Below, piece by piece: positions 1 through 64,000 of a stretch of 64,000 bases of DNA. The DNA comes from Plasmodium brasilianum. Taxonomy: Eukaryota; Apicomplexa; Aconoidasida; Haemosporida; Plasmodiidae. Position 1 is the first letter of the stretch; each line of letters opens with the position of its first letter. The stretch is from contig NW_027122924.1 in NCBI RefSeq assembly GCF_023973825.1, positions 78,501 to 142,500 on the forward strand, written 5' to 3'. Made by a program: the position numbers and the translations under genes. A model generated the notes under the pieces. It made no database searches and had not been told where the DNA came from. It worked only from the letters and a program-made list of their open reading frames with translations.

Positions 1-1773
1 AAGTCCGTTGACTGCATCTACTTGACGTGGGGAACATGCCTTATTTTGTTCTCTTCCCTTTTCTACATTTGCTTTGTCCACTTCTTTCCCATCCCCAACT
101 TCCTCCAGTTCTGCTACCTCCTTTAGTGCACACGCTTTGTGGAATGAATCCACATGCAAGTGGATTCTCTTTTTAAAAATCTTATTGTAGCACAAATATT
201 TGATTGTAACGCATCCAAAGGCATTTACAAAATAGCTGAATATAAAAGTAAAATTTATTTTTTTCTTTCCCCTAGGTTTAATATACCCAGTATTGGGAGA
301 AACAAAGACATTGTAATTCTTCACTTGGTCATAATATATTGCATCTTTCATTTTTATTATCTCTTCATTCTTCTTTAATTTTGATGATACTTTTAATTTT
401 TTTTTAACAGATATCCTGAAAATAATTATACTCGAAGAGTAGTTACTCAGCGTGACAGATTTGCTAATAACTTCTCTTCCACAATTGCTAATGTTTATAC
501 ACTCACAATTCGTTTTAAGATATTCCTCTTTTTTGAGCTCATTCCTGGGGTTTGAAGTATCAGTAACTGTAATAGAACAAGCACCGATATCACCACCGAT
601 AGCTGCAATGATATCAGTACTGGATGTAGCTGGGCTACCATCAACGTTTACTTTTTTTATGTGTTCTTCTTTTCTTTCACCATCTGCTAACCCATTTTTG
701 TCGTCTTTCTCTTCAACAGGCAGTTGTACTTTTTCACCTTGGACGTATAAATCATGAGTTAGCGGAACAGCAAAGTTTGACAGAACAAAGTCAATGTTCT
801 TTTTAATCTTTTCAACAATGACAGCTTCGTATTCTTCTTTCTTCAAGTCCTTGTTTTTAACATAACGGTACTCTTTCCACAATTGTCCCTTCTCGTTATT
901 GTTCCCATCAATTTGCTCGTCATTTTCCTCACCTTTTTTAAATACTTTGTCGAACAGGTTCTTATTCCATTCGCTTGCTTTACTAGTTAGGTCTATCTTT
1001 TTCACTGTTTCCTTAAATTTTATTTTCTCACACCCATCTCTCAAGTTCTCGGTCCAGTTTACTTTTTTTTTTTCCTCTTTATTTATATAGTCAATTAAGG
1101 TATTCAACTAAAATTATATGAACAAGTCAGGAAAAAGTTGGATATATGGCACTCCTTGCGCGAAACAATGTACAAGCCCACAAAAATGTATGCACATAAC
1201 GCGTAAATGTAAATAAACGCGAATGTAGGTATGTGCAGGTACAAATATATGCAAGTATGGATATGTGTTTGTATAAATATATAAATATATATATATTATG
1301 CACTAGCTCCTGTGCCTACATATTACCTCGTTTTTTTCACGGTATTTGTCTCCTTGATCTGCTAAGGTTTCCTTCTTTTTCGTTTTTTCTTTTATTATTT
1401 GGCTTTGCTTGTCCCATTTTAATTTAGCTTCTTCGAATTTTTTTAAAATCTAGCGAATTTGTAAAAACATCACCACAAAGTATATTTTTGAATGGACCAC
1501 TAGCCTTTTCCGTCAGTATTCACTTGTTAGTAGTTATTGTTCTTATACGAATGTATGTAGAAGTATAAACAAGTACGAAGTAGTATAAAAGAAGTTCGTA
1601 AATGTACACCCAAGTGCTTTTATATTTTTTTTATGTCACAAACGATCATCATGAAAACATGATCTTTATTTTTTTTATTTTTATTATTTTATTTTTAAAT
1701 TTACTCTTTCCTCCTTAGTTTGCTTAATCTTCTCTACAATTACATTTTTTTTACGAGTTTTCCTTTCATCCAT
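1..1773 (-). CDS. MYCBP-associated protein (MYCBPAP/FAP147)-like, partial
   Basis: Three minus-strand exons join in phase: 1773-1705 (23 codons), 1449-1327 (41 codons), and 1107 running off the left edge. All introns are GT-AG and phase 0, giving 433 residues here; the C-terminus is missing. The N-terminus is lysine-rich and coiled. Residues 45-70 (TLADQGDKYREKNELNTLID) resemble the E-L-x-x-N-x-G-E-x-Y-R-x-x-x-E-x-x-x-L-I-D pattern that I recall from MYCBPAP proteins. Around residues 270-360 the motif VSPNTGYIKPRGKKKINFTF looks like a beta-sandwich ASH/MSP-type domain of the HYDIN/MYCBPAP kind. Known members are axonemal (Chlamydomonas FAP147), so a role in the male gamete flagellum is an inference. 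The start chosen is the first ATG of the open exon; nothing in frame upstream supports an earlier one. Gene structure is good. The family name is moderate; another ASH-domain flagellar protein is the main alternative. Confidence 0.6.
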
Positions 1774-1806
1774 TGGTATGAAGTTCGTAATAAAAAGAAA
1801 GGGAAT

Positions 1807-1846
<40 letters not shown>

Positions 1847-2306
1847 TACGGCCATATAAGCATATGTATTTTGTCCTTTCCTCTTTTAAATGTTTTCTTT
1901 TTTTATTTTTTGAAAAACGAAAACTCTAAAAATTATGTCTGTAGAATGTTCGTTTTTTCACTATATTTTTTTTTTCTTTTTTTTTTTTTTTTTTTTCTTG
2001 TCTTAACAAGCATCTCGTTAGAAATGGGCCTTCTCAGTACGCGCGCAGTGATTATATATGTGTATATATATGCGTATGTATGTATGTATGTATGTGTACG
2101 TATGTATATGCGTATAAACGTATTGAACATGGACAGCTGCTAATTATTTCATTGTTTTTAAAGAAAAAGAATGGCGGAAATGGCATTTGCACAAATGGGA
2201 AAATAGTACCATTTTTTTAACGAGCATTTTTGTTAGTAAATATCCTCATGGGTGATTATTGACTTATCCAATTAACCGCTTACCAGCTTATTCGCTTTTC
2301 CCTTCT
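1774..2306. other. Intergenic region between two minus-strand genes
   Basis: No gene seen. It holds a 33-base poly(A) tract near 1810-1843, a long poly(T) near 1967-1997, and a short TATG tetranucleotide stretch near 2073-2106. It lies upstream of the MYCBPAP-like gene and downstream of the RsfS gene, so it contains the promoter of the former and the 3' end of the latter. ORFs across it on either strand are read-through of low-complexity DNA. Confidence 0.6.
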
Positions 2307-3650
2307 TTACCTGTCCGAGATAAATTTTTTGTACAAGTCGTCATTATGGTAGGCGTCAAGGGAGGAGTTGCTCCTGACGATGTAAGGTGGAGGTACGCCC
2401 GGGGTGTAATCGAAGAAGGAAGGGAAATTCTTACTGTCAAAATGCTCATGGGGATATAAAAACAAATTTTCAATATCATAATAATCCCTTAATTCTTTTG
2501 TAACTATATGAATTTTTAGTGGACCACAGTGCGTAATGATCCAGTCATCAAATTTGTTACAATAACAATAGACCACATTTGAAATATATGGAATTTCTAA
2601 ATCTATAAAAATTTTGCTAATTAATTTCCCTACTCTTTTATTATGTTTAGGTGTCTGACCTGTACATAAAATTATGAACATTCCAATATCTCTTCTTCCA
2701 CATTTATTTAAATCTATTACTTTAATGTTTTTAACCTTTTCATGTTTTAATATACATACTACTTGTTCAATGGTAGGCATTATTCCTTTTTCTAATTCTA
2801 ATCCTTCTTCATCTGTGTTATCATTTTCCTCATTTTCGTAGTCAAATAAATAATTTTCATGCGGTCTAACAACAGGTTCAGATTCATGGATATAGTAATA
2901 ATCCCTGTCAGCTCCATCGTCATTCCTATTACTTAACTTTTCTTTCCTTTTGTTATAATATTTCATAGTCTCATATAATAGCTTTTCCTTATTCTCTTCA
3001 TAAAATCTCTGTGCTGGGGTTAAACCTTCATATATGCTATTAGTATCACCCTCTATTATTACTTGTTCATAATTTTCTTTTGTTTTATATTTAAACTCGT
3101 CCATTATTAAATTTGTTCTATCTTTTAAATTGTCACACGTGTCCTTTTTACTGTTAGTATAAAATTTTCCACTTCCAACACTGTTACTCTCATACGATAT
3201 TTCGTTATCTTTATCTGTATCATCAAAAGTAAATTTATTTAATGTATTTGCTTCTTTTTCATTGAAATCATTTTGTTTCTTCTCCTTAGTAGCCATATGA
3301 CTTTCCTTTAGCTGCTTTGAACTATAATAATCTATCGTTTCTTGAATGAAGCTTTGTATATCTAAGTTTTTGAAAGATTTAATGTTTTCATAAAATTCTT
3401 CTTCCCTCTTTGTAGCATTTTCCTCATGTTCTTGTTCTATATCTTTTTTAAAAACATTTGTGTTATCAAAAACTCTGTCGTCAATGTTTATTATTTCGAT
3501 TTTTTCTTCTTCCTTCTCATTTGTATTCTTTTCGCGTTCGTCTTTATTAAGAAGCAGCTCATTTGCTTGTTTTAACTTGTCAAAAATTTTACTATCACTC
3601 ATGTACCTTCTCGCTAAAAAAATGGGGAAGCGATACATCCTTCGCACCAT
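2307..3650 (-). CDS. Ribosomal silencing factor RsfS/Iojap family protein
   Basis: Single-exon gene of 447 residues. The C-terminal domain (about residues 291-400) is a RsfS/DUF143 fold: it opens with the helix MPTIEQVVCILKHEKVKNIK, continues with VIDLNKCGRRDIGMFIILCTG, and carries the hallmark DDWIITHCGPLKIHIVTKEL followed by R-D-Y-Y-D-I-E-N-L. In the family this last segment reads D-W-x-x-x-D-x-G-x-x-x-V-H-x-F/V-x-x-E-x-R-x-x-Y-x-L-E. RsfS binds uL14 of the large subunit and blocks joining of the small subunit in bacteria and organelles. The first 20 residues are basic and hydrophobic with no acidic residue (MVRRMYRFPIFLARRYM), suggesting a mitochondrial presequence; apicoplast targeting is less likely because no signal peptide is obvious. 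Residues 30-290 are a hydrophilic, Glu/Lys/Asn-rich spacer absent from bacterial RsfS (about 105-130 residues). Residue range 380-447 is a parasite-type tail. Confidence 0.85.
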   Translation of the reverse strand: MVRRMYRFPIFLARRYMSDSKIFDKLKQANELLLNKDEREKNTNEKEEEKIEIINIDDRVFDNTNVFKKDIEQEHEENATKREEEFYENIKSFKNLDIQSFIQETIDYYSSKQLKESHMATKEKKQNDFNEKEANTLNKFTFDDTDKDNEISYESNSVGSGKFYTNSKKDTCDNLKDRTNLIMDEFKYKTKENYEQVIIEGDTNSIYEGLTPAQRFYEENKEKLLYETMKYYNKRKEKLSNRNDDGADRDYYYIHESEPVVRPHENYLFDYENEENDNTDEEGLELEKGIMPTIEQVVCILKHEKVKNIKVIDLNKCGRRDIGMFIILCTGQTPKHNKRVGKLISKIFIDLEIPYISNVVYCYCNKFDDWIITHCGPLKIHIVTKELRDYYDIENLFLYPHEHFDSKNFPSFFDYTPGVPPPYIVRSNSSLDAYHNDDLYKKFISDR

Positions 3651-4410
3651 TTTAAGAGAATATTTATTCGTATAAAAAAGAACAAAACTTGGCCCGTAAG
3701 TATTTACATGGTGTCACGATTTTCTAGCTACCCATTATTTGTTTTATCGCATGCTTAGGCATGTTTTATTTTTTTTAGCACACGTTTCGGCAGATTTGAT
3801 TATTTTTGTAACATGTTCAGGTAGATTTTATTTTTTTTATTACATGTTCAGGTTGATTTTATTTTTTTTATTACATGTTCAGGTATATTTAATTTTTTTT
3901 TGTAACATGTTCAGGTAGATTTTATTTTTTTTATTACATGTTCAGGTATATTTAATTTTTTTTTGTAACATGTTCAGGTAGATTTTATTTTTTTTTTGTA
4001 ACATGTTCAGGTATATTTTATTTTTTTTTTTGTAACAAGTTCAGGTAGATTTTATTTTTTTTAATACATGTTCAGGTAAATTTTATTCTTTTTAATTCAT
4101 GCTCAGTTAAATTTTTTCTTTTTTTAAGAACCACCCAAAGCTGAGTAAATAATTTATGTAGATGAAACATTGCGCCGTATTATTATTTTAGTTTCGGAGT
4201 TTTTGTGTATTTCGCATCTTTTAAGCGTAACGTGCCTTTCGCTCTTCCGTCCTTTTGTCAATGTTGATGCGGCATTTACGTGTAAATTTTTTACATACAT
4301 ACGTAAATACGTACATCCCAACACTGCATTTGGCCCCTCCTTTCGTACAAACTTCCTAGCTTCAGAGCTACTTTTGCTAAGAACTTTTAGCATAAGTACA
4401 GGAGAATAAG
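3651..4410. other. Intergenic region between divergent genes, with minisatellite
   Basis: Head-to-head spacer between RsfS (minus) and the NSUN5-type gene (plus), so it is a shared promoter region. It is dominated by the tandem array listed separately. The last 270 bases are unique and less AT-rich. Short overlapping ORFs in both directions at 4154-4417 show no recognisable protein. Confidence 0.6.
3755..4115. repeat. Minisatellite, about 31-bp unit, in a bidirectional promoter
   Basis: About eleven degenerate copies of a unit built around ACATGTTCAGGTAGATTTTA followed by a T-run of 6-10. Copy length varies mainly through the T-run. The conserved core ATGTTCAGGTA recurs at roughly 30-bp spacing. 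It lies between two divergent genes, so it could influence both, though this is only positional inference. Confidence 0.8.
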
Positions 4411-6324
4411 ATGTCATTTATTTACAGAAAAGCTGCCCAAATGTTATCTAGGTGCGTTCAAGGAGAAGGGATAAAAGAAGTTTTGTTTAAAAAAGAAGAT
4501 AAATCCATTAAAAAGGTATAAAAAGGAAAACATAAAGTTCATTTTGCCTGTGCATATACGTTTATATGTACGTACATATGTACGTATATATGTACGTATA
4601 TATGTACATATATATATGTTGGATTATATATGTACACGTTCATGCGCATATATATAGGCGTTTATGAGCCCAATGCATACAAGTAAAAGAAATGGGATTT
4701 TCCCCTTTTGCAGCTGTACGCCATACTATACAAAGCGCTAGAGGACCTGGATGTGCTAAACAGAATATACAATATTTATTTGTTAAAAATATGCAAGAAC
4801 AAATTTTTGGGAATTATTCTTCTAAGTGTATTAGTTCAGAGGAATCAAATCGACGGAGGGGGGAAGTTAAGACGAGAAATTATGAAAAAAGAAAAGGCTA
4901 TTCTACAGTTTTACCACCATTTAAAAGGATTGGTAAGTAGCATAAGCGGTAGCGGTAGTAACGTGTTAAAGGAAACAAAAGAATTAACGAAATATTTCGT
5001 CATATATAATGATAGCAAAAAAAGTGCAGAGGAATTAAAAAAATGGTTAGTAATAGAAGAAGATGAGGATGTAAAAGGTCTGTACAAAATTAGGAATGAT
5101 AAAGTAAAAAGGTTAATAGCTAGTCGTATATATATGAAAAATAAAATAAGAATAATTGATAAAACGTCATGTTTAGTTGTTCAGGCAGGGAATATAAAAA
5201 GAGGAATGGTTATTGTAGATATATGTTCTTCTCCAGGTAGTAAGGCTATCTGTAGTCTTATCTCGTTAAAAAAAAAAGGATTTTTAATATGCATTGAAAA
5301 AAATAAAAAAAGATGTTATACTTTATTGGTAGAAATTTTAAAGAATGATGATTATATTGGGCCCTATACTGATGAGCATTTTGGTGAAGACACAAAATTT
5401 CATCTTAACCAAAAAAATTTTTTTATTAATTTTAAAGACATATATATATATTACATAAAACATAAAAATAATGAATTAATTATTAAAATATTTAACTGTA
5501 ATTTTCTCGACTTATCTTATCATCATTTTGAGGAATTTGGCCAAATAGACGTTGTATTTGTTGATCCTTCTTGCTCCTCAAGTGGAATGCCGGATTTTGC
5601 GTATAAGGAGAACATGCGACGTGTGTTCCCCTGCGCTAGGGGTGAAGAGAAGTATAGAGGTGGTGAAAGCTGCAATGATAGCTGCAATGATAGCTGCAGT
5701 GAAAGCTGCAGTGATAGCCGCAATGATAGCCGCAATGATAGCCGCAATGATAGCCGCAACGATAGCCGCAGTGATAGCCGCAATGATAGCCGCAACGATA
5801 GCCGCAATGATAGCCGCAACGATAGCCGCAATGACGATGATGTTGGGACAGGAGGCCCAGTGGAGGCAGAAGTATCGGGAGCATTAATCAAACCAAATAG
5901 TAATGATGCCGCCGAATGGGCAAATGTAAGCAATAAAAAAGGTACATGTAAACGTGAAATAATAGATTATAATATTTATGATGATGTGTCAAAGGGACAA
6001 ATTCCAAGGGTACCCCACACTTTTGTAGATAAGGTAAAAAAATTGTGTGAGTTTCAAAAAAATATATTAAACCACGCTTTGGTAAATTTAAAAACAGCTA
6101 AAACGTTTATTTATTCAACTTGCTCTTTTTTTGAAGAAGAAAATGAACAAGTTATACAAAATGCGTTAAGAAGTAATGCAAATTTTTCTTTAGAAAAAGC
6201 AGGAACAGATAAATTCCTTTTCAATAATGGACAGTATGAATTTTCAAATAAATGCGTGAGAACCTTCCCTGGGAGAGACTCCTGTAGGGGCATATTTATT
6301 GCGAAGATATGTCGCACGGGATAG
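4411..6324 (+). CDS. NSUN5/Rcm1-type 25S/28S rRNA (cytosine-C5)-methyltransferase
   Basis: Two exons: 4411-4515 (35 codons) and 4714-6324, phase 0, intron GTATAA...TTTTGCAG; 571 residues. The fold is a NOL1/NOP2/Sun methyltransferase. Visible motifs: SAM-binding motif I near residues 200-215 (VDICSSPGSKA, family V-x-D-x-C-A-x-P-G-x-K), motif IV near 319-329 (DPSCSSSGMPD, with the Cys that contacts the target base), and motif VI near 501-506 (YSTCSF, catalytic Cys). The DPSC-S-G-S-G-M signature and the N-terminal layout fit NSUN5/Rcm1 better than NSUN1/Nop2. NSUN5 methylates one cytosine in large-subunit rRNA in the nucleolus. An Asn-Asp-Ser-Arg repeat insertion (about residues 353-409) sits just after motif IV. 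The start ATG gives MSFIYRKAAQMLSR, the typical helical start of NSUN5 proteins. High confidence for the family, good for the subfamily. Confidence 0.9.
5665..5834 (+). repeat. Coding 12-bp repeat (N-D-S-C / N-D-S-R) in the NSUN5-type gene
   Basis: About 14 copies of the 12-base unit GATAGCCGCAAT and its variant GATAGCTGCAGT. It encodes alternating NDSC then NDSR tetrapeptides. It interrupts the catalytic domain after motif IV and must loop out of the fold. The array stays open on all three plus frames and on the minus strand, so several ORFs there are shadows. Confidence 0.9.
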
Positions 6325-6392
6325 TTCAATAAAGGGTTCATTAAGGAAAGCAACCAGTGGAGCACAAGTGATATGTTTACATCATTTTGTAT

Positions 6393-6427
<35 letters not shown>

Positions 6428-6975
6428 CTCATGAACGTACATTTGTTAATTTTCAATCCCCTGTATGCTTTATTTTTTTTTTAAAAAAAGAAGGGAAAAA
6501 GTTTTTACAAAAAATGGCTGATGAACTACAATTTTTGAGTAATTTTTTTTTTTTTTTTTTTTTATTTAATTTTTTTAATATTAATAAGGGTGAAAAAAGA
6601 AGGCTACTTGTTACTCGATCTGACGATACGAAAGTTCGTTGGAACGGTAAAATGGGAAAAGGCTAAACAGGGAAGCGAATAAACGGATAAGGTCTTGTGT
6701 ATCTCATGTAAGTTACATGAACCCAAGCATATGCATATTTATTAACATGTGCACCTATGTAAATACTCTCATATATGTATATACTATATGCACGAGCGAA
6801 ATGGAGGAGTTTTGTTTTGGTTTGTTCTTCTTAATTTTTGGTGGCATGTATCGAGTTCAATGACTTATGTGCTATGTTTTCAGTGTTTGCATGGATTTTT
6901 TAAGTACTGATTTATGGTGCACTGAGGAGGTGAATCGGTATATATGAGCGGTTTTTCTGCTTCCCACTTCCAACT
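6325..6975. other. Convergent 3' spacer with T-tracts
   Basis: Tail-to-tail spacer between the NSUN5-type gene and the dynein intermediate chain gene. It holds two long poly(T) tracts (about 6391-6427 and 6542-6563). An ORF through 6373-6666 is phenylalanine runs from these tracts and is not supported as a gene. Confidence 0.6.
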
Positions 6976-9273
6976 TCAAACCATCTCCATGTCCACCTGG
7001 TCAGCCGGCACGCACTCGGCTTTCAATTTTTCAATTTTGCTGTCAAACTGAGTAACATCTTCAGCTCGGGGTTGATATATTTCGGTGGATGCATTCCATA
7101 GGGTCAAGCCCCCGTCTGAGTCAGCAGCAATGAGTTTCCTTCCATCGTATGACCAGGCAATTTTATTTGTTGATTTTTCCTGAACAGTGGTTTCAAAGAA
7201 AGAACATTCCATATCATAAGAGATGTTAAATAGTGTAATATTTCCGTTACTACTACATGCTGCAAATATGGATGGATGAGTTGGACTCCATTTAACATCC
7301 ATTAGATAATCTTCAAACGTGTTAAAAGTGAATAGTATATTTCTAGGTTGTTTTATACTAATTAATTTACATGTCCAATCAACTGAAGATGTTAATATGA
7401 GATCATTATGATCATTGGTACCTTCAATTAGTGGATGGAATTGTGTAGCTGTTAATGGACCATGATGAATATTATAATATTCAGTTATACCTACTTTGTT
7501 ACCATGTATTTGAGCTTGAAATAAAGATCCATCTTCTGCACCTCCATATAATGTGTTTATTTCTCCTTCTTGAAAAGAAAAAGAACAACAAGACACTTCT
7601 TTGTTTGCTCTTTTTAGATCTACTGTATCAGATGGATAGGTAAGCATATTCAAAGACCAGTTACATAATCTGCCATCTGTGTCTACTGTTACCAAATTAT
7701 GAGCATTTTGTGTACCAATAACTTCTGCACAATAAATTGGATGTAAATGACCTTGCGAGGTCAGGTAAGTTTTTTGTATCGGTTTTTGGTTAGCTCGAAT
7801 ATCCCATAAAACAACATTACCTGTATAAGTACCTCCTATTATTAAATGAGGATTAAATTTATTAAACAATGTTGTACATACTGCATGTTGAGATGTGAAT
7901 ACATATTCTGGTCTACTATTCATTGTTATATTCCATACTAAAATATATCCATCAGGATCTGCATAATTACACACATCGGACAATCCGTAAGAAGCTAAAA
8001 ATAAATCGCTATATATATGAGATGTTTTTACATCTGTGATTGGTCTTCCATTTGTATATTTTTTACAGTAATATGTATTAAGAAATTTTAATTTTTCAAA
8101 ACTTTCAGATTCATCGCTTATATCTTTTGCTACAAAATCGAAGGTGGAATTAAACATGTCTTGTTCACCTAAGGACCGTTCTATTATTTTTGAGCTATTC
8201 TGGATAAATTTCATGTAACTGCTGCTCTTAAGTATGCTTTTCCTTTTCTCTTCGTCTACAAAGATGTTGTTCTTTCCTTCTTTTAAGCAGTTCTTTGGCT
8301 TTCCCTGGTTTGAGAGCCTTTGGTGGGTACTGCTCTTATCGCTCTTGATGTTGTCTGCGTCCTGTTCGAGGTCCTCTTCCCCATCTGCTTCCCTGTTCGA
8401 CACCCTGTTCGCCACCCTGTTCTCGTCAACCTCTTCACTTCTGTATTCGTTTCTCTCTTCGCTTTGTTCCTCGCCTCCCTCTTCAGAAGAAAAATCCTCT
8501 TTTTCTGATAGCTTCTTCTTTTTCAGGACAACATTTTTTTTACTTGACATGGTCATGTTACTATGTAATTTCCCCATTTTATTGGTACTATCCTTTTGGG
8601 CTCCCGTATTTGAGAAGAGAGTAGTCATCTTCCCTTTTCCGTTCCTTTGATGATAAGAAGTAGTAGTAGCGGCAGCAGTAATAGTGGCGGTAGTCGGGGC
8701 AGTCGCGGAACCACTATCAAACATATTGACCTGAGTGGACTTATCAAAATTAATAATATTTTTCTGTTTCACGTTAATAACCTTTTCGTATTTCACCTTG
8801 TTAATTTTAAAATTAAAATTTTTCCCCGATGAATTGTTTTTTTTAAAAAGGAAAGAGTGATCTGTGTGTTCTTCTAAAGAGCTACTGTTATTGTAGAACT
8901 GGTCTTTGGTAAGGCTCCCATTAATTATATGGTTATCTAAATATATCCTATCATTACTACCATTTAGTTGTTTTTTAAATAGTACATTTTCTTGGTCTTC
9001 TTTTTCTAAGGATTCTAAGAAATTCTTTAGCATTTGATCAGGATCAGGGTACTCATCACCGCTAATATTTCTTGTTATGCTGCTATCCCTTGTTATATTG
9101 CTTTCTTTTACTTCATTACTCATTAAAATGCTTTCGTTTGATCTCTTTAACTCTTCCAAGTATTTTTTCCTCTCCTCAAGCTCTATCCTCTGTGCACACA
9201 ACTTGTTTTGTAGTTGTATTCGTTCTTCCTCGTTAATAGACTTCAAGGCATCATATTCGGCGGTGTTCTCCAT
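6976..9273 (-). CDS. Cytoplasmic dynein intermediate chain (WD-repeat)
   Basis: Single-exon minus-strand gene, 765 residues with the start chosen at 9273 (MENTAEYDALKSINEEER). It binds the dynein heavy chain tail and light chains, and links the motor to dynactin. The N-terminus (residues 10-50) is a charged single alpha-helix/coiled coil as in DYNC1I proteins (EEERIQLQNKLCAQRIELEE). Residues 60-400 are low complexity, Ser/Glu/Asn-rich. From about residue 430 to 745 there are WD repeats: GYILVWNITMNSRPEYVFTS, NVVLWDIRANQKPIQKTY, SSVDWTCKLISIKQPRNILF, FAACSSNGNITLFNISYD and DSDGGLTLWNAS are clear blades. The sequence D-I-R-x-N-x-x-P-I-Q and the W-S-P-T-H-P-S-I-F-A motif are characteristic of dynein IC. 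The open frame continues 120 codons upstream through an 18-bp minisatellite (RKYIHT repeats), which I regard as 5' untranslated. The roadblock light chain of the same motor is encoded about 9 kb away. Confidence 0.92.
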   Translation of the reverse strand: MENTAEYDALKSINEEERIQLQNKLCAQRIELEERKKYLEELKRSNESILMSNEVKESNITRDSSITRNISGDEYPDPDQMLKNFLESLEKEDQENVLFKKQLNGSNDRIYLDNHIINGSLTKDQFYNNSSSLEEHTDHSFLFKKNNSSGKNFNFKINKVKYEKVINVKQKNIINFDKSTQVNMFDSGSATAPTTATITAAATTTSYHQRNGKGKMTTLFSNTGAQKDSTNKMGKLHSNMTMSSKKNVVLKKKKLSEKEDFSSEEGGEEQSEERNEYRSEEVDENRVANRVSNREADGEEDLEQDADNIKSDKSSTHQRLSNQGKPKNCLKEGKNNIFVDEEKRKSILKSSSYMKFIQNSSKIIERSLGEQDMFNSTFDFVAKDISDESESFEKLKFLNTYYCKKYTNGRPITDVKTSHIYSDLFLASYGLSDVCNYADPDGYILVWNITMNSRPEYVFTSQHAVCTTLFNKFNPHLIIGGTYTGNVVLWDIRANQKPIQKTYLTSQGHLHPIYCAEVIGTQNAHNLVTVDTDGRLCNWSLNMLTYPSDTVDLKRANKEVSCCSFSFQEGEINTLYGGAEDGSLFQAQIHGNKVGITEYYNIHHGPLTATQFHPLIEGTNDHNDLILTSSVDWTCKLISIKQPRNILFTFNTFEDYLMDVKWSPTHPSIFAACSSNGNITLFNISYDMECSFFETTVQEKSTNKIAWSYDGRKLIAADSDGGLTLWNASTEIYQPRAEDVTQFDSKIEKLKAECVPADQVDMEMV

Positions 9274-9317
9274 GTTCACTCCAGGTGCGGTATACGTGTA
9301 CATGTATGGGGGTGTAT

Positions 9318-9612
9318 GTGTGCACTCACGTGTGCGTACGTACTTACGTGTGTGTATGTACTTACGTGTATGTATGTACTTACGTGTATGTATGTACTTA
9401 CGTGTATGTATGTACTTACGTGTATGTATGTACTTACGTGTGTGTACGTACTTATGTGTGTGTATGTACTTACGTGTATGTATGTACTTACGTGTGTGTA
9501 CGTACTTACGTGTATGTATGTACTTACGTGTGTGTATGTACTTACGTGTATGTATGTACTTACGTGTATGTATGTACTTACGTGTGTGTATGTACTTACG
9601 TGTGTGCATGTG
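9318..9612. repeat. 18-bp minisatellite upstream of dynein intermediate chain
   Basis: About sixteen copies of an 18-base unit, TATGTACTTACGTGTATG on the plus strand with TGTG/TACG variants. Because 18 is a multiple of three it stays open in all three frames on the plus strand and one on the minus, where it reads (RKYIHT)n directly in frame with the dynein gene. It begins about 45 bases upstream of the chosen start codon. Confidence 0.9.
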
Positions 9613-9620
9613 CTTTCTCA

Positions 9621-9640
9621 TGCATGCAGACATGCATGCA
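9621..9640. promoter_or_regulatory. Paired TGCATGCA palindromes
   Basis: Two perfect copies of the 8-base palindrome TGCATGCA at 9621-9628 and 9633-9640, about 350 bases upstream of the dynein intermediate chain start. TGCATGCA-type sites are bound by ApiAP2 domain factors in Plasmodium (for example AP2-EXP-like and SIP2-type half sites), which makes a regulatory role possible. Function is inferred only. Confidence 0.4.
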
Positions 9641-9756
9641 TAAAGTGTAACCTTTCAAGTCCTCGTTTGTTGGAGCTATTTTTCAGCTTAAGTATTACTC
9701 CCCCCTTTTTAATCGTTCTTACTTAAATTTTGTACAGTCATTATTTTTTTTGACAA

Positions 9757-12206
9757 CATGTACTTACCTTGTACGTATTTTGGTTATGCAAAAGGAAAAG
9801 ATGTACAAGTATTTACCCACATGAGATCTAAAAAAAATATATCTTAATGTTTAAATATAATTACATGCACAAGGGTGAACGCAAAACTATAACATTCTTC
9901 ATTAAATTTTGCAGACACTAAGGGCCTATAGAAATTGCGTAAATGAGCATTTTTTCCGTAACATGGGCATATACATATGTACACGTGCACGTATGTTTGA
10001 TATGTACGTGCGTATACATATGTGCGTATACATATATATGTTCAACTCAGTAAAAATGCTAACAGAAAAAAAGGTATGCTTTTGCTATGCCATTTGTTAG
10101 TCCCTGTTTTTTACTGTAATGTACTTTTATGAAAATAATTTTAAACCCCGTTGACAACTGTACGGGAAAATAAATAGATAAAATAAAGAATAATGAATAA
10201 ATAAATAAACAAACAAATAAACAAATGAACAAATAAACAAATAAATATTTATATTAATAAATAAGTAAATTTTTTTTTTTTTTTTTTTTAATTTAACAAG
10301 CCCGTATGCATTTGCTTAAATTCCACATATTTATCTTTTTAATTTCTCGAAAATATTTCGATCTGAAGGCTAAAAGCGGTTAACTCGAGTTTGTGAAAGA
10401 AAAGATAGGATGATGAGAAAAGGAATAATAAATGGGGAAGAGAAAAAGATCAAAGGAAAAGAGAATGAATGGAAAAAGACAAGTGCCTATTCATACAAAT
10501 TTGTGTATCCTTTTTGCAACGACACAGGGAAAAAACACATGTACAAGTACATGCGAAAAAATAAACATGGACTGGTATTATACAGGGGTTGTGAACCTAA
10601 GAACATATACAATTTTGCCAACACTTTAACACAACAAAAGGAGAAATTTCTCCCCTTGTCAAAGCAATTTGAGCAATCATATTGGTTATTCCTTTATTAA
10701 TAATATTAACGCGCAAAATAGTAAGAGGAAGTATAGTATGTTAATACAAAACCCGAATAATGTTGTTTACAATATTAACCTTATGGAAAAGAAGGAACAA
10801 ATGTTATATTTCAATATTACGAGGGAGGACATTGTAAGACCGTTATTCCTTTTGTTTATTTTTGCAAATGGAATTAATTGTTGAGTATTATTTTGTTCTC
10901 GTTCGTCCTACATATATGTGTATGTGTGGATATAAGCGTGTGTGCATGTGTGCGTGTGTTCTCCTTTATTCCACGTTTACAATTAACGCATATGTTCTCC
11001 ATTTTTATGAGAGAAGACAATGGTCTTTTTAGATAGAAATATTATTATTATTATTTTTTTTTTTGTACATTAATAGACACAGTTGTGTAAACGATTTCTA
11101 ATTTTTTTTATTTTTTATTTTATTTTATTTTATTTTTTTTACTGGTGTGGGGGGGAATTATTGTATAGCGGAAAATAATGCTGCTCAAAATTGTAAATAA
11201 CCCACTTTTTTATTATCTGACTTATTCGTACATAATAGCTACAAAAGCACATATCTGGACACTTGATTGCACACGTGTATGTATATATATATATATGTAT
11301 GTATATATCTATATACGTACTTATTCCTTTACCCTTTATATATACAAATAAGAAAAGCATGTACAATCTTTTTGCTTCTCCTTTTTTTAATGTATACATT
11401 ATTTTATCCCATTTTGCAAATTACACTTTTTTAATTTTGATTAAACAAATATATAAGTGTATCACTGACACAAAAAATTTGTGAGAGCAATGTTTAGAGC
11501 ACTAATTATTAGTTTCATTGAAATGAACTGGGAAATGTGTAAGTAATTATTATATTTAAAATAGTTTTTTAGGGAACTGTATTTTGCTGGCGGCGAGGAA
11601 TTTATGAACACAGCATAAAACATGCACATGTACATGCAAACACACGTAAATATATACAAACTACATTAAGGAATAAAACACTTGCAGCCTTTTTTGTTGT
11701 ATGTCATGTCAATTCAAAATAAATAAAAGAAGAAAAAAGAAAAAAGAAAAGAGAAAAAAGAAAAAAGAAAAAAGAAAAGACAAAGGAGAAAAGTTAAAAA
11801 GAAATATTTATTCTTCCTCCCCTTTTTTTTCAAGCATTTTATATATGACTTCAATTATGATATCCTTTCCCCCTTTTAATTTTCTTATTCTGTGTACATA
11901 TTAACATGTACATACACTCTAAACGATTGTGAGCCTTAACCTGTCTATAATTTGTTAATTAGAGATATTCAAAAAATTTCAATTGGCTAGCGAATGGACC
12001 AAGAATTTTGCTATTCTACTTTTATATGTCAGTGTAAGTGCTTATCTTTTTTGTTTTCTATTGTTGTGTTGTTTTGCTAAATATATATATATATATACAT
12101 ATGTATATATATATATATATATATATGTATATTTATGTACGTGTGTATGTATTTTTTTTTTTTTTTTTTGTTCCTTTGTCTATTGTTCAGAATGAAAAAA
12201 CATTAA
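9757..12206 (+). CDS. Candidate small spliced gene of unknown function, frame interrupted
   Basis: I do not recognise this gene. The best-supported part is three pieces that join in phase: 10410-10833 (MMRKGIINGEEKKIKGKENE at its start; ends GACATT then GTAAGA), 11963-12033 (RYSKNFNWLANGPRILLFYF, ending before GTAAGT), and 12191-12206 (VMKKH stop). The tail has a hydrophobic FYFYM stretch. Inside the first piece the frame must change once between about 10630 and 10695: frame 3 reads KHGLVLYRGCEPKNIYNFAN before it, frame 1 reads NSKRKYSMLIQNPNNVVYNI after it. Earlier exons are possible: 9757-9807 (MYLPCTYFGYAKGKDVQ, before GTATTT) and 9915 onward after TTTTGCAG (TLRAYRNCVNEHFFRN). Intron 10834-11962 is long for Plasmodium and may hide further exons. 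It may be a sequencing indel in a real gene, or a decaying gene. The 5' limit is uncertain. Confidence 0.4.
10160..10255. repeat. AAT/AAAC microsatellite
   Basis: Degenerate tetranucleotide array mixing AATA and AACA units (ATAAATAAACAAATAAACAA), followed at 10270-10290 by poly(T). It falls inside the candidate spliced gene's 5' region, where it would be intronic or untranslated. Confidence 0.7.
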
Positions 12207-12519
12207 CTTAACCGTTTTTTTTTTTTTTTTTTTTTTTTTTCTGGTACAACTTTTTGTTTCTTTATATCTCTTCGAACTCATTCCCATTTTGTCCTATTGC
12301 TTACTACTTGTTCCATTTTCATCTTATTGTTTTATTAGCCTGATTTTACCTTGCCTTGTCATAATATATGAACAGTGCACGGAGTGTATACATTACGTGC
12401 ACACACACAAACGTGCAATTATACGCTCAATTATACGCTCAATTATGCGCACAATTATGCGCACAATTGAACGTATGATTAAGCGAAAAATTTAACTCGT
12501 TATAGCCCACTTCTTAACG
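12207..12519. other. Intergenic spacer
   Basis: It contains a 29-base poly(T) at 12213-12240 and a short array of 12-base units ATTATACGCTCA/ATTATGCGCACA around 12415-12485. No gene is supported. It carries the promoter of the coiled-coil protein gene. Confidence 0.5.
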
Positions 12520-13002
12520 ATGATGGTAAACGAAGGATGTATGTTAAATGCTTATATGTCGACGAACAAAAAAAAAAAAGATGATCTGTCAAATATGGCT
12601 TATTACAAAAGTAACAAAGTGAGCAACGAATTTAATTGCAGAATGGACACTCTCACAGAATTTACTGAACATTCGAAAAATAAAAGTATGTTAAAAGGGA
12701 GGAAACCTTTTATTTTTTATTTTTATGATCCTATCATCTTATTATTTTGTTGTCTTGTCATCTTATTATTTTGTTGTCTTGTCATCTTATTATTTTGTTG
12801 TCTTGTCATCTTATTATTTTGTTGTCTTGTCAACGTATTATTTTGTTGTCTTGTCAACGTATTATTTAATTTTCGCATTATTTTATTGTTTCATTTTTTT
12901 TGGAAAAGGGAAATGAATTTATATTTCTCATCTCCTCTTTACATTAATCATGTGTTTGCACTCATTCACATTTTTGATATGTCCATGCATGCACGCTTTT
13001 AC

Positions 13003-13042
<40 letters not shown>

Positions 13043-16000
13043 ATATATATATATATGGATATATTTTTTTTTTTTTTTTTCCCTGATTTTCCGCTTCTCC
13101 AATCCTCCCAATGTTAAGTGTCCCTCATGGAGTCACAGGGCAAGACAAAGAAAAAGGAAGTGGAAAGTGAATACGTTTTTTTAAAAAAGATTGGAAATGT
13201 TTGCAAAAAGAGTTGCGATTATTACTTTGGATTGAATGTAAATTTTCATGAGTCATGCGAAAATTTTATTATTCTTTTTAAAATATTCCACGACTCGCTA
13301 GTTACTATGAATATGAAAAATGTAGAGGCAGACGAAATGAAGGATACGTTACAAAATATAGAAGAAAAAGAATGTTTGGAGATGAAACAAAATGAACATG
13401 TAAATATAATATTAAAGGAAGAATTACAAAATTTAGAAAAGCATATAAACTTTATGAATAACGAGTCTGTTAATATAACTAATAAAATAAAAGAAATAGA
13501 TTACCAAATTAATCAGCATAAAGAAGCTTTGGAGTCTTTCCAAATTTTAACTAATTTGAATTTAGAAAAAACTTCCATAATGCATAATGATTACAAAAGA
13601 GCATGTGAAGAGAAGGAAGGAATCATAAAAAGCATTGCCGATGACAAGGATAGCATCATTGCCAGCGGGGAAAATTTGGCTAGCCAAAAGGCGGAGATGG
13701 TAGTTCAGCCTTAGCAAGAGGAAAATAAAAAAAAAAAATAATAATAAAATAAAATAAAATAACAATAACAATAACAATAACAACAACAATAACAACAACA
13801 ATAACAACAACAATAACAACAACAATAACAACAACAATAACAACAACAATAACAACAACAATAACAACAACAATAACAACAACAATAAGAGTGATATGAA
13901 TGATATGAGTGATATCGATAGAGATTTCGATAACAATGATAACAGTAACAGTAGTAACAATTTTATGCGCGGCGCAGTGGAGCGCTGCCCAGTGCATGAA
14001 AGCGCTTCTCCATTTTTAAGTATTCATACTGTGCATGTAACATGCACAATCGAATATTTGAAAAATGTGTTTTTTTTTTTCTTTTTTTTTTTTTTTTCAT
14101 TTTTTTTTCGATTTTTTCCCATTCTGACCGCCTTTTTTTGCAGGAGGGGAACAGGCGAACGATCATCGAAAACGAAAAGGAATTAAAAGTGCAAATAGAC
14201 AAACTGGTGAGTGCTAGCAGCGAAATGGCATGTGACAATTCGAGACTACTATCACAGACCAAATTTTTGGAAACCCAAACGACATCCCAGGAGTACTATT
14301 TGAACGTAATTAAGTGCGGGTTTGATAGTAGTGTCCAGACAAGAGATGAGTTAGAGGATTCGTTGAATAATGTTAAAGAAGAGATAAACAAGTTAGTAAA
14401 AACAATAAAAAAAATCGAAACGGAAAAGAAAAAAGAAGAGGAAATGTGCAATCAGTTGAGAAAGAAAGTAATCAAATTAGAAGAACACATCGAAAGAAAG
14501 GAGAAAGAACTGGTAGAGGATAAAAATGAAGAAAGGAGAATAAATGAAAAAATTGAAGAGGAAAAGAAGAAGGTAAACCAAACTATGATCAACGATTTGA
14601 TAAAGGAACAAAATTCTATACAAGAAGAAATAAATAATTATAAGGAAGAAATACGAAATGTACTATTAAATGAAACAAATAGAATGCATAATATTTTATA
14701 CCATATTGATATAAATTGTGATACACATAAAACCATCTCAAATAATCTACAAAGTGTGTTAGACAAGATGAAAATAAAAATTAAGGAAGAACAAAATGAA
14801 TTATGGAAAACAGAAAGAGAAATAGAAAATAAAAATATGCAAATATATGAACTACAAGAGAAAATAAATGAAGAAAAAATAAAAGAAAAGGAAATAGACA
14901 TCTCTATCAATTCAAAAAAGGAAGAATTAAATGAGCTTAAAAATAAGGAGCAGTTAAATGATACATGCATATTAAATGTTAAGGAAGAAATGGAAAAAAT
15001 CGAGTCCGATTATAATGAAAAAATTTTACAAGTTAAAGAAATGGAAAAACAGTTAAATGAGAATTATCAGTTAACGGAACAAAAAATCATGCAACTGTAT
15101 AAGGACTATGATGATCGGAAAAAAAATATATACAATTTGGATAATCATAAAATTGACATCGATTCTGCAGAAAAAAGGAAAATGAAAGAAGACGTAGATA
15201 CATACTCAGAGAAAATGAAAAATGAATATGATTCTAAAAAAGTACAGTTTGAAAAAAGTGAAAAAGTAAAATATGATGAATTGAATAAGCAGCTAGATGA
15301 CGAGTTGAGGAGGAAGCAAGATTTAGTGCAATACTACAGGGAATTGCTAAACAAGCACGAAGATAAAGAAAAAGAGAAGAATAAATACAATGATAAGGAT
15401 GAAGCGAGTAATAATAAAGAGAGAGTTAATGACAAATCTAATGATGTATATAGTTACCTTGTGAGCAACGTGAGTAACTTGAACAACTTGAGTAACTTGA
15501 ACAACTTGAGTAACTTGAACAATTTGAATAACTTGAACAATTTGAATAACTTGAACAATTTGAATAACTTGAACAATTTGAATAACTTGAACAACTCGAG
15601 CAACGTGAACAACTCGAGCAACGTGAACAACTCGAGCAACGTGAACAACTTGGAGGAGGACCCTAAAGGGGTGTATGATATACCAAACCGCACGAATAAC
15701 GGGAAAATAATGGAAAACAAAAAAACATATCAGAAGAATGGGATGTATAATAATATAAATAAATATAAATTATATAATATGCCTGACCAGTATAAGTTTG
15801 GATACTTTGACGTTTCATCACCTAGTGTTATAAGAAAAAGTATGAAAGTTCCATGCCGTACTGTCAAGTCTCCACATATTGCAAGATTGCTTGAAAAAAT
15901 AAAAAGCCGAAAGGAATGCCAACCTTTGGTAGGTACTAAACAATCTCCCATGAACCAAGTTAGCAGTAATGCAAACAGACGAAGCAAAGGGAGCATGGGT

Positions 16001-16111
16001 GACAATGGCCATAGTAGAAGCAGTAACGGAAAAAACAACAGTGGCAAACTCTTTTCCGATATGAAAACTCCAAAAAATAATGGTTCTTTCGACTTGTTTC
16101 AGCATTTGTAA
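12520..16111 (+). CDS. Large coiled-coil protein, unknown function
   Basis: Three exons join in phase: 12520-12685, 13119-13699 and 14144-16111, giving 904 residues. Donors are GTATGT and GTAGTT; acceptors are TTAAG and TTTGCAG. Residues 56-110 form a compact segment with several Cys/Phe (VFLKKIGNVCKKSCDYYFGL, then NFHESCENFIILFKIFHDSL). Residues about 110-680 are almost continuous heptad coiled coil rich in Glu/Lys/Asn (for example KIDKLV, EEINKLVKTIKKIETEKKKE). Residues 691-753 are an Asn-Leu-Asn/Asn-Ser repeat. The C-terminal 130 residues are basic and Ser-rich with the motif VIRKSMKVPCRTVKSPHIAR. The layout (short head, long rod, basic tail) suggests a structural protein of spindle, kinetochore, centriole or pellicle. 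No family is recognised; an NDC80/NUF2-like kinetochore protein was considered but no CH domain is visible. Confidence 0.8.
12726..12872. repeat. 24-bp intronic minisatellite
   Basis: Six copies of a 24-base unit (CTTATTATTTTGTTGTCTTG then TCAT) fill the start of intron 1 of the coiled-coil gene. The last two copies change CATC to CAAC. They are open in several frames but lie between a good donor (12686) and an acceptor whose phases fit, so they are intronic. Confidence 0.85.
13738..13888. repeat. AATAACAACAAC intronic microsatellite
   Basis: About a dozen 12-base units AATAACAACAAC following AAT/AAAT units, in intron 2 of the coiled-coil gene. On the minus strand it reads as poly-Leu or poly-Val/Ile, which explains the long antisense ORFs there. 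Confidence 0.9.
15466..15651 (+). repeat. Coding Asn-Leu-Asn repeat
   Basis: Nine-base and 18-base units (AACTTGAACAATTTGAAT, then AACTCGAGCAACGTG) encode NLNNLN and NSSNVN peptides in the coiled-coil protein. Two separate expansions are visible: a leucine version then a serine/valine version repeated three times. Confidence 0.9.
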
Positions 16112-16394
16112 GGATATCACTTACGCAATTTTGTCGAAGAGAAGAGGAGTAGAATAAGAAGAATAGCGAATTTTTTGTGTGTGTACCTTTGGATAAATTT
16201 TATAGAATTATAAAAAAAAAAAAAAAAAAAAAGGAAAAGGGAAAGAAGACATTGTTTGATTGCTTCCATATGTACACGTCCATGCGCATATACGTTCATA
16301 TATATTCACGTTCTAGTGAACGCTGCATAGGTTTCACAAAATAGTAGGGGTAAAAATTTTTAATTCTTTTCGAAAGTACATTGTGACAGCCTAT

Positions 16395-16573
16395 GGTCAT
16401 TATGATTATGATTATCATTATGATTATCATTATGATTATCATTATGATTATCATTATCGTTATCGTTATCATTATGATTATCATTATCGTTATCGTTATC
16501 GTTATCGTTATCGTTATCGTTATCATTATCATTATCGTTATCGTTATCGTTATCATTATCATTATTATTATTC
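16395..16573. repeat. Hexameric ATTATG/GTTATC array
   Basis: About 30 hexamers of three types: GATTAT/CATTAT near the start, then GTTATC runs, alternating with ATTATC. It reads as His-Tyr/Arg-Tyr or poly-Ile depending on frame and is open in several frames on both strands. Confidence 0.9.
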
Positions 16574-17551
16574 TTTTTTTTTTCTTTTTTTTTTTTTATT
16601 TCATCTTTACTTGCGACATGTGCTTATTTTCTGAACAGTTTTAATTTGTTACATTTCCTCGACGTTTTTGTTTTTGTCATTTCATGCTGCATTTACTTGC
16701 CGCTTTTCTGTTAAGAGAAAATGCTGGAAAAATTTATTTTTTAAAATTATGTTTTTCCAGTGAAATTGATGAAGGGTAAATAAAAGATTAACTAAATGGA
16801 TTCCTATTTTTAGTCTTGTTAGTACTTTGTTGTTATTTTTAGTCTTATTATTATTTTTTTTTTTTTCATTTCACTCTGAAAAGATTTTGTCGAAATGATG
16901 TACCACTTCGTTTGTATACACACATGCGCGAGTTCACATGAATATGCGCATGTACATCCATCCATTCCCCACATATGCACACACTTACACGCGCCCTCCC
17001 GAGCGTACACATACACCCCATTTGCACTAAATTATTTTTTACTCTCAATTTTTACTAATTTTTTTATATGGCAAAGCCGAAAAACTCGTTTGTTTGTAAA
17101 ATAGAGGAAAAATAATAACTTTTATAAAAATTCAAATTTAGTAAAAGATGGGGGGGGAGGGGAAAAAAAAAAAAAGAAATAATTAACGCAGAACAAGTTG
17201 TCTCTTATGTAAGTGAAACACAAAGACTTTCATTCTTAGGCAGAGAATGGTGTATCTTAGCTTTTCACCTTCTAAAGAATTACGAGAAATTGCACAATTA
17301 AGGAAGAAGCTAAACGGGTAGAAGCTGTGGACGCGCGTACTGTATATATATGCTTATATACACATATGTATACACATATGTATACACATATGTATACGTA
17401 TATGTATATGTTTAAGTATACATATATGTATATGTATATATTTATGTATATATGTTTTTTTTTTTTTTTTTCTACACATGTACGAGAAATATTTAGCTGA
17501 AAAAAAGGTGGAAAATTCTTGCCTGTGCATAAAAAGGGAAATTTACATAGA

Positions 17552-17589
<38 letters not shown>

Positions 17590-17814
17590 AACGTGCACAC
17601 ATGGTATATATTTGCATGGGGAGTAGAGGAACCTTGTTTAATTGAAATGGAAAATAAGGATATAATGAGAGAAGTGAAAACATACAAAACGCTATATAAT
17701 TTTTTAGGAAAATATTGAGTATCCGCAATATATAGGAGGCACATCGCATTTGGCTACGCTGCGCATAAGTTCTTATACATATACATACGCACGAATCCAT
17801 ATAAACATGTCCAT

Positions 17815-18003
17815 ATACCATACACATACACCATACAAATATACCATACGAATATACCATACAAATATACCATACAAATATACCATACAAATATACCATA
17901 CAAATATACCATACACATATACCATACACATATACCATACACATATACCATACACATATACCATACACATATACCATACACATATACCATACACATATAC
18001 CAT
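17815..18003. repeat. 13-bp tandem array
   Basis: About fourteen copies of a 13-base unit (ACCATACAAATAT, then ACCATACACATAT). The two halves of the array differ by one base per unit, showing two rounds of expansion. Because 13 is not a multiple of three, each frame cycles through all phases; all of them are open, producing multiple overlapping ORFs on both strands. Confidence 0.92.
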
Positions 18004-18193
18004 TACTTACACAAGTACTCATATATTGCCTCAAGGGCTCACAGGCTTTGACTACTCTTTGCTTATTTTTCTAATTAAGGAAATTAAAATGCTTGTGTGT
18101 TAGACTTTCCTTAAATTGTACAAATCGTATCAATTATATAAGAGGACTTTTTAAAAAATAAAAAAATTAGCGAAGAGTACCATAAGAGGAAAA

Positions 18194-18707
18194 ATGGTAA
18201 TATAGCAAAAATATATAATATAAAAAAAAAAAAAAAAGGAAAAAACTACTTGAAGTTACGTTTACTTAAAATTAACGCTTGGAGGATAAGTAAAACATGT
18301 CATAATAGTTAAAAGCAACAGTTATTACTTTGCAAGGTTTTTAAAAAAATAAAGAAAATATGCGCTTTTGTAAATACATACATATATATATATACATACA
18401 CATATATATACGTTTTTACACGTACTTATATATTTTTCTCCTTTTCCTAATAACTTAATAACCCCCTTTTAAAACAGCAAGCCAGAAAATGCACGCAAAA
18501 AATATAATATATTAAATGTACAAGCAATGTTTACATTTATATACTTTTCTATGCACATGCTCTTAATTTTTGCAAACAGTTATAGAATAATTATGAACAT
18601 ATACTAACGTTATCTCGCTTATATAATATGATACATATTTGGCTGTAAGCTGTCTACAGTTATACCTCTTTGTATTTTATGTGTACGTTTCTACTGGCAG
18701 TAAAATA

Positions 18708-18741
<34 letters not shown>

Positions 18742-19250
18742 CCCTTACCCCTTTCGTCTTAAGAGTGAGGCAGAAGAAATACTAAACAGAATTAAAAACC
18801 ATAAAGGGGTTATAGGCATTTTAGTTGTAAATAGTGATGGGTTAATAATTAAGAGCACGTTCGATCAACAGCAGTCTCATTTGCATGCATCACTACTTAC
18901 GCATTTGTCTAACAAGGCGAAGGACGTAATTCGAGAGCTAGATCCTCAGGTTGAGCAAAAAGAAAAATTGGAAAAATGGTGAAATGTGGATGATTATTTA
19001 AGAAAACTATTCTTCCATATACTGCCCTACTTCCATATTACCTTTATTCCATATCGCCCTTTTTTGTATTATTTTACTATGTGCAAATCTTTTTTTTTTT
19101 TTTTTTTTTTTTCTGTAATGTATTTATTTATAGAACGATATAAACTTTTTACGGTTACGATCAAAGAAACACGAAATAATGATTGCACCTGATAAGGATT
19201 ACACACTGATTGTAGTTCAGGACCCGTATGCTGATAAGGAGAAGAGTTAA
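18194..19250 (+). CDS. Dynein light chain roadblock/LC7 type
   Basis: Three exons: a probable ATG-only exon at 18194-18196, then 18764-18949 and 19134-19250; 101 residues. Exons 2 and 3 are certain: [20 protein letters not shown] at the start, [20 protein letters not shown] across the splice, then [15 protein letters not shown]. This matches DYNLRB along the whole length (family start M-x-E-x-E-E-x-x-x-R-I-x-x-x-K-G-V). Roadblock forms a homodimer on the dynein intermediate chain, whose gene is nearby. The first exon is inferred: an ATG directly followed by GTAATA, 567 bases upstream of the acceptor, phase 0, which restores the family's exact length. Another upstream ATG-containing exon cannot be excluded. 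Confidence 0.93.
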
Positions 19251-20577
19251 ATATTATGAATGAAGTCGTTTACTATTTTGTTTTTTTTTCATTTTGCATA
19301 GTTATATTAGAGTACACTTTTATATATTTTTTTTTCCTCTTCCCTTTTCCTTTTTCCCTTTTTCTTTTTCCTCTTCCCTTTTCCTTTTTCCCTTTTTCTT
19401 TTTCCTTTTTCCTTTTTCCTTTTCCTTTTTCTTTTTCCTTTTTTCCCAACATCCTCCTGTGTCGTATTTTGTAAATCATAGCAGCGTAAGAGTTGCTACG
19501 ATGATTATTGATAGACGGGAAAAAGAAAACTTATATATGTACATAAACTATATACATACAAATATGAGTTACTTATGTATGTGTACATACAAATATGTAT
19601 TTACCTATATATGCACAAACATGTTAAAAAAAGCATGTCCTTTTGGCTTGACTTTGAAAAGAGAGATATAACAATATATTCAAAAAAAAATGCTGAATTG
19701 AAACTTGAGTATTTATAATTAAAAAGGTGATATGGGCTAGCCAGACTGAATCTGTTATTTACTAAGATTGAGCAATGTGCTTTTTATTTTATTTTAATTA
19801 TACATGAATATATTTTATTATACGTTACTATATTTTATTACTACTTATTGTATATTACTACTTATTGTATATTACTACTTATTGTATATTACTACTTATT
19901 GTATATTACTACTTATTGTATATTACTACTTATTGTATATTACTACTTATTGCATATTACTTCTTATTGTATATTACTTCTTATTATATATCATTATACC
20001 TTATTTTACTCTCTTTTTTTCCATTTCTGCTGATTGCATATCTTTTCACAATACGGTATTTATTTTGTTAAAAGCAATTACGACATAAGCTTATATATGT
20101 CCGAACAACAGTGTCGTACTAAGTCATTGAAAAATACATAAATGAAATTTTTTATTTCGTTTGAAAATGAGCACAATGGAGCTACTACTTACTTTACAAA
20201 TGATTATGAATAATATATACCTTTTTACCATTTATTTATTTTTTTTTTTTTTTTTTTTTTAAAAAGCATTTTCCACGAGCTATTTCGAGAAGGCGCCAAT
20301 ATTTGCCATGTTGGAGAAGAAATTAAAAAATATAAAATATAAAATAAAAAAATAAAAAAATAAAAAAATAAACAATATAAAGTAAAGAGGAAAAAATAAA
20401 AAATAAACAAAGTGCCTAGAATATTGTAATAGCTCCGTTCCATGATTAACATAGTTGTAACATACAAAGCGAAGTACATTCGTATCTTTCTTTGTGCAAA
20501 CATTACATCTTTCCAGTCGTACTGTATATAAATATAAATATAAATATATATATAATAATAAATATAAATATATATAT

Positions 20578-20654
<77 letters not shown>

Positions 20655-20879
20655 TATCCCTCCCATGTACGCAATATACATTATGTATGTATATGTAAGT
20701 ACGATTCACAAATATGAATTCAGAAAAATCGTAGCTATAAACTGCTAATCCTGCAAACATATGTAGTTTCATGCTGTTGTCATGTACATGTACATAATTT
20801 CTGTAATTTAAAAAAAAAAAAAGAGAAAGTTTAAAAAAGATTAAAAAATACGAACAATTATGAAAATATATGTAAAAAG
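19251..20879. other. Intergenic region with minisatellite and AT tracts
   Basis: No gene is supported. It contains a CTTTTTCC pyrimidine array at 19335-19445, a 17-bp array at 19840-19990, poly(T) at 20240-20260, AAAAAATA units at 20330-20375, and long (AT)n blocks at 20520-20655. Head of the RBM34-type gene lies at its right end. Confidence 0.6.
19842..19992. repeat. 17-bp tandem array
   Basis: Eight to nine copies of TTATTGTATATTACTAC, the last few with TTC for TAC and GCA for GTA. Open in several frames as Tyr/Ile/Leu-rich ORFs, which are not genes. Confidence 0.9.
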
Positions 20880-21369
20880 ATGAAACGCAGAAAGGAAAAA
20901 AAAGAATTAACGGATGAAAGTAAGGTACGAAAGGAAACACATAAGAACGATAAAAAAAAAAAAAAAAAAAAAGCGAAACGGGAAGCAAAGCGAGCAGCAA
21001 AGCGAGCAGCAAAACAAAAAACGAAAAATACCAAACATATAATGCTCACATAAAAGTGAACAAATTGAATGCATCAAAAGAAAAGAAAAATGCTAGTGCA
21101 CTATATTATGAAGAGAGTCGTAACAACGCTTGTGCAAATGAGAATTTAAGAGGACAAGAAGAAAATAAAAAAGCAGTTTCAAAAATATTAGAGCAGCTAA
21201 GTTCAGATAAGAAGGAGCACACATTAATAAAACAAATTAGCTCTGTTGTTGATTTTTTGAACAAAAACAAATCGCTCGTTTTGCCAAAGGAAGGTGAGTC
21301 AACACAGTTAACTGCGTCACGGCAAATGTGCATATGCGCTTGTTCTTTTTCACGTTTGTATGGACATGT

Positions 21370-21431
<62 letters not shown>

Positions 21432-24223
21432 ATATATATACATATGTGTATATCTGTTTGCATGTTGGGGCATATTATGAGCTAAACACTCTCCCGGTTG
21501 TTGATGTAAAGCCGAACAACATGTTCATAAACACAAAGAAAAAGATACAATGTTTATTTCATAATCTTGCGTAAATAATATTTTTAGATAAAGAAAAGAG
21601 TACAAAGAAAATAGAAGGCAAAGAGTCTGTGCGCACAGACCTAGAAAAGAACAAGTCCCTGGTGAAAGTTAATATCAATAACGATGGTAATAAGATCTAC
21701 AAAATATAGTATGTAATATGTAATATGTGTGTTCTTATCTAAACGCGTTTGATGTAATATATATATTTTATGCATATGTAAAACTGTTAGAGCTTAGTAC
21801 TCCCCCCCCCTCTGCATACGTTTTTACCCTATTGTATAAATATATGTGCTGCTCATATTTTCACTCATTGTAATATTTTATATTTTTTTTTTCATTTTTG
21901 TCCATTTTTGTCCATTTTTGAATTTTTTTCCTTTTAGAAAGAAATAAAAGAACTGTTTTTGTTGGTAACCTCCCTTTGAGGAATATGAGGCCGTCAAAAT
22001 TGCTAAAAATTTTGAATGTTAAAAAATCTACTGTAGAAGCGGTACCTTCATATGCTCGTTTGTATCGTGGACGTTGTGCATGTGTGTATATGTTTGTGTA
22101 TATGTTTGTGCATACGTGTTTATATGCGTGTATACATGTGTATACGTGTCCCATTCATATAGGTGAGGTTTCGTTCTCAGCCGATAGATGAAAAGTACGT
22201 TAATAAAAAGAAGTTAGGTGTTATATTGAAGAAGTTTACTGTAAAAAAAATAAAAAAAAAAAAAAAATTACAAAGAAGATATATAATTATGGGATTGCAT
22301 TTTGTATGTTATTTTCCCCGTTTTCTGTGTAAAATAACAAGGGGAAAAAAGGCAAGGGAAAAAAAAAAAAAATACCTGATTTAATTCTTTGTTCTTTTAA
22401 ATTCAATTAGGATGCTAAAGATAACATGAATGCATTAATAACGTTGAAGAATAAAGAGGATGTCCATATGCTTTTGGAAAAAAGTGTAAAGTGTTCATAT
22501 TCTTTAACTGCATTTTATTTATTTATTTTTTTTTTTTCTCCCATTTAATATAAATATAAGGAAAGTATTAGTTCGTGTATGTCATTGTGCATATAATGAA
22601 GTGTATACACAAGTGCGACTTGCATGGTATATGCACCGAAACGTTCACGCTGTGGATTACAGTTTAAAATTTTTTTTATTCTCTTCATAGGGGACTGTAT
22701 ATGAAGGTTATGTAATAAGAATTACCAAGCTGGGGGATGAAAATTTTTTTAACAGGAAAAAGTCTGTATGTATAAAAAATTTACATAAAAAATTAAACGA
22801 AAGGGATTTATATGAAGTAATGAAGGAAATAGATGAGATTAAAGGTACCTTTTCAATTTTGCATTTTTCTTTTTATAAAAGCGGAGGAGTATAACGTACC
22901 CTCTCACATAGACTTGCATTGTGTTGATTTGGATTTATTTGGCTTTATCTGTACCTGTTTGGATGTATTTGGCTTTATATGTACTTGTTTGGATGTATTT
23001 GGCTTTATCTGTACTTGTTTGGATGTATTTGGCTTAATCTGCATTTATTCACCTTTTTTTTCTTTTTTTTTTTATTTCTTTTTTTGTTTTCTTTTTTTTT
23101 ATCTTTTTTTTTTCTTTTTTTTTTATTCCTTTTTTTTTTCTTCCCTAGGAATTCGAATACTACGAGACGAGAAGACAAGTTGTTCGACGGTAAGGAGAAT
23201 GAAAAAAAGGAAAATAAAAAAAATTAAATAAAAGAAAAAGCTACTAACTGCATTTGTAGACCACTCTTTCATATAAAGAACAGGCACAAAAATGAAAAAC
23301 GCGAAGATCTTTTCGCGCTAATTACTCTGCTGAAAAGTGGGAAGGCAATATTCATGTGAGAGTGCTTATAAAATTCTAAACCGTATTCATTACTATTCAT
23401 TTTGTTTTTCTTTTTTTTTTTTTTATTTTTTTTTTTTGTCTTCATTCAGGGGGTATGTTTTGTTCTCTTTAAGAACAGAAGCTCCGTTAAAAAGGCTATT
23501 GAGATGTTCAATGGAAAAGAAATAAATGTAAGCACTTTACATTTTAAATAATAAAAAAGAAAAAAAAAGAAAAAGAAAACAGGAGTTGTTTAGTACATTG
23601 TGTGCAATACTTTTTTTTTTTTTTTTTTTTTATTTTGTATTAGTTTTCCTTATTTTGCACAATTTCTTTTCTTTTTTTTTCAAAATGTTCAAAAAATTCT
23701 GAACAGGACAGGAAAGTTATCGTTCAGAGGGTGCTTGATCATAAGGAAAAATATAAGGCAGAGGGTGAGCACACAATTGTAAAAATAAAATGTATATAAA
23801 TCCCTGCATAGAGGTGTATTAGAGTGTTTTTACTTTGTGTTTGCATATGTCTACATATATATATATATGTATATATATATGTATATATATATGCATTTGC
23901 GTAATACTAATATGCGTTTTAGTGAGTAGAGTGTGCAGCTCATATGTCCCTATAGACAGCTCTTCCACATTAGGGGAATAGGCAACAAAGCGGTTGTTCA
24001 TACACACACACATACACACACGTGCATGTGGATGTACATGTGCATTCGTTACAAGCCAATTTAGACGTACTTGTTTATGCACACCTCTTTTTCAGGAGAA
24101 ACAAAACAGATGGTGAAGAAGCACATTAAAAAGGGTTTTAAGAAATTAAAAATGAAAAAAAAAAAGAAAAAAAAATATGTAAGAAAGAAAAGAACAGGAG
24201 TTCCAGGTGATATGACCAACTAA
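20880..24223 (+). CDS. RBM34/Nop12-type nucleolar RNA-binding protein (two RRMs)
   Basis: Ten exons: 20880-21293, 21588-21686, 21938-22041, 22163-22240, 22411-22485, 22691-22844, 23149-23189, 23450-23527, 23707-23764 and 24096-24223; about 408 residues. All downstream phases match. RRM1 has RNP2-like [10 protein letters not shown] (exon 3) and continues [17 protein letters not shown], a signature of RBM34/Nop12. RRM2 has [20 protein letters not shown] (exon 6), [15 protein letters not shown] and GVCFVLFKN (RNP1, exons 7-8), ending [10 protein letters not shown]. The C-terminus is lysine-rich with [13 protein letters not shown]. Nop12/RBM34 acts in 60S pre-ribosome assembly in the nucleolus. 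In exon 1 the frame from the ATG ([15 protein letters not shown]) ends 21 bases past the 21-base poly(A) tract region at a stop at 21051, whereas the frame that joins exon 2 starts inside the tract: a one-base switch at 20952-20972 is needed. This is either a homopolymer sequencing error or slippage. Confidence 0.88.
22925..23040. repeat. 30-bp intronic repeat
   Basis: Three to four copies of a 30-base unit with core TTGGATGTATTTGGCTTTAT then CTGTACTTGT, in the intron between exons 6 and 7 of the RBM34-type gene. Followed by T-rich tracts leading to the acceptor at 23148. Confidence 0.85.
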
Positions 24224-26322
24224 TTTTAGAAGCATATCACCTTCAGTCATATTATGAAAAACGAACATGTTTGTTTTTGTTTTGTGTAAATTTTGTACCT
24301 GTGCATATACAATGTATTAGCAAAAAGTTGAATATGTGTTTCCCTTTTATATTAGTAATGTATAAGTATAAACAAAAAAAAATGAGCATATATATATATA
24401 TATATATACGCGTACATGTACATATGTATCCATGGAAATATGAATGCGCACATATATATATATATGTATCCGTGCAAATATGAATGCGCACATATATATA
24501 TGTATATATATATATATATATATACATACATACATACGTATATGCGGAAAAATTAAAAATTACAAAGACATTGCGCTTATCCCAAAAAATGTTTTGTTGT
24601 TTTGTGCAGTCGTGGAGAAGGTAAAACAAAAATAAAAAATGTTTTACCTTGTGTTATGCGATTTTATGAGGTTATGCTGTTTTAATATATTCATTTGTTT
24701 CAATTTTTTTAATTTATTGAGTTTTTTTAATTTATTAAATTTCTTTAATTTATTGAGTTTTTTTAATTTATTGAATTTTCTTTCTCTGTTCCCTTCCCCT
24801 GTGTTTATCATTGTACTTATTATTTGAATAATTCTCATCGTAGTTGACCCATAGGAGTGCTTAAACTCCCTGATGTTTTCATACTATATATATTTTATTT
24901 CTACTGAAAATTCTTTTTTTTTTTTTTTTTTTTTTTCCGTGTAATGTGTAGTATAACACAACAATGCTAACATATGTGCATAAAAACTGAAGCAAAGAAA
25001 AGCGTAGATAGTATTACATATAAACAGATAAATGGATAAATAAATACACAAAAACTTAAGTATATAAACACATAAATCATAAATGTATGAACGTATATCT
25101 ACGAAACCATTTTATGGTGAATAACAAAAAAGGAAAGTAATAAAAAATGTTCAACAAAAAATGGAGTAATAAAAAATGGAGTAATAAAAAATAATATGTA
25201 AAAATAAGGAAAAAAAAAAAAAAAGAAGACAGAGCAGGAACAATGCTAAAAATGCTATACATATATAAGTCACTGGACAAAAAATTTAAAACTTATATAA
25301 ACATGAATGCATAAATTAATATATACATATATACATACTTTCTTCAATGCGGCTGAAAAATTTATTATAATTTTGAATATTTCACGTGTACGCGTATACA
25401 TGGGTAATATATACATATATAATTATATATGTGCATATGCATTGGAAATGCATATATATATATATGTGAAGGATGTATGACTGCAATGTTTTATTTTTCT
25501 AAACGTTTATTGATTAGTCCTGCGAAATATAAATAAAAAATGAAAAAAGGAAAAGAACGAGCAGAACGAGAAGAACGAACAGAACGAACAGAACGTACAG
25601 AACGTACAAACGGACGTTATTTGCTTTATTTTTTTTGCACAAAAAAAAAAAAAAAAATTCGGTAAATATTTAACATTAAAAATTTTTATTTCTTTTTTAA
25701 AAATATATGTTGCAAATATATACATATACCAATGCATATAATACAAATACGTATATATGTACATATACATGAACTGGTAAAGACTAATTTGTTCAATATT
25801 TTGAAAAAAAAAATTCCATTAAACACATAATTATAGAATGCCGTTCGCTATGTATAGTGGACGCTGTGCATTGTGTATTTAATTTTTTTTAAATAATTTT
25901 TTTGTATTTGGATTTTTGAACGCACGCACAATTTATTTCTTTAATAAAATGTTAGTTTTAAATTAAGGCCAAAAGGAAAAATAGGATATAAAAAAAAAAA
26001 AAATTTATGCTATATATATAACCTATTATATATTTTTTTACTTGTTCATTTTTTTGTTTATTTATTTGCTCATTTATTCGTTTATTCATTTATTCGTTTA
26101 CTCATTTATTCGTTTACTCATTTATTCGTTTACTCATTTATTCGTTTTCTCATTTATTCGTTTACTCATTTATTCGTTTATTCATTTATCTGTTTGCTCA
26201 TTTATTCGTTTACTCACTTCGTTTACTTCTTTTATTTTACTTTTATGAACATGTTATAGTAACATATATAACAGTTGCAACGTAAAAATACTGCGGTACA
26301 GCATTAATATTTTTCATATAAT
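24224..26322. other. Repeat-rich intergenic region
   Basis: No gene is supported in these 2.1 kb. It includes (TA)n with TATGCGCACATA repeats at 24390-24530, a 25-bp TTTAATTTATTGAGTTT array at 24700-24780, a GAACGAGCA/GAACGTACA array at 25555-25610 and a 16-bp array at 26045-26220. These explain the small ORFs. It separates the RBM34 and ATG8 neighbourhoods. Confidence 0.6.
26045..26222. repeat. 16-bp tandem array
   Basis: About eleven copies of a 16-base unit (TCATTTATTCGTTTAC with A/T variants). The unit is not a multiple of three, so its ORF cycles through Ile/Phe/Leu/Ser-rich phases. Confidence 0.88.
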
Positions 26323-26373
26323 ATGTTTAAAAAGTTCTATGGGTATTCTAAAATTATAAACAACATAAAGAAG

Positions 26374-26454
<81 letters not shown>

Positions 26455-26929
26455 ACAAAATAACAAAAAAACAAAAATACAAAAATACAAAATAACAAAA
26501 TAACAAAAAAACAAAATAACAAAAAAACAAAATAACAAAATAACAAAAAAATAAAATAACAAAAAAATAAAAAAACTCCTATTTAGAGTAGCACAAACAA
26601 GTGTTGATAAAACGGCAGCTCAATTTTTGTGAGTGGATAAGCAAGAGATCGTACATACAAACATATGCACAGTTGTACTCCCATACGTACGCACATTTGT
26701 AGGCCCATACATACATACATACACACACACATATGTGTGTGTATATACGCAAACGAGCAAACAAAAGCACTACAGTCATTCTACGAGCAATACAGGAGAG
26801 TTATACACTGCATAGAAATAGCAGAACATAGAATTTTTTCTGGCATGTAATAATTAATAAGAATAATTTTTATATGTAAAATGTGAATATGTACTTTATT
26901 CTAGCGCGTTTTATTTTTTATATATGCTA

Positions 26930-26960
<31 letters not shown>

Positions 26961-27250
26961 GTAAGTGATAAAGTAAAAGAAATAAGTCAAATATACAAGG
27001 AGAAAGGAAAGGTTTTTTTTTTTTTTTTTTTTTTGCATAGAGAATTGCAAATTTGGGATTGCGTTATTGTGAGGGTTAAGGTATTTTGTACACGCGCACA
27101 AGCACAAATACAAGCACAAATACAAGCACAAATACAAATACAAATACAAATACATATATGTGTATGCATATGTACTGTCAATTACATGTACGGATGCAGG
27201 TATGTGGACTCCTGGGTATGTATGCCAAACTGGAACAAATCGTCAAGTAG
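26323..27250 (+). CDS. Candidate tiny spliced gene upstream of ATG8
   Basis: Not recognised. The three downstream pieces join in phase as GT-AG exons: 26768-26846 (LQSFYEQYRRVIHCIEIAEH then RIFSG, donor GTAATA), 27041-27074 (ELQIWDCVIVR, after TTGCATAG) and 27200-27250 (VCGLLGMYAKLEQIVK stop, after GATGCAG). The joined tail has a hydrophobic WDCVIVRVCGLLGMYA segment that could be one membrane span. A first exon may be 26323-26342 (MFKKFYG) and a second 26587-26628 (VAQTSVDKTAAQF, before a perfect GTGAGT); however its exit phase is one base off from the next exon, so the 5' end is unresolved. Size (about 65-75 residues) and a basic start suggest a small mitochondrial membrane protein, but this is a guess. 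Alternatives: an intron at 26972-27040 joining another frame, ending DDSIFEHFK at 27277. Confidence 0.35.
26374..26575. repeat. 79-base poly(A) followed by AAATAAC array
   Basis: An uninterrupted run of 79 A (26374-26452), the longest homopolymer in the window, then alternating AATAACAAA and AAAAAACAA units. A poly-Phe/Leu ORF on the minus strand is a shadow. If the candidate gene above is real, this is its first intron. Confidence 0.95.
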
Positions 27251-27600
27251 ACGATTCAATTTTTGAACATTTTAAATAAAATTTTTTTGTTGATATATTT
27301 TCGCACAATTTTGAAAGAGTAATAGGAGGAATAATTATCATTAGTTAACATTTCTTTCTCCTTCCAGTGAAAATATAAGAATAGCATACGTGTATTATTA
27401 CAACGTATTTATTTTATTTTTTTGCAATTCTGTACTCTTGTGATAAGGTGTGCAGTACATTGTTTCGCGTGTGTAAATATTTTTTTTTTATTTTTTTTTT
27501 TTTTTTACATTTCTCTTTTCTCTTTTCTCTTCTCTCTTCTCTCTATACTTTTTTTATCTTTTTTCTCTGTACCGTTCCTTCCATTTTTATTTATTTTATT

Positions 27601-27637
<37 letters not shown>

Positions 27638-27640
<3 letters not shown>

Positions 27641-28012
27641 CCTTCACTAAAAGAAGAAGTGCCGTTTGAAAATAGAGTAGCAGAGACACACAAAATTAGA
27701 GCAAAATATCCCAACAGAATTCCAGTGGTATGTGAAAAAGCTAGTAGATCAAACTTACCCGAAATAGAAAAAAAAAAATTTCTTGTGCCTATGAATATGT
27801 TGGTAGGGGAATTTAAGTTTATTCTTCATCAGCATATAAATCAGAGTGCTTATGGAAGTAACATGAAAATGTTTCGAGAGAAAACTATATATTTGTTTGT
27901 TAATAATATTATTCCCAAAACAGGTTTGTTAATGCAAGAATTATATGAAATGTATAAGGATGAGGATGGTTATTTGTATCTTGAGTATAGCTGTGAAAGT
28001 TGTTTTGGGTAA
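27638..28012 (+). CDS. ATG8: Autophagy-related protein ATG8
   Basis: Single exon, 124 residues. Ubiquitin-like ATG8/LC3 fold: RVAETHKIRAKYPNRIPVVC, then KFLVPMNMLVGEFKFILHQH (the hydrophobic-pocket strand, family K-Y-L-V-P-x-D-L-T-V-G-Q-F), AIFLFVNN-type segment IYLFVNNIIPKTGLLMQELY and YKDEDGYLYLEYSCE. It ends in CESCFG with the glycine as the last residue, so no Atg4 cleavage is needed before conjugation to phosphatidylethanolamine. In Plasmodium, ATG8 coats the apicoplast and is needed for its inheritance. The longer open frame begins far upstream in T-rich DNA; the start chosen gives MPSLKEEVPFENR and the exact family length. A long (AT)n stretch ends 3 bases before the ATG (27609-27634). 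Confidence 0.97.
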
Positions 28013-28124
28013 CACTAACAACTAAGGTACGATGATTATCCTTTTTATGTATTATTTTCTATAGAAAATTTTGAACATCGTGTTAGTTTGTTTGAATTGG
28101 GGGTACTAACAGTGCAAGAAGGTA

Positions 28125-28322
28125 CCCTCCAACGAAATACACTACAAGTATGTACACTCCAATGAAATACAATACAAGTACGTACCCTCCAATGAAATAC
28201 ACTACAAGTAAGTACACTCCAATGAAATACAATACAAGTACGTACCCTCCAATGAAATACACTACAAGTAAGTACATTCCAATGAAATACAATACAAGTA
28301 AGTACACTCCAATGAATACACT
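28125..28322. repeat. 31-bp tandem array
   Basis: Six to seven copies of about 31 bases: CTCCAATGAAATACACTACA then AGTAAGTAC, with paired variants (ACACTACAAG versus ATACAATACAAG) that alternate, so the higher-order unit is about 62 bases. It starts some 110 bases after the ATG8 stop. Confidence 0.88.
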
Positions 28323-28462
28323 CAAGTACGCATGCTTACAAGTAAGTGCACGTCAAGTATACGCACTGCCAGAACGGGTGTACGTACACCCCCAACCAGA
28401 TCCGCAAATTTTTTTTAAAATAAATTTTTAAATATTTAAATAATGAAAACACCACCATTGTT

Positions 28463-28496
<34 letters not shown>

Positions 28497-28676
28497 GAGT
28501 TCGAATGGTAGGAAATAATTTTTTCTTCTAGATTTTTATGCCTTTTTTTTTTTTTTTTTTCTTTTTCTTTTTAATATTATTTAATTATAAAAATGTTATT
28601 TATCAATTACCTACATAACACGTGTAGGTATTCCTTGTATATTCCTTTTTTATTCAAAAAAGAATTAGTCATTTTG

Positions 28677-28709
<33 letters not shown>

Positions 28710-29114
28710 CCTTCTTTTTTAATTATATGTTTGTATTTTATTTTATTTCATATTATGTTTTATAGTAGGAATCTATTCACGTGTGCGTGAGTCATACACA
28801 CACTTTTTTATTTCTCATCATTTTTGTCATTTGCATTTTTTACGGCACTACTCCTTCATCTGTGCTGTATATGCACGAACATATTCATGTTTACGTGCCT
28901 TCCTTCAAATTTTACCATTTCACTTATTTATTTTCTTTTTACGTTTATTCCCTTTTGTTTTCTTTTCTTTTCTTTTCTTTTTTTTATTATTTGAAGTTCG
29001 GATTAATTTTGAAAATTCATAAAATTACTTTGAAAATATTTTCGTTATAACAATGTTACAGCGCCTCCTTTTGAGAGTTACATTCCTTGTATAGAGGGCA
29101 CTCCGATTAAAATA

Positions 29115-29352
29115 AAATAGAGTGAAAAATAAAGTAAAAAATTGAGTAAAAAATTGAGTAAAAAATTGAATGAAAAATTGAGTGAAAAATAAAGTAAAAA
29201 ATTGAGTAAAAAATTGAGTAAAAAATTGAGTAAAAAATTGTGTAAAAAACAGAGTAAAAAATAAAATAAAAAATAAAGTAAAAAATTGAGTAAAAAATTG
29301 AGTAAAAAATTGAGTAAAAAATTGAGTAAAAAATAAAGTAAAAAATAAAATA
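29115..29352. repeat. 12-bp AAAAAATTGAGT array
   Basis: About 20 copies of the 12-base unit AAAAAATTGAGT with AAAAAATAAAGT variants. The minus strand reads FFTQFFTLF-type peptides in more than one frame; these ORFs are shadows. Confidence 0.92.
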
Positions 29353-29904
29353 AAAGACGGCAAAAGGCTCACTGTATTTTTTAGCAGTCCTCTTTGCGTA
29401 AAAATGAGACACAGTTGTATTATTTAATGTCCATTTCGTCCTGTTTTACATCACATTGCTTGGTTTTATTATTTCCTCTGTATGCCATTATAATACTAAC
29501 CTTATTATGTAGCAAGGGACGAGATGGATATATTGCGTTAGCTCTTTTCACACTATGTATTTTATTATAAAAATGTATGAAGCAAACCTTAAACGAATGA
29601 TATTTATACTTTTATGTAAATACCCGTTGTTTGTAAAATTTAAATGCACAGAGAAAAATGTTTGCACTTTTTTATATTGTTTTTAACAAAATATATGTTG
29701 TCTGTTGTTATTGCTTAATGATTGGGTGTTTACTATTTAGCTGACGTTTGTCCTTATACAAGTGGAATCTTAACAGACTATTCTCATTCGTCTTTCTATG
29801 AAATTTTGATATGGCCCCCTTGACTTATATATCTCCTTTAAGAAGAACAGGAAGACTATCTCTTTAGATTGACGTTAGCAATTATGTGTGCAAAAAAAAA
29901 AAAT

Positions 29905-30062
29905 AAATAAATAAATAAATAAAACAACAAAATAAAATACAACAAAATAAAATACAACAAAATAATTTAAAACAAAATAATTTAAAACAAAATAATTTAA
30001 AACAAAATAATTTAAAACAAAATAATTTAAAACAAAATAATTTAAAACAAAATAATTTAAAA
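29905..30062. repeat. AAT-rich tandem array (AAAACAAAATAATTT)
   Basis: Begins with AATA tetranucleotides, then AAATACAACA units, then eight copies of a 15-base unit AAAACAAAATAATTT. The minus-strand VLNYF repeats are a by-product. Confidence 0.88.
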
Positions 30063-30085
30063 CGGACATAGTTTGCATTTACGGG

Positions 30086-30126
<41 letters not shown>

Positions 30127-30380
30127 AACATTAGTGCTTCAGAAAAAAGGAATAAAAATGTCGACAAACAATTTCACAGTCAACTTATAGATAACAAAGG
30201 GATTTGCACTTAAGGAGAAACGAAGCAAATGAATGAAAAAAAAAAAAAAAAAAAAAAAAAAACGACAACTAAGAATGAAGTTTTATATGTAAATAGTGGG
30301 AGTTAAGCCAACGCTTATTCGCGCATGCGGAGGGGGCACAACGTCCCATACGTCAGTGCATACATATGCATATATATATA

Positions 30381-30411
<31 letters not shown>

Positions 30412-30784
30412 AGATATAGATAGATATTTTTATTTATGTATATATTCATTTACATATATATATATATGGGCTTTTGTTTTATATATACCATATACTACAT
30501 TGTTTTCCTTTTTTTTTTTTTTTAATACCATCAGTTGACATAGCCATAGGGACTTCCCTCCGGCTCAATCGTGTAGTTGTCAAAATAAATATTTTTTATT
30601 TGCCTAAAGTGAAGAATTAACACAAATGCAGAAAATGCCAAATGATGTAATTGAGGCAAAATGTAGATCACACACTACATATATTTACGTATTTATATAT
30701 GTACTTACATGTATATACATATGTATATATTTATATTTACCTACGTATGTACGCATGTGTGAGAAAAAAATAGAAAGGATGTAG

Positions 30785-33700
30785 ATGTTTAAACTTTGTT
30801 CCTTTTTCATGTTTCTCCCATTGCTTATATGTGTTATTACATTGTACTTACCACTAGTTAACAATAAAAAAAATGTATGTACTAGTAACAGTCGACTGAG
30901 CTTGCAGCATTACATAAGTAATAACACGTGTAAAGGAAGTATAAAAGGTTGTAATAGATTACAAAGAAAGGTATTCTGTCGTAGTAAATTACATGGAAGT
31001 GATACCAAATATGATAAGTCAACTTGCAATGAAACATTGCTAGACATACTAGGGAGTAAAGTGAATTACATAAAAAACATCCAACGGCTTTATGAAGATT
31101 TAAATAAATTAAATGAAAGAGAAGATAAAATAAAATACCTAATAAGGGAAAATATTGAGACCTGTAAATATAACTATTTACCACTAACCAAAAAAAAAAA
31201 ATTTACTAATAAGAATATAAGAGCCTTTACAAAAGAAAAAAAAAGATTTTACATCAATCAAGTGAGAGATTCTGTTTATTATAAATATATAAACAGGTGT
31301 AACTCCAATGTGTATTTAGCAATAGATATAGTAAAAAAAAAGAAAAGGAAATGGAACAGGAAAGATAAGGAAGGCAATCTAGTAAACGTCAAGCATTTAC
31401 GCACCGTTGGGGACTCGCTGCATGATAATGAAGAGAAAGCAAATAATGATACACGTGCAGAAGGGGAGGAAGAGAAGGTGGAGGCTTCATCTATCTTAAT
31501 GGACATCATCAATGAACATAATAATGACAATAAGGATGTTCAGGAATTCATTAGTAAATGCAGTTTTTCAACAAAAAATAGATATTTTATTACCATAGAC
31601 GGGTTTAGCGACAATCTAGTGTTGTGCTGCTTCCTTCATTGCATATTAAAAGGCATACAAAGAGTTGACCTAAATTTTTTTCTAAAAATGAATATTAAAA
31701 AAATTGCAGATAATTTGAAAAACATGTTTACAATACATTTTAACACAGAACATGTTGTCGATTATGTATATAAATATATAAGCAATTTTTTTTTAAGCGG
31801 GGATGGTGCTAAGATGGGAAATGGTAGTAATAGCAGCGGCAGTATAAGAAGCAGCGGCAGTAGAAGAAGCAGCTGCAGTAGAAGAAGCAGCGGCAGTATA
31901 AGAAGCAGCGGCAGTAACAACAGCAGTAGTGAGGAGCTGTGTCGGGCATTTACCCCCCGCAGCAAGGTAGACTGTTCCATCAGTGATAAGCTGAAGGGAC
32001 AATATGAGGTTATTCCTTCACGTTTGAGTAATAGTATGCCCATTTATTATACATTAAAGAACAGTATGAAAATACACCCATATCCTAGAATAGCACACAT
32101 GCTTAGTGGAGGGGTTGACTCGCTGATGGCTTTGCTTTTACTAGAGAAAAAAAAATTTTACGTTGATAATTTCTTTTTGAATTACAATAATTATGACTGT
32201 AGTAAGAATGACTTAAGGTATGCAAGAAGCATTTGTGGAAAGAGAGATAGAAATTTATTTGTTATTAACATCAATGAGGAGTATTTTAAAAAGGTGTTGA
32301 TACCCATGCTAAGGAGTTACTCAGAGGGGAAAATACCTAATCCGGACATTATGTGTAATAAAAAAATAAAATATAAGTATTTCTTAAGTGTTATAAGAAG
32401 TTTATATAAACAAAGAGTAACACCTTTCAATTATGATTACATTTCAACTGGTCATTATGCTATGATAAGCACAAACGATTCGTTCAATGCGAACAACGTT
32501 TTTAACAATGACTTTCCGTATGTATATGATAAAGACGAAGGAGAAATGGAGCATAAGGTGAAGAAGCAAACGGGGAAGAAGGGTAAGCAGCAGGAGAAGA
32601 TGTTACAGAAAGAAGGAAAAAGGTACAAATTAATTGTTAGCCATGATAACATAAAAGACCAGACGTTCTTCTTGTCCTCCTTCTCAGAGAAGCAGTTATC
32701 CAAATTCCTCTTTCCCTTATGCATGCACAATAAAAGTGATATTAGAAATTTTATGAGAAATGAAAATATTGACAACTACAATAAGAGAGAAACCAGGGGG
32801 CTCTGTCTCTACGGAAATGTTAACATGCACATGATGCTCAAGTATTATTTTTTGGGTGGATACTCGAAAACAGGTGAGAAAGCTATTCAGGTGAGTGCAA
32901 AAGATAAACCAGTTGACCAGGTCAGTCAACAAGTGATAAACACACCTGACCAGGTCAACCAACAAGTGGCTAAAGCACCTGACCAGGTCAGCCAACAAGT
33001 GGCTAAAACGCCTGACCAGGTCAGCCAACAAGTGGCTAAAACGCCTGACCAGGTCAGCCAACAAGTGGCTAAAACACCTGAACAGGTCAGCCAACAAGTG
33101 GCTAAAACGCCTGACCAGGTCAGCCAACAAGTGATAAACACACCTGACCAGGTCAGTCAACAAGTGATAAACACACCTGACTTCTTCACCTTCAAGGAGA
33201 AGTACATTTCTCTGTTTAAGTTAAACTACGTTAATTATATCATAAACGTGGATGAAGGAATTGTAATTGATAGAAATAACGATATACATTTATATGCTAT
33301 TGGACAGAACAAGCATATAACTAATTTTATACATGATATTTATAATGAGCGCATAAAAAAAAAAAAAAAAAATTTCTTTTCATCCTGTCAGTGGACCGTT
33401 GTTTATAAAAAGATGATAAAAAAAGAAAATAATAAAGTTGTGGAGAACTTTATATACGTGACAAGAGATTACACTGATAAAATGTTTACAAGGATAAGAA
33501 GAAAATGCAAACTGAGTAAAGTGAAATGGATTGAGGGGGAACTACCCATGTGCTTGGAAAAACAAAAAAGGGGGGGCAAAGAAGAGGGGAAGAGAGAAAC
33601 AGCGGATCAAGAAATGGAAAAGGATGAAGAGAGGATGCAAAAAGTGGAGGACAAAACACAGGATAAAATAATATTTGTCAAGGTCAGGAATAATGAAAAA

Positions 33701-33988
33701 ATAAAAAAGGCAAAAATAATGTTTACCTCGGACCATTCCGTATATTTAAAGTTACAACATAAGGATGCTGGTTTATCACCTGGTCAGATGATTACTTTTT
33801 ATTTCCCATTTATTATAAAAAAAAAAGGGAGAGGCACGAAATATATTTATTCCTTAAAGAAGTATGCACATCGACCAATTTATTATCATTGTATTGGTAC
33901 ATCCAAAATTAGTAATCAGTACCTGGACGTTAATTTATATCAAAGAATAATGAAGATTCACAGAGATAACAACTTGACTATTTTTTAA
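30785..33988 (+). CDS. mnmA: tRNA-specific 2-thiouridylase MnmA, apicoplast
   Basis: Single exon, 1067 residues. MnmA puts sulfur on U34 of tRNA-Lys/Glu/Gln. A signal-type N-terminus (hydrophobic [19 protein letters not shown] at residues 7-25) followed by a basic, Asn/Lys-rich stretch suits apicoplast import. The ATP-pyrophosphatase P-loop SGGVDS lies at residues 439-445 (HMLSGGVDSLMALLLL). The two catalytic cysteines are in NPDIMCNKKIKYKYF (Cys near 524) and RGLCLYG (Cys near 673, family G-x-C-F/L-x-G). Other conserved segments are STGHYA and DQTFFLSSF. Residues 725-800 carry an 11-residue repeat; the C-terminal part (KLQHKDAGLSPGQMITFY) is the typical beta-barrel end. Length is about three times that of bacterial MnmA (about 360), due to insertions. 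MnmA of P. falciparum is essential for apicoplast maintenance (Plasmodium work), and its neighbour here is ATG8, which also serves that organelle. Confidence 0.96.
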   Translation: MFKLCSFFMFLPLLICVITLYLPLVNNKKNVCTSNSRLSLQHYISNNTCKGSIKGCNRLQRKVFCRSKLHGSDTKYDKSTCNETLLDILGSKVNYIKNIQRLYEDLNKLNEREDKIKYLIRENIETCKYNYLPLTKKKKFTNKNIRAFTKEKKRFYINQVRDSVYYKYINRCNSNVYLAIDIVKKKKRKWNRKDKEGNLVNVKHLRTVGDSLHDNEEKANNDTRAEGEEEKVEASSILMDIINEHNNDNKDVQEFISKCSFSTKNRYFITIDGFSDNLVLCCFLHCILKGIQRVDLNFFLKMNIKKIADNLKNMFTIHFNTEHVVDYVYKYISNFFLSGDGAKMGNGSNSSGSIRSSGSRRSSCSRRSSGSIRSSGSNNSSSEELCRAFTPRSKVDCSISDKLKGQYEVIPSRLSNSMPIYYTLKNSMKIHPYPRIAHMLSGGVDSLMALLLLEKKKFYVDNFFLNYNNYDCSKNDLRYARSICGKRDRNLFVININEEYFKKVLIPMLRSYSEGKIPNPDIMCNKKIKYKYFLSVIRSLYKQRVTPFNYDYISTGHYAMISTNDSFNANNVFNNDFPYVYDKDEGEMEHKVKKQTGKKGKQQEKMLQKEGKRYKLIVSHDNIKDQTFFLSSFSEKQLSKFLFPLCMHNKSDIRNFMRNENIDNYNKRETRGLCLYGNVNMHMMLKYYFLGGYSKTGEKAIQVSAKDKPVDQVSQQVINTPDQVNQQVAKAPDQVSQQVAKTPDQVSQQVAKTPDQVSQQVAKTPEQVSQQVAKTPDQVSQQVINTPDQVSQQVINTPDFFTFKEKYISLFKLNYVNYIINVDEGIVIDRNNDIHLYAIGQNKHITNFIHDIYNERIKKKKKNFFSSCQWTVVYKKMIKKENNKVVENFIYVTRDYTDKMFTRIRRKCKLSKVKWIEGELPMCLEKQKRGGKEEGKRETADQEMEKDEERMQKVEDKTQDKIIFVKVRNNEKIKKAKIMFTSDHSVYLKLQHKDAGLSPGQMITFYFPFIIKKKGRGTKYIYSLKKYAHRPIYYHCIGTSKISNQYLDVNLYQRIMKIHRDNNLTIF
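31818..31932 (+). repeat. Coding Ser/Gly/Arg repeat in MnmA
   Basis: Twelve-to-fifteen-base units AGCAGCGGCAGTA/TAAGA encode GSIRSSGSRRSS-type peptide before the P-loop. The array is open on the minus strand as Leu/Pro or Ala/Ser-rich ORFs, which are shadows. Confidence 0.88.
32910..33178 (+). repeat. Coding 33-bp repeat in MnmA (11-residue unit)
   Basis: Eight copies of an 11-residue unit QQVAKTPDQVS or its INT variant (QQVINTPDQVS). Unit 33 bases, so the frame is preserved. It sits between the catalytic domain and the C-terminal domain. The array is open on the minus strand too. Confidence 0.95.
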
Positions 33989-35323
33989 ATTGTATCAAAG
34001 GGATGTGGTAATGGAACACCAACAGTACGTAATATACGTGGATCGTATGTGTCTGGGCATGTATGTATGTACATACTACACGCCCACATGTACACAATGT
34101 ACGAAAGGAGAAACTCTAAATGTGTACTAATTACACTTTTAAGGAAGCAAAAAAAAAAAAAAAAAAAAGGAAGCAATAACAAACACTTATTTCGGCTTTT
34201 TCCAAAAGGAGCTTTCTCAAGTAACTGCCTCCAAAATTGTCAAGTTTATATGGGTATTCCTATTAATACCGTTCCTTTTTACGCTTCACTAATTTTATTC
34301 CTTTTTTTTTTTTTTTTTTTTTTTTTATTATTGTGTTATATTTTTCCATTCCCATTTATATCTCTTATTTTCTCTTTTTTTTTTTTTTTTTTTTTAATTA
34401 TTTATACTGTTGTGGTATATATACTTTTTTTAAGTGGAGTGTCAAATTGAGGGTATAACATAATGCATATGCGCATGTATAATTTTTTTTTTTTTTTTTT
34501 TTTTTTCTTTTATTAATACTTTTTTTTCAAGTGCTCGGTTACGCTATTACGATAAAAAGTAAGAGATGAAAAATGCAGGATGCCAAATGAAGGGTGAAAA
34601 ATGAAAAACAAAAAAAAAAAAAAAATAACAAAATACACAAAATGCACAAAATGCACAAAATGCACAAAATGCACAAAATAAACAAAATACACAAAATAAA
34701 CAAAATACACAAAATAAACAAAATACACAAAATAAACAGAATACACAAAATAAACAGAATACACAAAATGCACAAAATACACAAAAAATAAACAAAACGT
34801 ATAAAAATTAAGCAAAATGCACAAAAAATAAGCAAAAGTTGCAGTTGGGGAATTTAAAAATTATGGTACTGCGATATTGAGGAGCTTACCTGAACTGTGC
34901 ATGCAATTGTACATATATATGTAAATATGTTTGTTTATGTATATGTATGATTTTATGTATGTTTAATATGTATATTTACCTACGTACGTTATATATAATT
35001 ACTTCCGATTAGCCTTATGTAACCGCAAATCAAAACAACATTTTCATGGAAATTTCGAGATCGTTTAAGTGAAAGAAGCGAAAATTTTTAGTAGGGCATT
35101 CAAAGGAGAAGCGTGAAATATGCATAATGTGCATATGGCGTAAGTACGCAAAAAATATATGTATGCACAAGTGTAATGCGTTATTCGTATAGGTACATGT
35201 GTATAAGTAAATGCACGTACGTTTTGTATGTGTAGTGCAAGTATACATGTACGCGTATAGCTCTATGTTATATCATATCGTATTAGTACTGGGGAAGAAG
35301 AGCAAAAACATACACGCTGAAGG
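33989..35323. other. Intergenic region with CACAAAATA array
   Basis: No gene is supported. It has three poly(T) tracts (34303-34326, 34375-34396, 34482-34506), poly(A) at 34150-34168, and a long array of CACAAAATG/CACAAAATAAACAAAATA units at 34630-34800 with open frames on both strands. The last 500 bases are unique and contain the promoter of the Asn-rich gene. Confidence 0.6.
34630..34800. repeat. ACACAAAATAAACAAAAT array
   Basis: Nine- and 18-base units: first five copies of CACAAAATG, then eight of ACACAAAATAAACAAAAT. Reads HKMHKINKI on plus and VYFVYF or ILCILF on minus. Confidence 0.9.
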
Positions 35324-37468
35324 ATGAGTACTGAGGATTTTGAAAATAATAAGGATTACAATGTAGTAACAAGTAGTCTTGTGGAATATAAAAGCACAAA
35401 TAATTTAGTAAATAAGGATGAACTGGATGGTCCATATGTATGTAAAAATACGCTCCAGGAAGGAAAGCTTGAACAAAGGGATTTCGATTGGGTGCAGAGG
35501 TTGAGTAGTGGCAGTGGGTCTAAGGAAAGACAAATATGTAATAAGGAAAAAGGAGAAGGTAATGAAAAGAATGGACCCCAAGATGGGGAGCAGCAGGGGA
35601 AAGGGAGAGAAGAGGAATCAAAAGAGGAAGCGAAGAATGAAGAAGAAAGAGGAAAACACAAGAACTCGATGTACTACGGAAATGGCATATTAACACATGA
35701 AAAGAATATTACAAGGGACGGGGTTAGTGCTAAGGGAGTAAGTTCATCGCCTAGGGGGGAACTGAACTTGTGCAGTTCTGCAGTGGAGATAGAAACAGAA
35801 ATATGTTTAGGAAACGTTAACAAAGAAAAGGTAATGAAAGAGATAAGTAAGACGAAGATACATTCGAATAGTAGGGATGGTAGGAGGACTCTAGAACAGA
35901 AAGAGAAGAGCGATGTAAGGGAATTAAAAAAGGGAAAGGTTCATTTGAAGGGGAAAGAAGTGAAAAAAAAAAAAAAAAAATAATAAAAATAATAATAATA
36001 GTATTAGTAATAGTAAAAGTAATAGCAAAAGTAATAGCAAAAGTAATAGCAAAAGTAATAGCAAAAGTAATAGCAAAAGTAATAGCAAAAGTAATAGCAA
36101 AAGTAATAGCAAAAGTAATAGCAAAAGTAATAGTAATAATAATAATAATGGTAGCGTTAGTAGAAGTGGAAATTCCCATGGAAGTAATAAATGCATGGTA
36201 AAAATCCTTGAAGACGCAAAATGCATCTTGAAAAATGGCAACAGGTATGAGAACACCAATAGCATGAATTATGAACAGGATAAAATAAATAATATGATAG
36301 AAAATTTAAGTAAAAAGAATAACGACTTAAATGTAAATAATAAAATGAATGTTATAAATATAGAAAAAAAAATCAAGGAGAAAGAACAACATATCCCTAT
36401 TGTGAATAATTGTGAGCAAGGTATGATAAACAAAATGAAGAATTGTAATCTTTTTGACATCAGTTGTTCATCCCTTCCATTAATTATTAACGGTATTTCA
36501 GAGACGATTGAACAAATAATGATTATAGATAGGAGTAAGAATAAAAATAAAAAAAAGTTAATAGACATTGCTCAAAATATGAATATGCTAATGAAATCAT
36601 ACTATAATTTAATACTCAAGTGCGATTCTAATTTGGCTCGTTTTATTAAAAAAATACGAAAGCTGTACAAGTCATATAAAGTTATACATAAATCCTCCAA
36701 AGGATTGAAGAGAAACAAAAATGAAGAGAACAAAACAGGGGTCAATGAATGCTCCATTGTAGATAGTAACTCGAAGGAGGGAAACATCTTCACCGTGGGT
36801 ACAAAGGAGGAGGGTGAAATGCATATGCTGAGGGGTGTTAGCGGTGCTGCGCAGTTAGGCAGCGATGGAGTGATAGATAGCAGAGGCGTTATAGGAAGCA
36901 ACATAGGAATTAACATAGGAAGCAACATAGGAATTAACATTGGCAGTAACGTAGGAAGCAACATTAGTGTAGCTAACAATACGAGTATAATTAGTCGAGT
37001 TGACTCCACAACAGACGCGCTTAACTGTAGGAACATGGAGGAGGATGTTTCTACGGGAGAAAGGGGAATAGTAGACAAGTTTGGAGTTCCTTCTGATAAT
37101 AGGAAAGATAACTGCCACATGAGCAAAGAGGGAATATCAGCAGTTACTTCTAATATGATTGTTAACAATATTATCGATGATAACAGTGGTAACAGTAATA
37201 ACAATGACAACCATGGTAAGTATAATCAAAATGGAATTTTGGGAGATTTGAGAGATGCTCTAAAAAATCGCGATAACAACAACTGCATTGTGCAGGTAGA
37301 AGCGCTAGGGAATATTCTTAAGGACAGTTTTATAAATAAGAATAATGAAAATAGTTTTAAAAATAGTTTTAAAAATCTGGGAAGCATCGATTCGAAGTCA
37401 ACAGCCCTTTCTAATCACAAGGAGGAAGAAGACTTCACTACGTCGGAGAAGAAATTATGTTCAGAAGG

Positions 37469-37500
<32 letters not shown>

Positions 37501-37616
37501 AGAAATGAGGGGGAAGAAATAAAAAGTGGGCGGAAAAAAAAAATTAAAAATGAGGGGAAGGGGAAGGCACGAATAAAAGGTGAAAGAGTAGATGAAACCC
37601 AAAATGATCGAGAAAG

Positions 37617-37650
<34 letters not shown>

Positions 37651-37790
37651 TTAACAAATTACATAAATTCAATTCTCTTTTCTTTTTTACGTTTAATCAT
37701 AAAGGCGATATCGTAAATTACTTGCACAAGGAAATAAATTCATGTGTAGCCGAATTTGACAAGACTTACAAGTTATATATATCAAGTTGA
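35324..37790 (+). CDS. Asn/Ser/Lys-rich protein, unknown function, frame switched at poly(A)
   Basis: Not recognised. The start [20 protein letters not shown] opens a frame running to a stop at 35983; a second frame continues seamlessly (…[11 protein letters not shown]… then [20 protein letters not shown]) to 37508; a third ([20 protein letters not shown]) to 37579, where the donor GTGAAA spliced to 37705 gives [20 protein letters not shown] and a stop at 37790. Both frame changes fall in long A-runs (35963-35980, and 37469-37501), so the gene is best read as one protein of about 780 residues with homopolymer-length errors or slippage. The most conserved-looking block is the helical segment around 36440-36710 ([20 protein letters not shown], then [20 protein letters not shown]), which together with the last exon could be a helical bundle. 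Low complexity dominates elsewhere. Cellular role unknown. Confidence 0.65.
36006..36136 (+). repeat. Coding 12-bp repeat (AAAAGTAATAGC)
   Basis: About ten copies of the 12-base unit encode SNSK. Read on the minus strand as TFAI or LLLL. The array follows directly after the first poly(A) frame switch. Confidence 0.93.
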
Positions 37791-38588
37791 GCAGCCAGTG
37801 TGTGTTGTTTGCGCCTGCACAAATGTGCATATCTTTTTGTTTTGTTACCCTACTATGATATTTTTCTTTTTTTCTTCTTTACACAAAACTCAATCATAAA
37901 AATGATACAAATTATATCCTCTTAATAATCTCTTTTGAATATGTTAACGTTTGTATGTGCGCGTGCGACAGTATATTTTTGTAACTATCCTAGAGTGCAC
38001 TTGTGCACATGTGTATATATGTTCATATATATATATTTATATAAACGCTTACATACACACATATACGCACATTATGTATACATGTCGGATACGGGGAAAG
38101 TGCGACCCTTATAATATTTTTCAAGTACATCCAAGTTGTTCACATGTATGCGCAAGATAGAACAAATGTTCATTCATCATTTTTCCCCCATTGTGGCTCC
38201 ATTAATTTATTAAATAACATCCTTTTTAATGACTACTTGACTTTGTTAATATCTTTTTGATAATACATGTATTAAGTTCACATTACGTGTAATGTTCAAT
38301 TAATGCTATTATATTAGTATATATCCACTGGTAATCTTTTTTTCCATTTTTATTCCTTTTTGCCCTTTTTTTTTTTATGATGAACATTTTTTTCTTTCAA
38401 CTTCTGCAGTCTTTCATTACTTTCTCTTTTTTTACAAAGTATATCATGTTGATTTGTCTTTTCTAATATATACACGGATCATGTGAATGGGAGTGAGTGT
38501 GGAATTCGGTTAAAAACGTTAGTGATCAGGTAAATGTATCTAAATTATATTATACATTGACCCAACAAAATAATACTAACAAATATAA
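37791..38588. other. Convergent 3' spacer
   Basis: Tail-to-tail spacer between the Asn-rich gene and the PH-like gene. Unique AT-rich sequence without a supported gene; one ORF at 38497-38712 on the plus strand overlaps the end of the PH-like gene and is not supported. Confidence 0.55.
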
Positions 38589-41500
38589 TTATGATGGATT
38601 TGAAAATTTTACGTATTTCGAAAATGTGGTAGATACTTGCTGTGATATATTCTTTAAAAAATTGGATGCGTCAAGATTTGTAAAAATTTTTTTTTTTTTT
38701 TTTGAATTGTAAATGTAGATGGCATATATATCTTCTATGTTTCCTAACTCCATTTCACATAACCACATATCGAATAAGATACTCTGTATTAACCTCCTGG
38801 ATATATTTTTTTTGGCATTACCTTTGCTTCCCATTGTTCTTACAGCAGTTGTGGTACCACCATTCATCCCCTCTCGTGTGTGCGCTACTCCTCTTAAGTC
38901 TTCTTTTTTCTCTTCTACAGTTTGTTCAGACTTATTATTTTTATACATACCATTTTTAATATTCGAAAGGGAGTTACTAAAAATCTTTTTGTATACTTCA
39001 CATTTTCCAAAAATGTTTACATAAATTTCGTCTTTTTTATTGGCCTTATTGTGAACATTCATCATATTGTCCATATGGGCATTTATACTTGCAAAACCTA
39101 GAGAACTAGTGCAGTTTTCTCCTTTTGTAAGTTTACTTTCTATCATTCTGTAAACATCCGTGGTGCATTTCAAAATATTCTCAACCGAAAAAAATTGTGC
39201 TTCCTTTTGTCTCTCCTCCGTTTCGTCAAATGTTTCATCATCCATTTCGTCGGATTCTTTATCATCCCCATTGTCATCCTCCTGTTCAACCTTTTCCTCC
39301 ATTGAGTTTTCCCCTTCCTCTTCCCTTTTTAACGCCTTAACAACATGCATAATACTATGCTGTATAAGTTTAAGTTTTTCATCAATTCTGTTGAATATCT
39401 TAACAATGAGTAGAAGTTTAAATTCGTCTGAGTCCTCTTCTACTTGGTCCTCCTCTAAAGTGTGCGATCGGGTGTACTCTATTTCATGTGGTACTATATT
39501 TACTAGCTTGCCTGTATGCATATTTAGAATTCCTTCTTTATTTAACATACATATATCTTGACTTTTAGTGATAGCTCTACTTCGTGGGTATCCATTTTGT
39601 GCATGTGCAGTTATTGCTTTGTCCACTGTACACCCGTTTCCTTCTGTACTTATTTTGTCATATTCCTGATAAGGTAATTCACTGCTTCTATTTTTTTCAT
39701 TGTTACAATTATCCTTTCCCTTTTCCCATTTGACATTCTCGTTAATTCTACACCCTTCAGGAGGGACTGCATCATATCGGTTTGTATTCCCTGCACAGGA
39801 GTAACAACTTAAACAGTCTACATTTATATGATCATTGATATGATCATCATTGCTTCGTCCTGTAGTGCTTTCATTACAACGTAGTAGCCTTACACCATTT
39901 TCATGTGCCACTTGATTATTCATATCTTTATTATGATTAATTTGATTAATCCCATTTTGAACTTGACTATTATGAAGGTCATCATTATTGAAATTATATT
40001 CATCTAATTCCTCCTCAATTAAAATTCTGTACTTATAAAACTTTTCTTTCAGTAAAAAAAATTTTGTCTTTATTTGATAAATATTGTAGTGGGGAAAACT
40101 TATTAACTTGTACAGGTGAAATTTCTCCAAAGATTCCAACGTTTCCCTTCTTTTCTTTTCCTCTTTGCTGCGGTTTTTAAGCTCACACAGTTTATTCGGT
40201 TCTACGGTAGGGTATGTGTCAATATCAGCAGCGTTCGTAGGGCATGAGCCCACACTTGGTGCCTTCTCGTGGGATAGGCCCCCATCAAACACACTCAGGT
40301 GAGACAAGAGCATCCTTCTACTGATCTTCAACTTCTTCGAATGAAACATGAGAGCTCGGATAGCAATAACCCAGTAGTTAAATTCTTGAAGACATTTGCA
40401 TGTTAAGATAATTTTTTTTTTTTGATTATTATAAATAATACAAAAAGACAGTTTTTTTAATAAATCCATTCTATAATTTTCAAATAATTTTTCATCAATA
40501 ATATTTAACTCCAAGCTATCTATGTTCTTAAAATATATTTTGCAATCTTCATCTGACTTCCTTGTCGAAAACCATTTAATGAACTTTAAGTTTTTACTCA
40601 AAAAAATATAACGTAAATGGGGTATATTAAAAACTGTGTGTTTCAGTAAATTCCCTCCTTCCTTTGCATATTCTATTGCTCTTAACGCTTCCGAAAAGTT
40701 TAGCGGATGGTCCAACTTGTCGTTAATTTTGTTAATCCCGTTAATCTCGCTAATCCCGTTAATTTTGTTAATCCCGTTAATCTCGCTAATCCCGTTAATC
40801 TCGCTAATCCCGTTAATCTCGCTAATCCCGTTAATCTCGCTAATCCCGTTAATCTCGTTAATCCCGTTAATCTCGCTAATCCTGTTAATCTCGTTAATCT
40901 CGCTAATCTCGTTAATCTCGCTAATCTCGTTAATCTCGCTAATCTCGTTAATCTCGCTAATCTCGCTAATCTCGTTAATCTCGTTAATCTTGTTAATCTC
41001 ACTAATCTTGTTAATCTCACTAATCTCGCTAATCTCAGTTCTCCTTTTTACCATATACTCTTCATTTGTTTGTATATATCCTAGGTCGTCATAATCATAA
41101 GACTCACAAATTTTATAATACGAAATGATATTTTTTCCATTTTTAAATTTTTTTAAATTTTTTTCATCCTCCTTACATATATTTTTGTCGCTTAACTTTT
41201 CAAGGCGCATTAAACAAAATTCATCATTAACAATATTCATACAAAAATTATAAACGCAGTTTTTTATTTCTTCCTTTTTCATAGAACCCATCCAGCTAAA
41301 GGAAAGCTTCTTGTCCTTCCACCAAATGTAAGCAGTGTTTTTTGAAGAATTTCCACCGGGAAAAAAGCTCCCCCTATTGTTACTTCTGTACTTGTAATCG
41401 ATACTTCTATTCGTTGTGTTGTCCTTTCTAGGGATGGGACAATTCTGGATCTCACTTCGTTTCATATTTACATCATCAAGACCGCTCCGCCTCATATGCA

Positions 41501-42044
41501 CATCAACCAGTTTACTGTTTCTAACAACTGTGTCATCTTGGATACTTTCCAAATTTTTTTCGACGGAATTTGTTTTTGCTTTGTTGTTATCTCCCGTGCG
41601 GGAGCTTGAAAATCCGTTAGGATATTCGATCTCATATTTGTTTGGATTATCATTCGAAAATATATCATGATACTCAATTGGAAGCTCGTTTGAAAATTCG
41701 TTTGTACATGCACTAGTGCATGCATTATGGAATTTATTTTTGTTATCCCTCTCCTCTTGGTAAAAGCTACCTGATATGTTCATGTCCGACTTCATTTCAT
41801 TCTCGTTTTTCAAATCAGTTTCATTTTCATTCGAGCTATATATGGACCCATCTTTTGCAGGATATTTATAAATCATCTGGAACTCCCTTTCAAGATTCGA
41901 AAATTTCATGGACGCGAAATTTGAAATATTTTCATCATTAATGTTCATGTTGATGTCATAATAATCATCTGTTTTTTGGTCCTCTCCCAGATATTGTTCA
42001 TACACCTGGAATTGAACATCTTCATGTTTATTTTCTTCTTTCAT
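38589..42044 (-). CDS. PH-like domain protein, 1151 residues
   Basis: Single exon. The start MKEENKHEDVQFQVYEQYLG is the first ATG of the open frame. Residues 230-260 have a Trp/Ser-rich motif (TAYIWWKDKKLSFSWMGS). Residues about 335-440 are an I-N-G-I-S-E repeat. Residues about 468-575 look like a pleckstrin-homology fold: LKHTVFNIPHLRYIFLSKN, LKFIKWFSTR, IYFKNIDSLELNI, ILTCKCLQEFNYWVIAIRAL (the last helix has the W-x-x-A-I-R-A-L pattern of PH-type C-terminal helices). A glutamate-rich coiled segment follows (FKLLLIVKIFNRIDEKLKLI at residues 860-885). Domain identity is based on pattern only. Such proteins often bind phosphoinositide membranes; target and pathway unknown. The C-terminus ends at a stop just inside a T-rich region. 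Confidence 0.75.
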   Translation of the reverse strand: MKEENKHEDVQFQVYEQYLGEDQKTDDYYDINMNINDENISNFASMKFSNLEREFQMIYKYPAKDGSIYSSNENETDLKNENEMKSDMNISGSFYQEERDNKNKFHNACTSACTNEFSNELPIEYHDIFSNDNPNKYEIEYPNGFSSSRTGDNNKAKTNSVEKNLESIQDDTVVRNSKLVDVHMRRSGLDDVNMKRSEIQNCPIPRKDNTTNRSIDYKYRSNNRGSFFPGGNSSKNTAYIWWKDKKLSFSWMGSMKKEEIKNCVYNFCMNIVNDEFCLMRLEKLSDKNICKEDEKNLKKFKNGKNIISYYKICESYDYDDLGYIQTNEEYMVKRRTEISEISEINKISEINKINEINEISEISEINEISEINEISEINEISEINEINRISEINGINEINGISEINGISEINGISEINGISEINGINKINGISEINGINKINDKLDHPLNFSEALRAIEYAKEGGNLLKHTVFNIPHLRYIFLSKNLKFIKWFSTRKSDEDCKIYFKNIDSLELNIIDEKLFENYRMDLLKKLSFCIIYNNQKKKIILTCKCLQEFNYWVIAIRALMFHSKKLKISRRMLLSHLSVFDGGLSHEKAPSVGSCPTNAADIDTYPTVEPNKLCELKNRSKEEKKRRETLESLEKFHLYKLISFPHYNIYQIKTKFFLLKEKFYKYRILIEEELDEYNFNNDDLHNSQVQNGINQINHNKDMNNQVAHENGVRLLRCNESTTGRSNDDHINDHINVDCLSCYSCAGNTNRYDAVPPEGCRINENVKWEKGKDNCNNEKNRSSELPYQEYDKISTEGNGCTVDKAITAHAQNGYPRSRAITKSQDICMLNKEGILNMHTGKLVNIVPHEIEYTRSHTLEEDQVEEDSDEFKLLLIVKIFNRIDEKLKLIQHSIMHVVKALKREEEGENSMEEKVEQEDDNGDDKESDEMDDETFDETEERQKEAQFFSVENILKCTTDVYRMIESKLTKGENCTSSLGFASINAHMDNMMNVHNKANKKDEIYVNIFGKCEVYKKIFSNSLSNIKNGMYKNNKSEQTVEEKKEDLRGVAHTREGMNGGTTTAVRTMGSKGNAKKNISRRLIQSILFDMWLCEMELGNIEDIYAIYIYNSKKKKKIFTNLDASNFLKNISQQVSTTFSKYVKFSNPS
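40725..41040 (-). repeat. Coding 18-bp repeat (I-N-G-I-S-E) in PH-like gene
   Basis: About 18 copies of an 18-base unit, or its 9-base half (TTAATCTCG / CTAATCCCG on plus). On the coding strand it reads (ISEING)n then (ISEINE)n. Both strands are open in several frames, so the plus ORFs here (ILLISLI and NPVNLA) are shadows. Confidence 0.93.
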
Positions 42045-42089
42045 GTTTCAAAAAAATGAACAGGCAAGGTGAAATGGGGGGGCAATGGG

Positions 42090-42121
<32 letters not shown>

Positions 42122-42415
42122 AATATACACAACGGTATGTTAAACCACAGTGTAGCAATAAGCAGCATAAACCTACCCACGTGTATATATGCATATGTGT
42201 ATACATTTACATACGTATATATGCATATGTGTATACATGTACATACGTATATATGCATATGTGTACACGTGTACATACGTATGGGGTAACTGACGATCAC
42301 GGAAATACATTTAAAGTTTAATTTTACAACTTTTAAAAGAATAAATTTTTGAGAAAAGGAAGAATTATTCACAAATAGCTAAAATGGGTACTTAAAATAA
42401 AATGGGGTATAGAAA

Positions 42416-42446
<31 letters not shown>

Positions 42447-42862
42447 CTATACTTTAGCCTGCACTGTTCAGGCTATTTTGTAAGTTGGGACACGTGTGTA
42501 CAATAAAAAGTGCACACACTTATAGGCTGTTCGTAAGTATGAATACATTTACACACATACATAAGCAAGCACATAAGTACACATATATATATGCTTACTT
42601 TACTGGTTTGTTTCATAATAACTGTCAATACTCTTTGTAAATATGGAAAACCTCAAGGAGACAATTAAAAATAGGAGTGTACGTTATGTACATAAGCACA
42701 TATATATGCATACATGTATGTATGAACATATATATGTAGGTTGAGCACAAAAATAAAAGACCTATGAAGGAATTATTTATTTCTCATTATCATCTTAAAA
42801 AGAAATACAGTTTAACAATAAAAACAGCGGTTTAATTTAAAATATGAACACATTAATATTAG

Positions 42863-42896
<34 letters not shown>

Positions 42897-43327
42897 AATC
42901 ACTGCTAAGTGACAACAGAATTTCTTTCTAAGAACATTATTTTAATTATTTTTATAACGAGAAAAAATTGGTAATATAATAATATGAAAGACACTGTAAG
43001 CAAGAATTTGGTCAATTAATTTATGAACGGGCGAATTTAGCCAACAGCTTAGTTGAGAAGCAAAAGAAAAAATGGGCAGAAATAGTACGTACATAATACA
43101 TATATATACACCAACACATACGTACATATGTACGTACTTGTACATACTGTTCTGTTCCTTTTTTTGTGTATGAGGCATAAAACAAGATGAAATGGCCAAA
43201 ATATGTAAATAGGTAAAAGGCTTATAAAAAACGAAAAAGATGAAAAACAAGGAAAACAAAAAGAACGAGTAAAAGTAACAAAATGGGATAATACAAACGT
43301 AAATATATACATGTATATACATGTATA

Positions 43328-43375
<48 letters not shown>

Positions 43376-43943
43376 GCTTCAGTTAATGAAAGAATATAAA
43401 ATGAATATGCCTTTACATATGTTTCTTTCATCGCTAAATAAAAAGATGCTCACGCGTTTAAATTATGAGCAGAAAAAAATACTATATTGTATTTCCTACA
43501 TGTTTGTACCTATGAATATATTTACCCTCTTGCATTATTCCTTTCTCACGCTGTCACCCTGTTACATTTGCACGTGTTCGTATGCTTACTTTTATGTATA
43601 CACGCACACATGCTTATATGCTAATGTCGACATGAGAGAAATAAAATTATATAAATACAGCTTCACTTGTAAGTCATAAGAAAAAATAAAAAAAATTTTC
43701 ATATTTTACTTTCCGTTGCACATTTTAGAAAAAAAAAAAAAAAAAAAATTTTACCCTTTTAAAAAAATGATTGAACGGAAAAGCTATTAAGATGTGCATA
43801 TATAGATCATTACGTGAATAATATTTCAGCCTTTATTATTTATCTTCATATATTTTGTTTTTTTTACATTTTTTTTTTCTTTTTTTTTTTTTTTTTTTTT
43901 TTTTTTGGTTTTTTTTTTTTTTTTTTAAAAAAACTTGTCAAAT
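42045..43943. other. Divergent intergenic region
   Basis: Head-to-head spacer between PH-like gene (minus) and TMEM94-like gene (plus), 1.9 kb. It holds poly(A) at 42089-42120, 42419-42444 and 42866-42892, a TATGTGTATACATTTACATA array at 42185-42270, (AT)n at 43337-43372 and long poly(T) up to 43926. An ORF at 43372-43679 begins MLQLMKEYKMNMPLHMFLSS; it ends near a donor-like GTAAGT, but with no downstream partner it is not supported as a gene. Confidence 0.55.
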
Positions 43944-46900
43944 ATGGTGAATGATGAGATCAATAAAAACATAGAGGTAATAGATGATGCATATTTTTGC
44001 AAAACTGTAAAAGCAGAATTACAGGTATGAAGACGCATTTTAAGTTGTATATATGTATGGAGAGAAATGAGTAAACGTGTATAATATGCTATTGTTTGTT
44101 TGTATAGACAACATGTACGTATGCGTGTGTTATCTCAGTATGCATGTGCAAGTGCGTACGTGCTACAAGACCATTCCTACACCCGCTTACAATGCATGTG
44201 TGCTACCATGTTACACGTGCAGTTATATATAAAATAAAATTAAATAATACTAAAATAATGAAGTAACAGAGTAACAGAGTAATAGAGTAATAGTAAAACA
44301 AAGTAATAGTAAAACAAAGTAATAGTAAAACAAAGTAATAGTAAAACAAAGTAATAGTAAAACAAAATAACAGCATAACGAAATAATAGAATAAAATAAA
44401 AAAAAATAGCGAGTTGTGTTAATGTGCGTAAATAGGTACACAGTTTTACCATTTAAAAGTTGATACATTTTTTTTTTTTTTTTTATTTTAAATCGAAACG
44501 AGTCAAGTCTTATATTATATGAACGCACATTATAGCTTTGCTCTAACAACATATAAGGTGTTAACCCGTTACCCAGTGTTAATTACATTCTGCTGGCGCA
44601 GTTCTGATATGAATAGCAATTTTTATATGCACATTTACACGTACACATATTGTAAAAATATGTACGCTCAAATGTAAACATATACGTATGTATTTTTTTT
44701 TTTTTTTTAAAGAATTTAACGGAAGAGTATAAAAAGAAAATAAAAAAAAATTTTTTATTTGAGTATTTGTTCAAGATTGAAGTACTCGTGGTTTCGTTTT
44801 TCCTCGCCCCATTATTAAGTGGAATATTACTACTAAAAGGTATAGCGTCAAGGAAATAGTTTACGAGGAAAAAAGGGCCCAACCTTTTTCTAGCCATATA
44901 TAGATCCATATAGAACCATTTCACTTATTTTAATTTATTTTATTATTTTTTGAAGATAGCGATATTATCAGCACACATTATGTAACGTCTTTGTTTGTCC
45001 TCCTATCTCTGTTGCTAGTTCTCTTTACATTCCTTTATTATGAAATAGAGGAAGCTCAAGTAATGAGGAAATGCACCACCACCCCCCTTTGTTTTTTTGT
45101 TACAGATGTGTACATGTATATATATATGTGGGGGTGAACATTACATTTTGACAGATCCCCTTCTGTTAATCGCTAACAGGTGTGCGTATTTGCGCAGCAG
45201 AACTTGTAGCTATACATATCATTGCGAGTGCATGTTTGTATTAATTTGTCTTTGTCAAATTGAAGAATTGCAGAATTGCAGCACTGTAGCATCACTGCAC
45301 TATCTTAACCTTTTTATTTAGTCTTTTTTTTTTTTTTTTTTTTTTTAACGTAATTATATTATTTTTACTCATTTATAGAACAACGAATGTCTAAACAAAA
45401 TAGATGAAGCCGAAAAGATACTGTCACCAAGGAATTTTATAAAAAATAAAAAAGATGATATCCATTTTAATTATTTATGTAATTCTAATTTTATTTTTAT
45501 CTTGAGGAACAAAAAATGGGAGCTCTTACCGACCAACTTAGTAATATTCATATATATTGACTCGATTATACTACTACTTCTCCCAAATGAGCAATACTTG
45601 AAGTGTGTTCTATATTGCCTGCTCGTTGAATAAGTATCACAACCTATGTCTGACGGCATATTCGAGTGTAGGAAGTAACGCTAAACTGCAACTTCGATGT
45701 GTGCATAGCAGCATACATAGGTGCATACGCTCATATATATATGCGCACGTACATGTATGCATACATATGTATGTTTTCGTTCACGTAGCTGATAAAGCAG
45801 GACGTCTTTCTGCTGCGGGCAGGAGACCTCATTCCGTGCAGATGTGTAGAGTACAACATTAATAATAACGGTATAACATATATGCCTATGCCTGTGTCTA
45901 TATGCCTGTGTTTATATGCCTGTGTCTATATGCCTGTATCTATATGCCTATATCTATATGCCTGTGTCTATATGCCTGTATCTATATGCCTATATCTATA
46001 TGCCTGTGTCTATATGCCTGTGTCTATATGCCTGTATCTATGCCTATGCCTTTTTGTTTTTTCATTTTGTCTACATGGGGCGGTGGCATTCATCATTACA
46101 CAGATTCATGTATCATTACGCGAGTACGTGCCATTGTGTACAACTGTTCACACACATATACACTTCTTAATTTACACGTACGACTGGCAGAATATGGAAG
46201 GGAATACGAAAAGCATGAGGTATTTATGCCGATGGACAAATATAAAATTAGTGTTAACTTGTTAACGAAATATTGCAAAGATGAAAAGAGGGAATACCTT
46301 CCGTCTTTCCACCTATATTCATTTGTATCATATGATAACGTATCTATTTCTACTATTAAAAGATATATTGAAGATAAAACAAGTAAAAATAAAAATTCGA
46401 AAAATAAAGCAAAGTTGAGGAATGTTATACTAACGGAAAGGATACATAGGTTTTACATTTACACATGGACCATCCTGTTCTTTATATCAAGTTTGTCGAC
46501 TGTTATAAGGTAATATTGTGTCCACACGCGTACCCCCCAACGGAGTGGACTCAATGATGGCAGCGCTACACTAACACAAACGTGTATCACCTCATCCGCT
46601 AATATAATTAGTTACATATTCTTGCCGTTTCATTGATGCATCGTTATGTAACTTCTTCATATATTTTTTTTTTTTTTTTAAATTATTTCCCTCAGCCTTT
46701 TGGACTTAAGAAAGGATATAGGGAAGATCCCTCATTTCGTCGTTATTTATTTTTTAATATATAATGTGTTGATGTCTATTACTGCCTTACCTTTTTTCCA
46801 CAGGTAGGTAAAGAGAAGTATATGCGGCAGCCCATTTGGTAGAACACTGCGCATTCATGCAAAAAATAAAAAAAAAAAGAAGATAATTAAAATAAAAAAA

Positions 46901-49900
46901 AAAAAAAGAAGATAATTAAAATAAAAAAAAAAAAAAAAATAATTAAAAAAAAAAAAAAAAATAAAAAAAAAAAGAAGATAATTAAAATAAAAAAAAAAAA
47001 AAATAATTAAAATAAAAAAAAAAATATGCTTTAACGTAAATATGATGATGCAATGTACACTCATAGTGAAATACATAAGACGTCATCCCCATCCTTCTCA
47101 TTTTTCAGGATATTTTCCGAGTTAATTTATGGCTATTGCTCTTCACTAAATATGATATATAAGGATTATTTTAAGAATGCTACGAATTATGAACAGAGAG
47201 AGTTTTCATCTTCTTTTGATTTTTCCTCGACGACAGAGGATAGCTCCTATGTTAATAAAAAAAAGATCGGTTTGTTCTATACCCTGAAGAGTATATTTAT
47301 GTTGATCATAAAGGTGAGGCTCGCGTTGGTGCATACATATAAGTGTGTGTATGCATATGCTTGTATATATATTCTTCTATGTACTCTTATGTATGTATGT
47401 GTACGTCGCAAGGACAAAAATTAGTGTACCGCTTTTCCTCTTTCCAAGGGCATAAAGATAGACAAGTGTTACTTGAACATCCTGAGCGACTGCTCTGTCT
47501 TGTGCTTCGTGGACAGCAGTAGCATATTATTTGATAGTAACCATAGTATCAAGGAAATCTGTATTTATAATTACTTGAACAATAAAAAAGACGTTTGTTT
47601 AAATAGTAGTATGAATGCTATTCCAAAAAATTATAACTACATTTTAACCATTATTGATGTTTTTATGGATAACAAAAGTATGTACGCCTATCAACGAATC
47701 AAGAATTTAAAAATTCTGCATTCCTTATTCTTAATATCATACTATACGCAAATACCCAAGTATATAAAGTAAGTCACAATGGATATTGGCTGTTCAGCGA
47801 TCGTCCGTTCTGCACCCTGATACGTTCTACTGTATTTTGTATTTATTCGTGTAGCTGCTTCGTTAGGTGCTTATTATGCATTTAATGCGTTTTTTATTCT
47901 TTTCTTTTTAATTTTTCTTTTTAATTTTAATTTTTCTTTTTAATTTTAATTTTTCTTTTTAATCTTTTAATTTTTAATTTTTATTTTTTAATTTTAATTT
48001 TTTAATTTTTAATTTTTAATTTTAATTTTTAATTTTTAATTTTAATTTTAATTTTAATTTTTAATTTTAATTTTAATTTTTAATTTTAATTTTAATTTTT
48101 AATTTTAATTTTTAATTTTAATTTTTAATTTTAATTTTTAATTTTAATTTTTAATTTTAATTTTTTAATTTTTTAATTTTTTTTTTTTGCATGAACGTGC
48201 ACTGTTATTCTATGTAGGCTCCTGGATGCGTTTCAGAACCATATATTGAATTACATGAACCAAGGAGATTGTAGTTTTCTTTATATTTGTCTGTGTGATA
48301 TTGGACATATGTCTAATTCCTATAATAAGTTTTTATTTCACATGTAAGAAAAAAAAAAAAAAAAAAAAAAAAAGTATAAAAGGGAGACGCGTAGGTAGTA
48401 GTGTGAGTTTTAAGTTTGGGGTGTTCCATCTGCTCGTAACTGCATCTATGATTGCATTTGTAACTACAGCCATTACTGTAACTGCTCTACATTACTTCTT
48501 CCTTTTCGTGTCCTTCATTTTTATGTCCAATTTCATGTATGTATTTATGTTTTCGTTTATGTGTATGCATCCCTTCTTGCGCCTACCCTCCTCTCCCATT
48601 TCCCCTTGATGAAGGCTCTTCTTTTGCATAGAAAACAAAAGCGATTATGAGTTATACAAAAAAAAGAACACAGAACTAAAGAAACATAAAAAATCAGTTG
48701 TACCTAGGGGAGAGTTACCCTATTACGTGTATGAAAATGAGGAAAAGGAAAACTCCCTAGGAATAAACATATATGATAATTTAATGAAAAGGGACAATTT
48801 TGTTTTTATTTTTATTTTATATGAAAAGAGGAAGGACAAGTACCACATGTTCTTGAAGGTTAGCAAACTTTTCTTCGCCTTCTGCGTTAGAACAGTATGT
48901 TGTATGTTGTATGTTGTGTGCGCGTGTGGTTATGCAGTTATGAGGTTATTCTGTTAATTATGCTATTGATATGTGCCACTATGTTTATGTTTTATATTTT
49001 ATATTTTTTTTTTTTTTTTTTTGAGCAGGGCCAGCTGGACGCCCTCCTTAGCAAATGCATGTTTTATTACGATGGGAAAATAATAAAGAAATTAAAAAGG
49101 ACAAAAAAAAAGGTGTTGAGAATTTTAAATATCCAGTGGATATCATCAGGTGAAATACATACTACTATTTCGTTTCTACATATTTTTTTAAACTGAGTAT
49201 ATGTGATCGGTGTTACCATAGGTGCTATTGTCTAAGTTGTGTACCCTTCGCTTTGCTTTTTCCCCCTACACAATTTGCATTTTTTTTTTTTTTTTTTTTC
49301 TTTTTTCATCTTTACATCCATCCTTATTTTTCTGCTCTCATTCACTTAACTATCGTCCCCTTAGGCATAGAAAGCATATGTTTTGCGTATAGACCTCTAA
49401 GCAAGATCGAAGTAGAATATTTAAAACAAAATTTTAGCAAAAATATTTACATATTAACAATAAACAAAAGAAAGGTTTATAACATAAAGAACTTTTACAA
49501 TGAAAAATCGTTTCCTGTAAAGGAAAATCAGAAGTTTCTTTCTCACTTGTTGTCGACCAGCATCTTCATAGGTTAGCAGGGAGGAGATTATGAATACCAG
49601 TATATACATTATATATATATATATATATACCTATAAATATATGTGTGCATATAGGTTGGGTGCTGAAGGCGAAAGTGGAGAAAAAAGAAAGGGATTATTA
49701 ATAGCGCCTTTATTTACTAATTTACTTTATTTGTTTTGTTATATTTTTTTTATTTGTTTCCCTATTTTTTAGGAAACTCGGCAGTTAAACTTCTAACAAG
49801 CAACGAAATACAAACCCGAATAAACGATTTTTATGATGTAACACTATCTAAAATATAAGAATATACATAAGTATGAGAAGTAGTTTGTACGAAAGTATAT

Positions 49901-50161
49901 AACACGAGTAATATTTTTTTTTTTTTTTTAACTGTATGCTTTCCTCCAGTCAGGAATCAGATTTGTGCATTTTAGTAAAACGGATCAAGCAAACACAAGA
50001 AATGTAGCAAACTTATTAGGAATGGAAACGAATTGGAATACGTCCATTTCGTTGAGTCTGAATGATAAGTTAGGGCACATACAGTAAAAGTGATAGTGAC
50101 AACGTGGAATCTTCTATATGACCCGTCGAAATGTGCACACATGCACATCCATATGTACACC

Positions 50162-50219
<58 letters not shown>

Positions 50220-50239
50220 TACACACACACACACACACG

Positions 50240-50320
<81 letters not shown>

Positions 50321-50351
50321 GCACACATACACACACACACACACACACACG

Positions 50352-50399
<48 letters not shown>

Positions 50400-51748
50400 T
50401 ACATACATACATACATACATACATACTCATGTGGACGTCATTACACGCGTACCCCTTTGCCGCTTACCCACTACAGGCCGAGCTTCAAAAATAGAGACGG
50501 AAAAGTTGTTATCCCTAGTGGCATAAATAACATAAAGACACACATAGAGGAAGTAAGAAAAAGAGGGAAAAAATGTAGCAGCATAGGACAAAACGAAAGA
50601 AAATAAATAAAATGAAAAAAATTAAGCTGAGTAAAACAAAATTTTTGCAGCGATTTAGTTGTATGACCTTGACCTCAAAATCTTTTTTTTTTCTTTTTTT
50701 TTTTTTTTTTTTCATTTTACTTTCTTTTGTGTATATAACAATTCTGCACATATGTTTGTAACTGCCATTTTCCCTATAACCAGGTGGATGACATTCCTCT
50801 TCGCGTTTCGTCCTACTCAGGTTGTAATCAATTTAATACAGCGGAAATGATCAAAATTTTACTTGTATGAAAAAAAAAAAAAAAAAAATCTATACTGAAT
50901 TTCTTACCACTTGGAGGGAGGGGAGTTTTCCATTTTTTCATAACATGATATACACATGGCTCTATGAATACGTAGCATATACTCATAGATAGATACATAC
51001 GTACACACGTACTAACGTGTAGATATACATATCTGTACATGGATACACGCGGACGTGCTTACATGCATGTGCATTTACCATCTCAGGAGAACAACGAGAT
51101 TATTACTTGCGTTGGGAATAGCTTGAACTGTGAGAACTTTGGAATTTTCAATTTGTGTAATTACTCTATATCTGTATTACTTCCTTTTAATAATGTGTGT
51201 AAGGACTGCTATGGAAAAAGAGGAAGGAGCAGTCCCTTTGAGGAACCGTCAGCACAACAAAACCCGCTGATCACATACTCTTCCTTCGTAAATAGTTTTC
51301 CCTGTAATTTGATCATTGAGAAGAGCTGTTTGGGTGTGCAAAAAAAAAAAAATAAATAAATAAATAAATGCAGAAAAATGGAAGATACATAACAGATGCA
51401 TGGTGCTTACAAAACAGATGCATGGTGCTTACAAAACAGATGCATGGTGCTTACATAACAGATGCATGGTGCTTACATAATGGACATGTAAATGTAGAAC
51501 AACACCAAAAAGTGGTGTATCTTTTTTTTGCGGCCATGTAAACATTTTCTCAACTTCTTGTCACCTTTTTTTTTTAGATATGTCTCAAAACATAATGGAA
51601 ATCGTTTATAAATTATTGAAGAATTCAAGAATACACAAAAAGAATGTGTACTTGACAATTTTTTATTTTTATTTTTTTTATTCTCAATTGTCCTTTTTAG
51701 TATTCATAATTTCTGTTTTTTTCCTTCCTCCCTTTATATCCGTAATAA

Positions 51749-51794
<46 letters not shown>

Positions 51795-53224
51795 AAAAGA
51801 AAAAGAAAAAGATAGATACATGAGTGTCCAGGTGGCTATGATAGCGTACACGTGTTTACAAATATGTGCGTAGACCTTACAAGTGCCTCGATGAACATGC
51901 ACGTAAGTATATACATGCATACGTACATATATACATGCATACGTACATATATACATGCATACGTACATATACACATGCATATGTTTACCTTGACAACGAT
52001 CTGCAGGTTGTTGATTTCCTCCTTTTTATTCTTTTAATAATTCCCTTGCTTGCAATGTCCCTTTTAAGTAATAACAACAACTCAACCATAATGAACGATA
52101 TACCGGATAAAGTTATCACAAAGGAGTTTTTAGTAAACAAGCTGGTAAGGATATTCCTCAGCCGCTAATGTGTGTGCGCATTTTCGTGCGTGCATTTGCA
52201 TGTGGACACACATATATGTATACATCCATACATGCCGCCAATATCTATAATACATATGGGTATATATATATATATATATATATATGTGTTCCCCTGAGTA
52301 GTGAACGAGTCCTGAGAACATTTGGGCGAATACGTTCGTTCGTTCTCCTTCGTTTGATCTAAAGAAACATTGTACGAGGAATAAACAAAATATGTTCTTG
52401 TGTGTACATACATAAATATATACATGTGGACACACATTAAGCATATATATAAATATATGTATATCTTTATTTTGCTCATTTCTTAGTTTTTTTTTCTGAT
52501 AAAATGGATACCCCTGCTAGTGTTTTCCACCATTCTGTCTCTATATTATTTGCATTTAATAAACAAAGCATTTGCAAATAAATATGTGATAAGCGGTCAT
52601 ATGGATGCTCAGATGTCAAGCAGCTTGAAAGAAAATTCTATGAAAAATATAACTCATCATTGCTCCCAAGTTTTACTTATAAGTAGGGAAAAAATCGATG
52701 CAACAATAAATGTATATGGATAGTTATACAATTATATATACATACTTACACGCATAAATGTTTTACTACTCATATGAAAAATGGACGTACGCCCCGAATG
52801 TGCCGCATGAATATATATATGCACATTTATACCTAAGCATGTGAACCTTATCAGTGGCTTCGTTTTTATAACCCCCTTTCGCACACACACATACGCATAC
52901 GGTTACAAATGTAGCTGCACACATGATAATATGATCATGTATCCATCTTGCGTCTTCACCTTAATAGAATCCTTCTACAAGTGTCAAGTGCTACTTCACA
53001 CCTATTCTACAAATCAGCCGAGCGGAAAACTTAGTATGGCAGCCGTGATGATAAAGGAAGCGCAAATTTTTTTTTTTTTCTTTTTTTCTCTTTTTTTTTT
53101 CATTTCTTCTTTATCCTTCAGCGACAAGTTAGAGAAGAAAAGAAGAAAAACAAAAGAATAAATAATAAAAAAATATATATCAACCAATTATGGAGCAAAT
53201 AGAGTGGCAATTCGATAAAACATG

Positions 53225-53261
<37 letters not shown>

Positions 53262-53775
53262 GCACAAATTGCCGTTTTTAAAAAATTTTTTTTTTTTTCC
53301 CCTCTTCCTTTTGCATTCCTTCTCAGGTTTGAATCCTTGTTCAAATGGAGTTGTATACAAAACTCGAAAACATATTTTTCATGTTTATTTGTCTTTCTAA
53401 TTTTAAGCTTTTTATACGTAGCACTCCGCATACGTATGCTCCCTCCCTATTACATAAAGCAGGTACTGTACGCTCACAGGAATAAAAGTTTTTTATTTTG
53501 CTCCCATTTCACATTCGTTTACATTTCCGTTTGGCAAAAATTTTCCTTAATTATGAAGATAAATCTTTTTTTTTTTTTTTTTTTTTTTTTTTCTGTACAA
53601 CCATTCATATCAGTACCCGGATATAACCCTCATAGTGCTGATGCTCATTTTCAACGGAGTTATATTAGTAACAAATGAAACGATAAAAAAAGTGGAAGAG
53701 AAAATACAAATTAATCGACAGAAATATTTGAAGGTTTTATTTGGTACTCGTTTGGGGATGTGGAGTCCAAAATAA
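43944..53775 (+). CDS. TMEM94-like P-type ATPase homologue, 24 exons
   Basis: Exons: 43944-44024, 44713-44839, 44956-45059, 45379-45540, 45789-45870, 46191-46509, 46696-46803, 47109-47313, 47449-47768, 48218-48343, 48615-48858, 49029-49149, 49365-49571, 49773-49837, 49950-50083, 50477-50552, 50784-50864, 51087-51333, 51578-51741, 52007-52144, 52487-52682, 52968-53127, 53327-53462, 53614-53775. All 23 junctions keep phase; 1254 residues. Ten membrane spans fit: two in exons 2-3, two in exons 6-7, six in exons 19-24. The actuator-type segment is at residues 150-180 ([12 protein letters not shown]), the KGxxDxLLxxC nucleotide motif at 626-635 ([11 protein letters not shown]), and GIRFVHFSK with [14 protein letters not shown] at 758-790. 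The end ([11 protein letters not shown] then [10 protein letters not shown]) matches TMEM94 to the last residue. D418 is in VDSSSILF, not DKTGT. TMEM94 is a proposed ER magnesium transporter in mammals; the role here is inferred. Exon 10-12 splices were chosen by phase and the K-G motif. Confidence 0.88.
44265..44382. repeat. 16-bp intronic array
   Basis: About six copies of AAAACAAAGTAATAGT preceded by shorter AGAGTAAT units, in intron 1 of the TMEM94-like gene. The minus-strand LLYYSVTL ORFs are shadows. Confidence 0.88.
45884..46046. repeat. Intronic 12-18-bp array (TATATGCCTGTGTC)
   Basis: About nine 14- to 16-base copies around TATATGCCTGTGTCTA and TATATGCCTATATCTA, in intron 5 of the TMEM94-like gene. 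All three plus frames read Met-Pro-Val-Ser-Ile-Cys-type peptides; these are shadows. Confidence 0.85.
46868..47025. repeat. AAAATAATTA/poly(A) intronic repeat
   Basis: Units of GAAGATAATTAAAATAAAAA with A-runs of 9-17 in intron 7 of the TMEM94-like gene. No coding signal. Confidence 0.85.
47900..48190. repeat. TTTTAATTTTTAA intronic array
   Basis: About 290 bases of almost pure A/T made of TTTTTAAT and TTTTAAT units in intron 9 of the TMEM94-like gene. It contains only one cytosine in its core, giving one of the most AT-pure stretches of the window. Confidence 0.93.
50166..50402. repeat. (CA)n microsatellite
   Basis: About 240 bases of CA dinucleotide repeats, broken by CG and CATA variants, in intron 15 of the TMEM94-like gene. 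Poly-His/Thr and poly-Cys/Val ORFs on both strands come from it. Confidence 0.97.
51388..51479. repeat. 22-bp intronic tandem repeat
   Basis: Four near-identical copies of a 22-base unit (ACAGATGCATGGTGCTTACA then TA or AA), in intron 18 of the TMEM94-like gene. The units are unusually GC-rich and well conserved for this genome, which sets them apart from the surrounding AT repeats. Confidence 0.9.
51748..51792. repeat. 45-base poly(A)
   Basis: Pure poly(A) just after the donor of exon 19, followed by GAAAAA units. Homopolymer length may be unreliable. Confidence 0.9.
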
Positions 53776-53823
53776 AGAAGCAAATATTTAATTCTGTTTT
53801 GCATTTATTTATGATTAATTTTT

Positions 53824-53855
<32 letters not shown>

Positions 53856-54706
53856 ATAAGAAAACTTTTTTTTCATAATATTCATTGTTACTATAAAGTG
53901 TGTTTATCATCAATTACGTTTTCACTTTGGGGACATGAGCATATTTTTTGCACGTCAGAAATATTTCGATATAATTTTTTACATATTATATATGAAACTA
54001 ACAGGTCCATATTTTTAATATTTCCTTATTATTTACTGTTCGAGCAGTGATATGCTATTTATGCAGGAGATTTTATAGCAGTAATAGTAGTAACATGGAC
54101 ATTCTTTTTTTTTTTTTTTATATTTTATTTTATTATTATTTTTTTTTTAATTGGTCATATTGAGGCATATTCATTATGACTAGAAAAATTGGCAATCTAT
54201 CCCTTCGTTCGACAGTGCAATACTATATTTCCACTATGTCTATCTGTGTCATCGTTGTCATGATTATTTCAAATGAATGGATTTTATTCTCATATAAAAA
54301 AAATGTTCATTTTTTCTGAACAAGTCAGCATGTCACCTTTCCAATCGCCACATATGACACACACCTACATATACATGTGTACATATACATGTGTACATAT
54401 ACATGTGTACATATACATGTGTACATATACATGTGTACACATACATGTATACACACATATATATATATATATATATATAACATTTAAAATAAATTTTATA
54501 AGCTCTTTCAAAAATGGAAGTTTTCTTATTACATCGTTACAAGTTTTACAAAATGAAATAGTAAGTTTCTTTTTTTTTTTTTTTTTTTTTTTTTTCCTTT
54601 AAAACGAAAATGTAGATGAAAAACAAAAGGGAATAAAAAAAAAAAAAAGGTTCAAGAGGGGGTTTCGCGCGCGCGTAAACACGTATATATACACGTATAT
54701 ACGTAC

Positions 54707-54741
<35 letters not shown>

Positions 54742-54816
54742 CATGTATACACATGTAAGCATACATATGTGCATTTTTATATTTTTGTTCTCTTCTTTTT
54801 GCTAAACGGTAGCATA
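53776..54816. other. Convergent spacer with a possible short ORF
   Basis: Tail-to-tail spacer between the TMEM94-like gene and eL30. It carries poly(T) at 53838-53857, 54109-54119 and 54569-54595, a TACATGTGTACATATACA array at 54372-54445 and (AT)n at 54710-54735. A 47-codon ORF at 54176-54319 (MTRKIGNLSLRSTVQYYIST then a hydrophobic SICVIVVMIIS) has the look of a membrane-anchored N-terminus, but no downstream exon was found, so it is left as a note. Confidence 0.5.
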
Positions 54817-55273
54817 CTATTCGTTCGTTTTAATTATGTCTGAGTCACCAACATCCGTAATGACCAAACAACTAATACGGAACAATTTACCGCAGGCTGT
54901 CCCCAGGTCGTTATTATCTCCATGATAATCATGAACACCACATTTGGAAAGCATAGCGTAATATTCAATTACACTTCTTTGAATAGGTGGACAATTGCTA
55001 CTAACAATTACTAATTTCCCTAAAAAGGAAGTAAATTACATAATATGCACATAAATTGTATGTACATGTGCAGGTAAAAATGTATTATATACACAGCGCA
55101 TTATAAATACACGATTATGCATAAATAAGTATTCCTGAATAAACGGAAAAACGGTTTCAGCCACTACACACATGGGTTATGGAATGTTACTGATTAACTA
55201 CCCACGATGCGGTACACTCCATGTATGTATGTATGTATACACGCATATGCACGTGTTAATAATTATCCTCTTC

Positions 55274-55307
<34 letters not shown>

Positions 55308-55437
55308 AAGTACCTTTTCCAGTTCTCAAAGCCTTTAAACATGATTTTCTTCCAAACTGATACTTCCCCGATTTCATGACAAGTTGTAGTTTTGCGTTGA
55401 TATTATCACCCGCACTTTTCTTTGACTTCTTTGCCAT
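54817..55437 (-). CDS. RPL30: 60S ribosomal protein eL30 (RPL30)
   Basis: Two exons on the minus strand: 55437-55314 (41 codons plus one base) and 55019-54817; donor GTACTT, acceptor TTTTTAG; 108 residues. It starts [20 protein letters not shown] and has the eL30 signature [21 protein letters not shown] across the splice into [20 protein letters not shown]. It continues [22 protein letters not shown] and ends [11 protein letters not shown] then IKTNE. Length and motif order are the same as in other eukaryotes (about 105-115 residues). eL30 binds 28S rRNA at the subunit interface. The intron (55020-55313) holds a T-tract on the plus strand. A perfect inverted repeat lies 120 bases upstream of the start. 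Confidence 0.97.
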
Positions 55438-55560
55438 TTTTAGCTCGTTTGCAAATAAATTAAATGTATAGCTTCTTGAATTTAATATCAAAAATGCATA
55501 CATGTAAATGTTTACATATGTGTACATACATATATATGTACGCGCATATATATGTATGCA

Positions 55561-55612
55561 TATATATAGTTCATATATATATATATATATGTATATATAT
55601 ATGAACTATATA
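55561..55612. repeat. Inverted repeat (possible hairpin) upstream of eL30
   Basis: Arms of about 22 bases: ATATATAGTTCATATATATA at about 55562 and its reverse complement ending GAACTATATAT near 55608, with a short ATATG loop. The shared non-repetitive core GTTCAT/ATGAAC makes it more than a simple (AT)n tract. It is 125-175 bases upstream of the eL30 start codon, in its likely promoter or 5' UTR. Confidence 0.75.
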
Positions 55613-56010
55613 TTTATTTATGCGCGAATGTACATTTACAAGTACAAGTAAATGTATTAAATATATATATACATCACTTTTGAGGTTAATAAGGGAAAAG
55701 AATCGCCTTTCTCAAAAGAAGGAATTCTTCTATTCAGGTTGGAGTTAAAAAAGTGGTATAGCAAATTAAAAAAAAATTTTCTTCTGCGTATCAAACAAAA
55801 AATATTATTTTTTAATTTTACTTCTATAATGCATACATTTGCAATATATAATGTAGAATAAAAAAATAAGTAATTCCTTTTTTTTTAAATTATTGCTACT
55901 AAAAAAGAAAAGAGGAGATTAAAAATGCATAAAATAGCGAAGAGCGTTAGAGAAATATATATTTAATTTACGAAGAAAAAAAAGGCGACATAAATATTAT
56001 TATGTACGTA

Positions 56011-56049
<39 letters not shown>

Positions 56050-56875
56050 TCGTATCCAGTATGTAAGAGATAATATAAATTAATAAAGCACATTCACTAT
56101 TAGGTATATTTTTTTACCATAAAGTGTTTTATTTTAAATATGGTAGGGCTTTTTTTTTTTCAGAGTTATTATTTTGTGCGAAAATAAAAGAGGTTATTTC
56201 CCTTTATTTATATAACATACTTCTTAAGAGATTTACTTTCGTATATGAATTAAAAAAAAAGGATATATATTATTAACCATAACAGTACGGTTTATGCAAA
56301 TATAAAATAATATTACTTCTTCATAATAAAAATCATCGTATGGTAAGGATAAGCACACTTTAATAAATGCTGAGATATTTTACTCACCCCCCAAGAAGCT
56401 TCTTTTTTGTATATTACGCAAAATATTAATATTACACTTTTCATACATAGGCGTTGTCGTTATGAAAATTCGTAATAAATATAACACATATATATGTATA
56501 TAAATCAAAGAAATATAAAAGTACTACTAAAACTTAATAAAAAATTGTAATAAAAAAAAAAATTAAAAATTGTGCAAAATTAAAAATTGTACAAAAAAAT
56601 ATTTTTTTGATACATATTTTGTTTAGAATAGGAAAAGAAATAGATCTTAATGTGATATTTCGGAAGAATATATATATATTATTTTTTTAACAAAATAACA
56701 TACATATATATGTACTAATTAAATAATCAGTAGTAATTTCTTTAAAGTGGAAGAGATAATATTTATGTTAGTTTCTGTTTACTTTTTACCCATGAGATAT
56801 TCCGCATGTGCTTGATAGCTTATCTTCCTACCTTTGAGTAACATACTTTTAATGCATTTTGTTTGTATATACTTG

Positions 56876-57124
56876 TTTTCGTTTTTGTATTCGTTTTTGT
56901 ATTCGTTTTTGTATTCGTTTTTGTATTCGTTTTTGTATTCGTATTTGAATTCGTTTTTGCTTTCGCATTTGCTTTCGTTTTTGCTTTCGCATTTGCTTTC
57001 GCATTTGCTTTCGTTTTTGCTTTCGCATTTGCTTTCGCATTTGCTTTCGTTTTTGCTTTCGCATTTGCTTTCGCATTTGCTTTCGTTTTTGCTTTCGCAT
57101 TTGCTTTCGCATTTGCTTTCGTTT
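56876..57124. repeat. 12-bp TTCG array (GTATTCGTTTTT then GCTTTCGCATTT)
   Basis: Twenty copies of a 12-base unit in two halves: GTATTCGTTTTT (five copies) then GCTTTCGCATTT and GCTTTCGTTTTT. Open on plus (FVFVFAFA; SFLLSHLL) and on minus (KQMRKQKR). Not a gene. Confidence 0.93.
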
Positions 57125-57348
57125 TTCTTATGATCTATAATTTTTGCTTAAAATTATAGTGTGGTATTTAAATGAATTTCTCTCCTTGCATGCCTTTTTT
57201 TTTTTTTTTTTTTTACCTTTTTAAATTACATATAGAGGGATATGTTATATATAAAACAAACGAAAATAAGCACATTTTGTGTCCAACAATTGTAAGGGTA
57301 AAAAACTTTGAAAAAGTGCATGTACGTGTGCATGTATATATGAATACT

Positions 57349-57400
<52 letters not shown>

Positions 57401-58313
57401 AACCCACGTAATCGGTTATATATAAATTTTGGAGGGTGTGTGTTTTGCTTAAGGGAATAATGCTTGTTAGAACGTATAAAATATTAAGTACTTTTTACCT
57501 TTAAATTGGCTTTAGCATTTTTATATGTTGTTTTCAAATTGAATAATTGTTCAGCAGTTATAGTAAGCCTTATATTATTTTAGTGTGCTATGGCCTTTTT
57601 TTTTTTGTTTTTGTTAATTACTTCGTTGAATTATAAATTAAAATGATATGAATGGGATTGAAGTACATTAATGCACAGTGCAAAAAATAAAATATATTTG
57701 GACGCAGAATAAGAATAAAGGAGAAATATAATTAACTTCTCCTGATTGCATACATGAGGAATTTTTGTAAAATAATAATTTAAAAAAGGGAAAGAAGTAC
57801 AACGATGTTTGCACAAATGTTTATACATATATGTATACATATCTGCGCACATGTATTTTTAAGTTAAAATACACAATTATAGGTAATTTCATTTTTTCAT
57901 TTCTTTCCTTTTTCTGTCGTACTCTAGTATTTCAAAGTAATATATACCCCCTCCTCCTCCGGCCTTAAAAATGTACATTTATTTATGTAATTATTTTTCA
58001 TGAAAACCTGAGCATTTAAGAAATACACACCTTATGTGTAAGTAATTTTATTATGTGCACACGTGCATATGCACATGCACATACATGGGTTTATATGTAT
58101 ATATATATATATATATACATACATAAATATATTTATGCGTTTGCTTATTTACATGTTCATAAATACATATATATACATATATTATATATATATATATATA
58201 TGTGTGTATATACTTTCACGTATTTAGACTTATTTTTAATGTTTTGTTGTATGTAGGGCATTTTTTAATTTGCCTATTCTTGAAAAGGTGTAATAAGCAA
58301 TTTAAGCTCCAAG

Positions 58314-58346
<33 letters not shown>

Positions 58347-59149
58347 TTTTATCAAGGTATAAAAAACCGTACTAAATATTTACCTGAACAGTTATAATCC
58401 TGATATGTGCATGCACCTTTTTTTTTTTTTTTTTTTCCCATGACCTTTTTTATAATGAAAAAGGGTTATAATGGCAAAAAAGATAAGCCCAATAGAGTGC
58501 TTATATTCATTGAGAAAAGGAATGTATTTTTAAAAATATGACGTGTATATATAAATATATATATACATATATACGTTTCGTTTTTTTAAAAAATTTGAGA
58601 TTAAGGGAAAAAGGACAAAGTTAATTCAAAAAGCACATTGTTTAAGTCTAAACGCATTTTAAATTGCAACAAAAATGTTCAATAAGAATATTACGATTTG
58701 GGAAAAAATAATGCACGAACTTTTTTGTATTTTCCTCTTGATCATATTTTTTTTTTTTTTTTTTATCCTATGTTAACCATTGAACCAATTAAGGATTAAA
58801 TGAATTAACATTCGGAAAATTAAAGATTAAAAAAAATATATATATATTAAATTAAATCAGATTACGTCAAATTAAGCCAAATTAGGCCAAATTAAGCCAA
58901 ATTAAGCCAAATTAAGCCAAATTAAGCCAAATATTTGTGTTACTACCAAATTAAAGAACAAATCAAATAAGCCGAAGGTTTAAAGCCAACACATTGTGCA
59001 TAATTATTTTTAAGCTCGTTATGTTATGTGATTTACATGAACAGTTAATAATATTTTACATTGCACATAAAAATCTTGTAAAAAAAAAAAAAATATTGAA
59101 AAATTGAAAAAATGAAAGGCATAAAGAAGTAGAGGAAGCAAACAAAATA

Positions 59150-59265
59150 ACGGGAGCAAACAAAATAAAAGAAGTAAACAAAATAAAGGAAGTAAACAAA
59201 ATAAAAGAAGTAAACAAAATAAAAGAAGTAAACAAAATAAAGGAAGTAAACAAAATAAAATAAAT
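59150..59265. repeat. 19-bp AAACAAAATAAAGGAAGT array
   Basis: About six copies of an 18- to 19-base unit, AAACAAAATAAAAGAAGTA or AAGG variants. The minus-strand YFVYF ORF is a shadow. Confidence 0.88.
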
Positions 59266-62164
59266 GAGAGAAATACATAAATTTTATATTTTTACACAGT
59301 TGATTTACATATTACTCAATTTTTATTTTTATGTAAAATGTTTGTACTGACATTTAAAGAGATAACTCCCTACTCGAGTGTTGCATATGCATAAGAATAA
59401 AAAGAAAAAAGAAAAAAAAAAAAAATTAATTAAATGGAAACAAATTAAAATACATTAAAATACCTTAATGTTAAAATATGTTAATGTGAAAATACGTTAA
59501 ATAAATTAAAATTATATAAATTAAAACAATTCCATTATAATAGTTATATGTTTATTTTAAGTGGAAAAGTCATGCATTTTTAATTTTCCCTTTTTTCATT
59601 TAATGTTTGCATATTTTTTCCTAGTTTTATTTTTATTTCCATTTAAATTTTTTGATCTCTTTTATGATTCTCTCTATATGTTATCATTTTAATTAAGAGA
59701 TCATCATCTTCTAAAATATGAATCTATACATATGATTAAATTTTTTACATTTCTACAGCAAATTAATTTATGTGCTTAAAATTTATCCTTTTTGACGAGG
59801 GATTGCAATCTACCCTACCCATATTTTATTTTTAATGAATTATGTATGAAAAACCAGATAACATGTATGCGTTGCATTGTTTCTGAAGCATATCTACGTT
59901 TTTACATTTATTTGCACGAAATATGTGTTTGTTTTTATGATATAAACGAGCGTACATAAACACGCATTTATATATGTGCATATATGTATGCATGTTAGTG
60001 TGCATATATAGTTATATTTGTTTATGCAGAGTTTACACATTTGCCCCTATATTATGACTCATCTGGTTCATAGAAGAATAATATAATTGTTCAAACTATT
60101 CATTTTGAATACTTTTTTTTTATTTTTTTTTATTTTATTTTATTTTTTTTTTTTGAATATCTCCTTACATAAATTTTTGAGGGACATGAATAAATTATAG
60201 AAAAAGATAGACAATTATAGTTAATATTGTGTACAAAAAAAAAAAAAAAAGAAAGAAAGAAATAATATATATTATATACATATTCTGTATATTAGTTTAA
60301 ATCTATTTTTATATTTTTATTTTTACTGATCTGTTTTCACTCTTTATTACTTACTATTTTAACTATTTATTCCCTAATATTAGTTGGTTTGCATTTTTTT
60401 ATATTTTTTTAATAAAACGATACAATGTTTTTAATAAAATATATATATAGAGAGAGAAAGAAATATATATATATTTATGTACACATACATGTATTACGTC
60501 TGTATGTATATTTGTTCGTAAGCCTTATATACTATTAAATTTTTTTCTCATTTGTTCATTCCTATGGCAGTTACTATTTTTTTTTAATTATGATAGAATT
60601 TAAAATTTTTATCACATATACAAGTTGATTGTTAAAGAGAAATACGTATTTTCCTTTTTCCTTTTTCATTTTTCCTTTTTCATTTTTCCTTTTTCATTTT
60701 TCCTTTTTCCATTTTTCCTTTTTCCATTTTTCATTTTTCATGTTCCATTTTCCTTTTTTTTTTTTATTTTATGAAACTCTGATTATGGAACAATATACTT
60801 TATTTGTTTTAAATGAAAAGAAGAAATTATATGAATACCTTTTACATAACGTGTGTTAAATGTGCATGAATTACACGTGCACATATAATACGCACGATAT
60901 ATATATATATATACATATATGTTTATGTATATGTATATAATTTTATTCACAGATCGTATACTCATTGTGCATTTATTAGGACCTTGAGAAATACGTATAT
61001 TAGTATAATCCTTATATATTAAAGATCTTATTTTTTAAAAATTAAGCATTTGTGTTTTTATGTTTACGAAATGAGAATAACACACACACACATGTTAATG
61101 GTGCATTTATTTTTTATTATGATAGAAAAAATAAAATATAATAAAATAAAATAATAAAAAGGTAAAAGATAATAATATAAATATATATACAATATATTAG
61201 TGTGCACGAGCTTCTACATAAAAAATTTATATATGTACATTTATCGTTTTTATTGTTCATAATTTATATATACGTATGCAATAATATATTTTATTTTTGC
61301 ATGAAAATATTTGTTTATTGGTTGAAGATAAAATTTATATTCAAAAAAATACATTCTGTGTTTCACAAAAAATCGAAAAATAAATTTTATTAAAATTTAA
61401 AAAGTAAAATATGTAAAAAAATTAAAGGAAAAAAAATATAATAAATTAAAATAAAATAAATTAAAATGTAATAAATTATAATATAATAAATTATAATATA
61501 ATAAATTATAATATAATAAATTATAATATAATAAATTAAAACATATTAAAATTTATTAAAATAAAATATAACAAGCCCATGATCGTTTTTCAGCTATTAC
61601 ATTATTTCCATTAAGCCTTGCTTTATATATACAGGTGTATATATATGTATATATATACATGTATACCTATATATGTACGTATGAGTATTTATCCTTATTT
61701 GATATTCACTATTATGAAAAGCATTTTATACATAGTGCAATAAAAAAAAAAAAAAAAAAAAAAAAACAGTAGGTAATTAAGGAGATATGTGCATATATAT
61801 ATATATGAATATATGTATACTTAGAGGCATGTATACGTACATATATATCTATATCATGTTACATTGTGAATCGCATATATAAGAATGATTTTTTCTTTAA
61901 AAATTATGCATGATTCTTTTAATCTGTAAAACATAATCGTATGTTTTTATAATTATGATTTTTTCATATACTTGTATATGCATAAATATGTATATATATG
62001 TGTGAAACGACTTAACTTTTTGTTCATTTATATTTATCCCATTTGTATGAATTATGAACATAATACACCAACAACGTATATTTTACAGTCCACCAAAAAT
62101 ACTAGTGAATGCACGTCATAATTCATAGCTAAGTTATTTTATATATAAATCAAACCATTTATAC

Positions 62165-62302
62165 GTATACTTGTATATGTGTATACTTGTATTTGTGTAT
62201 ACTTGTATTTGTGTATACTTGTATTTGTGTATATTTGTATATGCGTATATTTGTACATGTGTATACTTGTATGTGTGTATACTTGTATGTGTGTACTTGT
62301 AT
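62165..62302. repeat. GTATACTTGTATTTGT array
   Basis: Seven to eight 16-base units with core GTATACTTGTATTTGT, variants TTTGTATATGC and TTGTATGTGTGT. Open in one plus frame as Cys/Ile/Val-rich peptide. Confidence 0.88.
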
Positions 62303-64000
62303 ATGTGCATAAATGTTTATGCGTGTGTATGTATGTATGTATGTATGTGTAGAGGAAATATAAATTGATTAAAAAGAAGAAAATTAACGGAATAGAAAAT
62401 TAAAATTTTTCCTTTTTGCTATTTTTTTCTTTAATGCATATATTTTTAAGTATATAATTTATGAATTTTATTTTTATTTTTTTTTTTATTATTAAAATAC
62501 CACAACATGCTTTTTTAGGTATTTGTTTTTTCTCGTGTACATTCCACATTTGAGTAATTCATATTTACTTATTTACTCATTTGTTCATCTGTGTATTTAT
62601 TTAGTTAATTATTTGTATGTTTATGCTTCTTGCACATATTATTCGTGTTTGTATAGTGCACACAATAAAGTTAAATAGATGCCTTGAGTATATATATATA
62701 TATATATATATATACTTACATATGTATAAAAGAATATTCGTTTAATTAATTTTTTAATAGTCTATAAAAACACGCCAATTCGCCTGATTTAATTATGAAA
62801 TATGTTTCTGTGTATATAAATATATGTGTATATATATATTCATACAAATGTATATGTTATATTTTATGTGTTAAGCCCATCAGGGAGCAGAGTAATTATT
62901 ATTATTTCTGTTTAATCAAATAATATTTGTTCTTTGTATATATGTCCATATGTTTGAACCTTTGTGGACTATTAATTTTTATTATATTATATTTAATTAT
63001 ATTACATTACATTTTGTTTTATTTGTTTCTTTTATTTTTCACAGTTTTGTTTCTACAAACAAAGTAAATATACTTTAATTTTTAGTTATTTATTAACATG
63101 ATCATTTCGTTCACTTTTATTTGCTAGCTTTTTTTTTTTTTTTTTTTACCATTTTTTTTATGCACCTGTACGTAATTATAAGACGGGTTTGTCTCAGGAG
63201 ATCTTGCAGAGTTACAACATTTGCGAGTGTATACCTGTTTGTTTAAAAAAAAAAATAAAAAAACAAAAACAGATAAATAAAATAGAACAAATAAATAAAA
63301 TAAAACAAATAAATAAAATAGAACAAATAAATAAAATAAAACAAATAAAATAGAATACAGGAGTTTTTATGAGCCCCAAAAGTTTATTACACTATCTTAC
63401 ATTATATAATATACATTTATATATGTATATATATACACAAGTTTTTATATACATGTGTGCATCTTACTGATAACCTTGGGGTAAATCGTTTTCCTTCCAC
63501 TTATTAAGAATGACCCATGGGTGTTAAATACATGAGTTGTTCCCACATCATAATAATGTGTGCTCATATTTGTGCATTATTAATTAGCTAGTTACATATG
63601 TGTCAGTATAAAGACATGTACATAACATGCAGAGTAATGATATTATAATATTTATTTTCATTTTAAGGTTTAATTAGATAACAATAAAAGAAAATATAAA
63701 AAACAAAATAATAAAATAAAGATATAAAATAAAGTAAAAAAAATACATACATATGTTTTTCTACCTTTTAATTGAAGAAAACAAAATATTATACCTATCT
63801 TTGTTATTCATTTATTTTGTTTGTTTATTTTATCCATATATATGTTATTTATTTTATTATTTTATTATTTTATTATTTTTTTTTTATTTCTTTTACTTTG
63901 TACATGAATATATATCTGATTAAAATGATATCAATTAACGTTTTTTATGCCAATTATTACATTGTAAAATTATTATCAATCATGTGTACACATATATGTT

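Follow-up and report, generated by a model that had tools for sequence, protein, structure and literature searches.

In P-type pumps, the γ-phosphate is held by the Lys that follows the Asp of the phosphorylation site, and the catalytic Mg2+ by the Asp residues of the hinge. ATP is contacted by the P-domain residue next to the phosphorylation-site Asp as well as by the N-domain KG position. Human TMEM94, also named ERMA, carries DKQGI and GSSANL and no TGES (PMC13322241). Human ERMA was reported to mediate ATP-dependent Mg2+ uptake into liposomes, with no detectable accumulation for ERMA D427N and markedly reduced uptake for D196K; the first Pro of PILP, Q1110 and GMN were proposed or discussed for the Mg2+ site (PMC13322241). 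In contrast, a second group found neither ATPase activity nor Mg2+ binding for human TMEM94, obtained nearly identical structures in six conditions, reported binding of AMPPCP with micromolar affinity and left autoinhibition possible (PMC12134183). The two groups thus disagree on human TMEM94 as an ATP-driven Mg2+ pump, and this debate is itself already published (PMC12134183). A buried lipid was described in both structure papers and a positively charged cytosolic vestibule in one of them (PMC12134183, PMC13322241).

Gene model and family membership

The window analyzed here is a 64 kb stretch of contig C17 (NW_027122924.1, positions 78501-142500) of the 31.4 Mb Plasmodium brasilianum genome. 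For the gene model, the region was spliced by GT/AG sites and reading frame, and two junctions were then set from relatives. The joining of 24 exons proposed in the preliminary description was borne out (Table 1): 23 of 23 introns are bordered by GT/AG, and the spliced product is open throughout with a single stop at its very end. The length of 1,254 residues given there holds with the exon-15 donor 50083, by which LGHIQ is added, and becomes 1,249 residues with donor 50068; LGHIQ is present in P. malariae and P. brasilianum records and absent in five compared records of other Plasmodium species. Records of P. malariae and P. brasilianum are also the nearest proteins to the window product in the homolog search. 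A single copy of the gene was detected, with 22 of 22 genome matches falling on C17.

Table 1. Exons of the TMEM94-like gene, in window positions.
Feature	Position	Strand	Content	Basis
Whole gene	43944..53775	+	24 exons, 1,249 aa, stop within coordinates	splicing, homologs
Exon 1	43944..44024	+		splicing
Exon 2	44713..44839	+		splicing
Exon 3	44956..45059	+		splicing
Exon 4	45379..45540	+		splicing
Exon 5	45789..45870	+	A domain; D163 codon 45801-45803 (human D196)	splicing, alignment
Exon 6	46191..46509	+	A-domain region without TGES	splicing, motif search
Exon 7	46696..46803	+	TM4; TALPFFH (human PILPLLF)	splicing, HMMER alignment
Exon 8	47109..47313	+		splicing
Exon 9	47449..47768	+	pseudo-phosphorylation loop D418-S-S-S-I, 47512-47526	splicing, alignment
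Exon 10	48218..48343	+		splicing
Exon 11	48615..48858	+	N domain; last codon K626 (48856-48858), aligns with KG Lys of Ca-ATPases	splicing, alignment
Exon 12	49029..49149	+	first residue is invariant G627	splicing, alignment
Exon 13	49365..49571	+		splicing
Exon 14	49773..49837	+	absent from P. malariae database model P0001	splicing, relatives
Exon 15	49950..50068	+	P domain GIRFVHFS; alternative donor after 50083 adds LGHIQ	splicing, relatives
Exon 16	50477..50552	+		splicing
Exon 17	50784..50864	+		splicing
Exon 18	51087..51333	+	degenerate 12-residue hinge, 51108-51143	splicing, alignment
Exon 19	51578..51741	+	TM5 region	splicing
Exon 20	52007..52144	+		splicing
Exon 21	52487..52682	+		splicing
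Exon 22	52968..53127	+	Phe-rich membrane segment	end set from relatives
Exon 23	53327..53462	+		splicing
Exon 24	53614..53775	+	C-terminal LGMWSPK and stop	splicing, alignment

The Phe-rich segment of exon 22 (52968-53127) is encoded by a long T tract resembling an intron polypyrimidine tract, and this part is missing from database models P0002 and P0003. Intron 15 consists mostly of long CA dinucleotide repeats (window 50165-50430). Among 10 neighboring open frames (window 2307-42047), Pfam identified RsfS-like, RsmB/F methyltransferase and WD40 domains, ATG8 (27371-28009) and a tRNA methyltransferase/thiouridylase HUP domain (30785-33985), and no transporter domain.

The PDB, Pfam and homolog searches used a 1,205-residue version of the product, which falls 44 residues short of the final model. 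In the PDB sequence search it aligns with human TMEM94 (9yyd; E 6.4e-30), the homology covering the P and M domains, and no other PDB family is matched at E<=1. The kinship extends to the last residues, as the preliminary description had stated, with LGMWSPK closing exon 24 compared to LGMNSP in the human protein. The family-specific P-domain core (IRFVxFS, WNxxIxL, PxGI, DxxPLxVS) is present, most of its columns being invariant or nearly so, and the fold of human TMEM94 was shown for the P. vivax ortholog, whose record already bears the TMEM94 name. The DKQGI loop with its Lys beside the Asp is replaced by DSSSI; this Lys is not taken as family-defining, since Babesia and stramenopiles also lack it. 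The curated P-type model TIGR01494 has 38 matches in the genome and none at C17; at E<=10 it does not match the database proteins P0001, P0006 and P0009, and its matches to one relative each from Babesia, fungi and oomycetes are weak. The Pfam scan detected no P-type domain in the window product or in P0001 and did not reproduce the PF13246 tag that the protein database places on 16 of 18 Plasmodium rows. Judged by its sequence, the gene can be assigned as the Plasmodium ortholog of TMEM94 (ERMA), with a predicted degenerate P2-type ATPase fold.

Catalytic residues in the window product and across the family

In the window product the DKTGT position reads D418-S-S-S-I (Asp418 codon 47512-47514) and the GDGxND position reads GNSLNC. 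The loss of DKTGT with retention of the Asp had already been described, with exact coordinates for exon 9 (47449-47768), as had the degenerate hinge in exon 18, which starts at 51108 with residue 857 (862 in the earlier numbering). The Plasmodium protein additionally lacks TGES, with no TGE anywhere in the window product, and the motif-III Lys. Among the 18 Plasmodium rows, the third Ser of DSSS occurs only in the three from this species group; the other 15 have Gly.

Database gene models of this protein disagree, P0001 being without exon 14 and P0002 without most of exon 19, and this could point to missing motifs that are a gene-prediction or sequencing artifact, or to a pseudogene. Against this, the 23 introns are all GT/AG, the product is open to its end, and no DK[TSQ]G, GDGxND or TGES string is encoded in any of the six frames of the window, so that an alternative exon 9 or 18 restoring DKTGT or TGDG finds no support. 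DSSSIL is likewise found in the P. malariae and P. brasilianum records, which argues against an assembly quirk, and the site is similar in 18 of 18 Plasmodium rows. An artifact or pseudogene is extremely improbable on these grounds and was dropped.

For the family comparison, 171 proteins were collected, from which four canonical Ca-ATPases were set apart as controls and 11 proteins of <1,000 residues were dropped. Two homolog searches scored only the candidates with the most shared words (7,989 and 7,990), and the second of them, run with a mixed alignment, yielded 25 proteins, mostly from Plasmodium; a further search contributed the best 120 of 301, fungal where named. The resulting 157 TMEM94-family rows comprise the window product, 17 further Plasmodium rows of which one is unnamed, 4 Babesia, 13 stramenopile, 112 fungal (some assigned to fungi by search rank only), 7 arthropod and 3 unnamed rows; ciliates, dinoflagellates, coccidians, plants and vertebrates lie outside the alignment. 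Human residues were placed through HMMER alignments and the two papers. Conservation was scored with five equally weighted groups, excluding the three unnamed rows.

None of the 157 family rows contains the GDGxND string; DK[TS]G is present in a single row and TGES in two, by residue number away from the catalytic sites. As the human protein has GSSANL and no TGES as well, the earlier view of an oddity peculiar to the window was overstated: motif loss is a family-wide trait, and Plasmodium has lost one catalytic residue more than human. The suggested check of D418 conservation showed Asp in 155 of 157 rows and gaps in the remaining two. D418 is one of 21 fully conserved columns out of 969 scored, which also include D163 in the A domain (Asp in 151/151 rows with a residue, unnamed rows apart), G627, which follows the N-domain Lys, S766 at the position of the Thr in P-type TGD (motif II) and G859 in the hinge. 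N866, adjoining the lost hinge, is nearly invariant (142/152).

The residue after the Asp is Ser in 16 and Asn in 2 of the 18 Plasmodium rows, Asp in Babesia (4/4) and in the stramenopile rows with D418 (12/12), Lys or Arg in the fungal rows with D418 (111/111) and Lys in arthropods (7/7). At the N-domain KG position, Lys is present in all Plasmodium (18/18) and Babesia (4/4) rows, Arg in 12/13 stramenopiles, Asp or Glu in 101/112 fungi, Gln in 7/7 arthropods and His (SHG) in human TMEM94. Plasmodium lost the P-site Lys and kept the N-domain one, the opposite of what is seen in fungi and arthropods. A basic residue at each of the two ATP-site positions is found in 0 of 155 family rows, whereas all four Ca-ATPases have such a pair. 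That lineages lost different ATP-site residues fits a decay of phosphoryl transfer. The genus-wide loss of the Lys, the invariant Asp and the retention of the N-domain Lys where the P-site Lys is lost were not foreseen in the preliminary description.

Plasmodium TMEM94 is therefore best viewed, with a probability of roughly 60%, as a putative degenerate P-type ATPase without a phosphoenzyme cycle, in which the Asp would be kept for another role. Because the hinge Asp residues are gone and each sampled lineage lacks one or both of the ATP-site Lys, we infer that neither aspartyl-phosphate formation nor Post-Albers pumping would take place; the earlier doubt about canonical P-type chemistry, based on the absence of both motifs, was right. 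The cytosolic A, P and N domains would constitute a scaffold that senses a ligand, a nucleotide or a partner and is linked to the helix bundle of a protein probably located in the ER membrane; this binding or a structural role may be the reason why D418, S766 (motif-II-like) and the P-domain core specific to TMEM94 are retained. However, a dead site need not keep Asp418 and the motif-II Ser as fully conserved columns, and N866 might substitute for a hinge Asp. The micromolar AMPPCP binding of the human protein (PMC12134183) and the undetectable Mg2+ accumulation with D427N (PMC13322241) also count against a pseudo-pump.

The two ATP-site positions are oppositely charged in 118 of 155 rows and like-charged in none, and the sign flips between lineages, with Lys or Arg facing Asp or Glu in fungi and Asp facing Lys or Arg in Babesia and stramenopiles. 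One unlikely explanation is that an inter-domain lock took the place of ATP in TMEM94 proteins, in which a salt bridge would hold the N domain on the P domain without nucleotide and the pump fold would serve as a switch; Plasmodium, combining Ser or Asn with Lys, would then represent a weakened or re-opened version. This salt bridge is offered as a hypothesis only, because the rows are not independent and stem from a handful of lineages.

The proposed Mg2+ site

At the first Pro of PILP (human P334, mapped by HMMER alignment), all 18 Plasmodium rows have Thr or Ser, the window product reading TALP; 12/13 stramenopiles have Cys there and Babesia has Phe or Leu, but Pro is found in 106/112 fungi and 7/7 arthropods. 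Plasmodium and Babesia retain the second Pro. In TM5, which is hard to align, the Q1110 column has Gln in the window product and Tyr (8), Gln (7) or Leu (1) among the 16 Plasmodium rows with a residue; outside Plasmodium it has mostly Ser, Ala, Thr or Phe, as far as the uncertain alignment can be read. At the GMN end, GMW is found in 16/17 Plasmodium rows with a residue, 4/4 Babesia and 12/13 stramenopile rows; most fungi have His at this place, and 7/7 arthropods have GMN. As the proposed residues vary across lineages, the human ERMA Mg2+ model does not transfer simply.

These columns bear on the possibility that Plasmodium TMEM94 is an ATP-driven, non-canonical ER Mg2+ pump, in which the phosphorylation of Asp418 would be assisted by residues other than those of the DKTGT and GDGxND motifs. 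The conserved Asp is its strongest point, Asp418 and D163 (human D196) both being invariant, and it agrees with the N-domain Lys kept in 22 of 22 apicomplexan rows and with the ATP-dependent liposome uptake, undetectable in D427N, reported for the human protein (PMC13322241). A pump of this kind would nevertheless have to work with Thr or Ser for the first Pro, with Gln at the Q1110 column in only 7 of 16 Plasmodium rows and not among the commonest residues elsewhere, with GMW for GMN in almost every row of Plasmodium, Babesia and stramenopiles, and without even the Lys of DKQGI; the second group found no ATPase activity in the first place (PMC12134183). We regard it as rather unlikely.

TM4 of all 18 Plasmodium rows contains a His-Arg pair (LPFFHR; H327 and R328, window 46781-46803 and 47109), at a place occupied in other lineages by a hydrophobic residue, Thr or an acid and then mostly by Pro. 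These charges are unfavorable to a cation site and, together with the buried lipid of both human structures and the positive cytosolic vestibule of one (PMC12134183, PMC13322241), are compatible with a lipid-handling protein that would move or sense a phospholipid of the cavity without ATP. The His-Arg pair is, however, not common to other lineages, the TM4 alignment of Babesia and oomycetes is loose, and the examined TMEM94 literature (PMC12134183, PMC13322241) reports no lipid transport, making lipid handling decidedly improbable.

Other P-type ATPases and comparison with known systems

As a control, the 38 TIGR01494 matches fall in 11 places of the genome, 9 of which carry both DKTGT and GDGxND. 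The remaining two, weak matches on contig C12, carry neither motif within the stretches examined, which leaves the within-genome contrast incomplete and is a further point against a degenerate pseudo-pump. The first (L039, 3831-8603, minus strand) is an open frame of 1,591 aa that matches the phospholipid flippase model TIGR01652 at E 1.3e-53 and, in the PDB, phospholipid-transporting ATPase IIA and NEO1; by eye, DKTGT reads AKTGT, with Ala for the catalytic Asp, and GNNVKD lies near the hinge position. The second (L041, 6473-8581 and 4026-6395, minus strand) is PMCA-like, with TIGR01517 matches of E 5.4e-16 and 1.9e-5 for the respective frames and a PDB match to PMCA1 at E 1.9e-7; its phosphorylation site seems, by eye, to be DIQRY. 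Counting TMEM94, this parasite genome would then encode three degenerate P-type folds. For P. falciparum, 13 P-type ATPases are given in a 2025 paper (PMC12588512).

The TMEM94 family, its degenerate hinge, the pump controversy and the name of the P. vivax ortholog are already known. New, as far as our literature searches show, are the genus-wide Lys loss, the reciprocal pattern in which ATP-site residues were lost and the observation that the proposed Mg2+ site varies outside animals; the searches, which mostly covered journals outside subscription and thus do not imply absence in print, found no paper naming TMEM94 together with Plasmodium. Plasmodium, Babesia and stramenopiles offer natural mutations at the disputed sites, the Asp being unchanged and both its neighboring Lys and the first Pro of the proposed Mg2+ site replaced, by which the pump question becomes testable through cross-species rescue. 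The parasite, in turn, gains a conserved, uncharacterized membrane protein.

With the P2A ATPases SERCA and PMR1, the window product shares an A/P/N-like fold, the Asp of the A-domain GD, the N-domain KG and the phosphorylation-site Asp, and it differs in the absence of their DKTGT, GDGxND and TGES. Compared to human TMEM94/ERMA (PDB 9jjk, 9jjo, 9jk3, 9jk5; further TMEM94 entries 9yyd, 9ywq), it has DSSSI in place of DKQGI, Lys in place of the N-domain His, TALP in place of PILP and GMW in place of GMN. The Babesia TMEM94-like proteins (P0019-P0022) are 28-29% identical to the window product and have Asp instead of Ser after the nucleophile (DDVGL), but they resemble it in the loss of the Lys after the Asp, in the retained N-domain Lys and, in those compared, in the LGMWSPK end.
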